64,000 nt of DNA from Thermotoga sp. Mc24 (GTDB taxonomy: Bacteria; Thermotogota; Thermotogae; Thermotogales; Thermotogaceae). The stretch lies in assembly GCF_000784835.1 (NCBI RefSeq), contig NZ_JSFH01000012.1, positions 1 to 64,000 of the forward strand. Reading direction: 5' to 3'. Position numbers and translations under genes: made by a program. Below are positions 1 through 64,000 of this stretch, one piece after another. The notes beneath the pieces were generated by a model. That model did no database searches. It saw only the letters and a program-made list of their open reading frames with translations, and was not told where the DNA came from. Positions within the stretch are counted from its first letter, which is position 1. Every line of letters starts with the position of its first letter.

Positions 1-629
1 AATTCACCGGCGCTGTTACATCTGAACTTGATGTCAAGATAACCCTGTTCACCGCCGGAGGATCTAAATACACAATTGTTGACTTGACAGCAGGCCAAGC
101 AACCCTTGGTGCTGTAACCTTTAAGTGGAAAACAGATGTTCTCAGTATAAGTGATTTTGGAGGGGCTCTTCCGAAAAACGAAGTAGTAGACAGTGCGGTT
201 GTCAGGGTAGAAGCCATTTATACATCTGCTTCCCAGCTTATTTTCCAGATCGGAGCGAACGAAGGGCACAACATGGTTGCAGGAATTGACGACATGAGCG
301 CAGCAGCACTCGGATTGACAACAACTTCCCTCAAAGTTACCACTCAAGACGCAGCCGAGAGAGCGATCATGGTTGTGGACGCTGCAATTCACAGGGTGAG
401 CACGGCAAGGGCAGCACTTGGTGCTGTTCAGAACAGGCTCGAACACACCATCTCCAACCTCGGAGTTGCAGCGGAAAACCTCACAGCGGCCGAATCCAGA
501 ATCAGAGACGCAGACATGGCAAAAGAGATGATGGAATTCACCAAACAACAGATCCTGCTTCAGTCCAGTATGGCTATGCTCGCTCAGTCCAACACACTAC
601 CACAGAACGTCCTCCAGCTGATGAGATAA
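1..629 (+). CDS. fliC: Flagellin, C-terminal part (5' end outside window)
   Basis: This is the filament subunit of the bacterial flagellum, exported and polymerised outside the cell. The reading frame is open from base 3, so the N-terminal D0/D1 helices lie outside the window. The visible 208 residues hold part of a variable beta-rich region and then the conserved C-terminal D1/D0 helices: a run containing ALGAVQNRLEHTISNL and then ENLTAAESRIRDADMAKEM, ending in the usual hydrophobic QSSMAMLAQSN...VLQLMR tail. A strong terminator follows directly. The next genes encode glycosyltransferases, which suggests filament modification. Family assignment is certain; the symbol is by family only. Confidence 0.96.
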   Translation, partial: FTGAVTSELDVKITLFTAGGSKYTIVDLTAGQATLGAVTFKWKTDVLSISDFGGALPKNEVVDSAVVRVEAIYTSASQLIFQIGANEGHNMVAGIDDMSAAALGLTTTSLKVTTQDAAERAIMVVDAAIHRVSTARAALGAVQNRLEHTISNLGVAAENLTAAESRIRDADMAKEMMEFTKQQILLQSSMAMLAQSNTLPQNVLQLMR

Positions 630-648
630 AAATAAACATCGTCAATTC

Positions 649-674
649 GGGGGCATATGCCCCCTTTGTTTTTG
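649..674 (+). terminator. Rho-independent terminator after flagellin
   Basis: A perfect 16-base palindrome (GGGGGCATATGCCCCC, 649-664) is followed by TTTGTTTTTG. It lies 20 bases after the flagellin stop codon and separates the highly expressed flagellin from the glycosyltransferase genes. Confidence 0.9.
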
Positions 675-734
675 TGCAAAAATATATGAGGAAGGAAAGA
701 GCAGGACATAGAAATATACAACCGAGGTGAGAAG

Positions 735-3317
735 ATGAGAAAATGTCTGCTTTCTGTAGCCATGATAGTGAAAGACGAAGAACACAACATAAGAAGAGCG
801 CTTGAAAGCATAAAAGACGTCGTAGATGAAATCGTGGTGGTCGACACGGGATCCAAAGACAGAACACCAGAGATCGTGAGAGAATACACAGACAAGCTTT
901 ACTTCCACGAATGGAAAAACGATTTCTCTGAAGCGAGGAACTTTTCTTTGAAATTTCCCACCTGCGAGTGGATTCTCATTCTGGACGCTGACGAAGAAGC
1001 TTCAGAAGAGTTCAGACAAAACATCAGAAGTTTTCTGGAAAGCCTATCAGAAGATGTGAACACCGTGTATCTTCCCACAGTGAGTTATCTTGATTGGGAC
1101 TTCAAAAAAACTGAAATAGCATCAACACCGAGGATCTTCAGAAACGGTACTGTTTACTATAAGAACATCGTTCACAACCAAGCGATTTATAAACCAAAGG
1201 TAGTACATGCCCCGTTCAGGATTTATCATTACGGCTACATCTGGACAAGAAAGCTCAAAAAGAAAAAGTATGAGCGAACAGGGACATTAATAAGAGAACA
1301 TCTAAAGAACGTGAAAGATCCTGTAGAAAAGATATATTACCTTATTCAGCTTTACAAAACAAAGAAAATAGGTGGTAAAAAGCACGAGGAAAACAAAATC
1401 GCTTGGGAGACTCTGCAGGAAATAATGAAAATCGGGAAAATACCTGCAATAGGTCTGGAATTTCTTTATATATTCGGAATGGAGCTAATTTTGAATGGGT
1501 TCCTTGAAAAAGGAGAAGAACTCATAGATACTGCCATAAAAGCCTTTCCGGAAAATCCTGATCCTTATTTTGCAAAGCTTGCTATTTATGAGAGAAGGAA
1601 AGATTGGGAGAATCTCTATCAATGGGGAAAGAAATTTCTCGATGTTTTAAATAAAGCTTTATCGCAGGCCGAGAAGTACGAATTCACCATCACAACTATA
1701 AAAGAAATAGGAACAGCTCACCTTCTCATGTGCCACGCTTGTGTAAAGCTTAAAAAATGGAATGAAGCTTATGAACATCTACTGAAAGCGATTGAAAATG
1801 ATATAGATGAGTCTAAATTCATCCTCACACTTCAAATTGTTTCAGAGATAAGCGAAAAAGAAGACTTCCAAAAGGTACTTAAATTAATCGAAAAGATCGC
1901 CGAAAACTCTGAAAACCTGTTTTTCGATGAAATAGTTGAGAAAATAGCGGAATTCGAGATTGAAGCATCCGAAAAGCTTTTGAACAAACTCCCTGTTTCA
2001 AGGAGAATCTCCAAATTCATTTTGAAGAGATTAGTAGAAAAGAAGGATTTCCTGTTCGAATACCTTACAAACGAGGACATAAACTCCTTCGTGGGAAAAA
2101 CAGGTATCCCCGGACTTCTTTTCATCTTCGATCTTTTGAGAGAGAAAGAAACAGAAGGAAGACTCATCAGAATCCTCTCAAAGATCGAAGGTGATGAAAA
2201 ACTTAACGGCATTATCCAGGCTCTCATCGGTGACCTGTATCTGAAACTTGGGAATTTCTCGGAAGCCATCTCAAGGTACAGAAAAACACTGGAACTGGCT
2301 CCGGAGATAGCAAGCTTCATAAAACCCGTGATAGAAGATCTGAAAACAAGACTCGACCCGGACATAGAAGGAGTTTACGAGGAATTGTACAGATACTTCT
2401 CCGGCTACAGAGAGTTTCCGTTCAACATCCTCGAATTCGCAAAAGAAGACGCAGAAAAACTGTATCTCATCTCCGATCACCCACTCGCCATCTACACCTC
2501 AGCAGTGGCTGTGTTCCAAAAAAGCAAAGAAAAAGCAAGAACGCTTCTTGAAAGAATAAAAGACATCTCAAAACTTCCATTCTACTATTACCGTCTCGCA
2601 AAAACCTGGGAAGAAGAGAATCCATTGAAAGCTTTCGAACTTCACATAAAAGCAGTGGAAGAAAACGAAAATCTGGGAGACATAGCACTTGGAAGATACA
2701 AATACAACGGGCTTTATCCGAATCAGACATTTCCGTTCATGAAAAAAGAGGATGAAATCATCTGGGTGGGAAACATAACAGAGAGATTCTCTGGTTTTGG
2801 TGCGATTCACCCTGTCAGAGCGTGGAAGAGAAAAGAAAACTTCTACTACGCGCTTCCATATCCATCAGATGAAGCCTTGAAGCTCTACAAAGAAAGAGAA
2901 AAGGAAATCATGAAAGAACCTCCATTCAAAGTGAAAGAAGAACACATAATAGAAGCTCTTCTGGAGAGCGATATAAGGGACCTGAGAATCAAAGGAGAAG
3001 CTCCTGGGATTGAGTCCGTCCTGAAAGATCTGGAAATAGAGTTGAAAGAAAACTCGAAGAACTTCCTTGTTGTTTCTGGTGTGGAAGAGACACTAGACCT
3101 GAATAAACTTGTTGAAAATGCTGAAAGAGTGCTTCTTTTCTTCTTCGTGCCTGATTTGAATGATAGAAACAACCCCGTGTGGTATTATCCTGGCTTCAGA
3201 GTATTGAGAACCACTCATCAAATGAGGAAAACTCTGGAAAATCTGAGATTCTCCGTTGTTAAAGTGAGAGCAGTTGATAAAAACCTCAGGTTCATTGAAG
3301 CCTTCAGGAGGGTCTGA
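735..3317 (+). CDS. Glycosyltransferase family 2 with TPR-like repeats
   Basis: This is an 860-residue protein with an N-terminal GT-A (GT2) domain. It opens with SVAMIVKDEEHNIRRALES, has VVVDTGSKDRT, and a DAD metal/nucleotide-sugar motif near residue 83 (WILILDADEE). From about residue 250 to 600 it is helical and TPR-like, as in SunS-type and other protein-modifying GT2 enzymes; the C-terminal third is not recognised. A GAGGTGA ribosome site at 723-729 supports the ATG. It lies between flagellin and another glycosyltransferase, so flagellin or surface-polymer glycosylation is likely but inferred. Roughly 1100-2050 is more A+T-rich than the flanks (for example 21 of 60 G+C at 1441-1500, against 28 of 60 at 2401-2460). 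Confidence 0.85.
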   Translation: MRKCLLSVAMIVKDEEHNIRRALESIKDVVDEIVVVDTGSKDRTPEIVREYTDKLYFHEWKNDFSEARNFSLKFPTCEWILILDADEEASEEFRQNIRSFLESLSEDVNTVYLPTVSYLDWDFKKTEIASTPRIFRNGTVYYKNIVHNQAIYKPKVVHAPFRIYHYGYIWTRKLKKKKYERTGTLIREHLKNVKDPVEKIYYLIQLYKTKKIGGKKHEENKIAWETLQEIMKIGKIPAIGLEFLYIFGMELILNGFLEKGEELIDTAIKAFPENPDPYFAKLAIYERRKDWENLYQWGKKFLDVLNKALSQAEKYEFTITTIKEIGTAHLLMCHACVKLKKWNEAYEHLLKAIENDIDESKFILTLQIVSEISEKEDFQKVLKLIEKIAENSENLFFDEIVEKIAEFEIEASEKLLNKLPVSRRISKFILKRLVEKKDFLFEYLTNEDINSFVGKTGIPGLLFIFDLLREKETEGRLIRILSKIEGDEKLNGIIQALIGDLYLKLGNFSEAISRYRKTLELAPEIASFIKPVIEDLKTRLDPDIEGVYEELYRYFSGYREFPFNILEFAKEDAEKLYLISDHPLAIYTSAVAVFQKSKEKARTLLERIKDISKLPFYYYRLAKTWEEENPLKAFELHIKAVEENENLGDIALGRYKYNGLYPNQTFPFMKKEDEIIWVGNITERFSGFGAIHPVRAWKRKENFYYALPYPSDEALKLYKEREKEIMKEPPFKVKEEHIIEALLESDIRDLRIKGEAPGIESVLKDLEIELKENSKNFLVVSGVEETLDLNKLVENAERVLLFFFVPDLNDRNNPVWYYPGFRVLRTTHQMRKTLENLRFSVVKVRAVDKNLRFIEAFRRV

Positions 3318-3319
3318 TT

Positions 3320-6300
3320 ATGGACATCTTTGAAGAGATAAGAAAAAGGATAGAACAAAAAGAATTCTCGAAAGCAAAAGAACTGATTGAAAAGATAGAA
3401 GATAAAGTAGAAAGATACAATTTGCTCGGAATCATACACTACTACGAAGGTAAAATCGACGAAGCGCTCATGTTTTTCAAAAAAGCCCTCGATATCAATC
3501 CAATTCACGACGATGTTCTTTTCAACTATTCAAAGGTGCTCTTTGAAAAGGGAGAATACTTCGAATCCTGGAGGTATCTGACAAGGATCAACAGCAAAAC
3601 GTGGGAAGTCTACGACATGCTTGGAGACACACAGTTGAAGCAGAACAATCCAGCGATGGCTCTTCATTACTATAAGAAGGCAATGGAACTTTCCAATATA
3701 CCGGAAATGAAAGAAAAATACCAGATCTTGAAGGACCAGTTCAAAAAAGACATAAAGCTTGCCATATTTTGCCTTCCTGGTCTGGACAACTTCATAAAAG
3801 ACATAGCTCAGATTTTGTCGAACATCTACGATGTGAAACTCGTAGTTACAACAGATGGGAAACAGATCCAGGAAGCTTACAACTGGGCAGATATCGTCTG
3901 GCTCGAATGGGCGAACGAAATGGCAGTGGAGATAACGAATAAACTGCCGAAGGATGGAAAAAAGATCATATGTAGATTACATGGTTACGAATCTCTTCGC
4001 AAAGATTTATTGAGTAACATCAAATGGGAGAAAGTAGATCATGTTGTTTTTGTCGCGGAAAATGTTTTGAAAACATCCCTTGAAAATTGTTCTCAACTCA
4101 AATTTGTTCCTCATTCATTGATTTGGAATGGAATAGATCTGACCAAGTTTACCTTCAAAGTGAGAAAACCTGGTTATAATCTCGTTTTTGTAGGGCATTT
4201 CAACTATAAGAAAAATCCGACTCTTGCAGTTCAAATATTAAAGAAATTGACAAATATTGATTCAAGATACAACATCTCCTGGGCGGGTCAGATGCAAGAT
4301 GAAAGAATGTGGAGGTACGTTAATTACGTACTAAAAAAGATGGGAATAGAAAACAGGTTCAAATTTGATGGTTTTATAACGAATGTTAACAATTATCTTG
4401 AGAGTAAAAACATTTTTTTGTCTACAAGTATACACGAAGGGTACGGAGTAGCAATTCTTGAAGCAATGGCCAAGGGTATAAAACCAGTGATTCATAACTT
4501 CTATGTAGCTGAAGAATTTTATCCCAGAGAATATATTTTCAATACAATTGATGAAGCAATAGAAATGATATGTTCCGATGATTATGATTCTACAAAATAT
4601 CGTGATTTTGTTGAACAAAATTGCTCCCTTGAAAAGCAAATTGCATCAATATTGAACATTGTCCAAACTCAAGATAACAGTAGAACAAAAAGTAAATCAA
4701 TCCATAAGAAATCAAGCACAGGGAATAGTTTCGCGAAAATATGGAAAGAATACAATAAACTTGATTCTTTCACTATCATGAACGATCTTCCAGGAAAAAG
4801 TCTTAGATCAGAATTTGTAAGTTTATTAGAGCGCTTTTTTATTCTCAACAAAGCACGGATTTTAGAAGTCGGAACTGGAACAGGAGCGTTCTCAATTGAA
4901 CTTGCACTCAGAGAAGCAGATGTCACTGGTATAGACATCGATCCTGCTTCTGTCGAACTAGCAACCAGGATAAGCAAGGATTATAATATTGAAAACGCTG
5001 AATTCGAAGTAGGTGATGGTTTAAAACTTACAGAATCGTTCAAGCCACAGGAGTTTGATATTGCTTTCAACATGGGAGTGGTTGAACACTTTAAAGATGA
5101 CGACATAATCAAAATGTTAAAGCAAATGGGTGAAGTTGCGAAATTCGTTGTAGTAGGCGTTCCATACAGTGGTTCATTTGTTTACAAAACAGCAAAAGAA
5201 ACCGCTCAAAAACTTGGTGCCTGGGAATATGGTTTTGAAAGAGACTTTTTAACCTTGGAACCTCTTATCAAACGAGCAGGTTTAATCCCTCTTCATGAAG
5301 AAGTAATAGGAGTTCTGGCAGAACCGTTTTACCTGAGAAGGATAAATCCAGAGTGGGTACCTTTAAAAATAGCTGAGAATTTGCAAAAATATTTTCAAGG
5401 TGAAAAAGTTGGTTCCTGGTTGATTTGTTTTGCAACAAAATGGCCAGGTTACGCAGATGAATTTCTGAAATTAGATGATCACAAGAAAATAAAGTTTGAA
5501 GGCAAACAAATAAGCTTATTAACTGTCCCCAAACCGCTGGTTTCTATTGTTATACCTGTTTTGAACGGAGCAAATTATGTAAAAAGACTCGTGGATAATC
5601 TTAAACAAATCGATCATGAAAATTTAGAGATTGTATTGGTTGACGATGGTTCAACTGATGGAACAGCTGATTTATTTGAAAGCCTCACAAAAGGAGAACC
5701 TAAGTTACGAGAGAAGGTTTTGATAATTAGAAATAAAGAAAACGTTGGAACCTTTCACTCAAGATTGATGGGCGTTAAACACAGTCAAGGATCATTTGTT
5801 TTCTTTCATGACATTGACGATCTTGCTTACCCCAAAGGAGTCAAAAAACTTTTGGATGATTTGCTGAATTTTCCGAACAAAAAACCATTACTCACCGTGG
5901 CAAATGCTTTGATGTCAGGAGAACAGTTCAATGGAGAAATTTGGTGCAGTGATTTTTACAAAAACATAGAAGAATTGTTTGTTTCAGAAATCACTTCTCT
6001 TTCAGGGAAAATTCCGATAATAGACACCCTTATAGAACGTATCCCTCTTCAAAAAGCTTATGAAGAACTTGCTAAAGTTCTTAGTAAAGTAGGAATAATA
6101 AAAATGACGATTGCCGAGGATACAATTCTTGCCAATTATCTTTTATTGGAGCATTTTGTGGAAAAAATGATTCCTACTTTCTACATTTTCCGGGGCTATG
6201 AGGTCGGTAACTTACAATCGAGCTCAAAAAAACTTTTGGAAAGGATCAAACAAATTCCCATACACATTGCCTTCCTCATGGTAATGTCACAAAAAGAAAA

Positions 6301-6442
6301 ATTATTCGATAAGGCAACTCTCAATCAGCTTGAAAACACTGTGAAGCAGAGTGCTGTTAGAATCTACGGTCAAGAATTGGGACTGAAATTCTTTGAAAAC
6401 TATCTAGAATTCAAACGTCGCTTTTCCAGTATACTTCTATAA
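3320..6442 (+). CDS. TPR / GT-B / methyltransferase / GT-A fusion protein
   Basis: This 1040-residue protein carries four apparent modules. Residues about 1-130 are TPR-like. About 150-440 resemble a GT4 (GT-B) glycosyltransferase, with LVFVGHFNYKKNP near 287 and SIHEGYGVAILEAMAKG near 370. About 480-680 form a class I SAM methyltransferase, with ILEVGTGTGAFSIEL near 514 and TGIDIDPAS. About 735-1040 form a GT2 (GT-A) domain, with SIVIPVLNG, VLVDDGSTDGT and FHDIDD. It starts two bases after the upstream glycosyltransferase, so the two are co-expressed. From about 3990 onward it is strikingly A+T-rich (16 of 60 G+C at 4561-4620), which suggests an acquired segment joined to a native N-terminus. 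It could build and methylate a short glycan; the substrate is not known. Confidence 0.85.
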   Translation: MDIFEEIRKRIEQKEFSKAKELIEKIEDKVERYNLLGIIHYYEGKIDEALMFFKKALDINPIHDDVLFNYSKVLFEKGEYFESWRYLTRINSKTWEVYDMLGDTQLKQNNPAMALHYYKKAMELSNIPEMKEKYQILKDQFKKDIKLAIFCLPGLDNFIKDIAQILSNIYDVKLVVTTDGKQIQEAYNWADIVWLEWANEMAVEITNKLPKDGKKIICRLHGYESLRKDLLSNIKWEKVDHVVFVAENVLKTSLENCSQLKFVPHSLIWNGIDLTKFTFKVRKPGYNLVFVGHFNYKKNPTLAVQILKKLTNIDSRYNISWAGQMQDERMWRYVNYVLKKMGIENRFKFDGFITNVNNYLESKNIFLSTSIHEGYGVAILEAMAKGIKPVIHNFYVAEEFYPREYIFNTIDEAIEMICSDDYDSTKYRDFVEQNCSLEKQIASILNIVQTQDNSRTKSKSIHKKSSTGNSFAKIWKEYNKLDSFTIMNDLPGKSLRSEFVSLLERFFILNKARILEVGTGTGAFSIELALREADVTGIDIDPASVELATRISKDYNIENAEFEVGDGLKLTESFKPQEFDIAFNMGVVEHFKDDDIIKMLKQMGEVAKFVVVGVPYSGSFVYKTAKETAQKLGAWEYGFERDFLTLEPLIKRAGLIPLHEEVIGVLAEPFYLRRINPEWVPLKIAENLQKYFQGEKVGSWLICFATKWPGYADEFLKLDDHKKIKFEGKQISLLTVPKPLVSIVIPVLNGANYVKRLVDNLKQIDHENLEIVLVDDGSTDGTADLFESLTKGEPKLREKVLIIRNKENVGTFHSRLMGVKHSQGSFVFFHDIDDLAYPKGVKKLLDDLLNFPNKKPLLTVANALMSGEQFNGEIWCSDFYKNIEELFVSEITSLSGKIPIIDTLIERIPLQKAYEELAKVLSKVGIIKMTIAEDTILANYLLLEHFVEKMIPTFYIFRGYEVGNLQSSSKKLLERIKQIPIHIAFLMVMSQKEKLFDKATLNQLENTVKQSAVRIYGQELGLKFFENYLEFKRRFSSILL

Positions 6443-6508
6443 ATTACAATATACGAAAAAATTCACATAGTTGTTCCAGTTTTTGAAACCGCTTTCTTTA
6501 CATTTTTT

Positions 6509-6517
6509 TGCTATAAT
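6509..6517 (+). promoter_or_regulatory. Extended -10 promoter of the flavodiiron operon
   Basis: TGCTATAAT is a perfect extended -10 element. No convincing -35 box is found at 16-18 bases, as expected for an extended -10 promoter. The predicted start near 6524 would give a leader of about 30 bases before the ATG at 6554. Confidence 0.6.
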
Positions 6518-6553
6518 CACTTTGGAATCCCTAATTCAATGGAGGTGTCCTGC

Positions 6554-7750
6554 ATGCCCAAAATCTGGACTGAAAAGATCTTCGACGATCCGGAAATCTA
6601 CATTTTGAGAATAGACGACGATCAGATAAAGTACTTCGAGGCGGTTTGGGAAATACCCGAAGGGATCAGCTACAACGCGTACCTTGTGAAGCTGAATGAT
6701 GCAAACGTTCTGATAGACGGCTGGAAGAAGAACTACACGAAAGAGTTCATCGAGACTCTGTCCAGGATCGTTGATCCTAAGGAGATCACGCACATCATCG
6801 TGAACCACACCGAGCCGGACCACAGCGGATCTCTCCCTGCAACGCTCGAAGCGATTGGTCACGATGTGGAAATAATCGCTTCGAACTTCGGAAAAAGACT
6901 CCTCGAAGGATTCTACGGCATAAAAGACGTGACTGTCGTGAAGGATGGAGAAGAGAAAGAAATCGGAGGGAAAAAATTCAAATTCGTCATGACTCCCTGG
7001 CTTCACTGGCCCGACACGATGGTGACGTATCTTGATGGAATTCTCTTCGGCTGTGATGTGGGCGGTGGATACCTGCTCCCAGAGACTCTGGACGACTCAA
7101 ACGAGAGCGTTGTGGAAAGATACCTTCCCCACGTCACAAAGTACATTGTCACGGTGATAGGACATTACAAGAATTACATCCTCGAAGGTGCGGAAAAGCT
7201 CTCCAGTCTGAAGATAAAGGCGCTCCTTCCAGGGCACGGACTGATCTGGAAGAAAGATCCTCAGAGACTTTTGAATCATTACGTGAGTGTCGCGAAGGGT
7301 GAACCGAAAAAAGGAAAAGTCACGGTGATCTACGATTCCATGTACGGCTTCGTCGAGAACGTGATGAAGAAGGCGATCGACTCTCTCAAGGAGAAAGGTT
7401 TCACACCGGTTGTGTACAAATTCTCCGACGAAGAGAGACCCGCGATCAGCGAGATCTTGAAAGACATCCCGGACAGTGAAGCACTGATCTTCGGTGTTTC
7501 TACCTACGAAGCAGAGATACATCCACTCATGAGATTCACCCTTCTCGAGATAATAGATAAAGTGAACTACGAAAAATCCGTCCTCGTCTTTGGAGTGCAC
7601 GGCTGGGCTCCATCCGTAGAAAGAACAGCGGGAGAGCTTCTGAAAGAAACGAAGTTCAGAATTCTCTCTTTCACGGAGATAAAAGGTTCAAACATGGATG
7701 AGAAGAAGATCGAAGAGGCGATATCTCTTCTCAAAAAAGAACTGGAGTGA
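6554..7750 (+). CDS. fprA: Flavodiiron protein (oxygen reductase FprA)
   Basis: This cytoplasmic enzyme reduces oxygen to water (family members may also reduce nitric oxide) with electrons from rubredoxin. The N-terminal metallo-beta-lactamase-like domain has the diiron motif HTEPDHSGSLPA and PWLHWPDTMVTYLDG. The C-terminal flavodoxin domain begins at KVTVIYDSMYGFVENVM, near residue 255. I chose ATG 6554 over 6539 because GGAGGTG at 6541-6547 overlaps the earlier ATG and is well spaced for the later one. This gives 398 residues, the length I recall for the T. maritima protein. It is followed six bases later by its probable redox partner. In T. maritima the pair acts with a rubredoxin encoded elsewhere in an oxygen-reduction chain. 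Confidence 0.95.
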   Translation: MPKIWTEKIFDDPEIYILRIDDDQIKYFEAVWEIPEGISYNAYLVKLNDANVLIDGWKKNYTKEFIETLSRIVDPKEITHIIVNHTEPDHSGSLPATLEAIGHDVEIIASNFGKRLLEGFYGIKDVTVVKDGEEKEIGGKKFKFVMTPWLHWPDTMVTYLDGILFGCDVGGGYLLPETLDDSNESVVERYLPHVTKYIVTVIGHYKNYILEGAEKLSSLKIKALLPGHGLIWKKDPQRLLNHYVSVAKGEPKKGKVTVIYDSMYGFVENVMKKAIDSLKEKGFTPVVYKFSDEERPAISEILKDIPDSEALIFGVSTYEAEIHPLMRFTLLEIIDKVNYEKSVLVFGVHGWAPSVERTAGELLKETKFRILSFTEIKGSNMDEKKIEEAISLLKKELE

Positions 7751-7756
7751 TGAACG

Positions 7757-8833
7757 GTGAAAATAGTGATCGTTGGAAACGGCCCCGGCGGTGTTGAACT
7801 CGCAAAACAGCTTTCAGAAGAACACGAGGTCACCATCGTGGAAAGAGAAACGGTGCCCTACTACACGAAACCCATGCTCAGCCATTACGTCGCAGGACTG
7901 GCGGAGGAAAAAAGTCTCTTTCCCTATCCGCTCGACTGGTACGAAAAGAAGGGAATAAAACTCCTTCTTGGAACAACCGCAAAGAGAATAGACGCAGAAA
8001 AGAAAGTTCTCGAAACAGACAGAGGAACCCTCGAATACGACGTCCTCGTTCTCGCAACGGGTGCAAAGCCGAGAGCACTCAAGATACCCGGCTGGGAGCG
8101 AATGTATACTTTGAGGACGATAGAAGATGCGAAGAGATTGAAAAAGGCAGTGGAAAGAGAGAAAGATCTTCTCATCATCGGCGGAGGGTTCATCGGTCTT
8201 GAAATCGCAGGAAATCTGTCGAAGCAGGGTATCAAAGTGAAAGTGGTTGAGAAGATGACCCGTCTCATGGGGTTGGACGAAGAACTGACAGAGAGAATAA
8301 AAGGAGAGCTCGAAAAACACGGAGTGGAGTTTTACCTCGGCAGGGACGTGGAGAGAATAGAAAACGATGTTCTCGTCACAGACAAAGAAGAGATACCGGC
8401 GAGGGTGATTCTCTGCTCCATAGGAATTGTCCCGGAGGTGTCGCTTGCAGAAGAGAGCGGACTCGATGTGAACAGGGGCATCTTGGTGGACAAAACGTTC
8501 AGAACCTCAAAACCTGACGTATACGCCATCGGTGACTGCGCAGAGCACGAAGGCATCATCTGTGGAACAGCGAAAGCCGCTATGGCACACGCGAAAGTTT
8601 TGGCAAACACGTTGAAGGGTATACCCGATGAGTACGACTTTCGCTTCAAATCTTCTTACTTCAAGTTCGGAGACTTTCCTATAGCCATAGTTGGAGAACT
8701 CACAGACAGAGGAGAGTGGATCGACAGCGAAACAAAGGCTTTCTACAGAGACGAAAAAATCGTCGGTGTGGTCGTTCTATCCGACGTGAGAAAAGCCAGG
8801 GAGTGGGAGGAAAGACTAAGAAGCACGCGATGA
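7757..8833 (+). CDS. NAD(P)H:rubredoxin-type FAD oxidoreductase
   Basis: This 358-residue pyridine nucleotide-disulphide oxidoreductase family protein has an N-terminal FAD site (VIVGNGPGGVELAKQL), a central NAD(P)H site (LLIIGGGFIGLEIAGNL, near residue 135) and a second FAD contact (DVYAIGDCAE). The N-terminal PYYTKPMLSHYVAG resembles NADH:rubredoxin reductases. It starts at GTG 7757, supported by GGAGTGA at 7744-7750, which overlaps the upstream stop. Cotranscription with FprA supports electron delivery to it through rubredoxin, as described for the T. maritima oxygen-reduction chain. No rubredoxin gene is present in the window. Confidence 0.9.
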   Translation: MKIVIVGNGPGGVELAKQLSEEHEVTIVERETVPYYTKPMLSHYVAGLAEEKSLFPYPLDWYEKKGIKLLLGTTAKRIDAEKKVLETDRGTLEYDVLVLATGAKPRALKIPGWERMYTLRTIEDAKRLKKAVEREKDLLIIGGGFIGLEIAGNLSKQGIKVKVVEKMTRLMGLDEELTERIKGELEKHGVEFYLGRDVERIENDVLVTDKEEIPARVILCSIGIVPEVSLAEESGLDVNRGILVDKTFRTSKPDVYAIGDCAEHEGIICGTAKAAMAHAKVLANTLKGIPDEYDFRFKSSYFKFGDFPIAIVGELTDRGEWIDSETKAFYRDEKIVGVVVLSDVRKAREWEERLRSTR

Positions 8834-9492
8834 AACTTTTCGACAGAATAGCGGAAAGGTACGATCTTTTGAACAGGATCATCTCTTTTGGTATGGATAC
8901 AAAATGGAGAAAACGGGTAGTGGAACTCATCCTTGAGGTGAATCCAGAAAAGGTCCTCGATCTTGCCACAGGAACCGGAGATGTAGCCAGACTCCTGAAA
9001 AGAAAAGCACCGCATCTTAAAATCACAGGCCTGGATTCTTCATCGAAGATGCTGGAAACAGCAAAAAAGAGATTGAAAGATGGAGAGTTCATCGTAGGAG
9101 ACGCTCACAATCTTCCTTTCGACGATAGAAGTTTCGACGCCATCACCGTGGCTTTCGGCTTCAGAAATTTCTCAGACAGAAGAAGAGTCCTGAGAGAGTG
9201 CAGAAGAGTTCTCAAAAGAAAGGGAAGATTGGTGATCCTTGAACTCCTTCCACCTAACACCAAAAGATTCACGGGAAAGATCTACTCTTTTTATTTGAAG
9301 ACCTGGGTTCCATTCGTTGGGGGTCTTTTCAGTGGGGATTTCCACGCCTACAGGTATCTCTCCACCTCAGTTCTCAACTTCCTGACACCGGATCAAATAG
9401 TGGAGATGATGAAAGAAGAAGGCTTCGAGATGAGTTTTGAACCTCTTTTCTTCTCTGTAGCGGGAATTTTCATTGGCGATTTGATCTTGTGA
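8830..9492 (+). CDS. ubiE: UbiE/MenG-type SAM methyltransferase
   Basis: This 220-residue class I methyltransferase has motif I VLDLATGTGDVARLL, then ITGLDSSSKML, VGDAHNLPFDDRSFDAITVAFGFRNF and VILELLPPNT, all typical of the UbiE/MenG (demethylmenaquinone methyltransferase) family. I chose ATG 8830, which overlaps the previous stop as ATGA and so suggests translational coupling; the open frame further upstream overlaps the oxidoreductase gene. A substrate is uncertain, because Thermotoga is not known to make menaquinone and no other quinone gene is seen here. Confidence 0.85.
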   Translation: MKLFDRIAERYDLLNRIISFGMDTKWRKRVVELILEVNPEKVLDLATGTGDVARLLKRKAPHLKITGLDSSSKMLETAKKRLKDGEFIVGDAHNLPFDDRSFDAITVAFGFRNFSDRRRVLRECRRVLKRKGRLVILELLPPNTKRFTGKIYSFYLKTWVPFVGGLFSGDFHAYRYLSTSVLNFLTPDQIVEMMKEEGFEMSFEPLFFSVAGIFIGDLIL

Positions 9493-9497
9493 GACGT

Positions 9498-9526
9498 TTG
9501 GGATCACCTGCAAAAGCTGATAGAAT
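9498..9526 (+). promoter_or_regulatory. Sigma-A promoter of the GH4 gene
   Basis: TTGGGA (9498-9503) and TAGAAT (9521-9526) are separated by exactly 17 bases. The predicted start is near 9533, upstream of the alpha-glucuronidase start at 9582. Confidence 0.65.
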
Positions 9527-9540
9527 TTTCTCAGGTAATT

Positions 9541-9561
9541 AATTCGTCTCAGAAACGAATT
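9541..9561 (+). promoter_or_regulatory. Candidate operator, inverted repeat
   Basis: A perfect 7+7 inverted repeat, AATTCGT-CTCAGAA-ACGAATT, begins about eight bases after the predicted transcription start. Its position fits repressor control of the sugar-acid hydrolase gene. The cognate regulator is not in the window. Confidence 0.45.
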
Positions 9562-9581
9562 TAACATGAGGGGGCAGGATC

Positions 9582-10997
9582 ATGAAGATCTCCATCATCG
9601 GAGCGGGGAGTGTGAGGTTCGCACTTCAGCTTGTAGGGGACATCGCTCAGACGGAGGAACTTTCAAGGGAAGATACACACATCTACATGATGGACGTTCA
9701 TGAAAGAAGACTGAACGCATCTTACATCCTCGCAAAAAAGTACGTGGAAGAGCTGAACTCTCCTGTAAAGATCGTAAAAACATCCAGTCTGGATGAAGCC
9801 ATAGATGGAGCAGACTTCATCATAAACACCGCCTATCCTTACGATCCGAGGTACCACGACAGCGGCTCTCAAAGATGGGACGAGGTCACAAAAGTCGGTG
9901 AAAAACACGGCTACTACAGAGGAATAGACAGTCAGGAGTTGAACATGGTTTCCACTTACACCTACGTTCTTTCTTCTTATCCCGACATGAAGCTCGCCCT
10001 CGAGATAGCGGAGAAGATGAAAAAGATGGCACCCAGAGCGTACCTGATGCAAACGGCAAATCCCGTCTTCGAGATCACGCAGGCGGTGAGAAGGTGGACC
10101 GGTGCGAACATAGTGGGGTTCTGCCACGGTGTTGCCGGGGTTTATGAAGTCTTCGAAAAACTCGACCTCGATCCAGAAGAAGTGGACTGGCAGGTCGCTG
10201 GAGTGAACCACGGTATCTGGCTGAACAGGTTCAGGTACAGAGGAGAAGATGCATACCCGCTTCTCGACGAGTGGATAGAGAAGAAGCTACCAGAGTGGGA
10301 GCCGAAGAACCCATGGGACACACAGATGTCTCCTGCCGCGATGGATATGTACAAATTTTACGGTATGCTTCCAATAGGTGACACCGTGAGGAACGGCAGC
10401 TGGAAGTACCACTACAACCTGGAGACGAAGAAGAAGTGGTTTGGAAAGTTCGGCGGCATAGACAACGAAGTGGAAAGACCGAAATTCCATGAGCAACTCA
10501 GAAGAGCAAGAGAGTGCCTCATAAAACTTGCAGAAGAGGTTCAGCAAAGACCAGGTATGAAACTCACGGAGGAACATCCTGACATCTTCCCGAAAGGAAA
10601 ACTCAGCGGAGAACAGCACATTCCTTTCATCAACGCGGTAGCGAACAACAAACGTGTGAGACTCTTTCTGAACGTGGAAAACCGGGGAGTGCTCAAAGAC
10701 TTTCCCGATGATCTTGTGATGGAACTTCCCGTCTGGGTGGACGGCAGTGGAATCCACAGAGAGAAAGTGGAACCCGATCTCACCCACCGGATAAAGATCT
10801 TCTATCTGTGGCCCAGGATTCTGAGAATGGAGTGGAACTTAGAAGCATACATCTCGAGGGACAGAAAGGTGCTCGAAGAAATCCTCCTCAGAGATCCAAG
10901 GACAAAATCCTACGAGCAGATCGTGCAAGTGCTCGATGAGATCTTCAACCTGCCGTTCAACGAAGAGTTGAGGAGATACTACGAAAAGAAATTCTGA
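9582..10997 (+). CDS. agu4B: GH4 alpha-glucuronidase (NAD+ and Mn2+ dependent)
   Basis: This is a 471-residue glycoside hydrolase of family 4, which cleaves glycosides by an NAD+-dependent redox mechanism. The N-terminus has the Rossmann motif IGAGSVRFALQLVGDIAQ. The metal-binding cysteine and histidine are in GFCHGVAGVYE (Cys near residue 180), and VAGVNHGIWL follows. It matches the T. maritima enzyme I recall as Agu4B (TM0752), an alpha-glucuronidase, although it has also been labelled a putative alpha-glucosidase. GGGGGCAGGATC precedes the ATG. It is monocistronic, with its own promoter and a hairpin terminator just downstream. It probably processes glucuronosyl units from xylan breakdown. 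Confidence 0.92.
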   Translation: MKISIIGAGSVRFALQLVGDIAQTEELSREDTHIYMMDVHERRLNASYILAKKYVEELNSPVKIVKTSSLDEAIDGADFIINTAYPYDPRYHDSGSQRWDEVTKVGEKHGYYRGIDSQELNMVSTYTYVLSSYPDMKLALEIAEKMKKMAPRAYLMQTANPVFEITQAVRRWTGANIVGFCHGVAGVYEVFEKLDLDPEEVDWQVAGVNHGIWLNRFRYRGEDAYPLLDEWIEKKLPEWEPKNPWDTQMSPAAMDMYKFYGMLPIGDTVRNGSWKYHYNLETKKKWFGKFGGIDNEVERPKFHEQLRRARECLIKLAEEVQQRPGMKLTEEHPDIFPKGKLSGEQHIPFINAVANNKRVRLFLNVENRGVLKDFPDDLVMELPVWVDGSGIHREKVEPDLTHRIKIFYLWPRILRMEWNLEAYISRDRKVLEEILLRDPRTKSYEQIVQVLDEIFNLPFNEELRRYYEKKF

Positions 10998-11004
10998 AAG
11001 AACA

Positions 11005-11030
11005 AAGCCCCCTGATCGGGGGCTTTTCTT
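11005..11030. terminator. Bidirectional terminator between GH4 gene and tRNA-Gln
   Basis: The hairpin GCCCCC-TGATC-GGGGGC (11007-11023) is followed by TTTTCTTTT on the plus strand and is preceded by an A-rich stretch that reads TTTGTTCTTT on the minus strand. It can end both the GH4 transcript and the tRNA-Gln transcript. Confidence 0.88.
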
Positions 11031-11031
11031 T

Positions 11032-11105
11032 TGGCTGGGGCGGGTGGATTCGAACCACCGATCGCGGATCCAAAGTCCGCCGCCTTACCGCTTGGCCACG
11101 CCCCA
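11032..11105 (-). tRNA. tRNA-Gln (anticodon UUG)
   Basis: The reverse complement folds as a 74-base cloverleaf with encoded CCA. The acceptor stem is TGGGGCG/CGCCCCA. The anticodon stem-loop is GCGGA-CTTTGGA-TCCGC, with anticodon TTG. The T arm is GGTGG-TTCGAAT-CCACC. The anticodon reads CAA (and, by wobble, CAG). Confidence 0.97.
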
Positions 11106-11115
11106 ACCCTTTCCA

Positions 11116-11124
11116 TGCTATAAT
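11116..11124 (+). promoter_or_regulatory. Extended -10 promoter of the kinase operon
   Basis: TGCTATAAT is identical to the element before the flavodiiron gene. Any -35 box would lie inside the tRNA gene, where none matches well. It overlaps the minus-strand tRNA promoter. Confidence 0.5.
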
Positions 11125-11151
11125 TTTACCACTGTAGGAAAGCTCCTTCAA
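11123..11151 (-). promoter_or_regulatory. Promoter of tRNA-Gln
   Basis: Read on the minus strand, TTGAAG (11151-11146), a 17-base spacer and TAAAAT (11128-11123) form a good sigma-A promoter. The start near 11116 lies about ten bases before the tRNA 5' end at 11105. Confidence 0.7.
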
Positions 11152-11165
11152 GGGAGGAAGACAGC

Positions 11166-12833
11166 ATGCGAAAGATCACACTTCATTCAAAACTGGACGG
11201 AAGGGAGATTGTTCTCGAGGAAAATCAGAATCTTTTCGATATAGCCAGAGAGTACCAGAAGTACTACAGGTACAAAATACTGGCTGCGAGGGTGAATAAC
11301 AGGATAATAGAACTCTTCAGAACACCCGATAGAAGCGGAGAACTCGAATTTTTAGACCTCACAGATCCTGACGGACTCAGAATATACCAGAGGGGACTCG
11401 TCTTCCTCGCAAGTCTCGCCGTGAGAAAACTGAATTCGGAATGGCGATTGAAGGTCCTTCACTCACTCGGGAAGGGGATATACTGCGAAATCTATAAGGG
11501 AAATGAATTAATCGTTCCCGATCAGAATCAGGTGCTCGCCATAAAAAACAAGATGAGAGAACTCGTCGAGAAAGATCTGCCTATTGAGAAGAGAACGTTC
11601 TACAAAGACGAAGCAAGGGAGATATTAATGAAGGAAGGACTTGTGAAAACGGTCAATCTCTTCAAGTACAGAAAGAAAAGAACCGTGAAGCTTTACCACT
11701 GCGATGGTTTCTGGGCGTACTTCTACGGGTATCTTCCACCGAGCACCGGCAGGATCGACGTTTTCGATGTTCAGCCCTACAATCAGGGGCTTGTTCTTGT
11801 CCATCCGGATCCAAAAACAGGAGAGCTTCCCGTCATCCACATGCCCAAACTCTCCCAGGTGTTCCTCGAATACGCCCGATGGCTGAACGTTCTGGAACTC
11901 GAGTACGTATCCGATCTCAACGATATCATAGCCCGTGGGGAAAGACACGTGGCCGACCTGATGCTTCTTTCCGAAGCACTTCATGAAAAGAAGATCTCAG
12001 ACATAGCAGATGAAATCGCAAAAGACAAAAGAAAACGGCTCATTCTGATTGCGGGTCCTTCCTCTTCGGGAAAGACCACCTTCGCCAAGAGACTCTCACT
12101 CCAGCTCAGAGTGAACGGTCTAAAACCGGTTGCCATTTCTCTCGACGACTACTTCGTGGACAGAGAGAAAACACCGCGTGACGAAAACGGAAACTACGAT
12201 TTCGACTCGATAGAGGCTCTCGACATAGAACTCTTCAACAGGAACCTTCAGGATCTTTTGGCTGGAAAAGAGGTGGTCCTGCCGAAGTTCAACTTCAAGA
12301 CCGGAAAGAGGATGAGAGGTCCCACCCTCAAGTTGGAGAAGGACAATATCATCATCGTCGAAGGAATACACGGTCTGAACGAACGCCTGACGGCCTCTAT
12401 ACCGAAAGAGCAGAAGTTCAAGATATACGTGAGCGCACTGACTCAGCTGAACATAGACGATCACAACAGAGTCACAACAACGGACACGCGGCTCATCAGA
12501 AGAATCGTGAGGGACTACAAGTTCCGGGGACACACCGCATACGACACGTTGAAGATGTGGCCAAACGTCAGAAAGGGTGAAGAAAGAAACATCTTCCCGT
12601 TCCAGGAAGAAGCTGATGTGATGTTCAACTCGGCCCTGGTTTACGAAATACCAGTGCTTAGGATATTCGCCGAACCGCTTCTCGTTCAGGTTCCGGAAGA
12701 TACACCAGAGTACTCAGAAGCGCTGAGACTTCTGAAACTTTTGGACTTCTTCCTTCCGATCACGAACATAGAAGATATTCCCGATAAATCGATCCTCAGA
12801 GAGTTCATAGGAAGGAGTATCTTCAAATATTGA
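11166..12833 (+). CDS. TGS-domain nucleoside (uridine) kinase-like fusion
   Basis: This 555-residue protein ends in a P-loop kinase of the uridine kinase/phosphoribulokinase type: Walker A LIAGPSSSGKTTFAKRLS near residue 300, then SLDDYFVDREKTP and VEGIHGLN. The first half looks like the N-terminus of threonyl-tRNA synthetase: a TGS-like domain, then a region whose LYHCDGFWAYFYGYLPPSTG parallels the [17 protein letters not shown] of ThrRS, but without the editing-site residues. Such fusions are annotated as uridine or nucleoside kinases. Activity on uridine is not shown by the sequence. GGGAGGAAG precedes the ATG. Confidence 0.85.
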   Translation: MRKITLHSKLDGREIVLEENQNLFDIAREYQKYYRYKILAARVNNRIIELFRTPDRSGELEFLDLTDPDGLRIYQRGLVFLASLAVRKLNSEWRLKVLHSLGKGIYCEIYKGNELIVPDQNQVLAIKNKMRELVEKDLPIEKRTFYKDEAREILMKEGLVKTVNLFKYRKKRTVKLYHCDGFWAYFYGYLPPSTGRIDVFDVQPYNQGLVLVHPDPKTGELPVIHMPKLSQVFLEYARWLNVLELEYVSDLNDIIARGERHVADLMLLSEALHEKKISDIADEIAKDKRKRLILIAGPSSSGKTTFAKRLSLQLRVNGLKPVAISLDDYFVDREKTPRDENGNYDFDSIEALDIELFNRNLQDLLAGKEVVLPKFNFKTGKRMRGPTLKLEKDNIIIVEGIHGLNERLTASIPKEQKFKIYVSALTQLNIDDHNRVTTTDTRLIRRIVRDYKFRGHTAYDTLKMWPNVRKGEERNIFPFQEEADVMFNSALVYEIPVLRIFAEPLLVQVPEDTPEYSEALRLLKLLDFFLPITNIEDIPDKSILREFIGRSIFKY

Positions 12834-13708
12834 TGAGAAGGTTGATACTGCTCTTTGCTATCTTTTCTGTGACTTTGCTTGCGGAGACAATCACACTCGA
12901 TGCGACTCTTTTGAATTTCGACGATCTGCTGAAGCTTCTGGAGACTCACTCCAGGGTGTTTGATGTCACCCCACCTTCTACAGGAACCGTGGGAAGTATG
13001 AGGTACCTCGAGTACAACGGCCACGTTCTTGCAAACGTTGAAGACCTCTACATACTCGACAACAACAAACTGCCGTCTTCTGGGGTCCCGGTGGAAACCT
13101 TGAAACTCTTCGGAGTGGATTACGTTCAAACCAGTGAAGGTGTGAAGATCATAACGTGCCGTGTGAACTCGATCGAAGAGATAGGAAGAACCGTCGTTGT
13201 GAACTTCGAGGGTGAGAAGAACTTCGACGTTGAACAAACTCAGGACTCTGTGAGAATCATTGCAAAAGATTGGCTCTTGTTCAGAGGAGTCGTTAAGATG
13301 CCCGAGGAGGTTCTCTACGAGAAAGAGAACGTCAGAATCGAAAGAACGGCTGAGAGTGATGGCCAGTTCAGAATTCTGTTGTCCGCCGAGTCGTTGGGAA
13401 AGTACGTTGTGAAACCCTTCGGTGAAAGGGTCGATCCGTACGAGAAAGATGTCGTTTTTCTCGTGGGTTACGGTGATGGAAGAATAATCGTGAGGAGCTT
13501 TTCGAAAGACCTGAACGGGCTGGATCTGCCTGCATATTCAGAATCTTTGAAGCTCGCAAGAAAGATAGCAAATGAGTTGGGCTACAAACTCGAAGAATGC
13601 CCCGTGTACGATATACCCGTTGGTGTTGTTGGGATGATCGTCCTTTTGAGGGAAAAAGACGAAATGCCCGTGTTTCTGGATACCATTGAGAGGCTGATGG
13701 CGGAATGA
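12833..13708 (+). CDS. Secreted protein, possibly amidase-related
   Basis: This 291-residue protein has a signal peptide (RRLILLFAIFSVTLLA) and a mostly beta-rich remainder. I do not recognise it firmly. The N-terminal part resembles copper-amine-oxidase-like stalk domains, and the C-terminal ESLKLARKIANELGYKLEECP is reminiscent of Amidase_3 (N-acetylmuramoyl-L-alanine amidase) helices. The zinc-site motifs are not evident. The ATG overlaps the previous stop (TGATG); a TTG directly before it is a less likely start. The next gene, a GerMN protein, overlaps its stop codon, so the two are likely to act together in the envelope. Confidence 0.75.
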   Translation: MRRLILLFAIFSVTLLAETITLDATLLNFDDLLKLLETHSRVFDVTPPSTGTVGSMRYLEYNGHVLANVEDLYILDNNKLPSSGVPVETLKLFGVDYVQTSEGVKIITCRVNSIEEIGRTVVVNFEGEKNFDVEQTQDSVRIIAKDWLLFRGVVKMPEEVLYEKENVRIERTAESDGQFRILLSAESLGKYVVKPFGERVDPYEKDVVFLVGYGDGRIIVRSFSKDLNGLDLPAYSESLKLARKIANELGYKLEECPVYDIPVGVVGMIVLLREKDEMPVFLDTIERLMAE

Positions 13709-14151
13709 GGAAAAGTGTCTTTGTTCTTGTTTTTTTGATGGCATCCGCTCTTTTCTCCGTTGAACTGAAGATCTGTTATCTGAACGAAGATCTCCTTCCC
13801 ATTGTGAAAGTTACGGAGGGAAGGGACAATCCTGTCCTCGAAATCTTCGAAGCGCTTTCTTCTCCACCCGAGGGATTGAAAACCTTCGTTCCAGAAGGTG
13901 TTCTGAGAGCGTACTTCTTTGTAGGTGACTACCTCATTCTCGATTTTTATGGAGAGAAATTGAAGGGAATGGACTTTGATTCGGAGAGGTACTTCCTCCA
14001 TCAGGTGCTCTACACGATCTTTCTGAACGTGAAGGGTGTGAACAACGTGTACATCATAATAGATGGAAAGAAACGAGATGTTCTCGCGAAGCACGTGGAC
14101 ATCAGATTCAGCTTTCCAAGAGAGGTGTGGGAAAAGTGGCCGATACGCTGA
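13705..14151 (+). CDS. Secreted GerMN-domain protein
   Basis: This 148-residue protein has a signal peptide (RKSVFVLVFLMASALF). A GerMN-like domain occupies about residues 20-125, including DSERYFLHQVLYTIFLNVKGV and NNVYIIIDGKK, which fit the family's helix and its VYILVDG strand. GerMN domains occur in spore-germination and cell-envelope proteins, often next to amidases. Thermotoga does not sporulate, so an envelope role is the better inference. ATG 13705 overlaps the previous stop as ATGA. Confidence 0.75.
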   Translation: MRKSVFVLVFLMASALFSVELKICYLNEDLLPIVKVTEGRDNPVLEIFEALSSPPEGLKTFVPEGVLRAYFFVGDYLILDFYGEKLKGMDFDSERYFLHQVLYTIFLNVKGVNNVYIIIDGKKRDVLAKHVDIRFSFPREVWEKWPIR

Positions 14152-14924
14152 AACCTGGAGACAGAGTACTGCTTTCTTTCGAGGATGAGAGTGAGTTTCT
14201 GGTCGATCTCGAGAAAGATAAAAAACTTCACACTCATCTCGGTATCATCGATTTGAACGAGGTGTTCGAGAAAGGTCCTGGAGAAATCATACGAACGTCC
14301 GCAGGAAAGAAGGGATACATTTTGATACCCAGCCTGATCGACGAGATCATGAACATGAAAAGAAGGACCCAGATAGTCTATCCAAAGGATTCATCTTTCA
14401 TCGCGATGATGCTCGATGTGAAAGAGGGAGACAGGGTCATCGACACAGGTGTGGGAAGCGGAGCCATGTGCGCTGTGCTCGCGCGGGCCGTTGGAAGTTC
14501 AGGGAAAGTCTTCGCCTACGAGAGAAGAGAAGAGTTCGCAAAGCTCGCCGAAAGTAATCTAACGAAGTGGGGGTTGATAGAAAGAGTTACAATAAAGGTA
14601 AGGGACATCTCCGAAGGCTTCGATGAAAAAGATGTGGACGCTCTGTTCCTGGATGTTCCGGATCCGTGGAACTACATCGATAAGTGCTGGGAAGCTCTGA
14701 AAGGCGGAGGTAGGTTCGCAACCGTATGTCCAACAACAAACCAAGTCCAGGAAACCCTGAAAAAACTCCAGGAGCTTCCGTTCATAAGGATAGAAGTGTG
14801 GGAAAGTCTTTTCAGACCGTACAAACCAGTTCCGGAAAGACTGAGACCGGTGGATAGAATGGTTGCCCATACTGCGTACATGATATTCGCCACCAAAGTG
14901 TGCAGAAGGGAGGAAACAGAATGA
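14127..14924 (+). CDS. trmI: tRNA (adenine-58-N1)-methyltransferase
   Basis: This SAM-dependent enzyme makes m1A58 in the tRNA T-loop, a modification that stabilises tRNA in thermophiles. It has a small N-terminal beta domain (LKPGDRVLLSFEDESEFLV) and a methyltransferase fold with VIDTGVGSGAMCAVLARAVG and DALFLDVPDPWNYID. The frame opens at GTG 14127 (265 residues, the length I recall for T. maritima). GTG 14136 has better spacing from GAGGTG at 14122-14127 and may be the true start. It overlaps the GerMN gene by 16-25 bases. Confidence 0.93.
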   Translation: MGKVADTLKPGDRVLLSFEDESEFLVDLEKDKKLHTHLGIIDLNEVFEKGPGEIIRTSAGKKGYILIPSLIDEIMNMKRRTQIVYPKDSSFIAMMLDVKEGDRVIDTGVGSGAMCAVLARAVGSSGKVFAYERREEFAKLAESNLTKWGLIERVTIKVRDISEGFDEKDVDALFLDVPDPWNYIDKCWEALKGGGRFATVCPTTNQVQETLKKLQELPFIRIEVWESLFRPYKPVPERLRPVDRMVAHTAYMIFATKVCRREETE

Positions 14925-16129
14925 GACTGAACCAGATTTCAAAGTTTGCTATCGTCAGTGTAGTAGTACTCGTTCTTGCGCTTCTTCTCGGGGGTTCTGC
15001 TAAAACGAATCTCACCGTAGAAGAAGTGAACAAGGCATTGGAGCCGTTCTTTGATTCGCTTTCTTACATCCTGAATTATTACTACGAAGCGGACAAGCTT
15101 GACATCAACAAGCTCATAGACCACGCGATAGACGGCCTTGTGAAGGGAACGGGAGACGATTTTTCCTACTACCAGGACCCAGAAACCTACCGTGAAAACC
15201 AGATAGAAATGAAGGGAGAGTACGGTGGGCTTGGAATAGAAGTGACCTACGATGCGGAACATGGCGCTATAAAGGTAGTGGCTCCTATGTATGGCACTCC
15301 CGCCTGGAGGGCAGGACTCAAAGCGGGTGATCTCATCATAACCATAGACGGCACACCCGTGTCTAAGATGACCTACATGGAAGCCGTGAACAACCTGAGA
15401 GGAGAACCCGGAACCTCTGTCACGATCGAGGTTCTCAGAGACGGTGAAAAACTCACCTTCACCATCGTGAGGGAGAAGATCGAGATAAAGATGGTGCTTT
15501 ACTCCTTCATAGAAACGGAGAAGGGAAGAATCGGGTACGTCAGGATCACACGCTTCGGAGAAAAAGCGGATTCCGACATGAAAAACGCCCTGGACAAGAT
15601 CTTCGAAAAGGGTGTGAAGGGATTGATAATCGATGTGAGGGACAACCCCGGTGGATACCTCGATGCCGCTCTCAAGATCGTCAGCATGTTCGTCGACAAA
15701 GGCGTGATTCTGAAGGTCAGAAACGGTTTCGGAGAAGAAGACGTCTACGAATCCTATGGAAACAACTATCCGAACGTACCGATAGTAGTTCTGGTGAACG
15801 AAGGATCGGCCTCGGCATCCGAGATATTGACGGGAGCACTCAAAGACCTTGGCATTGCAACCGTTGTTGGGAGAAAAACCTTCGGTAAGGGCTCAGTACA
15901 GACGGGCTTCCCACTGAGCAATGGTGGGGTTCTCTTTCTCACAACGGCTCACTACCTGACACCATCTGGAAAGGACATTCACAAGATCGGAATAGAGCCC
16001 GATGTCCTGGTAGAAGAAAACGTTGAAGAAGAACTCCACGCAGAGACCAGAGAGCAGATAGAAGTAGATCCAGAGAAGGATCCATTCGTGAAAAAAGGTC
16101 TTGAGGTGCTGCTCGAGAAGATAAAATGA
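14921..16129 (+). CDS. S41 carboxyl-terminal processing protease
   Basis: This 402-residue membrane-anchored or secreted protease begins with an uncleaved-looking signal anchor (ISKFAIVSVVVLVLALLLGG). A PDZ domain lies near residues 95-180 (YGGLGIEVTYD...GLKAGDLIITIDGTPV). The S41 catalytic domain follows, with the nucleophile serine in NEGSASASEI and the general-base lysine in GRKTFGKGSVQTGFP. It belongs to the CtpA/CtpB/Prc family, which trims or degrades envelope proteins. AAGGGAGG at 14906-14913 selects ATG 14921, which overlaps the trmI stop. Confidence 0.93.
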   Translation: MRLNQISKFAIVSVVVLVLALLLGGSAKTNLTVEEVNKALEPFFDSLSYILNYYYEADKLDINKLIDHAIDGLVKGTGDDFSYYQDPETYRENQIEMKGEYGGLGIEVTYDAEHGAIKVVAPMYGTPAWRAGLKAGDLIITIDGTPVSKMTYMEAVNNLRGEPGTSVTIEVLRDGEKLTFTIVREKIEIKMVLYSFIETEKGRIGYVRITRFGEKADSDMKNALDKIFEKGVKGLIIDVRDNPGGYLDAALKIVSMFVDKGVILKVRNGFGEEDVYESYGNNYPNVPIVVLVNEGSASASEILTGALKDLGIATVVGRKTFGKGSVQTGFPLSNGGVLFLTTAHYLTPSGKDIHKIGIEPDVLVEENVEEELHAETREQIEVDPEKDPFVKKGLEVLLEKIK

Positions 16130-16512
16130 CGAGAAACGGATTTCTCTTCATCCTGTTTGTGGTGACGCTGGTTTTACTGATTGTGGACGTATCTTTCAAG
16201 AACGAAAGGAAGAGAATCGAGAGACTTCCTTCCTTTGATGTTGTCGTTGAAACACCCTTCAAAGAAACCGTTGAAGAGATGAAGATAGAACTCAACCGAT
16301 CGATCCTGGTGAGCGAAGTTTTGAAAGAAGTGGAGAAAGCCGAATACTACCCGGAGTGGAAGGCTTTTGTTTTCAGAGACAGAGCAGACTTTGAAAAGGC
16401 GATCAACGTGGTGAGAAGAGAGACAGGTGAGAGGTTATCCATCAAGACCACAGAAGATGGTTTAGAATACTTCTTTTCCAGCGGGATGTACTTCATTTTG
16501 AAGGTGAAATGA
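16126..16512 (+). CDS. Single-pass membrane protein, unknown
   Basis: This 128-residue protein has one N-terminal membrane segment (GFLFILFVVTLVLLIVDVSF) and a soluble charged domain of about 100 residues. I do not recognise a family. The ATG overlaps the stop of the S41 protease gene (ATGA), so it is probably translated with it and may be an envelope partner. Confidence 0.75.
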   Translation: MTRNGFLFILFVVTLVLLIVDVSFKNERKRIERLPSFDVVVETPFKETVEEMKIELNRSILVSEVLKEVEKAEYYPEWKAFVFRDRADFEKAINVVRRETGERLSIKTTEDGLEYFFSSGMYFILKVK

Positions 16513-16937
16513 TGCTGAACCTGATAAATCTGGACGATTCAGGGAAGAGGTACTCTTTTCTGGTGCCGATTCTGGTGTTCTTTGTGAACACTGTCGGTTT
16601 TTGGAACGATATAGCGATGGTGTACAACTCGCTCAGGATTTTCCTGAAGGTTCTCGAGGATTTCTTTTTGTTTTTTCTCTATTCTCTCTCGATATCCGGG
16701 CTCTACAAAACGATAACGGGCAGAGCACCAACAGAGATGATGTGGGCACTTTCTTCATACGTTTTCTTGCCCCTTCTTTCTGTGTTTCTGGATGTTCGAG
16801 TTTCTCTTTTGATCCTCTTTTTCACTTCTTTGTTCCTTTTTAGGAAGCTGGAGCTGAGAAATCTGCTTTTCATTTCACTTGTGAGAGCATCTGCGCTTTG
16901 CCTTTTCATATGGAAGATCTCCTCATGGATGAGGTGA
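16509..16937 (+). CDS. Polytopic membrane protein, unknown
   Basis: This 142-residue, very hydrophobic protein has four or five predicted membrane segments, for example SFLVPILVFFVNTVGF, DFFLFFLYSLSISGLY and SLLILFFTSLFLF. No family is recognised. ATG 16509 overlaps the previous stop; a second ATG follows at once. It precedes a lipid-type glycosyltransferase in the same run. Confidence 0.72.
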   Translation: MMLNLINLDDSGKRYSFLVPILVFFVNTVGFWNDIAMVYNSLRIFLKVLEDFFLFFLYSLSISGLYKTITGRAPTEMMWALSSYVFLPLLSVFLDVRVSLLILFFTSLFLFRKLELRNLLFISLVRASALCLFIWKISSWMR

Positions 16938-16943
16938 GGGAAG

Positions 16944-18164
16944 ATGAACATAGCGATGTTCAGCGATACCTACGCTCCTCAAATAAACGGCGTGGCAACG
17001 TCGATAAGGGTGTACAAAAAGAAGCTGACGGAACGTGGCCACAAGGTTGTGGTAGTGGCTCCTTCAGCCCCCGAGGAAGAAAAGGATGTATTCGTTGTGA
17101 GGAGCATTCCCTTTCCCTTCGAGCCGCAACACAGAATCTCCATCGCCTCTACAAAAAATATTCTGGAGTTCATGAGAGAAAACAACGTCCAGATAATACA
17201 CAGCCACTCTCCCTTTTTCATAGGGTTTAAAGCGTTGAGGGTTCAGGAGGAAATGGGATTGCCACACGTTCACACGTATCACACACTCCTGCCCGAATAC
17301 AGACACTACATCCCAAAACCCTTCACTCCTCCCAAAAGATTGGTGGAACACTTCAGCGCGTGGTTCTGCAATATGACAAACGTGGTGATCGCTCCCACGG
17401 AAGACATAAAAAGAGAACTCGAAAGCTACGGCGTGAAAAGACCCATCGAAGTGTTACCCACCGGTATAGAAGTGGAGAAATTCGAAGTAGAAGCACCTGA
17501 AGAATTGAAAAGAAAATGGAATCCTGAGGGAAAGAAAGTGGTTCTCTACGCCGGAAGAATAGCTAAAGAGAAGAATCTGGATTTTCTTCTGAGAGTTTTC
17601 GAGAGTTTGAACGCACCGGACATCGCCTTTATTATGGTAGGAGATGGTCCTGAAAGAGAGGAAGTGGAGGAATTCGCGAAGGAAAAAGGACTCGATTTGA
17701 AGATCACAGGGTTCGTACCTCATGACGAAATTCCCCTCTATTACAAACTCGGAGATGTCTTTGTTTTTGCTTCGAAAACGGAAACACAGGGACTGGTACT
17801 CCTGGAGGCCTTGGCTTCCGGCCTTCCCGTGGTGGCTCTGAAGTGGAAAGGAGTTAAGGATGTTTTGAAAAATTGCGAAGCAGCGGTTCTCATAGAAGAA
17901 GAAAATGAAAGACTCTTCGCCGAAAAGATAAAACACATTCTGAAAAACGATCGACTCAGAGAAGAGCTCTCAACAAAGGGGAGAGAATTCGTCAGAAAGG
18001 AATGGTCCGTTGATCGATTCGTTCAAAGGCTTGAAGAGATATACACGAGAGCAATAGAAGAAGGTCCTGTTGAAATAAACACATCTCTCATGATAAAGGA
18101 ATTCGTCAAGTTCGAAAAATTGAAAGAGTTCTTCTCAAAGATCGAAGACAGAATCTGGAGGTGA
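16944..18164 (+). CDS. GT4 glycosyltransferase, diacylglycerol-glucosyl type
   Basis: This 406-residue GT-B enzyme has an N-terminal acceptor domain beginning MFSDTYAPQINGVATSI, with IIHSHSPFFIGFKAL and VHTYHTLLPEYRHYIP. The donor domain has VVLYAGRIAKEKNLDFLL and the catalytic EX7E region ASKTETQGLVLLEALASGLPVV. This pattern is typical of 1,2-diacylglycerol 3-glucosyltransferases and related mannosyltransferases that act at the inner membrane face. A role in glycolipid synthesis is inferred from the family. GAGGTGAGGGAAG precedes the ATG. Confidence 0.88.
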   Translation: MNIAMFSDTYAPQINGVATSIRVYKKKLTERGHKVVVVAPSAPEEEKDVFVVRSIPFPFEPQHRISIASTKNILEFMRENNVQIIHSHSPFFIGFKALRVQEEMGLPHVHTYHTLLPEYRHYIPKPFTPPKRLVEHFSAWFCNMTNVVIAPTEDIKRELESYGVKRPIEVLPTGIEVEKFEVEAPEELKRKWNPEGKKVVLYAGRIAKEKNLDFLLRVFESLNAPDIAFIMVGDGPEREEVEEFAKEKGLDLKITGFVPHDEIPLYYKLGDVFVFASKTETQGLVLLEALASGLPVVALKWKGVKDVLKNCEAAVLIEEENERLFAEKIKHILKNDRLREELSTKGREFVRKEWSVDRFVQRLEEIYTRAIEEGPVEINTSLMIKEFVKFEKLKEFFSKIEDRIWR

Positions 18165-18169
18165 TCTTC

Positions 18170-18813
18170 TTGTTTCCATTTCACCTGTTTCTCGGGCACG
18201 TTGTAGCAGACCACGGTTTCACGAACAACGCAAAGATAAGAGAGTACAGGGGCTGGAAGCTGATCGGGCACATGATCTGGTCGGTCTTTGCCATCCTTGC
18301 CTTCACATTCGATGTTATCTTTCAGTCCACCACTGGTGTGGTTGTCTTCTTGGTCTCTGTGGTGGTGCATCTCACGGGAGATCTCCTGAGAGTCTATCTT
18401 CACCGGAAGGGAAAGAAGCGTTTGATAAATCTTCTGGAAGTCGCCCTTCTTGTGATTTTTCTTGTACTGAACGCCGCGGTGAAAGATCTCTTCAAAGGAT
18501 CGTACCTGACAGCGGAGTTTGTTTTCTATCTGCTTGGGATGAACGCGGTATCCGTTGCTGTGACGTACGTCTTCAGGAACTTCGTCCCGGGAGATCCAAA
18601 GATATCCGATATCGAAGGGATCTCTGAAAGACTGGCTTTCTTTGTGTTCCTCCTCGCTGGTAAGGATCTCTTCGCTTTCCTTTCCCTCGCCCTTGGTTTT
18701 CTATACCGGCTTTGGAAGTTCAGAAAGCCCGATGTGAGGTGGTGGATGAGTCCAGTTTTTGGAGTTCTGATCTCCGTTCTCTGGAACTGGATGATGTACG
18801 GGAGGATCTTCTG

Positions 18814-18814
<1 letters not shown>
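18170..18814 (+). CDS. DUF3307-family membrane protein
   Basis: This 214-residue protein has about six membrane segments. It begins with FPFHLFLGHVVADHGFTNN, which matches the start of DUF3307 proteins (a hydrophobic helix with an H-x3-GH-x3-D pattern). The function of the family is unknown to me. I chose TTG 18170 over GTG 18161 because GGAGGTGAT (18157-18165) lies over the GTG but is correctly spaced for the TTG. Confidence 0.75.
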
Positions 18815-21849
<3,035 letters not shown>

Positions 21850-21851
21850 TC

Positions 21852-22691
21852 GTGAAATGTTTCTTCGAGAGTGAAGAATTCGAGAAAGCTGTGGAAAAAA
21901 TAGATCGACTCTACGAAAAGGTCGATTCAATAGAGGAGGCAGAAATAGCTTTCTTGAGAGAAAAAAAGCCTTTTCAGGGAGTGGCTGTGGTGAAAGAAGA
22001 AACGTACACCATCTACAAAACTGGAGAGAAACTCGTAGAACTCGAAGACCCAGAAAAAGCTGCATCGATAGCGTATATCCTCGCAGGGGAGAAGTTGCTC
22101 TCTGGAGGCTGGGTGAGAAGGATGGTCAGCGGTCTTCTTCAGGCGATGATTGTTCTCATGGAGATAGAAGACGAAAACGGCTGGAGTCACTCTCAGAGAG
22201 TTGCAAGACTCGCAGAACGTGTGGGAAAGAAACTGGGCTTATCGGAAGAAAAGCTCTCTCTGTTGAGAGAATACGCCATGCTACACGATGTGGGAAAGAT
22301 CGGAATAGAGCAACTCATGCTTTACACTCCAACCCGGATTAGAATTTTCGAGCAATATCCCCAAGATCACACCATCATGGGGTCTGTTTTTCTCGCGTCT
22401 TTAGAGGTCTTGTGGGATGTCGTTCCGATCGTGAGACACCACCACGAAAACTGGGACGGCACGGGATATCCCGATGGGCTCAAAGGTGAAGAGATTCCAC
22501 TTGAAGCGCGAATAATAAGCGTGTGTGATTACTACGACGTTCTCACAAATTTCGTTTCGTCAGAATGGGAAGGGAGAACCAAAACACACGAAGAGGCACT
22601 GGAAATCATAAAGAAAGAGGCTGGGAAAAAATTCGACCCAAAAGTGGTGGAAGCTTTTCTTGAAATCTTCTCAGACGAGGCTGTCGAGTAA
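21852..22691 (+). CDS. HD-GYP domain protein (putative c-di-GMP phosphodiesterase)
   Basis: This 279-residue protein has an unrecognised N-terminal 110 residues and a C-terminal HD-GYP domain. Motifs are HSQRVARLAERVG, LHDVGKIGI (near residue 144), VRHHHENWDGTGYPDGLKGEEIPLEARII and DYYDVLT. All metal-binding histidines and aspartates of the family and the GYP signature are present, so cyclic di-GMP hydrolysis is plausible. The start is GTG 21852, after GGAGGG at the end of thrS. Its 3' end overlaps the convergent next gene by 21 bases. Confidence 0.9.
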   Translation: MKCFFESEEFEKAVEKIDRLYEKVDSIEEAEIAFLREKKPFQGVAVVKEETYTIYKTGEKLVELEDPEKAASIAYILAGEKLLSGGWVRRMVSGLLQAMIVLMEIEDENGWSHSQRVARLAERVGKKLGLSEEKLSLLREYAMLHDVGKIGIEQLMLYTPTRIRIFEQYPQDHTIMGSVFLASLEVLWDVVPIVRHHHENWDGTGYPDGLKGEEIPLEARIISVCDYYDVLTNFVSSEWEGRTKTHEEALEIIKKEAGKKFDPKVVEAFLEIFSDEAVE

Positions 22692-23156
22692 GACACCAAC
22701 GAGGAGTTCGGGGGCTCTGAGACTCGCTTTGAGGATGTTGAGGGCGAGTTTCAATCTCTCCAGATCTTCTCTGAGTCTTTCTCTTTCGAGCGGATCTGTT
22801 TCTGTTTTCAGCTGTCTTTCGAGCTCGAGTATTTTTCTTTCGATCTCCTGCTGTTTGTCTTGAAGTTCCGATCCGAGGGAGTGAGTTCTTTCACTGCTTT
22901 TAGTTCCTGGTGTATAGATGAAAACTTGGGTTCTTCCCGCAACGGCCGCAAGGAACGAGCCTCTCTTCCTGAGATCGAGTGCTATGTTGCTGTAGATGAT
23001 CGTCCCGCCCTCTCTGAGGGCTTCTTTTTTGAAGTAAATCAAGTTGGATATTTCCTGAGACAGGACCCTCATTATACTTCGGCTCGCGGGAGCGGAATGT
23101 GGAATACCGGGTTCTCCAGGATCGAGTTTGTATCCAAGAATGGGGTTTGAGATCAT
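22671..23156 (-). CDS. Unknown protein with C-terminal coiled coil
   Basis: This 161-residue protein begins MISNPILGYKLDPGEPGIPH, has a central segment GTIIYSNIALDLRKRGSFLAAVAGRT, and a heptad-rich helix at about 95-140 (LQDKQQEIERKILELERQLK). I do not recognise a family. The ATG overlaps the stop of the upstream metallophosphoesterase gene, so the two are likely cotranscribed. Confidence 0.7.
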   Translation of the reverse strand: MISNPILGYKLDPGEPGIPHSAPASRSIMRVLSQEISNLIYFKKEALREGGTIIYSNIALDLRKRGSFLAAVAGRTQVFIYTPGTKSSERTHSLGSELQDKQQEIERKILELERQLKTETDPLERERLREDLERLKLALNILKASLRAPELLVGVLLDSLV

Positions 23157-24340
23157 AAATCTCCCCCCTGAATTTTCCCGAGAACGTTCGTGATAGATGC
23201 CTTCACTTCGACGTTCTTCCCTGAGAAATCCATTATGATCTTTGGAAGTTCCGCTTTCCTGTGGAAACCGTGCCTCTTTCTGATACCGAGCTTCTCGAGA
23301 ACGGGTCTCCAGCTACCACAGTTCACGTACAGCTTTTTACCCTGAGTCGTTGGAACTATTCGGTAAGCGAAGTGATGAACATGCCCCATCACAAGTATAT
23401 CAACTTCTTCCACTTCATGTAAATCTCCGGAATAACCCGTCATGAACTCTTTCCAGCGAAGATTCCCCTTCAAGATGGATTTCGCCCATTTCTGAAGATA
23501 GTCAACTCTTCTCAATTTTCTGAGTGTGTATATACTCCTTACGAGTACTTTACCCAGCTCCACACCGCCGAACCTATTCACAAATACCCTGGAGAGCCAG
23601 TGCGTTCTCGGGAAATTGTTTTTCATCCATTTCCTGGCTTCTCTAGTCTTCAACATACTGAGAAAACTTTTCAGCCACAGTTCAACCAGATCAACGCTGA
23701 GATCGTAGATTTCCGTCACGTAGTCGAACCAGTGAAAGACGTCGAGCAGAGGCCTCACGTTGTCGTAATCTCGAATGACATCCTCAGGAGCGAAGTTAAC
23801 CACCTGACTGTCGAAATTTATCATCATGTATCTGGCTATGTAGTCTCCAAGAGGCGGTATTACCTTTTTGGTTTTCCTGTCCACGGTGAAGCGGTTTATA
23901 ACATCGAACTGGTTTCCATGGAGCACAAGGAGTTTGCTGTGAGGATCGTAGTAGTACGGAAGTATCTCGAACTTTTCAAAGCGATTCTTCAAGGCATTCT
24001 GAAGTTTTTTGTTTTTGAGAATATGGTAATCGTGGTTTCCCACCACGTAATATACTCTGTGTCGTCTGGAAAACTTCTTGAGAGTCTCAAAGACTTCGGA
24101 GTGTTTTTTCTCGATTTCGTCGATCACCGTCTCATCGAGTGTTTCTACAACCTCCTCGAAAGAGACAAGCCCAATTTCCTTCACCGTGCGACTTTCGAGT
24201 ATTTCAAATCCATCACCAACGACGAAGAGTTCAACATCTTCAGTTTGAGACATGTCTTCGATGAAATTCACAAGCTCTTTATCGAAAAAAAAGTCGTCTT
24301 TCGCAGAACCGTCTCCTATGTGAAGATCGCTGATGAACAC
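23153..24340 (-). CDS. Calcineurin-like metallophosphoesterase, large form
   Basis: This 395-residue protein has the superfamily motifs in order: SDLHIGDG at the N-terminus, VVGDGFE, VVGNHDYH (near residue 100), HGNQFD and GHVHHFAYR near the C-terminus. It resembles UDP-2,3-diacylglucosamine hydrolase-type esterases, but a middle insertion of about 130 residues (HWFDYVTEIYDLSVDLVELW and following) is extra. The substrate is unknown. It starts at GTG 24340 with AGAGG directly upstream. The N-terminal motif is so close to the start that a later start is excluded. Confidence 0.82.
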   Translation of the reverse strand: MFISDLHIGDGSAKDDFFFDKELVNFIEDMSQTEDVELFVVGDGFEILESRTVKEIGLVSFEEVVETLDETVIDEIEKKHSEVFETLKKFSRRHRVYYVVGNHDYHILKNKKLQNALKNRFEKFEILPYYYDPHSKLLVLHGNQFDVINRFTVDRKTKKVIPPLGDYIARYMMINFDSQVVNFAPEDVIRDYDNVRPLLDVFHWFDYVTEIYDLSVDLVELWLKSFLSMLKTREARKWMKNNFPRTHWLSRVFVNRFGGVELGKVLVRSIYTLRKLRRVDYLQKWAKSILKGNLRWKEFMTGYSGDLHEVEEVDILVMGHVHHFAYRIVPTTQGKKLYVNCGSWRPVLEKLGIRKRHGFHRKAELPKIIMDFSGKNVEVKASITNVLGKIQGGDL

Positions 24341-24345
24341 CCTCT

Positions 24346-25182
24346 TTATTTTTTATCACCCCATTGTTCGAAAAACTTTCCGATTCTCATAACCAAAGCG
24401 GTTGCTCGAAGTTCTGCTTTCTCACCTTTTGGTACGATGAACGTTTCAAAGGGGGAAACCTGTCTGTTGTCCAGTACACCGTTTTCTAGAATCACAATCG
24501 CGCAGAATCCTTCCAATTTTCCTCTTTCCAGTTTTTCTATCCTGAAGTACTCACATTCGAAGTTTTCAAAGTTCTCCACTATCAAGTCTTCGACTTTCCT
24601 TTCTTTCATCACTTTGAAAGCCTTTTCTATGTGGAGCTCTCTGCCGCGTCCCCAATCGTAAACCCTGTAGGTGAGGTCGGACGCCTGCTGAACCTCCACG
24701 AGAAGACCACCAGGCCCGAGGGCGTGGACCGTTCCAGCGGGTAGAAAAACAAAAGTTCCAGGTTCTATTTCCACCTTTTTCAAAGCTTCATCCCAGCTGT
24801 TGTCTTCAAGTGCTCTCTTGACCTTCTCCGGGTCTTCCCCTATGGCGATCTGACCTTTTTCTACGAAGTACCACGCTTCGGTCTTGCCCCACGGTTCGTT
24901 TTCCAGCTCCTGGGCTTCATCGTCGTTGGGATGAACCTGAACGGAAAGCCAATCCTCGGCAGAAATGAGTTTCACAAGGAGTGGAAAACGCGGCAACTTC
25001 TTTCCAATGAGCTTCTCCATATCTTCGTTGAGATCGAGACCACCTTCCGCCTCTGTAATGAAGAGTGGATGCCCGGATAAAAGCCATACTTCTCCTATTT
25101 TCTCGTTTGAACCGAACATCTCACCAAGGCGATAACTGCCCCATATCTGCTTTCTCAGTTTTGGAAAGACTTTTATCATCAC
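24346..25182 (-). CDS. manA: Mannose-6-phosphate isomerase, type I short form
   Basis: This zinc enzyme interconverts mannose 6-phosphate and fructose 6-phosphate, feeding mannose use or GDP-mannose synthesis. Zinc ligands are visible in LSVQVHPNDDEAQ, in KTEAWYFVE and in LPAGTVHALGPG. The length of 278 residues is typical of the short bacterial forms. It starts at GTG 25182 (GTG ATG ATA), supported by GGAGGG at 25192-25197; ATG 25179 is possible. It overlaps the stop of the FapA-like gene. Confidence 0.9.
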   Translation of the reverse strand: MMIKVFPKLRKQIWGSYRLGEMFGSNEKIGEVWLLSGHPLFITEAEGGLDLNEDMEKLIGKKLPRFPLLVKLISAEDWLSVQVHPNDDEAQELENEPWGKTEAWYFVEKGQIAIGEDPEKVKRALEDNSWDEALKKVEIEPGTFVFLPAGTVHALGPGGLLVEVQQASDLTYRVYDWGRGRELHIEKAFKVMKERKVEDLIVENFENFECEYFRIEKLERGKLEGFCAIVILENGVLDNRQVSPFETFIVPKGEKAELRATALVMRIGKFFEQWGDKK

Positions 25183-26546
25183 GCTGAATACCCTCCTACT
25201 CTTATTTCACCGTCTCTGTAGTAGAAAACCGCTTTTGCAAGTTCTTTTTCCACACGAAACACTCTCTCGAACATGACGATTTCAACACCGGAATAAACAA
25301 CCTCTTTCACAACAACGGAGGCGTTTTTAGCCATTTCTTCGGCTATTTCTTTGAGCCTTTTCAGTTCTCCCTCGTTTTTCTGAATGGAATCTCTGAGATT
25401 TATCAAAGTGTTGTTCACTTTGTTCAGAAGCGCTTCTTTGTCAGGTGGGAATTTGTCTTTCAACATTCCCTGAAGCTTTCTGAGCTCAACGAGCAGTTTC
25501 GTCAATTTCTGAACGTTTTCTCTATCAAGGGAGATCTGGGCAGAGAGGAGTTTTATTTTCTCGTTGATCTCAGGATCGACTCCAACTTCTACCCTTGTCT
25601 TAACACCTATAGGAGAACCCAAAAAATAGGTTTCTACCTTCACCTGAGCTATGGTTATACCACCTCTTATACTTCCTCCTTTACCGGAAACAACGACATT
25701 GATGGCCTTAACTGCGGAGTTCTCTATGTTCTTCTCCACCTGAACTTCCTCGGCCTCCACTTCTGCGCTCTCTATAAAAACGGCTTTGACAGTTTTCTTT
25801 GCTTTTACGAACGCCTTCCCTCTTCCTTTTATTCCTCCAGCTGTGATACTTCCATTGAAGGAAATCACCGTTGCTGCTTCTATTACACCTTTCACTGTGA
25901 TGTCTTCCTGAGCCTTTACGACGAAATCTGGTTTCACATCACCTTTCACAACCACCTTGCCGGGAAAATCTATATTTCCGGTGGAATAGTCCACGTTGTC
26001 AACTTCCAGAGTGTCATACACGTGTATCGTACCGTTTGTTTCTATGACCAGAATCCCGCTCTTCGTTGCGATAATCTCGTTATCCTTCATCGTCACGTTG
26101 TATCCCAAATGATACTCCGGCACTCTTCCAGGTCTTGGTTTCACGGGGTTTCCAAAAACATCTATTCCTTCCTTTCCAGGAGTCGGTGGTATAATGCGGG
26201 CAATTGTTTCTCCTTTCCGCACGATCACTCTCTGCTTGGCAGGAATTTCTCTCAGATCTATCTTTTCTCCTTCTTGAGAAGTAAATTCTATCCTCTTCAA
26301 AAGTTCAACTCTTCCATCATCTCCATCTACCGGTGGAGTGCCCTCCGCTACAAGAACAGGTGTGTTGTACACAGGTGATCTTGCCAGGTCTTCTATGATT
26401 TCTTCCTTTATACCGTGATTTATTCCGGCGGAGCGTAGTGCATTCAAAAGCTCTTCCTTTGTGAGAGGAAGTTCGCTGGATCCCTCTTTTCGCAGAGTCA
26501 CATAAGCCTGCATTCTGTCTTCAGAAACTGTGATCTCCACCTTCAC
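25179..26546 (-). CDS. FapA/DUF342-family protein
   Basis: This 455-residue protein belongs to the FapA (flagellar assembly protein A, DUF342) family. It has an N-terminal domain, then a right-handed beta-helix of repeated short strands (VEVDNVDYSTGNIDFPGKVVV, VKAQEDITVKGVIEAATVIS, GSITAGGIKGRGKAFVKAKK), then a long C-terminal coiled coil (about 320-410). The molecular role of the family is not settled; it is often found near motility or polar-localisation genes. It starts at GTG 26546 after GGAGGG at 26553-26558. Confidence 0.85.
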   Translation of the reverse strand: MKVEITVSEDRMQAYVTLRKEGSSELPLTKEELLNALRSAGINHGIKEEIIEDLARSPVYNTPVLVAEGTPPVDGDDGRVELLKRIEFTSQEGEKIDLREIPAKQRVIVRKGETIARIIPPTPGKEGIDVFGNPVKPRPGRVPEYHLGYNVTMKDNEIIATKSGILVIETNGTIHVYDTLEVDNVDYSTGNIDFPGKVVVKGDVKPDFVVKAQEDITVKGVIEAATVISFNGSITAGGIKGRGKAFVKAKKTVKAVFIESAEVEAEEVQVEKNIENSAVKAINVVVSGKGGSIRGGITIAQVKVETYFLGSPIGVKTRVEVGVDPEINEKIKLLSAQISLDRENVQKLTKLLVELRKLQGMLKDKFPPDKEALLNKVNNTLINLRDSIQKNEGELKRLKEIAEEMAKNASVVVKEVVYSGVEIVMFERVFRVEKELAKAVFYYRDGEIRVGGYSA

Positions 26547-26561
26547 CCCTATCCCTCCGTA

Positions 26562-27869
26562 TCACCAGGGATTCTCTTCCAGGAACTTTTTCATTGTTTC
26601 AATGGCCCTTTCGGCGAGTTTTTTTCTCTTTTCGAACTTATCCTTCACACGGCCCTTCAGCGGAGGAAGGAGTCCAAAGTTTGCGTACATTGGCTTCAGA
26701 TCTCCTTCAACCTTCTCTATTATATAACTGAAGAGCGATCCCATCATGGTCTCCTCGGGAAGTTTTAACGGAGAGAGTCCCTTCAGGATACGATGAACGT
26801 TGTAGGCCACGTAGATTCCCGACGCAGCAGATTCCATGTATCCCTCCACACCTGTGATCTGACCAGCGAAGAAGATGTTAGGGTGCTTTTTCAGACGGAA
26901 AAAGATATCGAGCAATTCTGGAGAGTTTATGTAAACATTCCTGTGCATAACTCCATACCTTACGATCTCGGCGTTCCTGAGACAGGGGATCTTTCTCAGA
27001 ACTCTCTTCTGTTCACCCCATTTCAGTCTGGTCTGAAATCCAACGAGACTGTAGAATCTGCCCTCTTTGTCCTCTCTTCTAAGCTGAACGACAGCATAGG
27101 GTTCTTTACCCGTTCTTGGGTCCACCAGACCTGTTGGTCTCAAAGGACCGTATCTCAGTGCGTCTTTCCCGCTTCTGGCTATTTCCTCTATGGGCTGGCA
27201 GCGTTCGAAGAGAAGCTTCCGATCGAAATCCTCCATTTCTATCACTTCAGCTTCGACAAGCGCCTTCCAGAATTCCTCATACTCTTCCTTGGTGAGAGGA
27301 CAGTTTATGTAATCCTTTCCCTTCCCAAATCGGTCTCCCCAGAAAGCGCGCTCCATGTCTATAGACTCGAAGGTCACGATCGAAGAGACGGCATCGAAGA
27401 AGAAAAGAAAATCGTCACCGAGAAGGTTTCTCAAAAAAGAGAATAAACCATTCGATGTGGCTGGCCCCGTCGCTACAACCCATATTCCTTCTTCTGGATC
27501 GAACTCGGTTACTTCCTCTCTGATGATCTCCACACTCTCAAGCCTTTCTATGGCCTCTGTCACTTCCTTCGCGAAGATGTTACGGTCCACCGCGAGGGCC
27601 TTTCCAGATGGAACACGTGCTTTCTCCGCGGCTTCGAGTGTTATGGAACCCATCAGCCTCATCTCAGCTTTCAGGAGTCCTTCGGCGTTTGTTATGTCTT
27701 CCGATTTGAGAGAGTTGCTGCAAACAAGTTCCGCGAAATATCCTGTTTTGTGCACTTCCGTCATCTTCTTCGGTCTCATTTCAAAAAGACGAACCCTTAT
27801 TCCCCTTTTTCCAAGGTTGTAAGCCACCTCTGAACCCGCGAGTCCTGCTCCGATGACATTCACGATCAT
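26562..27869 (-). CDS. trmFO: Folate-dependent tRNA m5U54 methyltransferase TrmFO
   Basis: This FAD enzyme uses methylenetetrahydrofolate to methylate U54 in tRNA. The N-terminal FAD motif is VIGAGLAGSEVAYNLGKRGI, followed by LFEMRP. The family's CSNSLKSED and GQITGVEGYMESAASG segments are present. The 435-residue length is standard. The ATG is preceded by GAGGTGAAAGA. It follows an RsbW-type gene by four bases. Confidence 0.96.
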   Translation of the reverse strand: MIVNVIGAGLAGSEVAYNLGKRGIRVRLFEMRPKKMTEVHKTGYFAELVCSNSLKSEDITNAEGLLKAEMRLMGSITLEAAEKARVPSGKALAVDRNIFAKEVTEAIERLESVEIIREEVTEFDPEEGIWVVATGPATSNGLFSFLRNLLGDDFLFFFDAVSSIVTFESIDMERAFWGDRFGKGKDYINCPLTKEEYEEFWKALVEAEVIEMEDFDRKLLFERCQPIEEIARSGKDALRYGPLRPTGLVDPRTGKEPYAVVQLRREDKEGRFYSLVGFQTRLKWGEQKRVLRKIPCLRNAEIVRYGVMHRNVYINSPELLDIFFRLKKHPNIFFAGQITGVEGYMESAASGIYVAYNVHRILKGLSPLKLPEETMMGSLFSYIIEKVEGDLKPMYANFGLLPPLKGRVKDKFEKRKKLAERAIETMKKFLEENPW

Positions 27870-27873
27870 TCTT

Positions 27874-28284
27874 TCACCTCAATTTTTTCTTGACAACGGT
27901 GAGGTTTCCATTTCTAAGAGGACGAACCCTGAATTCGTCGGTGACGCGAGAAATTATGTAGAGGCCATACCCACCCTCTCGCGGATTCTCCAAATCGGGC
28001 GGTGTAGGCTTCAGTCTGGTGGGATCTACGGGAGGACCGAAGTCTCTCACCAACACGTGAAAGACCTCGTCCTTTAACGTGTAACTCACAACGATTCGCT
28101 TTGTTTCATCGTTCTTGTAAGTGTGTTTGATCACGTTCGCGAGGATTTCTCCCAAAACTATCTCCATGTCAACGATCAAACTGTCTGATGATTCATGCAT
28201 TTGAAGAAAATCTCGCAGGACAGAACGAGCGATCTTTATATGAGACTTTTTGGAGAACAGCGCAACGCTCACGGTGTCGATCAA
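27874..28284 (-). CDS. RsbW-type ATP-binding regulator (GHKL fold)
   Basis: This 136-residue stand-alone histidine-kinase-like ATPase has the N box GEILANVIKHTYKND, the G1 region VRDFGPPVD and the G2 region EGGYGLYIISRVTDEF. That is the pattern of anti-sigma factors and anti-anti-sigma switch kinases (RsbW, SpoIIAB, RsbT). It starts at TTG 28284, which overlaps the stop of the unknown gene before it. No sigma-B-like factor or STAS partner is seen in the window. Confidence 0.85.
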   Translation of the reverse strand: MIDTVSVALFSKKSHIKIARSVLRDFLQMHESSDSLIVDMEIVLGEILANVIKHTYKNDETKRIVVSYTLKDEVFHVLVRDFGPPVDPTRLKPTPPDLENPREGGYGLYIISRVTDEFRVRPLRNGNLTVVKKKLR

Positions 28285-29054
28285 TCCAGGCCCCCCTTTA
28301 AAATCAAAAACGCTTCAACGGGTACTCTTGGTGACAAAAGGGTCTTCTTCTCGAACTCCAGAATCTCCTTGAAAACAACTTCCACACTCTTTTCAGTCAA
28401 TTCTGCCATCTTCTGGGTATCACCCGTTCTCAGGAAAGTCTTCACCGATTCAGGAATCTGTATGTTCAAAGAAAAGTTGTACGCGGGCAGTTTTTCGTAG
28501 AAAGAAAAAGGTTCGTTCACATATCTGTCCATCAACAGAGCCTTCCTCACGGCTTCTTTGATATCCCTCTCTGGATCGGAAAAAGAGACCTTCTCTTCGT
28601 TGATCTGCAGCGATATTCCAGCAGGTGCAATACCCACGTCTATTTCTCCGGCGTTGTAAATCACGTCCGCAAAACTTGAGAGTTTCTCCCTCAGAGAAAG
28701 TCTGGTTTCAAAGTTCTCAGATCGAACGATGAAGACCCTCTTTCCGGGTCGCCAGTCGTTGAACAGAACTTCCACGAGGTTTTCCACTTCTTCGCTGTAC
28801 AGCCTCATTCGAAGAAGTTCGTGATTCAAAAGTTCAACGAGAACGTCGCGTCCTTGTGTCTTCTCGTCGGTGAAAATCGCCATCTTTCCGAGGACGGTCT
28901 GCGCCGGGAAACAGAAAATTTTTCCCTTCAGCGGAACATTCGACTCCAGAACAGTTCTGGCCATTTCGAAAACTAAGTTCTCCGGTAAACCCAGTCCGTT
29001 CCAGAGTATTCTCTTTCCGTCACATATGACCACGTTTTCTGGAAATCTCAGCAT
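28281..29054 (-). CDS. Unknown protein upstream of RsbW-type regulator
   Basis: This 257-residue soluble protein has no motif that I recognise. ATG 29054 is chosen because AAGGGAG lies five bases upstream; the open frame extends to 29087 but deeper into queH. It overlaps queH by 35 bases at its start and the RsbW-type gene by four at its end, so it is translationally linked to a switch-kinase-like protein and may be its partner or target. Confidence 0.7.
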   Translation of the reverse strand: MLRFPENVVICDGKRILWNGLGLPENLVFEMARTVLESNVPLKGKIFCFPAQTVLGKMAIFTDEKTQGRDVLVELLNHELLRMRLYSEEVENLVEVLFNDWRPGKRVFIVRSENFETRLSLREKLSSFADVIYNAGEIDVGIAPAGISLQINEEKVSFSDPERDIKEAVRKALLMDRYVNEPFSFYEKLPAYNFSLNIQIPESVKTFLRTGDTQKMAELTEKSVEVVFKEILEFEKKTLLSPRVPVEAFLILKGGLD

Positions 29055-29598
29055 GTTTCTCCCTTCTTTCCAGAAGGCTGAAAACACAACCGCAGTAGTT
29101 TTGTCTGTATATCCCGAGTTCCTTTGAGAGTCTCACGCCCTCCTGGTAGGCTCCTCCCTTTCTGAAGTTCTTGAAGAAGAATTTCACCCCGTATTTTTTC
29201 TCGATGGTTTTTCCAATATTTTCTATCATCGAAAGATTTTTCCTGGGACTTGCAAGAAGGGTCGTGGAAAAAGACTCATGGCCTCTCCTCGTCGCTTCTT
29301 GCGCTGTTCTCTCAAGAAGAAAACCGATGCACCTCTCACATCTTTCGCTGCCCTCACCGAGATCTTTGTAGTCTTTGACCGATGCGTACCACTTTCTTAT
29401 TTCTTCTGTTGAATACTCACCGTAATGAACACTCAGCGAAAAATGATGAGCAACTTTCTCCACAGCCTCCCTTCTTTTCTCGTAATCTGAAGGAGGCTGG
29501 ATGTTTGGATTGTAAAAGAAGAACTCGGCATCCCTCAAATGGAATATTGTCGTGAGAAGATCCGGTGCACAGCAAACGTGAATCAGCACAACCCCCAC
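29020..29598 (-). CDS. queH: Epoxyqueuosine reductase QueH
   Basis: This enzyme performs the last step of queuosine synthesis, reducing epoxyqueuosine in tRNA, and is the iron-sulfur alternative to QueG. Cysteines occur as the family pairs: LIHVCCAPDLL at the N-terminus, SERCERCIGFLLERTA in the middle and QNYCGCVFSL near the C-terminus. The 192-residue length fits. T. maritima QueH is a studied member, and this position in the gene order agrees. GTG 29598 opens the frame; GTG 29589 is better placed for GAGGTG and may be the true start. Confidence 0.93.
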   Translation of the reverse strand: MGVVLIHVCCAPDLLTTIFHLRDAEFFFYNPNIQPPSDYEKRREAVEKVAHHFSLSVHYGEYSTEEIRKWYASVKDYKDLGEGSERCERCIGFLLERTAQEATRRGHESFSTTLLASPRKNLSMIENIGKTIEKKYGVKFFFKNFRKGGAYQEGVRLSKELGIYRQNYCGCVFSLLERREKHAEISRKRGHM

Positions 29599-29599
29599 C

Positions 29600-30049
29600 T
29601 CAGAAGAGTTTACTGGAATCGAGAAGGATAGTCACAGGACCATCGTTCACCAGATGAACGTGCATATGAGCTCTGAACTTCCCCGTTTCCACTTTCAAAC
29701 CCTTTTCTCTGAGAAGTTCCACAAACCTCTCGTAAAGCGCTTTCCCTTTATCTGGAGGTGCGGCTTCTGTGAAAGAAGGCCGCTTTCCTCTTCTGCAATC
29801 TCCATAGAGGGTGAACTGTGAAACAACAAGGACTTCCCCGTTTATGTCTTTAACGGAGAGGTTCATCTTTCCATCTTCATCCTCGAAGATTCTAAGTCCA
29901 GAAACCTTGTCGGCCAGCCATTCGCAGTCCTCTTCTGTATCATCTTTTCCCACTCCAACAAAGACAAGAAGCCCTCTTTTTATGGCTCCCACCGTTTTTT
30001 CTTCGACAATCACCTTTGCCTCGCTGACTCTCTGCACAACTGCCCTCAT
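29600..30049 (-). CDS. dtd: D-aminoacyl-tRNA deacylase
   Basis: This enzyme removes D-amino acids wrongly attached to tRNA. The signature residues are in [18 protein letters not shown] and in [13 protein letters not shown] (the cross-subunit Gly-Pro motif, here GPVT). The 149-residue length is standard. ATG 30049 overlaps the stop of the Rel gene. Confidence 0.97.
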
Positions 30050-32190
30050 TGCACCACCCTTTCCGCGTCCAGAACGTATCTGTAGGATCTGAGCCTATCG
30101 AGAAGACCGGAGAGCTCGGTGGTGTTGGATATTTTTATATGAATTTGCACAACAGGTGGTTCTTCTGATTTCAGAGTCTTCATGGCCACAAATTCCGCAC
30201 CGAGGTTCGTTATTCGATCTATCAAACTCGGAAGGTTTTTTTCCGAGTCAAGGACCACCCTTATGTGTGCATCGAACATTTCTGAAGTTTCAAGGTTCCA
30301 TTCAGCTGAGAATATTCGGTCCTGTGACATGTTCTTCAGGTTTCTACAATCCCTTCTGTGTATGGTCATGCCTCTTTTACTGACAACGGCCACTATGGGA
30401 TCGCCCATGATCGGATGACAACATTTCGCAATGTGGAACTCTATACTGTCTATTCCATCTACCTTCACAAGATTCTGCATCTTCACCTTTTTCTTTGTGG
30501 AACGCTTTTTCACAACGATCTTTTTTCCCAGAATCGCTTCTATGAGATCTTGTGTGGTAATACTACCTTCTCCGATTCTCATGAAGAAATCCTTTTCCTG
30601 GTACGTGTTCAAATACTTTTTGATTCCTTCCGTTTGCATCACTTCTTCGAAGGATTTTCCGAGCTTTCGGCAGATCTTTCTGAGAACTTCTTTTCCTCTT
30701 TCTACGAGTTCGGGCGCGAGTTTTTCCTTCAGAAACCTTCTGATTTTTGCTCGCGCGCTGTGGGTTTTGGCGTACTTCAACCAGTCAACACTTGGACCTG
30801 GAGAGTTCTTGTTGACGATTATTTCAACAACATCTCCGTTTCTCAGCTGATAGTCGATAGGAACGATCTTTCCGTTCACCTTTGCTCCACTGTAGTGATG
30901 CCCTATCTCTGTATGTATCGCGTACGCGAAGTCAATTGGTGTGGAACCCTTGGGAAGGTGGATGATATCTCCTTTCGGGGTGAAAACAAAAACTTCATCC
31001 ATCTGGAGCTCTTTCTTGATATCCTCAAATTCGGTGAATCCCTGGGCAAGTTCTTTTCTCCAATCGAGGAGTCTTTCTATCCATTCTTTCGCTGTTTTCA
31101 GGTCAGGTTTTTCCTTGTATATCCAGTGAGCAATCAAACCGTACTCTGCTTCTCTGTGCATCTCCTCGTCTCTTATCTGTATCTCAAGAGGCTCACCGTA
31201 ACCCGTTATCACAGCTGTGTGGAGTGAACGATAGCCGTTCGATTTCGGTGCAGCGATGTAGTCTTTGAACCTTCCCGGAAGTGGTTTCCAGATGTTGTGA
31301 ACGATCCCCAGGACGGTGTAGCAGGTGGTCACGTCTTTCACTATCACTCTCAGAGCGATCAAATCGTAGATTTCTTCGAATTTTTTTTCTTTTTCCTTCA
31401 TTTTCTTCCATATGCTGTAATAGTGTTTGTACCTTCCCTCCACAATTGCTTTTATCTTGTGCTCTTCCAAAGCACTTTTGAGAAGGGAGATGTATTCATT
31501 GGTTCTCTTTTCTCTCTCTTTTCTCTTCTCAGCGACGAGTTCCTTTATCTTGTAGTACTCCTCCGGGTACAGCACCTTGAAAGCCAGGTCTTCGAGTTCA
31601 GACTTTATCGAGTAGATTCCGAGCTTATGAGCCAGAGGTGCGTAGATCTCGAGGGTTTCGTAGGCTTTGTACCTCTTCTTTTCCTGATCCTGAACATAGT
31701 GAATGGTGCGCATGTTGTGAAGACGATCGGCGAGTTTTACAAATATAACTCTCATGTCCTCCGCCATTGCAAGAAACATTTTCTGTATGGTTTCTATCTT
31801 TTTTCGAGAGTCTTGATCGCTCCCGATCGGTGCGTTTATATTGCTGACTTTTGTGACACCATCCACGATCCTGGCCACTTCAGGCCCAAACTCTTTTTTT
31901 ATTTGATCAAGGCTGACATTTTCACCGTCTTCAACAACATCGTGCAGAAGAGCCGCAACCAGAGTCGTCACATCGACTCCCAGAGCCGCAAGGATTTTTG
32001 CGACCTCAACGGGATGGGTTATGAAGGGTTCTCCAGAAAATCTCTTCTGACCTTCATGAACGATTCGAGCAAACTCATAAGCCTTTGTGAGGAGTTTTTT
32101 CTCCTCTCTTGTGAAGCTCTTTTTTCTGAGACTTTCCAGGTCTCTAATTACTTCTCTCGCTTCTGTCTCAATCTCTGTTCGATTGATCAC
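30046..32190 (-). CDS. rel: (p)ppGpp synthetase/hydrolase, RelA/SpoT homologue
   Basis: This is a long bifunctional Rel of 714 residues that controls the stringent response. The HD hydrolase region has [18 protein letters not shown] and ALLHDVVED. The synthetase region has [10 protein letters not shown] and [18 protein letters not shown]. The TGS domain starts [20 protein letters not shown], the zinc-finger region has [11 protein letters not shown]...RRDCRN, and a C-terminal ACT domain follows. I chose GTG 32190, with GGTGGTGA five bases upstream; the longer open frame runs into the RNase P RNA gene. Catalytic HD residues suggest both activities. Confidence 0.95.
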
Positions 32191-32224
32191 AATTTCACCA
32201 CCGAATTCACTCTCTGTGAAGAAA

Positions 32225-32233
32225 ATTATAACA
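32225..32233 (-). promoter_or_regulatory. Extended -10 promoter before rel
   Basis: On the minus strand TGTTATAAT lies between the 3' end of rnpB (32236) and the GTG of rel (32190). No good -35 box is seen, which fits an extended -10 promoter. It would give rel a start independent of rnpB. Confidence 0.5.
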
Positions 32234-32235
32234 TG

Positions 32236-32569
32236 GGAGAGGAGCGTAAGCCGGATTCTGTCGTGGGCGGTCATCAATCTGGGGTGTGCGTTACCACACA
32301 CCTCGAGCGGCCAACCCGGGGGAATAGGGGGAGCGACCCAACCCCCTGCTCGGCCTTGCTCCAGGTGGGGGTTGCCAAGCCGCCGGGTTGCCCCGACGCT
32401 GGTGGGCTCTTACCCCACCGTTCCACCCTTGCCCTAAGCGGGCGGTTTTCTTCTCTATGGCCCTGTCCGAGGGTCACCCCTCCCGGGCGTTACCCGGCAC
32501 CCTGCTCCAGAGTCCGGACTTTCCTCGGGAAGCGCGAGTGTGCGCCCCCGCGACCGCCTGCTCCTCTCC
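32236..32569 (-). ncRNA. rnpB: RNase P RNA
   Basis: This is the catalytic RNA of RNase P, which trims tRNA 5' ends. On the minus strand it begins GGAGAGGAGCAGGCGG and ends CCGGCTTACGCTCCTCTCC; these pair as the terminal helix P1. Conserved elements include GAGGAAAGTCCGGACTC (CR-I), CAGGGCCATAGAGAAGAAAACC, GGTAAGAGCCCACC and AGATTGATGACCGCCC (CR-V) before ACAGAATCCGGCTTA. It is a type A RNA of about 334 bases, like that of T. maritima but with several differences from the MSB8 sequence I remember. No intrinsic terminator follows it. Its 5' end lies five bases after the EamA gene stop. Confidence 0.97.
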
Positions 32570-32573
32570 CTGT

Positions 32574-33404
32574 TCAATTAGACTTTCCCGGTTTCATCAC
32601 CGTTCCGGTAAAAAGCGCTACCAGAACGAGTATTCCTCCTAAAAGCTGAAGGAAAGACATACGCTCTCCAAGGAGGAGAAATGAAAGCACAAGAGAAACA
32701 AAGGGTTGAGTCATGTAAACGAGTGCTGTCGTGTTGTTTCCCACTTCCTTTTGATACCTCATCTGCCAGAGGATTCCAAGTGTTGTAGCGAATACTCCGC
32801 TGTAGATTCCCACAGAAATCGTTCCAAGATTGAAATGCCACCTTTCGTTCAATCCAAAGAGAAAATTGACGACCCCAACGGTCACAAACTGCCAGAAAAG
32901 CATGTTCTTTTCTTCTTCGAATCTGGAAAATCTGGTTATGAGAACCACGTGCAGCGCAAACAGAACCGCACAGAAGAACTGAAAGAGATCTCCCGGCGTG
33001 ATTCCCGATACACCACCCGTGAGCAAATAGAGCCCCAGAAATCCTGAAATAAAAGAGAGAAAATGAGTTTTCTTCAACTTCTCCTTTTCAAGAAGAAACG
33101 CGAACAAAGGCACAAGAAACACAAAACTCGAAACGATGAAACCGCTTTTTGCGGCGCTTGTGAATTTCAATCCCCAGAGTTGAAACATGTACGCTCCACA
33201 GAGAACCAGCCCCAGCAGGAAACTCTTCACGAACCTGCCGGGCCCGAACACAAAAAGCGAAAGTAAAGCAGAGCTTCCAAATCTCACGGTGTTATAAACA
33301 AAAGGAGAAACACCTCCAAGAACGAGTTTCTGAAGCGGAAAAGTTGAACCCTGAAGAATTGCCGTTAGAATGAGAAACGCAAGGGCTTTATTTTCCCGCC
33401 ACAT
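32574..33404 (-). CDS. EamA/DMT-family transporter
   Basis: This 276-residue inner-membrane protein has about ten membrane segments in two EamA repeats, with the typical N-terminal AFLILTAILQGSTFPLQKLVL and later LFAFLLEKEKLKKTHFLSF and GERMSFLQLLGGILVLVAL. Members export metabolites or amino acids; the substrate here is unknown. ATG 33404 follows TGGAGGTTCTGG and overlaps the tldE stop by 17 bases. The rnpB promoter must lie within its 3' end. Confidence 0.88.
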   Translation of the reverse strand: MWRENKALAFLILTAILQGSTFPLQKLVLGGVSPFVYNTVRFGSSALLSLFVFGPGRFVKSFLLGLVLCGAYMFQLWGLKFTSAAKSGFIVSSFVFLVPLFAFLLEKEKLKKTHFLSFISGFLGLYLLTGGVSGITPGDLFQFFCAVLFALHVVLITRFSRFEEEKNMLFWQFVTVGVVNFLFGLNERWHFNLGTISVGIYSGVFATTLGILWQMRYQKEVGNNTTALVYMTQPFVSLVLSFLLLGERMSFLQLLGGILVLVALFTGTVMKPGKSN

Positions 33405-34695
33405 CCAGAACCTCCACCAGAACGCTCGGTGTTATCGTGTGTTGAGACACTTTCACATCGTTTCCAACAAGAGAAATCCTCTTCAAGAGATCGAGGAAGT
33501 TACCCGATATGGTGATGTCTTCCACACCGTGTGCGATCTCTCCGTTCTCCACCCAGTATCCCTTCGCAAACAGTGAAAATTCCCCAGATATAGAATTCGC
33601 TCCCGCGTGCATTCCCTCAACTTCCGTGATAGCGACTCCTCTGTTCATCTCCTTCAAAAGTTCTTCAAAAGACATCTCGCCCGGAATCAGCATGAGATTG
33701 ACTGGATTTATTCCTCCTGTGAATCCATTTCCCGTTGGTTTCACTCCCTCTTTTCTGGCCGTTTTCAAGTTGTGAAGGAATGTTTTCAACACGCCGTTCT
33801 CCAACACGAACTTCTCAGTTGTGGGAACTCCTTCATCGTCGAAGGGAGTGCTGGAAAGTCCCTTGGGATGGTAAGGCAGATCCTTTATTGAAACAACAGG
33901 ATTTCCCACCTGCTCTCCAAGTTTTCCTTTGAGTGGCGAGAGGTTTTTCTGTACGTTCTCAGCCGAGATCATGGGTATGAACATCTCCATGAGATCGAGC
34001 AGCGCTGTGTTTCTCATCAACACAGGATACTTCCCGGATGGTATCGTTTTTGAACCGATGAGAGAAATCGCCTCTTCTGCGGCTCTTTTCCCTATTTCCT
34101 CTGGATCCAGATCCTCCGGTGTCCTCGCCAGTTCGTACCAGGAACCAGATCGTGGATTGGTGTCTCTTGCAATTGCCATGACGAAAAGAAAACCTCCATC
34201 CATCTGACTTTCAGCGTTCAAGCCCAGTGTGTTGGTGATGATCTTCTTCATTAACATATCCCTGTACATGACTATCGGTACCATAACGACGTGTTCGTTT
34301 TTCGCAGCACTCTCGTGAGCCCTCTTGGCCATACCCATTTTCTCTTTGACGGAGAGTTTTTCGAATTTCCCAACGTACGTTTCCATTTCTCTGTACTCTT
34401 CCCCACCCTCAAAGAAGTATTCTTTCTCTTCACTGTCTTTGATCTGCAGATTGCTCAGTGCTTCTTCGAAACACTTTTCTGGATCTTTCAGAACCTGTGT
34501 TCTGAACGCTCCTGTTTTTCCATCCTTCAGCACTTTTATCTCCACGTTGAATTTTCCCGCGTCCGTGTACTGATCGAGGTCACCGTTTGCGAGACGGAGA
34601 GAAAATTCCTTAGTTTCCAGAAAGCTTATCTGAGCCTCAACTCCATTTTTCTTTGCAAGAGAGAACAATCTATCTTTGAATTCTTCGAAAGTCAT
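33388..34695 (-). CDS. tldE: TldE/PmbA subunit of the TldD-TldE metalloprotease
   Basis: This 435-residue non-catalytic partner of TldD forms the heterodimeric protease that unfolds and degrades peptides, known from microcin B17 maturation and CcdA turnover. Family features include VEAQISFLETKEFSLRLANGD at the N-terminus and NGFTGGINPVNLMLIPGEMSFEELL near the C-terminus. The zinc motif HEXXH is absent, as expected for TldE. ATG 34695 overlaps the tldD stop by four bases. Confidence 0.94.
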   Translation of the reverse strand: MTFEEFKDRLFSLAKKNGVEAQISFLETKEFSLRLANGDLDQYTDAGKFNVEIKVLKDGKTGAFRTQVLKDPEKCFEEALSNLQIKDSEEKEYFFEGGEEYREMETYVGKFEKLSVKEKMGMAKRAHESAAKNEHVVMVPIVMYRDMLMKKIITNTLGLNAESQMDGGFLFVMAIARDTNPRSGSWYELARTPEDLDPEEIGKRAAEEAISLIGSKTIPSGKYPVLMRNTALLDLMEMFIPMISAENVQKNLSPLKGKLGEQVGNPVVSIKDLPYHPKGLSSTPFDDEGVPTTEKFVLENGVLKTFLHNLKTARKEGVKPTGNGFTGGINPVNLMLIPGEMSFEELLKEMNRGVAITEVEGMHAGANSISGEFSLFAKGYWVENGEIAHGVEDITISGNFLDLLKRISLVGNDVKVSQHTITPSVLVEVLDVAGK

Positions 34696-36080
34696 TTGTT
34701 TCGCCCCCCTACTACGATCTCCTTAACTCTTATCGTGGGCTGTCCCACATCCGCCGGAACGGATCCAGAGAACGAACCACACATTCCCTGATCGCGCGCC
34801 AAATCGTTCCCTACCATGTCGATCTTCTGAATGATCTCGTGTCCCTTGCCTATCAATGTGGCACCCCTCGCCGGCTTCGTAATCCTTCCTTTCTCTATGA
34901 GATACGCTTCAGAAACCGCGAAGTTGAACTCCCCGGTGGCCGGATTGACCGATCCACCTCCCATGGTTTTCGCGTAGAGGCCGTACTCGGTAGCCGAAAT
35001 GATTTCTTCCGGGTGGTAGTCGCCAGGGAGAATGAACGTGTTGCTCATCCTTGAAGTGGGTGGGAAGGTGTAATCCTGTCTTCTACCACTTCCCGTACTC
35101 TTCATCCCCATTCTCCTCGCACCGAGCCTGTCCACAAGGTAGCCAACGAGAATTCCTTTGTCTATGAGCAGTGTTCTCTGTGTGGGAGTTCCCTCGTCGT
35201 CCACGTTAGCGGAACCCCAGCCGTTTGGAATGGTGGCGTCGTCCACCGCGGAAACACATTCCGCAGCCACCTTTTGTCCGAGCTTTCCTGCGAAAACGGA
35301 AGCCCCCTTCGCCACAGACGTCGCTTCAAGACCATGTCCAACCGCTTCGTGGAAAATGACTCCTCCGAAACCGTTGGCTATCACAACCGTCATCTTTCCA
35401 GCTGGAGCGGGCTCTGCCTCAACCATCCTCGCTGCTATCCTCGCCGCCTTCTTTGCCGCTTCTTCCACATCTATTCTGTCGAAGAATTCGAAACCCATTC
35501 CTGCCCCGGGGCCGTAGAAACCCCTTTCGAGCACTCCGTCCTTTTCCGCCACTGCGTTTATCATCAAACGGGTCCTCACACGTCTGTCCTCAGCCCAAAT
35601 TCCTTCTGAATTTGCAACCAGAATCTCCTGATCGTAGTCCCAGTACCAGACCACCACCTGTTTTATGAGTTCGGAGTAATTCTTCGCCGCGTGGTAAGCC
35701 CTTTTCATGACAGACACTCTGTCCGTTTTTTCCACCTGAGTCGGTGAGATGAGTACCACGTGTCTTTCACTTTTCTTCGTTCTGTTGAAATTGAACGTGA
35801 GATCTTCGATTTTTGTCTCCTCGAGTGCTTCTCCCACCTTCTTTGCAACGTTTATCAGGTTCTCTCTCGAAAGATCGTTCGTGTAGGCATAAACGGCTTT
35901 TGTTCCGAGAAAACCTCTTATTCCCACTCCAACGATCTCGCCACTCGTTGCCTGCTCGATTTTTCCATCTTTCAGCTCGTATCGATTCTCGTATTTTCTC
36001 TCAAAGAACAGCTCAGCAAAGTCTCCTCCGTTCTTCAAAACAGCTGCAATAACGTCCCTGATAACGCTTTCGTTGAGCAC
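34692..36080 (-). CDS. tldD: TldD zinc metalloprotease subunit
   Basis: This is the catalytic subunit of the TldD-TldE protease, 462 residues. The HEXXXH zinc motif is in FHEAVGHGLEATSVAKGA near residue 245, and the C-terminal cysteine-containing segment is DQGMCGSFSGSVP. It starts at GTG 36080 after AGGAGGG. It is first in an operon with tldE. No obvious ribosomally made peptide substrate gene is adjacent. Confidence 0.95.
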   Translation of the reverse strand: MLNESVIRDVIAAVLKNGGDFAELFFERKYENRYELKDGKIEQATSGEIVGVGIRGFLGTKAVYAYTNDLSRENLINVAKKVGEALEETKIEDLTFNFNRTKKSERHVVLISPTQVEKTDRVSVMKRAYHAAKNYSELIKQVVVWYWDYDQEILVANSEGIWAEDRRVRTRLMINAVAEKDGVLERGFYGPGAGMGFEFFDRIDVEEAAKKAARIAARMVEAEPAPAGKMTVVIANGFGGVIFHEAVGHGLEATSVAKGASVFAGKLGQKVAAECVSAVDDATIPNGWGSANVDDEGTPTQRTLLIDKGILVGYLVDRLGARRMGMKSTGSGRRQDYTFPPTSRMSNTFILPGDYHPEEIISATEYGLYAKTMGGGSVNPATGEFNFAVSEAYLIEKGRITKPARGATLIGKGHEIIQKIDMVGNDLARDQGMCGSFSGSVPADVGQPTIRVKEIVVGGRNK

Positions 36081-36106
36081 CTTGATCCCTCCTTTCTTTA
36101 CTAACC

Positions 36107-36137
36107 ATTATACTACTTTCCAAATTCGGAGTGCTAA
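36107..36137 (-). promoter_or_regulatory. Promoter of the tldD operon
   Basis: On the minus strand TATAAT (36112-36107) is preceded, after a 19-base spacer, by TTAGCA (36137-36132). The -10 is perfect; the -35 is weak and the spacer long, so only the -10 is well supported. Confidence 0.45.
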
Positions 36138-36161
36138 CTACTTCAACGCCTTCAACCGGTG

Positions 36162-36167
36162 TAAAAT
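36162..36167 (+). promoter_or_regulatory. -10 element before the PEGA protein gene
   Basis: TAAAAT lies about 24 bases before the ATG at 36191. No convincing -35 box is found at 16-18 bases upstream. It faces away from the tldD promoter in a 110-base divergent region. Confidence 0.35.
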
Positions 36168-36190
36168 AAGATCGATGGGAGGTGGATAAC

Positions 36191-37048
36191 ATGAGAAGAT
36201 TTTTACCGGTTCTTTTTCTGCTGATTACAGGCATCGTATTGGCGGACAATTACGTCCTGATCGTTTATTCGGAACCACTTTCTCAGGTTTTCATAAACGG
36301 AAACTACGTGGGAACGGTCGACGTGACCGGTCAGATGATACTCACATTGAATTCTTCCGGAAAATTCACCATAACGGTGAGAAAAAGCTGGTACATCCCG
36401 TTTGAAAGTGAAATCATCGTCTCATCTCCGGGAGAATTCGTTATATTCGCGAATCTGAAAGAAGCGGGAGCTCTGAGAGTCTTCTCGAACGTGTACCCTG
36501 TTGAGGTCTTCGCTGAAGGTATGTACCTGGGAAATATTCGCAGTGTCAAAGATACACTCTACGTACCGGTCGGTACAGTGACGCTCACATTCAAAGCACC
36601 GGGATACAAGGAAGAAACGGTGACCGTCCAGGTAAAACCAAGGAGTGAGAATACAATCAACATATATCTGGAAGAGAAGGCGCTCGCACTCGACTTGAAA
36701 GTGGAACCTGAGAGATTCTCACCGAACGGTGACTGGTACAACGATAAAACCACGTTCTATGTTTACCTCTCCAAACCCGCAGACCTGAGTGTGGAGGTCC
36801 TGAACAACAGAGGAGAAACCATCTGGTTCAAGCAACTGAAAGGCTCTGAGGGAACGAACAGGTTGATCTGGGACGGAAAAGGTGCACCAGACGGCAGATA
36901 CAGGGTGAGAGCAACTGCCTCGACTGACGATGAGATACAATCCGTAGAAAAAGAAGTGATCGTGGACAGAAGCGAATACACCTACTTCAAAGAACTGTTT
37001 ATCGGTTCGATCCTCGCACTGATGGTTCTTCTGATCCTCGTTCATTAA
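36191..37048 (+). CDS. PEGA and FlgD-Ig-like domain surface protein with C-terminal anchor
   Basis: This 285-residue protein has a signal peptide (RRFLPVLFLLITGIVLA). One or two PEGA-like domains follow: SEPLSQVFINGNYVGTVDV and PVEVFAEGMYLGNI, then APGYKEETVTVQVKP. An FlgD-type Ig domain spans about 165-255 (FSPNGDWYNDKTTFYVYLSK ... IWDGKGAPDGRYRV). A C-terminal membrane helix (LFIGSILALMVLLILVH) ends the protein. It is probably a periplasmic or surface-facing structural protein. GGAGGTG at 36178-36184 selects ATG 36191 over GTG 36182. It is the only plus-strand gene between two minus-strand runs. Confidence 0.8.
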   Translation: MRRFLPVLFLLITGIVLADNYVLIVYSEPLSQVFINGNYVGTVDVTGQMILTLNSSGKFTITVRKSWYIPFESEIIVSSPGEFVIFANLKEAGALRVFSNVYPVEVFAEGMYLGNIRSVKDTLYVPVGTVTLTFKAPGYKEETVTVQVKPRSENTINIYLEEKALALDLKVEPERFSPNGDWYNDKTTFYVYLSKPADLSVEVLNNRGETIWFKQLKGSEGTNRLIWDGKGAPDGRYRVRATASTDDEIQSVEKEVIVDRSEYTYFKELFIGSILALMVLLILVH

Positions 37049-37974
37049 CCTCTGAGTACTACAAAGTAAACGTACACAGAGTAGACAATGAGGAAAATTG
37101 CCCCTTCGAAGCGTGAAATTCTCCTTCTGGAAACAGCAAAAATGAGGAGAAGAGTCGACGTTATGAAAAGAAACCAGAGATCCACAGAGTAGTCGACATC
37201 CACGGTCAATCTTCCGAAGAACGAGCTCACTCCCAGTATGAAAAGAATGTTGAAGACGTTGCTTCCTACGATGTTTCCAACGAGGATGTCACTCTCCTTT
37301 TTCGCCGCCGAGACGATACTTACCATAAGTTCCGGTAGAGAAGTTCCAACAGCTATCACAGTCAGACCTATAAACGCCTGAGAGAGACCGAAAGTCTCGG
37401 CTATTTTCACCGCGTTCTCTATGGTAAGGTCTCCGCCGAGCCAGAGAGCGAGAACTCCACCTGCGATCATTAAAAGACTGGTCGCAACACTCTTCTGTGG
37501 TTTTATCTCTTCCAGTTCCTCTTCCACCACTTCCTTCGCTGAAGTGATCAGGTAATACATGAAGATTACCATGAAAGAAAGAAATACAACTCCATCGTGC
37601 CAGGAAAGATAGTGATTTTTCAGAAACAAACTGATTAAAGAGATGGTAACCAGAATCATGAACGGAATCTCAGATCTCACAGTGCTTCTCTTCACCGGTA
37701 CGGATTGAAGAATGGCAGCAAGCCCAAGGCAGAGACCAATATTTGCTATGTTGCTCCCAACCACGTTGGAAATCGCTATACTGGAATATCCCTTACTGGC
37801 GGAAACAAGAGAAGAAACAAGTTCGGGAAGAGATGTTCCAAAAGCGACAACTGAAAGCCCCACGATCAACTTTGAAATTCCCAGTGTCAGTGCCAGCGAC
37901 GACGCTCCCGTAACGAGCCAGTTCGCGCCGATCACAAGAATCGCTATTCCTAGAGCTGTCAGAAGAAAAGACAC
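37045..37974 (-). CDS. Sodium/calcium-type cation exchanger (CaCA family)
   Basis: This 309-residue integral membrane protein is built from two inverted repeats. The alpha-repeat motifs are VVAFGTSLPELVSSLVSA (with NVVGSNIANIGL) and VIAVGTSLPELMVSIVSA (with NIVGSNVFNILF), including the ion-binding glutamates. It probably extrudes Ca2+ in exchange for Na+ or H+. It starts at GTG 37974 after GGGGAGTGATGAGGCT. Its stop codon shares the palindrome TTAA (37045-37048) with the convergent upstream gene. Confidence 0.92.
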   Translation of the reverse strand: MSFLLTALGIAILVIGANWLVTGASSLALTLGISKLIVGLSVVAFGTSLPELVSSLVSASKGYSSIAISNVVGSNIANIGLCLGLAAILQSVPVKRSTVRSEIPFMILVTISLISLFLKNHYLSWHDGVVFLSFMVIFMYYLITSAKEVVEEELEEIKPQKSVATSLLMIAGGVLALWLGGDLTIENAVKIAETFGLSQAFIGLTVIAVGTSLPELMVSIVSAAKKESDILVGNIVGSNVFNILFILGVSSFFGRLTVDVDYSVDLWFLFITSTLLLIFAVSRRRISRFEGAIFLIVYSVYVYFVVLRG

Positions 37975-37981
37975 AGCCTCA

Positions 37982-38401
37982 TCACTCCCCTATGATCTTG
38001 ACGAGGACTCTCTTTGGCCTCATGCCATCGAACTCACCGTAGAAAACCTGCTCCCACGGTCCCAGATCCATCTTTCCATCGGTGATGGCTATGACCACCT
38101 CTCTTCCCATGATTGTACGCTTGAGATGAGCGTCCGCGTTGTCTTCTCCAGTGTCGTTGTGTCTGTACTGAGAGTACGGTTTCTCCGGGGCGAGTTTTTC
38201 GAGCCACACCTCGAAATCGTGGTGAAGACCTGGTTCATCGTCGTTTATAAAGACACTCGCGGTTATGTGCATGGCGTTGCAGAGAAGGAGGCCTTCTTTT
38301 ATGCCGCTTTCTCTAACACACTCCTCCAGAAGTGGTGTTATGTTGATGAACTCTCTTCTCCTCTTCGTGTGGAACCAGAGTTCTTTTCTGTAACTCTTCA
38401 T
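37982..38401 (-). CDS. YjbQ/UPF0047 family protein
   Basis: This 139-residue protein has the conserved YjbQ core: [20 protein letters not shown] and [18 protein letters not shown], with the histidines and glutamates that form a metal site. Members show weak thiamine phosphate synthase activity, but the true role is unknown. ATG 38401 overlaps the RNase R stop by four bases. Confidence 0.88.
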
Positions 38402-40530
38402 TCCTCATCCTCCTCCACCAACACAAAGTCTATCTCACCCCTGATCTTGTCCGCTCTCATCACTTTTACCCTGAGAACATCTCCCAGCCTGAAGACCCTT
38501 CCCTTTCGCTTTCCGATGAGCATGTTTCTTGTTTCGTCGTAGTAGTAGTAGTCGTCCAGTGTCGATATGTGAACAAGGCCGGAGATGCTCTTTTCAGGGA
38601 TCTCCACAAACAGTCCAAATTTGGTGATGTTCGTCACAACAACGTTGAATATCTCTCCTATGTGGTGAGCTATGTATTCCACCTTCTTCATAGCCACAAG
38701 GTCCCACTCTGCTTCGTCCGCGACTCTTTCTCTTCGACTACAGTGTCTCGCGATCTTTGGAAGCACTTTGGAGAATTTTTCGATCTGCTCGGGAGTGAAA
38801 TACCCGTTCTGTTCAAGGTAGAGTTTCAAAAGTCTGTGAACGACCAGATCAGGATACCTTCTTATGGGTGAGGTGAAATGCGTATAGGCGTAAGAAGCGA
38901 GCCCAAAATGACCAATGTTCACGGCCGAGTACATCGCTCTCTTCATGGATCTGACGAGGAGTCTCTCCACACTACTTCTCAAAGGATGATCTTTAACCTT
39001 CTCCAGAAGCTTCTGGAGCATTCCCGGATGTATATTCTGTGGGAAATTCGTTCTTATTCCCATCGCTTCAAGATAGTTCCTCAACTGGAAAATGGTCTCG
39101 GGATCGGGCTCCTCGTGTACACGATACATGAAAGGAAGTCCAGCGTGATCGAATATCTCGGCCACCGTCTCGTTCGCTCTGATCATGAATTCCTCTATCA
39201 ATTTCTCCGCCACACCTCTTTTTCTTGGAACGATATCCATCACCTGACCGTTCTCATCCAGTATGACTTTCACCTCGTCACTTTCTATATCCAGAATGGC
39301 TCCACGCTTTCTTCGTGCTTCTCTCAATATCTCCGCAAGTTCCACCGCGTTGTATATGAGCTCTTTGAACGGTTCGTACTCCTTCATCGAAGAGGGATCC
39401 TCCAGAAATTCGTTCACCCTCTCGTAGATCATCCTCTTTTTGCTCTTTATCACACTCGGATAGACATCGTATCTCACGACCCGTCCATCTCTGTCTATCT
39501 CCATCTCCACACTCATGGTGAGTCTGTCTTTTCCTTCCACGAGACTGCAGATACCGTTGGACAGTCTGAAGGGAAGCATTGGAATCACGGTATCTATGAG
39601 ATACACACTCGTTCCCCTCTTGAAGGCTTCCTGATCCAGTGCGGAACCTTCTTTCACGTAATGTGAAACGTCCGCTATGTGAACTCCAAGGAGGTAATTT
39701 CCGTTCGGAAGTTTTTCCACAGAGATGGCATCGTCGAAGTCCTTCGCATCTTCACCATCTATAGTGACGATGACCTTGTCTCTCAAGTCTTTCCTGCCGG
39801 CAAGATCTTTCTTTCTCACCCTGGCCGGTATCGCGTTTGCCTCTCTTATGACCTCTTCCGGGAATTCACCCGGTTCTGGAAGATCGTGTTTCACTATGAC
39901 ACTTGGAAGGTCGATGGAAGGATCGTCGAGATCACCGAGCACTTTCACAACCTTCGCCTCTGGGTTCTTTCCGGGAGAAGGATATTTCAGGATCTCTGCT
40001 ATCACTTTCTGGTTGGGTTTCGCACCGTCGATGTTCTCGGGTGCCACGTAGAAATCGTACGATATCTTCGGGTCATCCGGCACAACAAATCCAAAGGTTC
40101 CTTTGTGATCAAAAACACCGACAACCCTCGTGAGACCACGTTCGAGAACTTTTACAACCCTACCTCTTGGAAGGCCCCTCCAGGTCCCTGATATCTCAAC
40201 AACTACCCTGTCTTTATGCATGGCGTACTTCGTGTCTTCAATGGGAACGGCGATTTCTTCAAACTCGTCCGTTATGACAAAGGCTACGTAGCCGCTTCGC
40301 GTGAATTCGATCGTTCCTACTTTGAGATCTTCACCGAGTTTTCTGTATCTTCCCCTGCTGTCTCTGAAGATCCTTCCTTCTTTTTCCAGTTTTTTCACAA
40401 CTTCTCTCACTTTTCTTCTCTCTTCTCTTGTCTTTGCCCTGAACTTTTTGTAGAGTTCTTTCAACACCATGGGTTTGTAATCATCTGAAAGTATGAATCT
40501 TTCAACATCTCCCTTTTTTATTGAACTCAT
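38398..40530 (-). CDS. rnr: Ribonuclease R
   Basis: This processive 3'-5' exoribonuclease has 710 residues. It has an N-terminal winged-helix region, cold-shock domains ([21 protein letters not shown] and [16 protein letters not shown]), the RNB catalytic domain with [15 protein letters not shown] (the metal-binding aspartates), and a C-terminal S1 domain ([18 protein letters not shown]). AAGGTGA precedes the ATG. It degrades structured RNA and takes part in RNA turnover and quality control. Confidence 0.96.
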
Positions 40531-40544
40531 GCACTCACCTTCTC

Positions 40545-42454
<1,910 letters not shown>

Positions 42455-42465
42455 GAAAAATCACC

Positions 42466-43848
42466 TCACTTGACAGTGTATTCTGTCCCCGAAGGGGTAT
42501 CCTTCAAAACGATTCCAATCTCTCTGAGGTGATCTCTTATTCGATCAGAAAGATCGTATCTTTTCTCCTTCCTCAGGACATCTCTCACTTCTATCAGCAG
42601 TTTGAGTAGTTCTTCTGAGGAAACTTCTTTTTTCTCTTCGTTGAGATCGAAAAGTCCCAGAACGGGTCCAAACTCTCTTCTGATCAGGTGATAGTACAGA
42701 AGGGCATTTTCACGGTCGTTGTCATCCATCGCCTTGCTGAGGTTTCTTGCAAGTTCAAAAATCAACGACACCGCCACCGGTGTGTTGAAATCGTCGTCAA
42801 GGGCTTCCACAAAACGACTCACGTACTCCTCATAGATGGTGTTTCTCTTGGGTATTCCGGTTTCTCCAGATTTTTCATATCGCCCAAGAATCTCCCAGAC
42901 GCGTCTGACCGCCCTTGAGTAATCCTGAAGAAGATCTTCAGAGAAGTCCATCGGTGACCTGTAGTGTTTCGAGAGAATCATGTATCTCAAACCGTCTCTA
43001 CCGTACTTTTTCACGGCTTCACGGACGGTGAAGATGTTTCCTGTCGATTTGCTCATCTTATCACCAAGGAACCTGACCATGCCGTTGTGCATCCAGTATC
43101 TCGCGAAAACTTTACCGGTCAGGGCTTCGGTCTGGGCTTTCTCGTTCTCGTGGTGCGGAAACACGAGATCTTCCCCACCCGCGTGTATATCGAAACTCTC
43201 TCCCAGGATTTTCACGGACATAACCGTACACTCTATGTGCCATCCTGGTCTTCCTTCTCCCCAGGGGGACTTCCAGCAAGGTTCACCAGGTTTGGCTTTT
43301 TTCCAGAGCGAGAAATCGAGAGGAAACTTCTTCGTTTCGTCTACCTCGACTCTGGCACCCGCGATGAGATCATCTATTTTCTTTTTAGAGAGTTCACCGT
43401 ATTTTTCAAACTTTCTCACATCGAAATAGACACCCGTTTCCGTTTGATACGCAAAACCTTTTTCTACGAGTCTCTCTATTATCTCAACAATATCATCAAC
43501 GAAATCGGTGGTCCTGGGGTGAAAATTCGCCGGTCTTATACCGAGGGCATGAGCATCTCTCCAGTACTCGGCTATGAAGGTATCCGCCACGGTTTGGTAG
43601 TCGACACCGAGCTGATTCGCCTTGTTTATGATCTTGTCGTCTATATCCGTAAAATTTTGAACCATTATGACCCTGTATCCCCTGTATTCGAGATACCTTC
43701 TGAACACATCGAATACCACTGCGGGTCTCGCGTTTCCCACGTGGATGAGGTCGTACACGGTGGGTCCACACACGTACATCCTCACAACACCAGGTTGAAT
43801 AGGCACAAATTCTTCTTTTTTTCCTGTCATGGTGTTGGTTATTCTCAT
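42466..43848 (-). CDS. cysS: Cysteinyl-tRNA synthetase
   Basis: This 460-residue class I synthetase has [21 protein letters not shown] (the HIGH motif appears as HVGN), the zinc-site HIECTVMS and [15 protein letters not shown], and the KMSKS loop in [11 protein letters not shown] chose ATG 43848, with GGAGGTG at 43860-43854; the open frame extends seven codons further, into the cheW end. It is cotranscribed with the upstream chemotaxis gene. Confidence 0.97.
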
Positions 43849-43865
43849 CGATGCACCTCCAGCTT

Positions 43866-44318
43866 TCATATGTTTATATTGCTGATCTCCACCAGTTCCT
43901 CCGAAGTGAGAACCTCTTCTATGTTCAAAATGATCACGATATCGTCACGGACCTTTGCAAACCCGAGAATGTAGCTCTTCCCTTTTCCTGCGAGATTCTG
44001 AGGAGGTTGTTCGATATCGCTCTCTGTAAGCGTCAGAACCTCGCTCACGTCGTCCACCAAGAAACCGATCAGCGTGTCTTTCACCATCGAAACAATGATC
44101 TTCGCCTTCTTCTTGTCATCTATATCTGGCATCTTGAACTTCTTTCTGAGATTCACCACCGGAATGATTCTCCCTCTGAGGTTCATGACTCCCTCTATGT
44201 ACTCCGCCGTCTCTGGAACGGGAACGATCCTTTCCACTTCGACTATGCTCTCCACTTTCATGATGTCCACGCCGAACACTTGGTTTCCCAGCTTGAACGT
44301 CACCACCTTCAGTTCCAT
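43866..44318 (-). CDS. cheW: CheW-type chemotaxis coupling protein, second copy
   Basis: This is a 150-residue CheW-domain protein, which normally couples receptors to CheA. Family segments are [47 protein letters not shown] and [10 protein letters not shown]. It is clearly different from the CheW beside CheA in this window. The AGGGGGG site favours ATG 44318 over ATG 44324. It sits between a biotin carrier gene and cysS, not among motility genes, so it may be the adaptor for a distinct receptor set. Confidence 0.9.
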
Positions 44319-44330
44319 CTCCATCCCCCC

Positions 44331-44729
44331 TCACACGATTTTCATGAGTATCTGACCCGTTTCTATGTTGTCTCCCTCTTTCACAAGGATCTCTTTTACT
44401 GTCCCAGAAAACTCGGACTGAAGCTCGTTTTCCATCTTCATAGCTTCAAAAACGAGTAGTTTATCTCCCACGCTCACTTTTTGACCCTCTTTTACGAGTA
44501 CCTTCAGAACGATCCCGGCCATAGGGGCCTTAACCAGTTTTTCTTCCTCCGAAGATTCTTCTCTTTCTACCACAACCGGTTTTGGTTCTTCCTTAGGAAT
44601 TTCCTGAACAACCCTCTGAGATACTTCTTTCAATGGTTTTGTCGATTCTTTTTTGCTAACGTTTCCTATCTCCTCTACTTCCACAATGTACTCCTTTCCG
44701 TTCACTACCACTCTGAACTTTCTGACCAT
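44331..44729 (-). CDS. Biotin carboxyl carrier protein of a decarboxylase
   Basis: This 132-residue protein has a charged, linker-like middle (rich in Glu, Lys and Pro) and a C-terminal biotinyl domain with LLVFEAMKMENELQSE, where the lysine carries biotin. It resembles the gamma/delta biotin subunit of sodium-pumping methylmalonyl-CoA or glutaconyl-CoA decarboxylases. I chose ATG 44729, with GGAGGAG upstream, which leaves a 25-base overlap with the OadG-like gene. Confidence 0.9.
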   Translation of the reverse strand: MVRKFRVVVNGKEYIVEVEEIGNVSKKESTKPLKEVSQRVVQEIPKEEPKPVVVEREESSEEEKLVKAPMAGIVLKVLVKEGQKVSVGDKLLVFEAMKMENELQSEFSGTVKEILVKEGDNIETGQILMKIV

Positions 44730-45010
44730 CTTCTCCTCCTCCAGCCAGTTTTTCTCCATGCCTCGTATCCTCGTTTTTCTCTGCTTTTTTTCACAGAAAC
44801 TATTCTGTAGTCACCTTCGATTATTTGTGAAAGCACCGCCGAGATAACCGCTATTATTTCTTCGTTCTCCCTTGAATACCTGATTTTCTTCTCTTCAACA
44901 ACAGCGGGTCTCTCTTTTCCTGAGAAAAACTTCAAGACAATAGAGAATAAGTACAGAATAAGAAATACAAAAAATACCGTCACTATTCCGAACAGAAAGA
45001 TGGTGATCAT
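44705..45010 (-). CDS. OadG-like small membrane subunit of decarboxylase
   Basis: This 101-residue protein has one N-terminal membrane helix (ITIFLFGIVTVFFVFLILYLFSIVLKFF) and a short basic cytoplasmic tail, as in the gamma (OadG) or delta (MmdD) assembly subunit of sodium-pumping decarboxylases. It lies between the carboxyltransferase subunit and the biotin carrier, the expected order. GAGGTGAGGTA precedes the ATG. The family match rests on topology and context rather than on a strong motif. Confidence 0.78.
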   Translation of the reverse strand: MITIFLFGIVTVFFVFLILYLFSIVLKFFSGKERPAVVEEKKIRYSRENEEIIAVISAVLSQIIEGDYRIVSVKKSREKRGYEAWRKTGWRRRRWSESSEW

Positions 45011-45019
45011 TACCTCACC

Positions 45020-46567
45020 TCACAGAGGGATGTTTCCATGCTTCTTCTTCGGTCTGTACTCAACTTTCGTCTCACAAACCTCAAGGGCTCTCATTATGTA
45101 CTTCCTTGTCTCTCTCGGATCTATCACCATGTCCACGTATCCTCTACTCGCCGCTATATAAGGATTCGCGAACTGCTGTTTGTATTCTTCAATGAGCTTT
45201 CTTCTCGTTTCTTCGGGGTTGGAAGAAGCCTCTATTTCCTTCTTGAAGATAATATTCGCCGCTCCTTCAGGCCCCATGACCGCAATCTCGGCGGACGGCC
45301 AGGCAAGAACCATATCCGCTCCCAGGTGTTTGCTACCCATGGCGATGTACGCTCCTCCATAGGCCTTTCGAAGAATAACCGTAATCTTTGGAACCGTTGC
45401 CTCGCTGTATGCGTAGAGCATCTTCGCTCCGTGTCTTATGATGCCACCGTGCTCTTGAGCAACACCTGGGAGATAACCAGGGGTATCCACGAAGGTCAGA
45501 ATAGGAATGTTGAAGGCGTCGAGGAATCTGATGAAACGTGCCGCCTTGTCTGAGGAATCGATATCCAGAACACCGGCGAACACGGAAGGCTGATTCGCCA
45601 CTATTCCCACTGTTTTTCCCTGAATCCTGGCAAAGCCTATGACGATGTTCTTCGCAAAGTACGGCTGAACTTCGAAGAACTCTCCGTGATCCACGACCCT
45701 TTTGATGACTTCCCTCACATCGTACCCTTTGTTCGGATTGTCCGGAAGGATATCGAGAATGTCCTCTGGAGTTTCCAGACTGGTATCGGGATCTTCAACG
45801 GGTGGTTCTTCGGCGTTGTTGGAGGGAAGGTACGAGAGGAGTGTCCTCACCAGAGACATAGCCTTTTCGTCGTTGTCTGCCAGAAAGTGAGCGTTCCCAC
45901 TCTTTTGATTGTGAACCATGGCCCCTCCCAGATCCTCCTGGGAGATCTCTTCACCCGTTACCGCTTTTATCACGTTCGGCCCCGTTATGAACATCCTGGC
46001 GGTCTGGTCTACCATCACGATGAAATCGGTGAGTGCGGGCGAATAAACAGCGCCACCAGCACAAGGACCGGCTATCACGGTGATCTGTGGTACCACACCG
46101 GAAGCGAGGGTGTTTCTTAGAAATATCTCGCCGTAACCGGCGAGTGCATCCACACCTTCCTGAATTCGTGCGCCTCCAGAATCGTTTATGCCAATCACTG
46201 GTATTCCCATCTTGAGGGCCAGATCGAGGAGTTTTACGATCTTTTTCGCGTGCATTTCTCCCAGTGAGCCGCCCATCACCGTGAAATCCTGAGAAAAAAC
46301 GGCGACTTTTCTTCCGTTTATCTCACCAACACCCGTAATGACTCCGTCCCTTGGAAGTTTCACCTTGTCGAGTCCAAAGTACGTGTTTCTGTGTTCCACA
46401 AATTTGTCGATTTCCACGAACGTTCCAGGATCGAGGAGCAGTTCTAATCTTTCCCAGGCAGTGAGTTTTCCAGACTCATGCTGTTTTTCTACTTTCTCAG
46501 GACCGCCACCTTGTTCAATCTCCTTCTCGATTTTCTTCAATTCTTCGATCTTATCCCTCAGACTCAT
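45020..46567 (-). CDS. mmdA: Acyl-CoA carboxyltransferase / methylmalonyl-CoA decarboxylase alpha subunit
   Basis: This 515-residue carboxyltransferase of the PccB/MmdA family shows [36 protein letters not shown], the oxyanion segment [16 protein letters not shown] and [23 protein letters not shown] with the following [17 protein letters not shown]. It moves CO2 between an acyl-CoA (methylmalonyl- or propionyl-CoA) and biotin. With the OadG-like and biotin subunits it suggests a membrane decarboxylase; the sodium-pump beta subunit is not in the window. GGAGGGATAAG precedes the ATG. Confidence 0.92.
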
Positions 46568-46568
46568 C

Positions 46569-49160
46569 TTATCCCTCCGTTTCTAATGATGCCAGGACTT
46601 CCTTCAGTATCTCCTCTTCATCTCTTGTATCTCCATCGAGTTTTCTCATGAGAATCTTCTCGAGAACCTCTCCAATTATTTTACCGGATGTTATCCCTTT
46701 TCTGATGAGATACTCCCCGTTTATCTTTTCGAGCTTCGTGTTCTTTATCTTCAGAAGATAGGATTTGAACAACTCTTCTTTCTCACCGCTGAGATACGCC
46801 AGGAAGTGACAGATCGTCTCGCTCGAGACTCCCTTCACAAGAGGATAAACAAAAGAAACAGGAACCCTTTCCGAAAGCATCTCCAGAAGAGCGGGTGCAC
46901 TCTTTTCCACGTGTCTGATTTCGTTTATCAGGTTTCGGCGAAGAGAATATCTATCTCTCACTTCTTTCCAGCTCTCATCGTCGTAGAACTCGAGAAACAC
47001 GTGGAGCGCTGCGTAGAATTTGTCAACTTCTCCGAAGTTCTCCTCCACCCACGGAATGTTTCTGAAGAGATTTTCCATCTTTCCGTCCATGGAAGGGGTG
47101 TAATAGGTTTTTGGGAACAGATGTTTTATCACATCGAATTGCGCCATCCTCCTGATTGACTTCAGAGGGTTTTTCTCTTCGAGTATTTTCTCCAATTCCT
47201 GTCTGAGGCGTGGACCAGTTGTTCGCTCAAGGTATCCTTCTTCAACAGCCTGTTTCAGGAGCCTCTCTGTTGTTTCTTCGATTCTGAAGTCAAAACGTTG
47301 TTCAAAACGAACGGCACGCAGAATCCTTGTGGGATCGTCTACAAAACTCAGGGTGTGAAGGACCCGTATTACTCCTTCTTTCAGATCCCTGTATCCCCCA
47401 AAGAAATCGATCAGCAGTCCGAAATCTTTCGAGTTAAGCTTTATAGCCATCGCGTTTATCGTGAAATCTCTCCTGTAGAGATCTTTCTTTATCGTACTCA
47501 TCTCCACATCGGGGAGCTTAGCGGGTGATTCGTAGTACTCCAACCTCGCCGTTGCGATGTCTATTCTGAGACCTCCCTTCAAAAAAAGAGAAGCGGTCAT
47601 GAATTTATCGTGTTTCACCATCTTTCCGGGCAAAAAACGACCGGCGTATTCGGCAAATTCCAGAGCGTTTCCCTCAACAACGATGTCTATATCGAGATTC
47701 TCTATGCCGAGGAGAAGATCACGAACGAAGCCCCCCACGACATAAACGGGCATGTTCACCTCATCACCGAACTTCCCGAGAAGTCTGAAAAGATTCAAGA
47801 TCTTCGGATCTACCCGTTCTACGAGGAGCTTTGAAACATCTCTGAATATCTGTCCGTTCGCCTGAAACACCGGCATCACGTATTTTTTGAAGGGTTTCCC
47901 GAATATCGCCCTCAGAACGTCACTTCTCGTTACGATGCCCACGAGAATGCCGTTCTCCAGTATAGGAATTCGTCCGATGGCGTGTTCCACCATGAGTTCT
48001 CTCAACCTGGTCACAGGAGTATCAGGAGTCGCCACCACCAGGTTCGTCGACATGATGGACTTCACAGGCCTGTCACCCAGACCATGGTTCATCGCCTTCT
48101 CAACTGCTTTCTTCGTAACAATACCTATCAGCCTGTTCCCCTCAACAACTGGAAATCCACTGTGTCCGGTTTGCTTCATCAATCTATCCACTTCTCCTAT
48201 CGTCATGTCAGAGAGGACCACCTTCACGGGAGAGGACATGATATCTCTTGCGCGAAGGAGAGGAACCACATGATCGTGGAGTTTATTCAAAACCTCTTTC
48301 AGAACCTCGTCGATCTCTTTTCCGGTGATAGTTGCGGAGGCTGCCCTCGTGTGCCCGCCTCCTCCGAGGTCTCTCATGAAAGAGCCGAGATCCACGTCGG
48401 GTGAACCGGTTCTTCCAATAACGTAGATCTTTTTCCCCATCTTCACAATCGCTATGAAGGTTTCCTTTCCCAGCATCTCCCAGACCTTACTCACAATCAG
48501 CCCCAATCCTCCCACAAAGTCCTCGCACTCCATCACTGAAATGGTTATCGGGACACCGTTCACTTCATAGTCACGAGCGTTCTCTATCAGTTCGTCCAGC
48601 AGTTCCATCTGCTTAGGAGTGAGCTCTTCTCTTGTGTAAAGTGCCACTTCATCGAGATTTGCACCGTTTTCCAGAAGAAACTTCGCTATCTCCAGATCCC
48701 GCGGTGTGGTTGAAGAAAAGAGTAGATTTCCCGTGTCGTCGTAGAGAGCGATCATGAAGAGAGTGGTTTCGGTGGGATCCAGTGGTATATTTTTATCTCG
48801 AATGAGCTCAACGAGTATCGTTATCGTGGCTCCCACCTTCGATACTATTCCATCGTATGGACTTTCATCCACATGGTGATCGTAAACTGTTATCTTCGCT
48901 CCTTGACTTTTCTCTCTGATATTCTCTGGAATCCGATCCGGAGAAGGTGTGTCGACGATCACGAGTTCTGTGACCTCGCCTTCAAACTCGTGATCCCAGA
49001 TGAATTCAAAGTGATCCAAATAGACTTTGAGGAAATCGGAGAGATTCCTCGCCGGATTGGAAGGCAGAACTATGATGTGGTCATCAAACAGCTTCTTCGC
49101 CGCGACACAGGAAGCGAAGGCATCGAAATCGGGTGATCTGTGTGTGGTGATGACTCTCAT
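46569..49160 (-). CDS. cca: DHH-CBS-CCA-adding tRNA nucleotidyltransferase fusion
   Basis: This 863-residue fusion has a DHH/DHHA1 phosphoesterase-like N-terminus ([41 protein letters not shown]). Two CBS domains lie at about 310-430 ([23 protein letters not shown]). A class II CCA-adding/poly(A) polymerase starts near 460 ([56 protein letters not shown]). T. maritima has the same architecture. It repairs or adds the CCA end of tRNA. The DHH-CBS part may sense nucleotides or act as a nuclease. ATG 49160 follows AGAGGTGGAGTGA. Confidence 0.95.
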
Positions 49161-49778
49161 TCACTCCACCTCTAAGGTTACAGTCACAGAACTCGCTTCC
49201 ATTGTATCTTCTTCAAGATCCATTGTCACTTTCTCTGCCTCCATCTCCAGATCTTTTTCTTTATCCTTCAACCTCACACTGTGGAGGAGCTCTATGATAC
49301 CGTCTTTTCTTCTGTAAACCACCTCTTCGGAACTTACCTCAACTGAACCTTTCAGAATCCTCACCTCTCCAACTCCATGAAAAACGTCTTTTTCAAGATC
49401 GAAGGTGATTTGTTCGCACTCTATATAGATCGTTTCCGTGCTGGTCTTATCGATGAACTCACCTTCCACACTCCCTGTGATGGTTCCCACTCTGGTCTCC
49501 ACATCGTAAATGAGACTGTCTCCTTTCAGTTTCCCGTCTTCAAGGGTCACAGTCACAGATGAACTCGCTTCTGTTATTCTCCACTTTCCACTCAGTTTTT
49601 TCACGATCAAACTCTCGGCAGTTAGAGTGAATTTCTCTTCTTCGATCTTGAGAACAACGTTTCCGGAATACTCTATCCTTTCATCGGAAGGTTTCACAAA
49701 ATCCGCCTTTATGTGAATCGTTTTCGAAAATGCGAGAAGACTCACAAGGATGAAGAATGTGATCAACGATTTTTTCAC
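49161..49778 (-). CDS. LptA/OstA-like periplasmic protein
   Basis: This 205-residue protein has a signal peptide (KKSLITFFILVSLLAFS). The rest is made of repeated beta-strand pairs typical of the OstA/LptA/LptC jellyroll: IEYSGNVVLKIEEEKFTLTAESLIVKK, DGKLKGDSLIYDVET, VEVSSEEVVYRRKDG. In proteobacteria such proteins carry lipopolysaccharide across the periplasm. Thermotoga has an outer toga without known LPS, so the ligand is open. I chose GTG 49778 with GGAGGTG five bases upstream; the longer frame lies in the patatin gene. It abuts the CCA gene. Confidence 0.82.
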   Translation of the reverse strand: MKKSLITFFILVSLLAFSKTIHIKADFVKPSDERIEYSGNVVLKIEEEKFTLTAESLIVKKLSGKWRITEASSSVTVTLEDGKLKGDSLIYDVETRVGTITGSVEGEFIDKTSTETIYIECEQITFDLEKDVFHGVGEVRILKGSVEVSSEEVVYRRKDGIIELLHSVRLKDKEKDLEMEAEKVTMDLEEDTMEASSVTVTLEVE

Positions 49779-50521
49779 ACAAACACCTCCTCGAAGAATC
49801 TGGGAAACTCTTCGTAAGCGCGTCTCGTTGTAGAAACCGGCGAAAGGGAAGAGCACGATATCCTCAAACACTTAGCTTTTTTTGTTCTTTCTCTCTCCAG
49901 ATGCTTTGTTCTTGCTGTTGTCGATAAAAACAGGTACTCGAGTGCGTTTCTTGGAGAATGCGTTTCTTTTTCTATATCGAACAGGACCATAAGTTCTCCT
50001 TCGGGAACTCCCGTGATCCAAGTGATGGGGACGTACCTGTCTTCGTACGGACGGTAGAGTATCGGAAAGGAAAGAGAAATCTTGAGCGCTTTTCTCAGAT
50101 CGTCACCCTCTTTGAAGACCACTTCCTTTCCTTCGAAAAGATCGAAAGCCCAGATTTCAAGACCTCCTGGGATTTTCTGCGCAGGGAACAGCGAATCTAT
50201 GTACCTGTACAGGCGCTCGTGATTTCGAACACCGTTCAACGTGTCACCGATTCTCATCAGTATCCGAAGAGCATCGAGCATAGAAATCTGGTCTATACCA
50301 TTCGTGAAGAATGGATCGAGAAGTTTCTCAATGTTCTTCCATTCCTTCACCAAGATGGAGTATGTCCTGTTAGCAGATCTTGTGAGGAAAAAAAGAGCGC
50401 AGGGAATAGAAGAAATCCCACAGCACCTCGCTGTGAAATCGACTTTCGAATCTTTTAAAAATTTCAGCACTCCTGTAACTCCCAGATAAGCACCGCTGTC
50501 CCCACCGAACGCGATTACCAG
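49775..50521 (-). CDS. Degenerate patatin-like protein, apparent CTG start
   Basis: The open frame is patatin-like from codon 50521, reading LVIAFGGDSGAYLGVTGVLKFL, which matches the conserved N-terminus of patatins. The first ATG/GTG/TTG is GTG 50470, which would remove this core strand, and an in-frame stop lies a few codons upstream of 50521. CTG 50521 overlaps the preceding patatin's stop and lies about ten bases after GGGAGTGA, so a CTG start is likely. The catalytic motif GXSXG appears as CCGISSIPCAL (last Gly changed), and DGG appears as EDRYVPI. It aligns by eye with the neighbour (ILYRPYEDRYVPI with YFEPIWIGGTPCLDGG), so it is probably a diverged duplicate, perhaps inactive. Confidence 0.72.
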   Translation of the reverse strand: MVIAFGGDSGAYLGVTGVLKFLKDSKVDFTARCCGISSIPCALFFLTRSANRTYSILVKEWKNIEKLLDPFFTNGIDQISMLDALRILMRIGDTLNGVRNHERLYRYIDSLFPAQKIPGGLEIWAFDLFEGKEVVFKEGDDLRKALKISLSFPILYRPYEDRYVPITWITGVPEGELMVLFDIEKETHSPRNALEYLFLSTTARTKHLERERTKKAKCLRISCSSLSPVSTTRRAYEEFPRFFEEVFV

Positions 50522-51279
50522 GGTAAAATCACTCCCTTCAAATTTCTAAGTGCTTTTCTGTAGATTTCTTCGTACTTATCGAAAGCGTTCCAGGACTCGT
50601 TCACATCGTGTATCACCACAAAATCCGCCTTTGAAAGCTCTTCCCTCTCCAGGAGTATCTCCTTCCATCTGTCCATTGCAAAGAACATTTCGAAATGGTT
50701 TTTAAATCCTTCTTTTTTCTCTCTGTTGAAAGCGGAAGCCACAACGAAATCCGCTCCGAGTTCTCGTGCCTGAGAAACCGGTGTGGGTGCAAGAACCCCA
50801 CCGTCCAGACAGGGAGTACCTCCTATCCAGATCGGCTCGAAATATCCCGGTACAGAACTGCTCGCCACGATGGCATCTATCAGAAAGCCTTCTGTCACAA
50901 GGAGAGAATCCAAGTTTTCTGTATCGAAAATCACAACACCGAGTGTTTTCTTGCAGTCAGAGAATTTCTTTCTACCAAAAACCTCCTTGAGAACAGAAAA
51001 CAGAAGATCTGCTTTAAAAAGAGAACGTTGAAACAACCCTCTCCAGGTGTTCTCCGATTCCATCTTTTCCAGATCCTCAAAGTGTTTCTTCATGAGAGAA
51101 AAGGTGACATCCTTCACCAGAGCGGGATCTCCGTAGAGTGCGTACAGTCCCCCTACGATGGCTCCTATCGATGATCCAGTGACCACATCGAACACGTCCC
51201 CAGATCTTTCCAGGAAAGCAATGTGAGCCGCTCCTTTGACTCCTCCCGCCGCGAACGCTACTCCTTTCACCACATTCAT
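50515..51279 (-). CDS. Patatin-like phospholipase
   Basis: This 254-residue serine lipid hydrolase has the oxyanion glycine motif FAAGGVKGAAHIAFLE, the nucleophile GSSIGAIVGGLYAL near residue 36 and the catalytic aspartate in CLDGGVLAPTPVSQARELGAD. All parts of the Ser-Asp dyad are intact. It probably acts on phospholipid acyl chains in the envelope. The ATG overlaps the stop of the coiled-coil protein gene by four bases; the ribosome site is weak (GGGGCG), which suggests coupling. Confidence 0.9.
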   Translation of the reverse strand: MNVVKGVAFAAGGVKGAAHIAFLERSGDVFDVVTGSSIGAIVGGLYALYGDPALVKDVTFSLMKKHFEDLEKMESENTWRGLFQRSLFKADLLFSVLKEVFGRKKFSDCKKTLGVVIFDTENLDSLLVTEGFLIDAIVASSSVPGYFEPIWIGGTPCLDGGVLAPTPVSQARELGADFVVASAFNREKKEGFKNHFEMFFAMDRWKEILLEREELSKADFVVIHDVNESWNAFDKYEEIYRKALRNLKGVILPW

Positions 51280-52490
51280 CGCCCCGCAAGAAGAAGGATT
51301 CCCAGAAGAAGAGCAAGCGCTCCTGCACCGATCATCATCAACGTGCCGGTGTCCATCTGGAGCGAAGATTTCTCTTTTTCTTCCACTTTCTGAGAGAGTA
51401 CTGTCAGGTCCGAAGAGAGTCTTTCGATCCTCTTTGAAAGATCGATCACCTGCTTTTTGAGATCCTGGATTTCACTCTCCATCGTCGTTCTGTTTTGTTG
51501 ATCTTCAGCAACGGATTCTTCCAATCCGGAGAAACGTTTATTCAGGTTTTCCAGATCACTTTTCAGGTTTTCCACGCTGGACTCCAGTGTTTGAAATTTT
51601 GTTGTCATTTGAGAGATACTCTTTTCCAGATCAGAAACTCTCTCCTCCTGAGTGGAGATTTTGCTGGAAACAGCAGAAACTTTCTGATTCACTTCGTTCT
51701 TCAGATTCACCACATCCGAGGAAAGTGAGTCCAATTCTTTGCGAAGTTGATCCAGTTGTTCTGAAAGGCCTCCTGTTCGTCCTTTCAACATGAGGATGTC
51801 TTCGCCTGCGTTCTGTTTCCAGGTGAGAAGATTGCGCGTATCTGAACTGAGCTGAGTGATTGCTTCTTCAAGAGAAGCTATCTCTCTTGACACGTTCTCC
51901 AGATTCTTTTCCAAAAGAGTCAGCCTTGAGGAATTCTGTTGTGCACTCTCTTCAAGCTTCTTAAGGTTTTTTTCGACAACGTCTATTCTCCTCAGTATCT
52001 CCGAATCTATCCCGGCTGTTTCCTGCTTGAAGCTGGTGAAAGCCAGCGAGAGATTGTTGAACGCTTCCTCCAGAGAATCAGCTTTTGTCTTCAACTCTAA
52101 AACTTCACTCGCCGTGGAGGTAATTTCGAGTACAGCAGAATCAACTCGAGAGTTCAAAGAATTGTAGTTCTTTTCCAGATTAGAGGTTCGTTCATCGAGA
52201 GCGATCGTGGCCGTCTTTACAATATCGAGCTCATCGAGTAGCGGGAGTTTTTCCTTGAATTTTTCAAGTTCGAATCTCATGACCAATCTGTAGATGTACT
52301 GCGCTATGTCGTAGCGAGTCACAAGAAGCGCTCCCCTGAAATTCCCCTTGTCATCAAGTTCCATGATGCTCGCTTTCACCACGTAATTCACAGCGTCGAA
52401 AAACGGAGATCCTGGCTCTAAATCCTTTATGTTCTGTGAAAGCAGGAGAACGCTCATCACTGTCAACCCAAAAACAAGTATCTTTTTCAA
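51276..52490 (-). CDS. Omp-alpha-like envelope spacer protein
   Basis: This 404-residue protein has a signal peptide (KKILVFGLTVMSVLLLSQN). A short SLH-like domain follows (FFDAVNYVVKASIMELDDKGNFRGALLVTRYDIAQYIYRLV). Then comes a very long coiled coil (about 85-375, heptads such as LEKNLENVSREIASLEEAI), and a C-terminal membrane helix (MMIGAGALALLLGILLLAG). This is the layout of Thermotoga Omp-alpha, a rod that spaces the toga from the cell. It is shorter than a typical Omp-alpha, so I call it Omp-alpha-like. The site GGAGGTGA selects TTG 52490 over TTG 52511. Confidence 0.85.
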   Translation of the reverse strand: MKKILVFGLTVMSVLLLSQNIKDLEPGSPFFDAVNYVVKASIMELDDKGNFRGALLVTRYDIAQYIYRLVMRFELEKFKEKLPLLDELDIVKTATIALDERTSNLEKNYNSLNSRVDSAVLEITSTASEVLELKTKADSLEEAFNNLSLAFTSFKQETAGIDSEILRRIDVVEKNLKKLEESAQQNSSRLTLLEKNLENVSREIASLEEAITQLSSDTRNLLTWKQNAGEDILMLKGRTGGLSEQLDQLRKELDSLSSDVVNLKNEVNQKVSAVSSKISTQEERVSDLEKSISQMTTKFQTLESSVENLKSDLENLNKRFSGLEESVAEDQQNRTTMESEIQDLKKQVIDLSKRIERLSSDLTVLSQKVEEKEKSSLQMDTGTLMMIGAGALALLLGILLLAGR

Positions 52491-52550
52491 AGACTTCACC
52501 TCCCTCTTCAACCTTAAAACATCCTTGAAAACACCCCGTGAACAACCGGT

Positions 52551-52982
52551 TTATTGTTTGGAAAAATTTTTCTCCATAGCGCTTTTCAGCTCTTTCAGAT
52601 AGTCGAGTATCTTTGAGGATTTTTCCCTACCAAGATCACTCGTGATCTTCTCGATGAAATTTTCTCTTCGTTCGATGACCTTCTCTATAACCTCTTCCCC
52701 TTTTCTTGTTATAACCAAAAAATAGGCTCTTCGGTCCGCAGTGTCTGGAGTGCGTGTCAGATAACCGTCTGCCTCGAGTCTTTTCACCAGACCGGTCACC
52801 GTGCTCTTCGCTACTCCCAGCAAAGCGCTGAGTTCTCCTGGACGTTTGGGACCTTCGAAATAGATCTTCTGAAGAATGTCAAATTGAGCCGGTGTTATAC
52901 CGAAATCTCTCAACACCTTCCTGCCTTCCACCTTCACCATGAAACAGATCTCTCTGAGAATTCTTTCAAAGGGTTGTTTCAC
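52551..52982 (-). CDS. MarR-family transcription regulator
   Basis: This 143-residue winged-helix regulator has the DNA-binding region PAQFDILQKIYFEGPKRPGELSALLGVAKSTVTGLVKRLEADGYL and the wing TPDTADRRAYFLVITRKGEE. It is dimeric by family and typically a repressor that releases DNA on binding a small ligand. I chose GTG 52982, with GGAGTGA upstream. The neighbours suggest control of the downstream envelope genes, but the 60-base gap before the next gene shows no clear operator. Confidence 0.9.
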   Translation of the reverse strand: MKQPFERILREICFMVKVEGRKVLRDFGITPAQFDILQKIYFEGPKRPGELSALLGVAKSTVTGLVKRLEADGYLTRTPDTADRRAYFLVITRKGEEVIEKVIERRENFIEKITSDLGREKSSKILDYLKELKSAMEKNFSKQ

Positions 52983-52986
52983 ATTC

Positions 52987-53655
52987 TCACTCCTTTCCCG
53001 ATAATACCACTGTAATCTCACCGAGAGGTTTTTTCTTTTCAAAGTACGAAATAGCCTCACTCACCTTTCCTCTGAAGAACTCCTGATGAAGCTTTGTCAT
53101 CTCCCTTGCGATGAACACCTCCCGATCCCCAATTATCTCCAGAATGTCCCTCAGAGTTGAGAGTAACCTTTCCGGTGACTCGAAAAACACAATTACTCTG
53201 TTTTCCTTTTTCAAAGATTTGAGAAGTCTCCTTCTGTTCTTTCCACGTGGCAGAAAGCCTTCAAAGATGAATTTCGAACCTGGGAATCCACTTGCCGCGA
53301 CGGCACTCGTCAGGGCACTCGGTCCCGGAACGATATCCACCTCTATACCTTCCCTCCAGCATTCCTCTATGAGGTTGTATCCTGGATCGGAGATCACCGG
53401 CATCCCCGCATCGCTGACAAGGGCTACTTTCTTTCCCTCTCTGAGAAGCGGCAGAATTTCTTTTATTCTTTTCTTCGAGTTCCTCTCGTTGAACGAAAGA
53501 AGCGGTTTTTTTATTCTGTATTTGTTTAGAAGGATCACAACTCTCCTGGTGTCCTCCGCGAGTATCAGATCGACTTCTCTGAGCGTCTTCAAAGCCCTGA
53601 TGGTGATATCCTCGAGGTTTCCTATAGGTGTTCCCACTATGATCAGTTTCCCCAA
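52987..53655 (-). CDS. rsmI: 16S rRNA (cytidine-1402-2'-O)-methyltransferase
   Basis: This SAM enzyme of the tetrapyrrole-methylase fold methylates the ribose of C1402 in the decoding centre. Family motifs are VGTPIGNLEDITIRAL, LAEDTRRV, VALVSDAGMPVISDPGY and VPGPSALTSAVAASGFP. The 222-residue length is standard. It starts at TTG 53655 after GGAGATAG. It lies immediately downstream of the lipoate ligase gene. Confidence 0.96.
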   Translation of the reverse strand: MGKLIIVGTPIGNLEDITIRALKTLREVDLILAEDTRRVVILLNKYRIKKPLLSFNERNSKKRIKEILPLLREGKKVALVSDAGMPVISDPGYNLIEECWREGIEVDIVPGPSALTSAVAASGFPGSKFIFEGFLPRGKNRRRLLKSLKKENRVIVFFESPERLLSTLRDILEIIGDREVFIAREMTKLHQEFFRGKVSEAISYFEKKKPLGEITVVLSGKE

Positions 53656-53656
53656 A

Positions 53657-54367
53657 CTATCTCCTCCTTACCTCAAAAAGAGACGATCTTTCCCTCGATT
53701 CTTTCAACATACTACTGTCCAGCTGTATCTTCTTCGAAGGACCGAAAACCTTCTCAAATTGCGCCAAGATACTTTCTTCCAGAGTCTTCACATCCACATC
53801 GTAAAGATCCAGGATACCTTTCAAAGGAGGAATACCATCCCCAAAAATGGTTTTCAGAAGCTCAACATCCTGTTTCAGAACTATGGATCCATGTTCAACG
53901 ATGGACTCAGCCGTTCTGAACTGCGCACTCCCTACCACCTTGACACCGTTGAGCACGATCTCGTACCTCGACGGTGCATCAAAACAAAGCATCGTGTTTC
54001 CCCGTCTTTCGCTTGACAACTCAGCGGGCACCCCGGCTTTTACCAGAGCGTCCCTTATCAAACTGTGTACCAGCCTGTGAAATTCCAGAACGGAAAGCTT
54101 CCCGGCGTCTACTTTTCTGGGAACTGCAAGACAATAGGTGATCTCCCGGTGATGAAGCAGCGCTCTGCCTCCAGAAGGTCTTCTCACAACATCTATCCAA
54201 TCAGGAACGTTTATCCCACCCTTTTTTTGAAAACGTCCCAGGGAAACGGTAGGTCTTTCCCAACCATAAAACCTGAACAACACCGCGTTCATCTTCACAG
54301 CCCACTCCGCCATCAAGCTATCGACGGCCATGTTCAACGCCCCAGGGAAAACACCTTTTTCAATCAC
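53657..54367 (-). CDS. lplA: Lipoate-protein ligase A-type protein
   Basis: This 236-residue LplA/LipB fold protein attaches or transfers lipoyl groups. The ligase signature RRPSGGRALLHHREITY lies near residue 62, and the lysine-containing VLNGVKVVGSAQ follows. It could be a lipoate ligase or an octanoyltransferase of the LipM/LipL group. It starts at GTG 54367, overlapping the rsmG stop by four bases. Confidence 0.88.
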   Translation of the reverse strand: MIEKGVFPGALNMAVDSLMAEWAVKMNAVLFRFYGWERPTVSLGRFQKKGGINVPDWIDVVRRPSGGRALLHHREITYCLAVPRKVDAGKLSVLEFHRLVHSLIRDALVKAGVPAELSSERRGNTMLCFDAPSRYEIVLNGVKVVGSAQFRTAESIVEHGSIVLKQDVELLKTIFGDGIPPLKGILDLYDVDVKTLEESILAQFEKVFGPSKKIQLDSSMLKESRERSSLFEVRRR

Positions 54368-55050
54368 AACAAAGGTCTCTTGAATGGCACACCCACCCTC
54401 CTTGGATATTTCTCAGGAGAGTTCTCGTGTTTTCTGAATATCAGCAGCGCCCTTCTCTCGCCGGTTTTTAGAGAATACTCCCGCACCTCTTCGAGTTCCA
54501 CCTTCAGTTCTTTTATGGCTTTTTGCGCCTCTTTCAATTCCTCTCTGTACGAAGGCCCCTTGTAGAAAAGAAGTTTCCCACCGATTTTCGATGCTGGTGC
54601 ACAGATCTCCACCAGTACATTCAACCGCGCCACAGCTCTGGCTGTGACATAGTCAAACTCTTCTCGCCTTTCTCTGGAGAAATTCTCTGCTCTCTCTTTG
54701 ACAGCTGAAACATTTTCCAGATCCAGCTTTTCTATTACTCCTCTGAGAAAATTCACCGACTTTTCTCTGGAATCCAGAAGTACCACCTTGAGTTTCGGAA
54801 AAAAGATAGCTAAAATAAGCCCTGGGACACCATTACCTGAACCAACATCCAGGAGTGTCCCTTCCAGTTCTTCTTTTAAGGGAAGTAGAATTTCTACAAC
54901 ATTTTTATGGACAGCAGAGTCTAAATCCCTGTGAGCGGTGAGGTTGTAAGGGGTTCTCAGGAGTTCCTCGATGTATTTATCTACCTTTTCTATCTGCGGT
55001 TCTTGAAATCTAAGCCCGTACTCGAGAAGAATGTTCTTTACTGAATCCAA
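54364..55050 (-). CDS. rsmG: 16S rRNA (guanine-527-N7)-methyltransferase
   Basis: This 228-residue SAM enzyme makes m7G527 in 16S rRNA. Motif I is GTLLDVGSGNGVPGLILA, followed by LLDSREKSVNFLR and VTARAVARLNVLVEIC. I chose TTG 55050 because GGAGGTG lies six bases upstream; the open frame extends to 55095 over the divergent gene. It heads a minus-strand operon, 47 bases from the divergent ABC permease start. Confidence 0.95.
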   Translation of the reverse strand: MDSVKNILLEYGLRFQEPQIEKVDKYIEELLRTPYNLTAHRDLDSAVHKNVVEILLPLKEELEGTLLDVGSGNGVPGLILAIFFPKLKVVLLDSREKSVNFLRGVIEKLDLENVSAVKERAENFSRERREEFDYVTARAVARLNVLVEICAPASKIGGKLLFYKGPSYREELKEAQKAIKELKVELEEVREYSLKTGERRALLIFRKHENSPEKYPRRVGVPFKRPLL

Positions 55051-55097
55051 AGGCGACACCTCCGAAGAAAATTCTAACATTTGTGGAGGGAACATCT

Positions 55098-57659
55098 GTG
55101 ATTCTGAAAATCGCTCTGAGAAACTTCACAAAAAATTTGAAAATCTCCCTCGTTGTCATCTTAGGATTGGCCATCAGCCTGTCGCTGGTAACGGGAGCGC
55201 TGTCTCTTTCGGATTCGATAAACGTGTGGAAATGGGAAAGGATAGAAGAAAACTTCGGTAACGCGGATGCCGTGGCTGAGCCAAAGAGCCCTTCCTTTCT
55301 CTTTTTCTCATTTGCAACCTCAAAAATCGATGATTCTGAAATAGAAAACCTGAAAAAACAGGTGAAAGGTGTCCTCCCAGTCTCAGAAGACAGCGCCAGG
55401 TTGAACAACTCTCTGGACGTTCTCGTGATAGCTACAGAACCGGAATCCCTCTCAGACTTCGTCGGCGAGTCACTGACTTTGAATCCGGGAGAGGCCATAG
55501 TTGGAAAGTCTGTTGCAAGACTGATGAACCTGAAGGTGGGAGACAGAATCACCCTGCTCTTCTCATCAGGAAGTAGGGAATTTACCATTGTAAAAATCGG
55601 TGAGGAAGGTTTTTTGAACTTCAAAGGTGAATCGGCGAGTCTGCCTGGAACTGTTTTCATCAACGCGGAAGATTTTCCCAGTGGAGTTTTCCCCACAAAG
55701 TGTTACCTTTACTACAGCCTTCCAATCGAAAAACATGAAGAAACGAACATAGAGACGAATCTCAGGGTGAGGAATATAAAGTACAGCTTTCTCAAATCTC
55801 CGATCAACAGGTCCCTCGCTTACGTGACACTGGCTTTCTCTGGCATTTCAATCTTCGTTGGTTTCTTAGTTTTTTACATGTTCTGTGAGGACGTGATGAG
55901 AGACAGGAGCTCCACACTCGTGACTCTGAGAAAGATAGGGCTCAGAAAGATGGAAGAGTGGGGAATACTGCTTCTGGAAGGTTTCATGTACTCTCTGATA
56001 TCGGCAGCAGCAGGTGTGTTGATTGGGATTTTCGTCGGAAAGTTTCTTCTGAGTCGTTTTCAGGAAGTCGTTGATGTGATCTCATCTTCGTTTTTCCACG
56101 TTGATAAGATAGTATTTCACCTTTCGATCAGAACACTCTTTCTTTCCCTTGGACTCGGGGTTCTTTTCCCAATGATCCTTTTCCTTCTGAAAGCGAGAGA
56201 AATAACTGGGAAACCGCCCGTTTACAGAGAAATGGGAGAACAGCTGGATGTCTCCTGGAAACTCTTGATCTTCGTTGTGTTTCTGGGTTTAGTTCTTTTC
56301 TTCTCCGAACTTCGTGTGTTTTCCGTGGTTTTGCTGTCACTGGTCATCGCTATCAAACTGAAGAATCCATTCATAATGATGGCTCTTGGCACTTTGAACC
56401 TTGGTATGGGATTCTTTTCCGATTTGAACCTTCAAAGTGAAAGGGATTTCATTCTATCATCACTGAACAAAGGATCCGCTATTTTCTTTGGTGTGACTCT
56501 TTTGGTTTTTTCGGTGGTTCTTCTTTCAAAGAACGTCTTCAACAACCTCATGTCTAAGGGCAATCTTTCCCTACTGATAGGACTTTCCTACGTCCAGCGC
56601 TTTCCAAAGAAAGGTATCACAGTTTCCCTGACCTTCGCCTTTCTGATCTTCTCTGTCACAGTCTTCAACATACTTTCTGCCAGCGCGGACCGATTTGTTC
56701 AGGAAAAGGTGAGAGGAGGGCTCTTTGGATACAATTTTCTGGTTCTGGAAAATCCATTCAGGTCTTTATTGGCGAAAACATCTCTCCCCCTTCATGAAGA
56801 GTTGAAAGATCCTTGCAGAGTTTACCTTTATACCTTGAAAACAGAAAAGGGAGAAAAAATGATCGCTTTTGTTGATGAATCGTTTTTTAGAAACTCAACG
56901 CTGAAGCTTCTTCGGGGATCCGTGAAATCTCTGGAGGCCTCTGATACTGTTCTGATAGGAGATCCTGTTGATTTTGAAGAAATAACAGGAACTCTGAAGT
57001 CCATCCTCCCACTCGGTGGAAGAGAAGATGTTAAGTTTAAAATCGCTGGCGTTTACAACAAGAACGATTATCTGGTCCCGATCGACATGATCGCACCTAT
57101 CTCAAACGCCGCCAGCGACGTAAAACCCTTATCTCTGCTTCTTGGAAAAGTTGAAAAAAGCAGTGCTTCCAATGTGAAACAGTTCTACCTCTCAAAATTT
57201 GCCTATCCTTTTTTCTTGGATGAGGAATTCAAAAAACTCTACAGCGGAATAGAGGGGCTCGTCAGCGTAATAAGGTTCATTTTCCTGTTTGGATTCTTAT
57301 CTGCCTCCTCCGGACTTCTACTTTTTGTTCTGAAATCGTACTTTTCCAGAGTAAAGATAATGGGAACACTCCGCGCCGTGGGGATGAAAATAAACCAGTT
57401 GGTAACCTCCTTCCTGATAGAACATCTTTTCTTCCTCTTCGGAGGAATACTCATAGGTACCGTCTCAGGTGTTCTCGTGGGGTATTTCGTTTCAGAAGCA
57501 ATGTCTGAAAGCCTCGGAACTTTCATGGTTTCCGTACCGGTAGCTTCTATACTTCTGTCGCTTCTCACAGTGGTTGCTCTTGCTTCAGCCGTTATGGTGA
57601 TACCGAGTTTTATGATGTCAAAACTCTCACCACTTGAAGCCATGAGGGAAGGAGAGTGA
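55098..57659 (+). CDS. FtsX/MacB-type ABC transporter permease
   Basis: This 853-residue permease has an N-terminal membrane anchor (FTKNLKISLVVILGLAISLSL), a large extracytoplasmic domain, a first FtsX block of membrane helices (about 240-350), more helices with a second soluble domain, and a C-terminal FtsX block (about 720-850, ending [13 protein letters not shown]). This is the two-FtsX layout of lipoprotein-release or lipid/peptide exporters. The ATPase gene overlaps its stop. GGAGGG at 55085 selects GTG 55098 over GTG 55083. Confidence 0.9.
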   Translation: MILKIALRNFTKNLKISLVVILGLAISLSLVTGALSLSDSINVWKWERIEENFGNADAVAEPKSPSFLFFSFATSKIDDSEIENLKKQVKGVLPVSEDSARLNNSLDVLVIATEPESLSDFVGESLTLNPGEAIVGKSVARLMNLKVGDRITLLFSSGSREFTIVKIGEEGFLNFKGESASLPGTVFINAEDFPSGVFPTKCYLYYSLPIEKHEETNIETNLRVRNIKYSFLKSPINRSLAYVTLAFSGISIFVGFLVFYMFCEDVMRDRSSTLVTLRKIGLRKMEEWGILLLEGFMYSLISAAAGVLIGIFVGKFLLSRFQEVVDVISSSFFHVDKIVFHLSIRTLFLSLGLGVLFPMILFLLKAREITGKPPVYREMGEQLDVSWKLLIFVVFLGLVLFFSELRVFSVVLLSLVIAIKLKNPFIMMALGTLNLGMGFFSDLNLQSERDFILSSLNKGSAIFFGVTLLVFSVVLLSKNVFNNLMSKGNLSLLIGLSYVQRFPKKGITVSLTFAFLIFSVTVFNILSASADRFVQEKVRGGLFGYNFLVLENPFRSLLAKTSLPLHEELKDPCRVYLYTLKTEKGEKMIAFVDESFFRNSTLKLLRGSVKSLEASDTVLIGDPVDFEEITGTLKSILPLGGREDVKFKIAGVYNKNDYLVPIDMIAPISNAASDVKPLSLLLGKVEKSSASNVKQFYLSKFAYPFFLDEEFKKLYSGIEGLVSVIRFIFLFGFLSASSGLLLFVLKSYFSRVKIMGTLRAVGMKINQLVTSFLIEHLFFLFGGILIGTVSGVLVGYFVSEAMSESLGTFMVSVPVASILLSLLTVVALASAVMVIPSFMMSKLSPLEAMREGE

Positions 57660-58342
57660 AGGCTTTGATCGAAGTCCACAACCTGTGGAAGGAGTACAAT
57701 GGGAAAGAGAAAGTAACGGCCTTGAAGGGTATAAATCTAAGAATAAACACTGGAGAATTTGTTGTGATCCTGGGTCCATCAGGTTCTGGAAAGACGACTC
57801 TTCTGAACTGTCTTTCTGGTGTGGATCGTCCCACAAGGGGAACTGTAGTAATTCACGGGACAGACCTGTACAGACTCTCAGAAGAGGAAAGAACGAGGTT
57901 CAGAGCGGAAAACATGGGGTTCGTGTTTCAATTCTTCAATCTCGTTCCCGTTCTTACCGCTATTGAAAATGTGGAACTACCTCTGCTCATACTGGGTGTG
58001 AACAGAAAAGAAGCAAGAGAGCGAGCCTTCGAAATTCTGAGGAAAGTGGGATTGGCTCACAAGTGTGATAGATTTCCTGAGGAACTCTCCGGAGGGGAAA
58101 AACAGCGCGTTGCCATCGCGAGGGCCATCGTCCACAACCCAAAAGTCATATGGGCGGATGAACCCACCGGTGCCCTGGACAACGAGACAGGAAGAATGAT
58201 CATAGACCTTCTGATGGAAATGAAGAGAAATTCCACACTGGTAATCGTGACTCATGACGAAAGAATAGCAGAGAAAGCGGACCGGGTTATAAAGATAAGA
58301 GATGGTCAAATAGAACAGGATATACGTGAAAATGTGTTGTAA
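57656..58342 (+). CDS. ABC transporter ATPase, LolD/MacB type
   Basis: This 228-residue ATPase partners the upstream FtsX permease. It has Walker [19 protein letters not shown], a Q loop in [18 protein letters not shown], signature [15 protein letters not shown], Walker [14 protein letters not shown] and H loop [14 protein letters not shown]. The [13 protein letters not shown] stretch is typical of LolD/MacB/FtsE. It starts at GTG 57656, overlapping the permease stop. Its last 37 bases overlap the convergent PIMT gene. Confidence 0.95.
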
Positions 58343-59259
58343 CCCACATGAAGTGTGAGATACTCAAAGCTTCTGTAACCGCAGTTTCCCCACTGAGTTA
58401 AAAGGTCCTCTATCTCTGTAGTGTCTCCGTATATCCTCATCCTGTCATCGAGAAACTCTACCACGCCGTTTGGCCCAGCGTAGTAGAACTTTCCACCAAT
58501 CTCTGCGAGTCTCCTGGTGAGGAGATCCACCAATTCCACAAAGGTATGAGAACGTGGTATTAAGATCTCTTTGCTGAATGGAAATTCTCTCAAAAGCTCC
58601 CTGTTCCTCTCAAGGAGATTTCCAAGGTTGCCCCCTGCCGTTATGAATCTGGTTTCCAATTTGTAGCTTCCCACAAGATGCGGATCCTTTTTTGTGAACA
58701 GAAAAGCGGGCTGTCTTCTTGAGAGTTTCAAATTGATAGGTACTATCACCCTCCCACTTTCCTTGAGTTGAGAGAACCACGTCTCCGGTACCTCATCTAC
58801 ACCGACTGTCACGAAGATAACATCGTACGGGGAAAACTCCTGGACACCGTAGTATCCGTCTCTGCAGACAAAAATAACGTTCTCTATTCCAAGGCGCTCC
58901 ACGTTTCTTTTCGCGATCTCACAGATCTTTCTCGAATATTCCACGGAGACCACAAGGCCTTTCTCACCCACAACTCTGCTCATCACGACAGCGTTGTAAC
59001 CCGTTCCTCCACCTATCTCGAGGACTTTCATCCCCTCATCCAAGCCTACCCATTCCATGAACAATGCCATCAAAGAAGGTTGACTTGAAGTGCTGTATTC
59101 TTCACCGTCATCATAAGAGACCAGAACGATATCCTCGTAAACGTAAGAAGGAGGATAAAACTTCGTCAGAAACTCCTCTCGGGGTATTTCCAGAAAAGCC
59201 TTCGCAATGTGATCACTCACACCGTACTTTTTAAGAATCCAAAAGAGCTTTTCTCTCAT
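58306..59259 (-). CDS. pcm: Protein-L-isoaspartate O-methyltransferase
   Basis: This enzyme repairs age- and heat-damaged isoaspartyl residues. The N-terminal 210 residues are the PIMT fold: [30 protein letters not shown] (substrate site), [20 protein letters not shown] and VIVPINL. An extra C-terminal domain of about 100 residues is a feature I know from the 317-residue T. maritima enzyme. The ATG follows GGGGGATGTT. It overlaps the ABC ATPase by 37 bases at its 3' end and faces cinA across 42 bases. Confidence 0.96.
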
Positions 59260-59301
59260 AACATCCCCCTGTGTGTTATCATATCACCAGGGAGGGGTCG
59301 T

Positions 59302-60528
59302 ATGAAGAAAGCGGCGATCATCACTATCGGAAGCGAACTACTGGAAGGTTTGATACTCAACAAGAATGCGCAGTTCCTCTGTCAGGAATTGAAGAATCTT
59401 GGATATAGAGTTGTCAAGGTATCGACGGTAGGAGATGATTTGGACACCATCTCAGAAGAGGTGAAAACTCTCATTCCTCAGGTCGACCTCCTTGTTCTCA
59501 CAGGAGGGCTCGGTCCCACACAGGATGATCTCACCCGAGATGCCGTCGCGAAATCGCTGAACAGGAGTCTCAAACTCGATGAGGCGCTTCTCTCGGAGAT
59601 AAAAGCGAAGATAAAGAAATACCATTCCGAAGTACCACAGAACATTGAAAGACAAGCTTTAGTAATAGATGGTGCCGAAGTTCTGGACAATCCCGTGGGC
59701 AGTGCTCCAGGGCAGATTCTTACAGTAGATGGAAAAACCATAATTCTCCTACCAGGACCTCCCAGAGAATTGATCCCCATGTTCAATGCCCTTAAAGATC
59801 GGCTAAGAACGACGGATGTCCTGTATCAGATTGTGTTGAAATACTACAGTATTCCTGAAGCCGTTCTCGAAGATCTTTTGAAGGATATTCTTTATTCTCA
59901 AAACATAGTGGAAGTGGCCACCATGGCCGATCATGTAGAAGGAGTACGGCTCAGGTTGACCACCCACATGAAGAACAAGGAGTATCTGGATGAGATGGTG
60001 AAAAAGATACTCGAAAAAACTGGCGAACACCTCTACGGTATGAACGACGAAAAAATGGAAGAAGTCGTGGTTAGACTCCTGAAAGACAGGAAAAAAACGC
60101 TCGCTGTGGCAGAATCCTGCACGGGTGGCATGTTATCTTCTTTAGTGGTGAACGTCCCTGGGGCCTCAGAGGTTTTTGCCGGTGGTGTGGTGGCGTACAG
60201 TAACGATCTGAAAAAACACATCCTCGGTGTTAGAGAAGACACTCTCAGAAAACACGGTGCAGTGAGCAAAGAATGTGTGCAGGAGATGACGGAGGGTCTT
60301 AAAAAACTCACCGGAGCGGATATCTGTGTCTCCATCTCCGGAATAGCGGGCCCATTAGGTGGTACTCCGGAGAAACCTGTGGGGACGGTTTTCATAGATA
60401 TCTTCGAACATGAACACATCACTATGAGGTATAATTTTACAGGCGATCGTAACACGATAAGAACCAGATCCGCCATGATGGCCCTGGAAAACCTCAGAAA
60501 ATACTTGAAGGGGCGTGAAAAAGTATGA
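59302..60528 (+). CDS. cinA: CinA-type NMN/ADP-ribose pyrophosphatase-amidase
   Basis: This 408-residue two-domain CinA recycles pyridine nucleotide: the N-terminal COG1058/MoCF domain ([33 protein letters not shown]) has ADP-ribose pyrophosphatase activity in the family. The C-terminal domain ([60 protein letters not shown]) is the NMN deamidase. I chose ATG 59302, after GGGAGGGG; the open frame starting at 59209 lies over the divergent pcm gene. Its stop overlaps the cheA start, so it is in one operon with chemotaxis genes. Confidence 0.95.
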
Positions 60529-62540
60529 TGGAAGAATATCTCGGAGTGTTTGTCGATGAGACAAAAGAATACCTTCAGAATCTGAACGATACCCTCCTCG
60601 AACTGGAGAAAAACCCCGAGGATATGGAGCTCATAAACGAAGCGTTCAGGGCTCTTCATACCCTGAAGGGAATGGCAGGTACAATGGGGTTTTCCAGTAT
60701 GGCGAAGCTCTGCCATACCTTAGAAAACATCCTCGATAAAGCCAGAAACGGCGATATAAAGATAACTTCTGATCTCCTCGACAAGATTTTCGCGGGGGTC
60801 GACATGATAACCAGAATGGTTGATAAGATCGTCTCCGAGGGAAGTGACGACATCGGAGAAAACATAGATGTGTTTTCGGACACCATAAAAAGCTTTGTTT
60901 CATCGGGAAAAAAGGAAGCCTCAGAGATCGAAAGTGAAACGGAAACAAAGGGTGAGGAAGAACACAAAGGAGAATCAACAAGCAATGAAGAAGCCATGGT
61001 TCTTCCTGAAGAAGTCGTCCACGTTCTTCAAGAAGCGAGAAACAAGGGCTTCAAAACGTTCTATATTAAAGTAATTCTCAAAGAAGGAACGCAACTGAAA
61101 TCCGCCAGGATTTACCTCGTTTTCCACAAGCTTGAAGAACTGAAGTGTGAAGTTGTAAGAACGGTTCCTTCGGTTGAAGAGATAGAAGAAGAGAAATTCG
61201 AAAACGAAGTGGAACTCTTCGTCATCTCTCCTGTAGATCTGGAGAAACTTTCTGAAGCTCTGTCGAGCATCGCCGACATAGAGAAGGTAATAATCAAAGA
61301 ATTAACCGCTGTCGTCGAAGAATCGAAGGCTGAAAAAAGAACCGAGAAAGAAGAGAAAACTGAAAAAGCTGAGGAAAAGATTGAAAGAAAAAAGGTTATT
61401 TCGCAAACAGTCAGGGTAGATATAGAGAAACTGGACAATTTGATGGACTTGATGGGAGAACTGGTCATCGCAAGAAGCAGAATACTGGAAACCCTCAAGA
61501 AATACAACATAAAAGAACTGGATGAGAGTCTGTCTCAGCTCAGCAGAATCACCTTGGACCTTCAAAACGTCGTGATGAAGATCAGAATGGTTCCCATTTC
61601 CTTCGTTTTCAACAGATTCCCTCGAATGGTGAGAGACCTCGCCAAGAAGATGAACAAAGAAGTGAATTTCATCATGAGAGGAGAAGACACAGAGCTCGAC
61701 AGAACGTTCGTTGAAGAGATAGGCGAACCGCTGCTCCATCTCTTGAGAAACGCCATCGACCACGGTATAGAGCCCAAGGAAGAGCGAATAGCCAAAGGAA
61801 AACCCCCCGTTGGAACTCTCATTCTCTCGGCGCGTCACGAGGGAAACAACGTGGTAATAGAGGTCGAAGACGACGGAAGGGGTATAGACAAAGAAAAGAT
61901 CATCAGAAAAGCCATAGAAAAGGGACTCATAGATGAATCAAAGGCCGCTACCCTTTCTGATCAGGAGATTCTGAACTTCTTGTTCGTCCCGGGATTCTCC
62001 ACAAAAGAGAAAGTCTCAGAAGTGTCCGGAAGAGGAGTGGGAATGGACGTTGTAAAGAATGTTGTGGAATCTTTGAATGGAAGCATAAGCATAGAAAGCG
62101 AGAAAGACAAAGGAACAAAAGTCACGATAAGATTACCGCTCACTCTGGCCATCATTCAGGCGCTCCTCGTCAAAGTCAACAATCTCGTCTACGCGATTCC
62201 GATAGCGAACATAGACACGATACTCAGTATTTCGAAGAAAGATATCCAGAGAATCCAGGACAGAGATGTGATCGTTATAAGAGGAGAAGTAGTCCCTGTT
62301 TACCGCCTGTGGGAAGTGCTTCAAATAGAGCACAAAGAAGAACTGAAAGAAATGGAAGCGGTTATTGTGAGGGTAGGAAACAGAAAATACGGTATTGTTG
62401 TGGATGAACTTCTCGGTCAAGACGATATCGTGATAAAATCTCTTGGAAAGGTGTTCTCCGATGTGAAAGAATTCAGCGGAGCAGCCATCCTCGGTGATGG
62501 TAGTATAGCGCTGATAATCAACGTCTCCGGCATTGTATAA
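60525..62540 (+). CDS. cheA: Chemotaxis histidine kinase CheA
   Basis: This 671-residue kinase phosphorylates CheY in response to receptors. Domain order: P1 with phospho-acceptor His45 in [16 protein letters not shown]2 CheY-docking (about 175-290); P3 dimerisation (about 293-355); P4 kinase with [12 protein letters not shown] (N box), [13 protein letters not shown] (G1) and [17 protein letters not shown] (G2); P5 CheW-like (from about 540, PVYRLWEVL). It closely matches the well-studied T. maritima protein. Charged linkers rich in Glu and Lys flank P2. ATG 60525 overlaps the cinA stop. Confidence 0.99.
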
Positions 62541-62545
62541 CGGGG

Positions 62546-63001
62546 GTGAAAACATTGGCGGATGCTTTGAAAGAATTCGAAGTTTTATCTTTCGAAATAG
62601 ATGAACAGACACTGGCTTTTGATGTTGACAACATAGAGATGGTGATTGAAAAATCCGATATAACACCTGTGCCAAAATCACGACACTTCGTGGAGGGTGT
62701 GATCAATCTAAGGGGAAGAATCATTCCTGTAGTGAACCTCGCAAAGATTTTGGGCATTTCGTTTGATGAACAGAGGATGAGGAGTATAATTGTCGCCAGA
62801 ACGAAGGATGTGGAAGTGGGATTCCTTGTCGATAGGGTCCTTGGAGTTCTGAGAATAACCGAGAATCAACTCGATCTGACGAACGTGTCCGATAAATTCG
62901 GTAAAAAATCAAAGGGTCTCATAAAAACCGACGGAAAGCTCATCATCTATTTGGACATCGACAAGATAATCGAAGAAATAACCGTTAAGGAGGGTGTGTA
63001 A
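62546..63001 (+). CDS. cheW: Chemotaxis coupling protein CheW
   Basis: This 151-residue adaptor joins CheA P5 to receptors. CheW segments are [42 protein letters not shown] and VGFLVDRVLGVLRI. It is nearly identical to the T. maritima CheW that I recall. GTG 62546 gives the published 151 residues, but GGGGGTG overlaps that codon; TTG 62555 (148 residues) is better spaced and may be the real start. Confidence 0.98.
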   Translation: MKTLADALKEFEVLSFEIDEQTLAFDVDNIEMVIEKSDITPVPKSRHFVEGVINLRGRIIPVVNLAKILGISFDEQRMRSIIVARTKDVEVGFLVDRVLGVLRITENQLDLTNVSDKFGKKSKGLIKTDGKLIIYLDIDKIIEEITVKEGV

Positions 63002-63004
63002 AAG

Positions 63005-63367
63005 ATGGGAAAGAGAGTTTTGATAGTCGATGATGCAGCGTTCATGAGGATGATGTTGAAAGATATCATCACAAAAGCGGGATACGAAGTTGCAGGGGAA
63101 GCAACGAACGGTCGTGAAGCCGTTGAAAAGTACAAAGAACTCAAACCGGACATCGTCACGATGGATATCACCATGCCGGAGATGAACGGTATCGATGCGA
63201 TCAAAGAGATCATGAAGATCGATCCCAACGCAAAGATCATCGTCTGCAGTGCTATGGGACAGCAGGCAATGGTCATAGAAGCCATAAAAGCTGGAGCGAA
63301 AGACTTCATCGTAAAACCTTTCCAGCCTTCCAGGGTGGTAGAGGCTCTCAACAAGGTTTCGAAGTGA
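63005..63367 (+). CDS. cheY: Chemotaxis response regulator CheY
   Basis: This 120-residue receiver protein is phosphorylated by CheA at Asp54 (IVTMDITMPEMNG) and binds the flagellar switch. The acidic pocket VLIVDDA, the conserved Thr/Ser position (IIVCSAMG) and the lysine in DFIVKPFQPS are all present. It appears the same as the T. maritima CheY known from structural work. It lies three bases after cheW with AAGGAGGGTG nearby as ribosome site. Confidence 0.99.
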   Translation: MGKRVLIVDDAAFMRMMLKDIITKAGYEVAGEATNGREAVEKYKELKPDIVTMDITMPEMNGIDAIKEIMKIDPNAKIIVCSAMGQQAMVIEAIKAGAKDFIVKPFQPSRVVEALNKVSK

Positions 63368-63373
63368 AATTCC

Positions 63374-63667
63374 ATGAGCGGGATTTTACAGTTTCTTCTG
63401 GCGTTTGGGATAGTTCTCTTCTTTCTCCTTCTGGTTTACTATTTTGTGAAGAGGGGAATCTTCATTCAAAAGGGATCCAGTATTTCTGTTCTGGAAAGGC
63501 ACTATTTGGATAGAAAGACTTTCATAGCCATTGTTAGAGTGATCGATGAATATTTTGTCATTTTAGTAACAGATTCTGGTGCTACCGTCATAAAGAAACT
63601 TGAAGACTACGAAGAGAAATCTTTCTCCAGCATGTTCTTCAAGAAATTGGGGAGAAAAATTAAATGA
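63374..63667 (+). CDS. fliO: Flagellar biosynthesis protein FliO
   Basis: This 97-residue protein has one membrane helix (LQFLLAFGIVLFFLLLVYYFVK) and a small cytoplasmic domain (GSSISVLERHYLDRKTFIAIVRV, YFVILVTDSGATVIKKL). That is the FliO/FliZ pattern. FliO helps assemble the FliP-containing export gate. The stop codon overlaps the fliP start (ATGA), in the usual fliO-fliP order. Confidence 0.88.
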   Translation: MSGILQFLLAFGIVLFFLLLVYYFVKRGIFIQKGSSISVLERHYLDRKTFIAIVRVIDEYFVILVTDSGATVIKKLEDYEEKSFSSMFFKKLGRKIK

Positions 63668-64000
63668 GAAAGTTTCTCCTGATTCTTTTAATCCTTTTTC
63701 CCCTTTTGTATTTTTCTCAGGAGATACCTTTTCCATCAATATCCATAGGTGTAAGACCCGCTGAAGAACCAGAGGACCTCGTCGTTACTCTCGAGATCCT
63801 TCTTGTACTGACCGTACTGGCACTCGCACCCTCCATTCTCGTTCTCTTCACCTCGTTCACGCGCATAATCGTTGTCTTTTCATTTTTCAGAAACGCCCTT
63901 GGAACGCGTCAAACTCCACCAAACCAGGTCATGATAGGTCTTGCCCTTTTTCTCACATTTCTCATCATGCAACCCGTCTGGAACGATATCTACAACAACG
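63664..64000 (+). CDS. fliP: Flagellar export gate protein FliP, N-terminal part
   Basis: This gene runs off the right edge. The visible 112 residues have a signal peptide (RKFLLILLILFPLLYFS), a short periplasmic stretch (GVRPAEEPEDLVVTLEIL) and then the FliP core: LLVLTVLALAPSILVLFTSFTRI, FSFFRNALGTRQTPPNQVMIGLALFLTF and MQPVWNDIY, which are diagnostic. FliP forms the core of the flagellar type III export gate in the inner membrane. ATG 63664 overlaps the fliO stop. Confidence 0.96.
   Translation, partial: MRKFLLILLILFPLLYFSQEIPFPSISIGVRPAEEPEDLVVTLEILLVLTVLALAPSILVLFTSFTRIIVVFSFFRNALGTRQTPPNQVMIGLALFLTFLIMQPVWNDIYNN

Follow-up and report, generated by a model that had tools for sequence, protein, structure and literature searches.

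The gene at 3320–6442 raises the question of how an A+T-rich, multi-module glycosyltransferase beside flagellin was put together, and what its construction suggests about its function. The window, which is the whole 64-kb stretch of DNA analysed, belongs to the genome of Thermotoga sp. Mc24 (G000); the genomes compared were sampled at one genome per species. The preliminary description of this locus had proposed that a new catalytic body was spliced onto a resident N-terminus, giving a strain-specific enzyme. In the window, flagellin is followed by a GT2-TPR partner gene and then by the four-module enzyme:

3–629, + strand: flagellin, C-terminal 208 residues (Flagellin_C, 4e-30; 91% identical to residues 180–387 of the G005 flagellin)
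735–3317, + strand: GT2 glycosyltransferase with TPR repeats (partner gene), 860 aa (Glycos_transf_2, 1e-19)
3320–6442, + strand: four-module enzyme, 1040 aa (single reading frame and Pfam)

The reading frame at 3320–6442 is intact over 1040 codons, and its start codon lies 2 bases after the partner gene. Flagellin is present beside the locus, as had been stated, but its gene is incomplete. It is split over two contig ends: the start of the window contig cuts the gene, codons 1–24 are located at G000:C11:149102–149173, and residues 1–24 and 180–387 were recovered from the two contigs with the stretch between them missing. The partner gene was found in 52 of the 103 phylum genomes, and its identity mostly declines with taxonomic distance. 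Within the genus (seven genomes, different species), the order flagellin, GT2-TPR gene, four-module gene, flavodiiron protein, oxidoreductase and ubiE-like gene is largely kept; as exceptions, contig ends interrupt the locus in G010, and the ubiE-like gene was undetected in G009.

That one chain of 1040 residues carries four modules in the order first described was borne out by the single reading frame and by Pfam. TPR, Glycos_transf_1, methyltransferase and Glycos_transf_2 profiles matched in this order, every one above its curated cut-off: TPR_1/TPR_2 at the N-terminus, Glycos_transf_1 at residues 285–399, Methyltransf_31/25/11 at 511–608 and Glycos_transf_2 at 742–848. The parts of the chain are as follows:

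3320–3739, + strand: TPR domain, residues 1–140, nine helices (Pfam TPR; AlphaFold2 model, mean pLDDT 95; 90% identical to G005)
3740–3964, + strand: resident first part of the GT-B N-domain, residues 141–215, with the conserved block ADIVWLEWANE (93–100% identical to G005)
3967–4640, + strand: foreign cassette, class A, residues ~216–437/440, comprising the end of the N-domain and the whole donor-binding C-domain (blastn, identities, AU tests)
4436–4462, + strand: EX7E donor-site motif, E373-GYGVAIL-E381, the class A signature (class B has ESFGYNIAE or EGHPYNIME)
4760–5524, + strand: SAM methyltransferase module, residues 481–735 (Methyltransf_31, 2e-17; dS to G005 0.09)
5525–6439, + strand: GT2 (GT-A) module, residues 736–1040, with DDGSTDG, DIDD and ED motifs (Glycos_transf_2, 2e-23; motifs conserved in alignment A3)

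The GT-B module, residues 141–455, matched PF00534 with 61.8 bits against a cut-off of 26.4; in its EX7E motif, E381 is invariant in 31 sequences and E373 nearly so. The best 25 of 32 Pfam matches include Glycos_transf_1 and no GT41 family. The methyltransferase matched PF13847 with 63.6 bits (cut-off 27) and contains the glycine-rich motif I, ILEVGTGTG, at 514–522. The GT2 module matched PF00535 with 83.4 bits (cut-off 23.3), and D833, D834, E933 and D934 are invariant in alignment A3. Structure prediction, which had been suggested as a check, gave a TPR domain and a GT-B fold for residues 1–461 (AlphaFold2, mean pLDDT 95.2). In Foldseek, the best solved relative of the model was BshA with UDP (E 8e-13, TM (target) 0.70); OGT and SPY (SPINDLY) matched TPR plus GT-B with an rmsd of 20–24, an agreement limited to the general layout. 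By the Glycos_transf_1 match, the modelled GT-B fold and the EX7E motif, residues 141–455 are assigned to GT4 as a predicted member of that family.

The case for acquisition had been built on base composition. The hand counts of G+C (16/60 at 4561–4620 and 32/60 at 7201–7260) are exact, and a break near 3990 does exist: GC3 falls from 0.516 in codons 1–215 to 0.30, and nowhere in the 64-kb window is A+T higher than at ~3951–4870. The first 650 bases, said to look native, do so in GC3 alone (0.516); their G+C is 0.394 against 0.459 for the window. The G+C of the upstream partner gene is 0.398, and that of the downstream genes is ~0.48. Both the first 650 bases and the partner gene are low in G+C, therefore the dip spans both genes, ~700–6450. 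Orthologues, too, are richer in A+T than the DNA around them, and in all genomes compared GC3 drops from the N-part to the cassette, so that A+T-richness does not serve here as a sign of acquisition. Because the orthologues share both the A+T-richness and the GC3 fall, base composition on its own makes a weak case for a recent acquisition.

Alignment with the nearest congener, G005, falls into three blocks. By blastn, the DNA is 88.8% identical at 3–3966 and 95.9% identical at 4607–12454, whereas the ~650 bases between 3966 and 4607 do not align and are ~55% identical. Compared to G005, dS is 0.50 in the partner gene, 0.46 in the TPR domain and 0.44 in residues 141–215; it is saturated in the cassette, 0.09 in the methyltransferase, 0.13 in the GT2 module and 0.11–0.17 in the downstream neighbours. 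The rest of the body (4640–6442) has 91–96% protein identity to G005 and background dS. In a scan of the 103 phylum genomes, the best matches of the cassette belong to other families (G073 83%, G071 80%, G083 76%), against 42–45% in congeners (44–45% in G005). For one housekeeping neighbour (555 aa), the values are 58–59% to the G073, G071 and G083 genomes and 99% to G005. The AU test rejects grouping the G000 cassette with G005 and G007, the two closest congeners (p 1e-62), or with its own genus (p 3e-39); it also rejects grouping the N-part of G000 with G083a, G073 and G071 (p 2e-10). Both cassette junctions are in frame.

Taken together, these comparisons show that residues ~216–437 of G000 have been replaced by recombination with DNA of another Thermotogota family, the donor lineage being named as the nearest relative among the genomes compared. 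Of the proposed new body on a resident N-terminus, the foreign join stood, at ~3966 instead of the claimed ~3990; the extent did not, as the insert is internal and ends before the methyltransferase. The mosaic is unlikely to come from an assembly chimaera, because the locus lies on a single 334-kb contig, the frame is intact and the exact piece occurs in no genome compared. Because the middle of flagellin is missing, it is hidden where the recombinant region ends on the left. In the left block (3–3966: flagellin, partner gene and TPR), dS to G005 is ~4 times that of the right block, and this block may be a separate introgression.

The C-domain of GT-B enzymes binds the nucleotide sugar. In the AlphaFold2 model the C-domain (~287–420) is located wholly within the cassette, which also includes the last third of the GT-B N-domain; the left edge falls at strand 215–220 of the N-terminal Rossmann domain and the right edge where the closing helix (437–460) begins.

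This exchange is not confined to G000. In the cassette tree of 31 proteins, two classes, A and B, are split with 100/100 support; the labels were set after inspecting the cassette. Class A carries EGYGVAI[L/M]E, and class B carries ESFGYNIAE or EGHPYNIME. When class is placed on the tree of residues 1–215 of the 31 proteins, it changes 8 times, and at least 6 changes are forced by well-supported branches; in a reduced set of 20 proteins without long-branched or distant rows, there are 5 class changes, all forced by starred branches. For example, L061 (class B) sits by its N-part among class A proteins, away from G074 (p 5e-5). Eleven positions fully separate A from B, all in 222–396 and none in 1–215. 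Identity drops at residues 211–240, adjoining the invariant RLH (219–221), in four pairs (G000/G005, G071/L061, G073/G074 and G085/G083b). The trees and the shared position of this drop show that the cassette class has been exchanged repeatedly across the phylum, at least five times and at the same edge. Within class B, at least 4 flips of the EX7E loop, from ESFG to EGHP or back, are needed, and the best tree has 6. In L020 and L021, from the close relatives G008 and G006, ESFGYNIA and EGHPYNIM stand within an otherwise nearly unchanged stretch.

A class B TPR-GT4 paralogue without flagellin nearby is present in G000 itself (G000:C12:140079–140903; L002, L028), with relatives in G009 and G013. 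Gene conversion from this paralogue was considered as the source of the cassette and rejected, the paralogue being class B and only 42–44% identical in the cassette.

The four-module architecture was supposed to be strain-specific, and this is not the case. Orthologues with the same module order occur in G005 and G007 (82% and 81%), in G008 (48%) and probably in G006, and the identical layout is found in two other families (G071 of f2 and G090 of f3); the G009 orthologue stops after the GT4 module. Other genomes thus match G000 in architecture and composition, though not in the cassette. In G006 all modules are encoded, and the frame is broken by one A-run indel (6 versus 7 A). A natural gene fission between methyltransferase and GT2 was therefore rejected; a sequencing error is likely, because the break is a single A-run indel and two neighbouring genes of G006 are likewise broken. 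In the window, a run of seven A lies at 6226–6232 within the GT2 module; G007 has six, and its last ~60 residues are out of frame. This difference may reflect phase variation or sequencing error, the two being indistinguishable. G005 and G007 (L018:6013–9147 and L019:9606–12850), which are different species, share a gene that is 100% identical over its full length apart from one A-run indel, within flanks 93–96% identical; judged from this alignment, this is evidently a very recent between-species exchange.

The methyltransferase-GT2 body is present in 7 of 103 genomes. That of G000 and G005 shares 68% identity with G071, a member of another family, versus 41% with the congener G008, and monophyly of the genus is rejected for the body (p 8e-4; six sequences, one long branch). 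On these values the body is an older acquisition or exchange across families, made before G000, G005 and G007 parted; since G005 and G007 share it, it is older than the cassette exchange. Other relatives carry a second GT4, a different methyltransferase or no recognised module as their tails. Among the matches listed in a phage search, only generic GT matches were found, covering 9–18% of the query.

Flagellin was found ≤5 kb from the TPR-GT4 gene at 17 of 25 Thermotogota loci, which are not independent of relatedness; one of the 17 is a weak match, and some loci are cut by contig ends. It was near none of the 3 paralogue loci and is absent near several orthologue loci too. An alignment-based search found distant homologues in Paenibacillus, Bacillus, Psychrobacillus, Orenia, Halanaerobium and Sporomusa, and these too lie near flagellin. 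In Orenia and Halanaerobium (L078:6042–10280 and L086:5703–9917), TPR-GT4 is fused to a GT2 part resembling the partner gene, giving one protein of ~1,400 residues near flagellin. From its gene linkage, flagellin is the likely target of the enzyme; the TPR-GT4 layout also serves non-flagellin roles, as indicated by the paralogues without nearby flagellin. Literature searches turned up no publication that deals with flagellin glycosylation in Thermotoga.

The explanation we lean towards is that a TPR glycosyltransferase resembling FlmG (compared below), with an exchangeable donor-specificity domain, builds the flagellin glycan. The enzyme would act in the cytoplasm and assemble a short glycan on flagellin, as FlmG does. 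Its TPR domain would grip the flagellin monomer; the GT4 module would add a sugar from a nucleotide donor, or extend a sugar set by the partner GT2-TPR enzyme; the GT2 module would then lengthen the chain and the methyltransferase would cap it. The GT4 donor domain is an exchangeable cassette, replaced in this genome while the preceding stem and the following modules stayed put; a swap would alter the transferred sugar. K298 and E381 are invariant and kept in both classes, hence class A and class B enzymes should both be active. Among the class-specific residues are three in the loop inside EX7E (375, 377 and 378) as well as W321, close to where the sugar pocket is expected. That the swap changes the transferred sugar is, in our estimate, just short of an even chance; the class differences might instead alter stability or acceptor fit. 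A broader version, in which a phylum-wide pool of two distinct donor cassettes with one conserved crossover edge re-specifies Thermotogota flagellin glycans, while the tails (methyltransferase, GT2, second GT4) are exchanged independently, is, in our view, somewhat less likely than not.

The exchange could also be real and leave the donor unchanged, two ancient, equivalent allele classes being reassorted by ordinary thermophile recombination with conserved blocks as crossover points. We regard this as a serious possibility, if a somewhat doubtful one. The catalytic residues common to both classes fit it, as does the left edge, which lies where a crossover would be expected, at the end of the most conserved block (codons 151–210, 80–91% identical in DNA between families); the whole neighbourhood recombines as well, as seen in the identical gene of G005 and G007 within its less similar flanks. 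However, the class-specific residues include some near the expected sugar pocket, the sharp split between classes is unlike a neutral continuum, and the loop flips within class B also speak against equivalence. Some other target, such as an S-layer or toga protein or a polysaccharide, with flagellin adjacent by chance, would explain the three paralogue and several orthologue loci without flagellin; we consider it unlikely, for the linkage is kept from Thermotogota to Bacillota, the GT2 partner gene sits between flagellin and the four-module gene in the genus, and in Orenia and Halanaerobium GT2 and TPR-GT4 are one protein beside flagellin.

The two remaining explanations concern the origin of the gene. 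In the preliminary description, everything from ~3990 to the stop codon was one recent, strain-specific acquisition on a resident N-terminus. The position of the composition break fits this, and the body is patchy and closer to G071 than to G008; yet from 4607 on, ~96% identity to G005 with background dS resumes, which refutes a single recent event, most of the genus has the same architecture, and the body exchange predates that of the cassette. We judge it very improbable. Less credible still, to the point of being nearly dismissed, is that nothing was acquired and that the pattern arose as a glycosyltransferase domain diverged rapidly by vertical descent, with the A+T bias often seen in genes of this kind. 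All orthologues are indeed A+T-rich against their neighbours and show the GC3 drop, but the cassette is 83% identical to another family versus 44% to its own genus between flanks at 88–96%, and the tree conflict (the AU test above, p 1e-62) refutes this explanation.

Swapping of GT-B domains is a design aim, and natural exchanges of the donor half with the first half kept are useful guides; a literature search for natural donor-domain exchange found nothing direct. G000/G005, G071/L061 and G073/G074 are natural matched pairs from thermophiles with a shared stem (~92% identical in G000/G005, lower in the other two) and different donor domains, and they make the question whether the C-domain alone sets the donor directly testable. 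The findings also suggest that flagellin glycans change quickly as a surface trait of hyperthermophiles, in which the sugar coat of the flagellum may be re-specified by exchange of one domain.

One of the closest known systems is FlmG of Caulobacter crescentus (PMC7591256), a TPR plus GT-B flagellin O-glycosyltransferase using pseudaminic acid, whose TPR domain binds flagellin and can deliver it to the GT-B domain. The N-terminal TPR and GT-B are common to both enzymes, and so, judging by gene linkage here, would be the flagellin substrate. Different from FlmG, the Thermotoga enzyme has a GT4-like GT-B module, continues with a methyltransferase and a GT2 module on the same chain, and carries its donor domain as a cassette that has been exchanged in nature. 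The Clostridioides difficile type B GT2 CDR20291_0242 (PMC5207246) is likewise encoded downstream of flagellin and joins a glycosyltransferase to a methyltransferase on one chain; this flagellin transferase is proposed to add and methylate rhamnose. It is described with PF00535 and a methyltransferase, whereas the present chain begins with a TPR-GT4 half, continues with the methyltransferase and ends with GT2. Enterobacterial flagellin glycosylation islands also encode a transferase and a methyltransferase on one chain (PMC4875605); these are GT41 proteins, and the sections of that paper on which we draw mention no further GT2 module, whereas the transferase here is GT4. In the Limosilactobacillus reuteri adhesin glycosyltransferase GtfC (PMC12809243), strain-dependent sugar choice is set by residues of the C-terminal donor domain, as we suppose for the present enzyme; GtfC alleles differ by ten point differences within family GT113, whereas a whole GT4 domain is exchanged here. 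BshA (GT4, UDP-GlcNAc:L-malate transferase), whose fold comes closest to the GT-B part among PDB structures, has a UDP-sugar donor site; it is 14–18% identical over the matched part and, different from the Thermotoga enzyme, is free-standing, acts on malate and is without TPR.

Follow-up and report, generated by a model that had tools for sequence, protein, structure and literature searches.

A degenerate patatin paralogue without a conventional start codon, in tandem with an intact patatin-like phospholipase gene in Thermotoga

The patatin tandem and its neighbours

The window, a 64,000-nucleotide stretch of DNA from Thermotoga sp. Mc24, contains an intact patatin-like phospholipase gene (gene A) followed directly by a gene for a degenerate patatin-fold protein (gene B), flanked by an SLH-domain coiled-coil protein gene and an Lpt-like gene (Table 1). 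Gene B sits in the −1 frame relative to gene A. Its frame opens after a TAG stop with AAA TTT GAA GGG AGT GAT TTT ACC CTG(50521) GTA ATC GCG, and re-reading it reproduced the reading and coordinates of B proposed in an earlier sequence-only reading of this DNA. As that reading had claimed, there is no ATG, GTG or TTG between the upstream in-frame stop and GTG 50470, and CTG 50521 overlaps the stop of A (TAA at 50517-50515, within CTGGTAA). The 17 codons ahead of GTG 50470 translate as LVIAFGGDSGAYLGVTG.

Table 1. Features of the patatin tandem and other features of the window referred to in the text
Feature	Position	Strand	Remarks
Lpt-like (LptA/LptC/OstA-type) gene directly after B	49161..49778	-	start overlaps B stop
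Gene B, degenerate patatin-fold protein	49775..50521	-	248 codons counted from CTG
GTG, first conventional start codon of B (codon 18 from CTG)	50468..50470	-	improbable as start; lacks a usable Shine-Dalgarno
Gene A, intact patatin-like phospholipase (GSSIG, DGG)	50515..51279	-	PF01734 E 1.8e-33
Proposed CTG start codon of B	50519..50521	-	overlaps A stop as CTGGTAA
TTT codon where four sister Thermotoga species have an ATG start	50525..50527	-
Shine-Dalgarno-like GGGAGTGA	50529..50536	-	core GGAG at 50532-50535; 9 nt (aligned) from CTG
SLH-domain coiled-coil protein gene immediately preceding A	51276..52511	-	C-terminal hydrophobic stretch
RNase P RNA class A (Rfam RF00010)	32232-32569	-	open frames overlap

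We searched 61 genomes for B and found it in 32. The set of 28 loci analysed below consists of our own locus and 27 relatives; it leaves out four weak matches without loci and two loci (L030, L031) that match B only partially and contain no A. Second weak matches are present in G031, G029, G019 and G027, and a later match in G069 (L131), with A and B adjacent, falls outside the 28. These are whole-genome searches; a search of a genome collection with the B protein, from which near records may be missing, returned no confirmed relative.

Gene A directly precedes B in 28/28 loci, so that the lasting pairing of an active patatin with a probably non-catalytic paralogue, suggested from the sequence alone, is supported. 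Both catalytic motifs of A are present in all 28, and A matches the RssA model NF007623, below the cut-off of that model. The start codons called for A are ATG (22), TTG (4) and GTG (2); in a Shine-Dalgarno scan, two of the non-ATG calls and the ATG calls of L002-L004 have no Shine-Dalgarno support. Among 18 larger regions fetched, the Lpt-like gene follows B in 16 (all except L038 and L048), and A has the SLH coiled-coil gene ahead of it in 11 (six Thermotoga, five of family f3). The SLH gene, A, B and the Lpt-like gene resemble an envelope-related operon conserved in several genera. L048, from G008 (another genus of the same family), encodes a B-like degenerate patatin at 6788-7561 and contains no A in 12 kb. 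Literature searches on the genes that we take to be numbered TM0711-TM0714 found no papers.

Motifs and predicted fold of the B protein

Ten residues of B are invariant in the 28 homologues (G6, G7, Y12, C33, G35, S37, P40, P153, G171 and R204), position 176 is always acidic, and all 28 carry the motif CxGxSx[ILV]P. The motif in our own B reads G-I-S-S-I-P: the serine of the GXSXG nucleophile elbow defined by PF01734 is retained and the second glycine is gone. The catalytic Asp of DG[GA], also part of the PF01734 definition, is absent from B (0/28 versus 28/28 in A). The sequence-only reading had described the catalytic motifs of B as eroded. Both GXSXG and DGG are indeed altered, but the picture of erosion fails, since a whole wider subfamily carries the altered motifs as a fixed signature (28/28). 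The conserved motif together with the family-wide absence of DG[GA] points to a settled, altered subfamily and not a decaying copy. As all 28 B proteins keep the serine, some activity is possible.

Bacterial patatin-like phospholipases (PF01734; RssA-type; PlpD) have the fold in common with B. A lies well above the Pfam cut-off, whereas B, unlike these enzymes, does not reach it (13.4 bits, curated cut-off 27.7, E 0.093), matches no NCBIfam model and is without the catalytic Asp. A structure predicted from 17 sequences (mean pLDDT 83, pTM 0.83) places a strand at residues 2-5, with pLDDT 90-95 over residues 1-20. Its best structural match is PlpD (Foldseek E 3.1e-9), with which 219 residues align (Z 22.7, rmsd 3.1), and B is accordingly predicted to have the patatin fold.

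The upstream codons and the start site of gene B

The 17 codons ahead of GTG 50470 encode three of the invariant residues (G6, G7 and Y12). Three Thermotoga genomes of the seven (our own, G004 and G006) have a B without a usual start, and comparison of our own with L003 and L004 over these codons gives dS of 0.46 and 0.34 with dN of 0.057 and 0.057; for the third pair dS is 0.07 and dN is 0. The remainder of B has dN/dS values of 0.098, 0.122 and 0.121 among the same three genomes, and there is no stop codon inside their B frames. These comparisons indicate that B is a real gene under selection and that the stretch before GTG 50470 codes for protein, placing coding sequence upstream of every ATG, GTG and TTG of the frame. 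The earlier claim that the 17 codons encode the patatin N-terminus thus agrees with the invariant residues, the selection and the predicted first strand.

A window-wide control counted synonymous (pS) and replacement (pN) change ahead of the first usual start. Sixty-one frames were kept, of which 30 had at least six aligned pre-start codons in comparisons with two Thermotoga relatives. Among these 30, only B (pS 0.71, pN 0.16 in both comparisons) and frame 3-629, which is cut off by the window start, reached a pS of at least 0.45 in both. Several other frames also had pS above pN in both comparisons: frame 33388, but over eight codons and with low pS; frame 6443, whose codons before the start fall in a promoter and Shine-Dalgarno region; frames 30046 and 32328, which overlap or adjoin the RNase P RNA; and frames 62947 and 63717, apparently opposite-strand frames near the window end. 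For frame 44331, pS/pN was 0.45/0.35 and 0.39/0.37. A first control, based on stop-to-stop similarity only, was dropped as inflated by overlapping and opposite-strand frames.

The 49 starts in the window that have a clear Shine-Dalgarno sequence are spaced 4 to 14 nt from it (scan range 3 to 14), and 4/49 lie at 9. The proposed CTG of B, at an aligned spacing of 9 from GGAG, falls within this range, which supports the earlier suggestion that it is spaced for this element. Shine-Dalgarno binding in T. maritima is described in PMC3636130 as strongest 4-6 nt before the start, a distance measured differently from ours. In the 28 loci, which are related and so do not give independent counts, the codon at the CTG position is TTG (19), CTG (7), ATG (1) or TTC (1). 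Shine-Dalgarno spacing favours TTG in 16/28 loci and ATG in five, leaves CTG as the sole choice in three and is ambiguous in four, where an ATG lies at aligned spacing 3 and a CTG at 9. In total, B has its own ATG or TTG start, 4-11 nt (aligned) from the Shine-Dalgarno sequence, in 21/28 homologues. The weak start is not universal, since five core B genes carry a well-spaced ATG.

The four ambiguous cases are the sister species G001, G002, G003 and G005, which read ATG GCC CTG, with the ATG two codons ahead of the CTG. Their start could be either codon; an aligned spacing of 3, as for this ATG, is absent among the 49 window starts. The ATG appears to have been lost in the clade of our own genome. 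The sequence-only reading had named a conventional start in another strain, one leaving the upstream stretch non-coding, as evidence against itself. A conventional start is present in the four sisters, but the upstream reading stays coding there, and the ATG in fact backs that reading because it makes the stretch coding. Both the CTG and the motif substitutions, which had been proposed for comparison among strains, are kept in 3/3 genomes of the close clade. Conservation of the CTG is weak evidence for a start, as its bases also serve Pro-Trp codons of A and are partly fixed by them. From the spacing and the TTG that 19 homologues carry at this position, we infer that CTG 50521 is the best start of B. 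CUG is among the non-canonical starts discriminated by E. coli initiation complexes (PMC11497404), and six-frame peptide data for Thermotoga maritima are provided as Table S8 of a multi-omics paper (PMC3636130).

Several other explanations bear on these observations. A gene caller limited to ATG, GTG and TTG would begin B at GTG 50470, the first conventional start of its frame, and across the seven Thermotoga genomes a GTG or TTG is found again at this site or close to it. We find this scarcely credible: the resulting protein would be without the first strand and glycine loop (the predicted model would lose its first strand and half of its first helix), although G6, G7 and Y12 are invariant and codons 1-17 are under purifying selection, and the scan found no usable Shine-Dalgarno sequence for this GTG. 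Decay of B as a pseudogene after loss of the ATG, which is missing in 3/3 genomes of the T. maritima clade, is highly improbable given a dN/dS of about 0.10-0.12 and the uninterrupted frame. It is also very unlikely that a −1 ribosomal frameshift ahead of the A stop yields B exclusively as an A-B fusion. The −1 frame of B relative to A is as this would require, and just after the B-frame stop the heptamer A AAT TTG (50545-50539) fits the slippery pattern; however, L003 and L004 read AAATCTA there and are likewise without a usual start, none of the 28 loci contains a fused A-B frame, and most homologues have the well-spaced ATG or TTG described above.

An active B, a hydrolase or acyltransferase that still starts at CTG and has a changed site with Ser37 kept and another acid or base, would be consistent with the invariance of Ser37, Cys33, Gly35, Pro40 and Arg204 and with the acidic residue at 176. 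We regard it as unlikely, because the DG[GA] Asp is absent throughout the 28 and, in 15 further second-type frames (one of them the core B of L131), GxSxG does not occur at all and DG[GA] occurs only in L107, at the C-terminal end.

The explanation that we favour, and consider rather probable, is that translation of B is coupled to that of A and starts, weakly, at CTG 50521, giving a non-catalytic partner of A. What the comparisons show directly is the missing usual start, the coding N-terminus, selection, the predicted fold, the family-wide motif and the constant tandem with A. B would descend from a duplicated patatin in which the catalytic Asp and the residues usual in the glycine loop disappeared, and these losses make a non-hydrolytic partner of A its most likely role, possibly through physical association. 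Translation would begin at the CTG by the initiator tRNA, aided by GGAG and by ribosomes finishing A at the CTGGTAA overlap. As this start is weak, B would be made in a smaller amount than A. Judging by the SLH and Lpt-like neighbours, envelope phospholipid at the inner membrane is the probable substrate of the pair.

Degenerate second patatins in other families

In 11/20 further stretches around A-like genes (L090, L091, L093, L094, L095, L097, L098, L099, L106, L107 and L108), A is followed by a second frame that looks like a degenerate patatin; of these, L094 and L108 were assigned by eye, L090 by its match to the A model, and L091, L106 and L107 by B-model matches covering part of the protein. 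In the remaining nine, either no such frame follows or the next one is unrelated; some lie at contig ends. The degenerate second patatins of other families are more divergent than B, and GxSxG is absent from all of those that follow A here.

None of the three family f4 genomes found (L098, L099 and L093) has a well-placed usual start in the second gene. No usual start occurs before codon 27 of the frame in L099 or before codon 15 in L093, and at codon 11 a GTG in L098 corresponds to GTT in L099. Between L098 and L099, codons 7-26 have a pS of 0.86 and a pN of 0.02, and codons 1-6 have no synonymous change. The candidate starts, probably ATC (L098, L099) and ATT (L093), lie about 9-10 nt (aligned, hand-counted) behind AAAGGAG, and the sequence changes in a coding-like way from there onward. 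Since families with usual starts exist besides these two, we take the f4 and Thermotoga losses, read without a tree, to be separate events. Loss of the usual start thus seems to have struck the same kind of gene in two separate families, with selection still acting on it.

Rare start codons have precedent in E. coli infC and pcnB, which begin with AUU. B is similar in being a selected gene with a near-cognate start and a Shine-Dalgarno-like sequence upstream, and differs in that its CTG overlaps the stop of an upstream paralogue and in the probable ATC or ATT of the other family. Paralogue pairs of an active enzyme and a pseudo-enzyme are likewise a known general kind, which the A-B tandem resembles in its constancy (28 loci) and in the missing catalytic Asp of B; literature searches, at the level of listings, found no published account of such a pair among patatins. 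Loss of a usual start is very rare by the counts given in one survey of 36 genome triplets, where 61,358 ancestral AUG starts yielded two switches to CUG and one to AUU (PMC5622118).

If the CTG start is right, annotation limited to ATG, GTG and TTG trims a core strand of B in the T. maritima clade, and the A-B tandem, found in a diderm whose envelope is unusual, offers a simple test case for a pseudo-enzyme dosed at its start codon. A broader proposal, which we offer as speculation and consider unlikely, is that Thermotogota keep an ancient unit of an active and a dead patatin, in which the dead member has repeatedly been given poor starts (TTG, CTG, ATC, ATT), its dose following A through coupled initiation and depending on the stringency with which IF3 rejects these codons. 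If so, the turnover of envelope lipids would be coupled to the condition of the translation apparatus. The second-type degenerate patatins of family f5 (L147, L148, L150, L151, L152 and L157), with no A found in their loci, have ATG at the start position.
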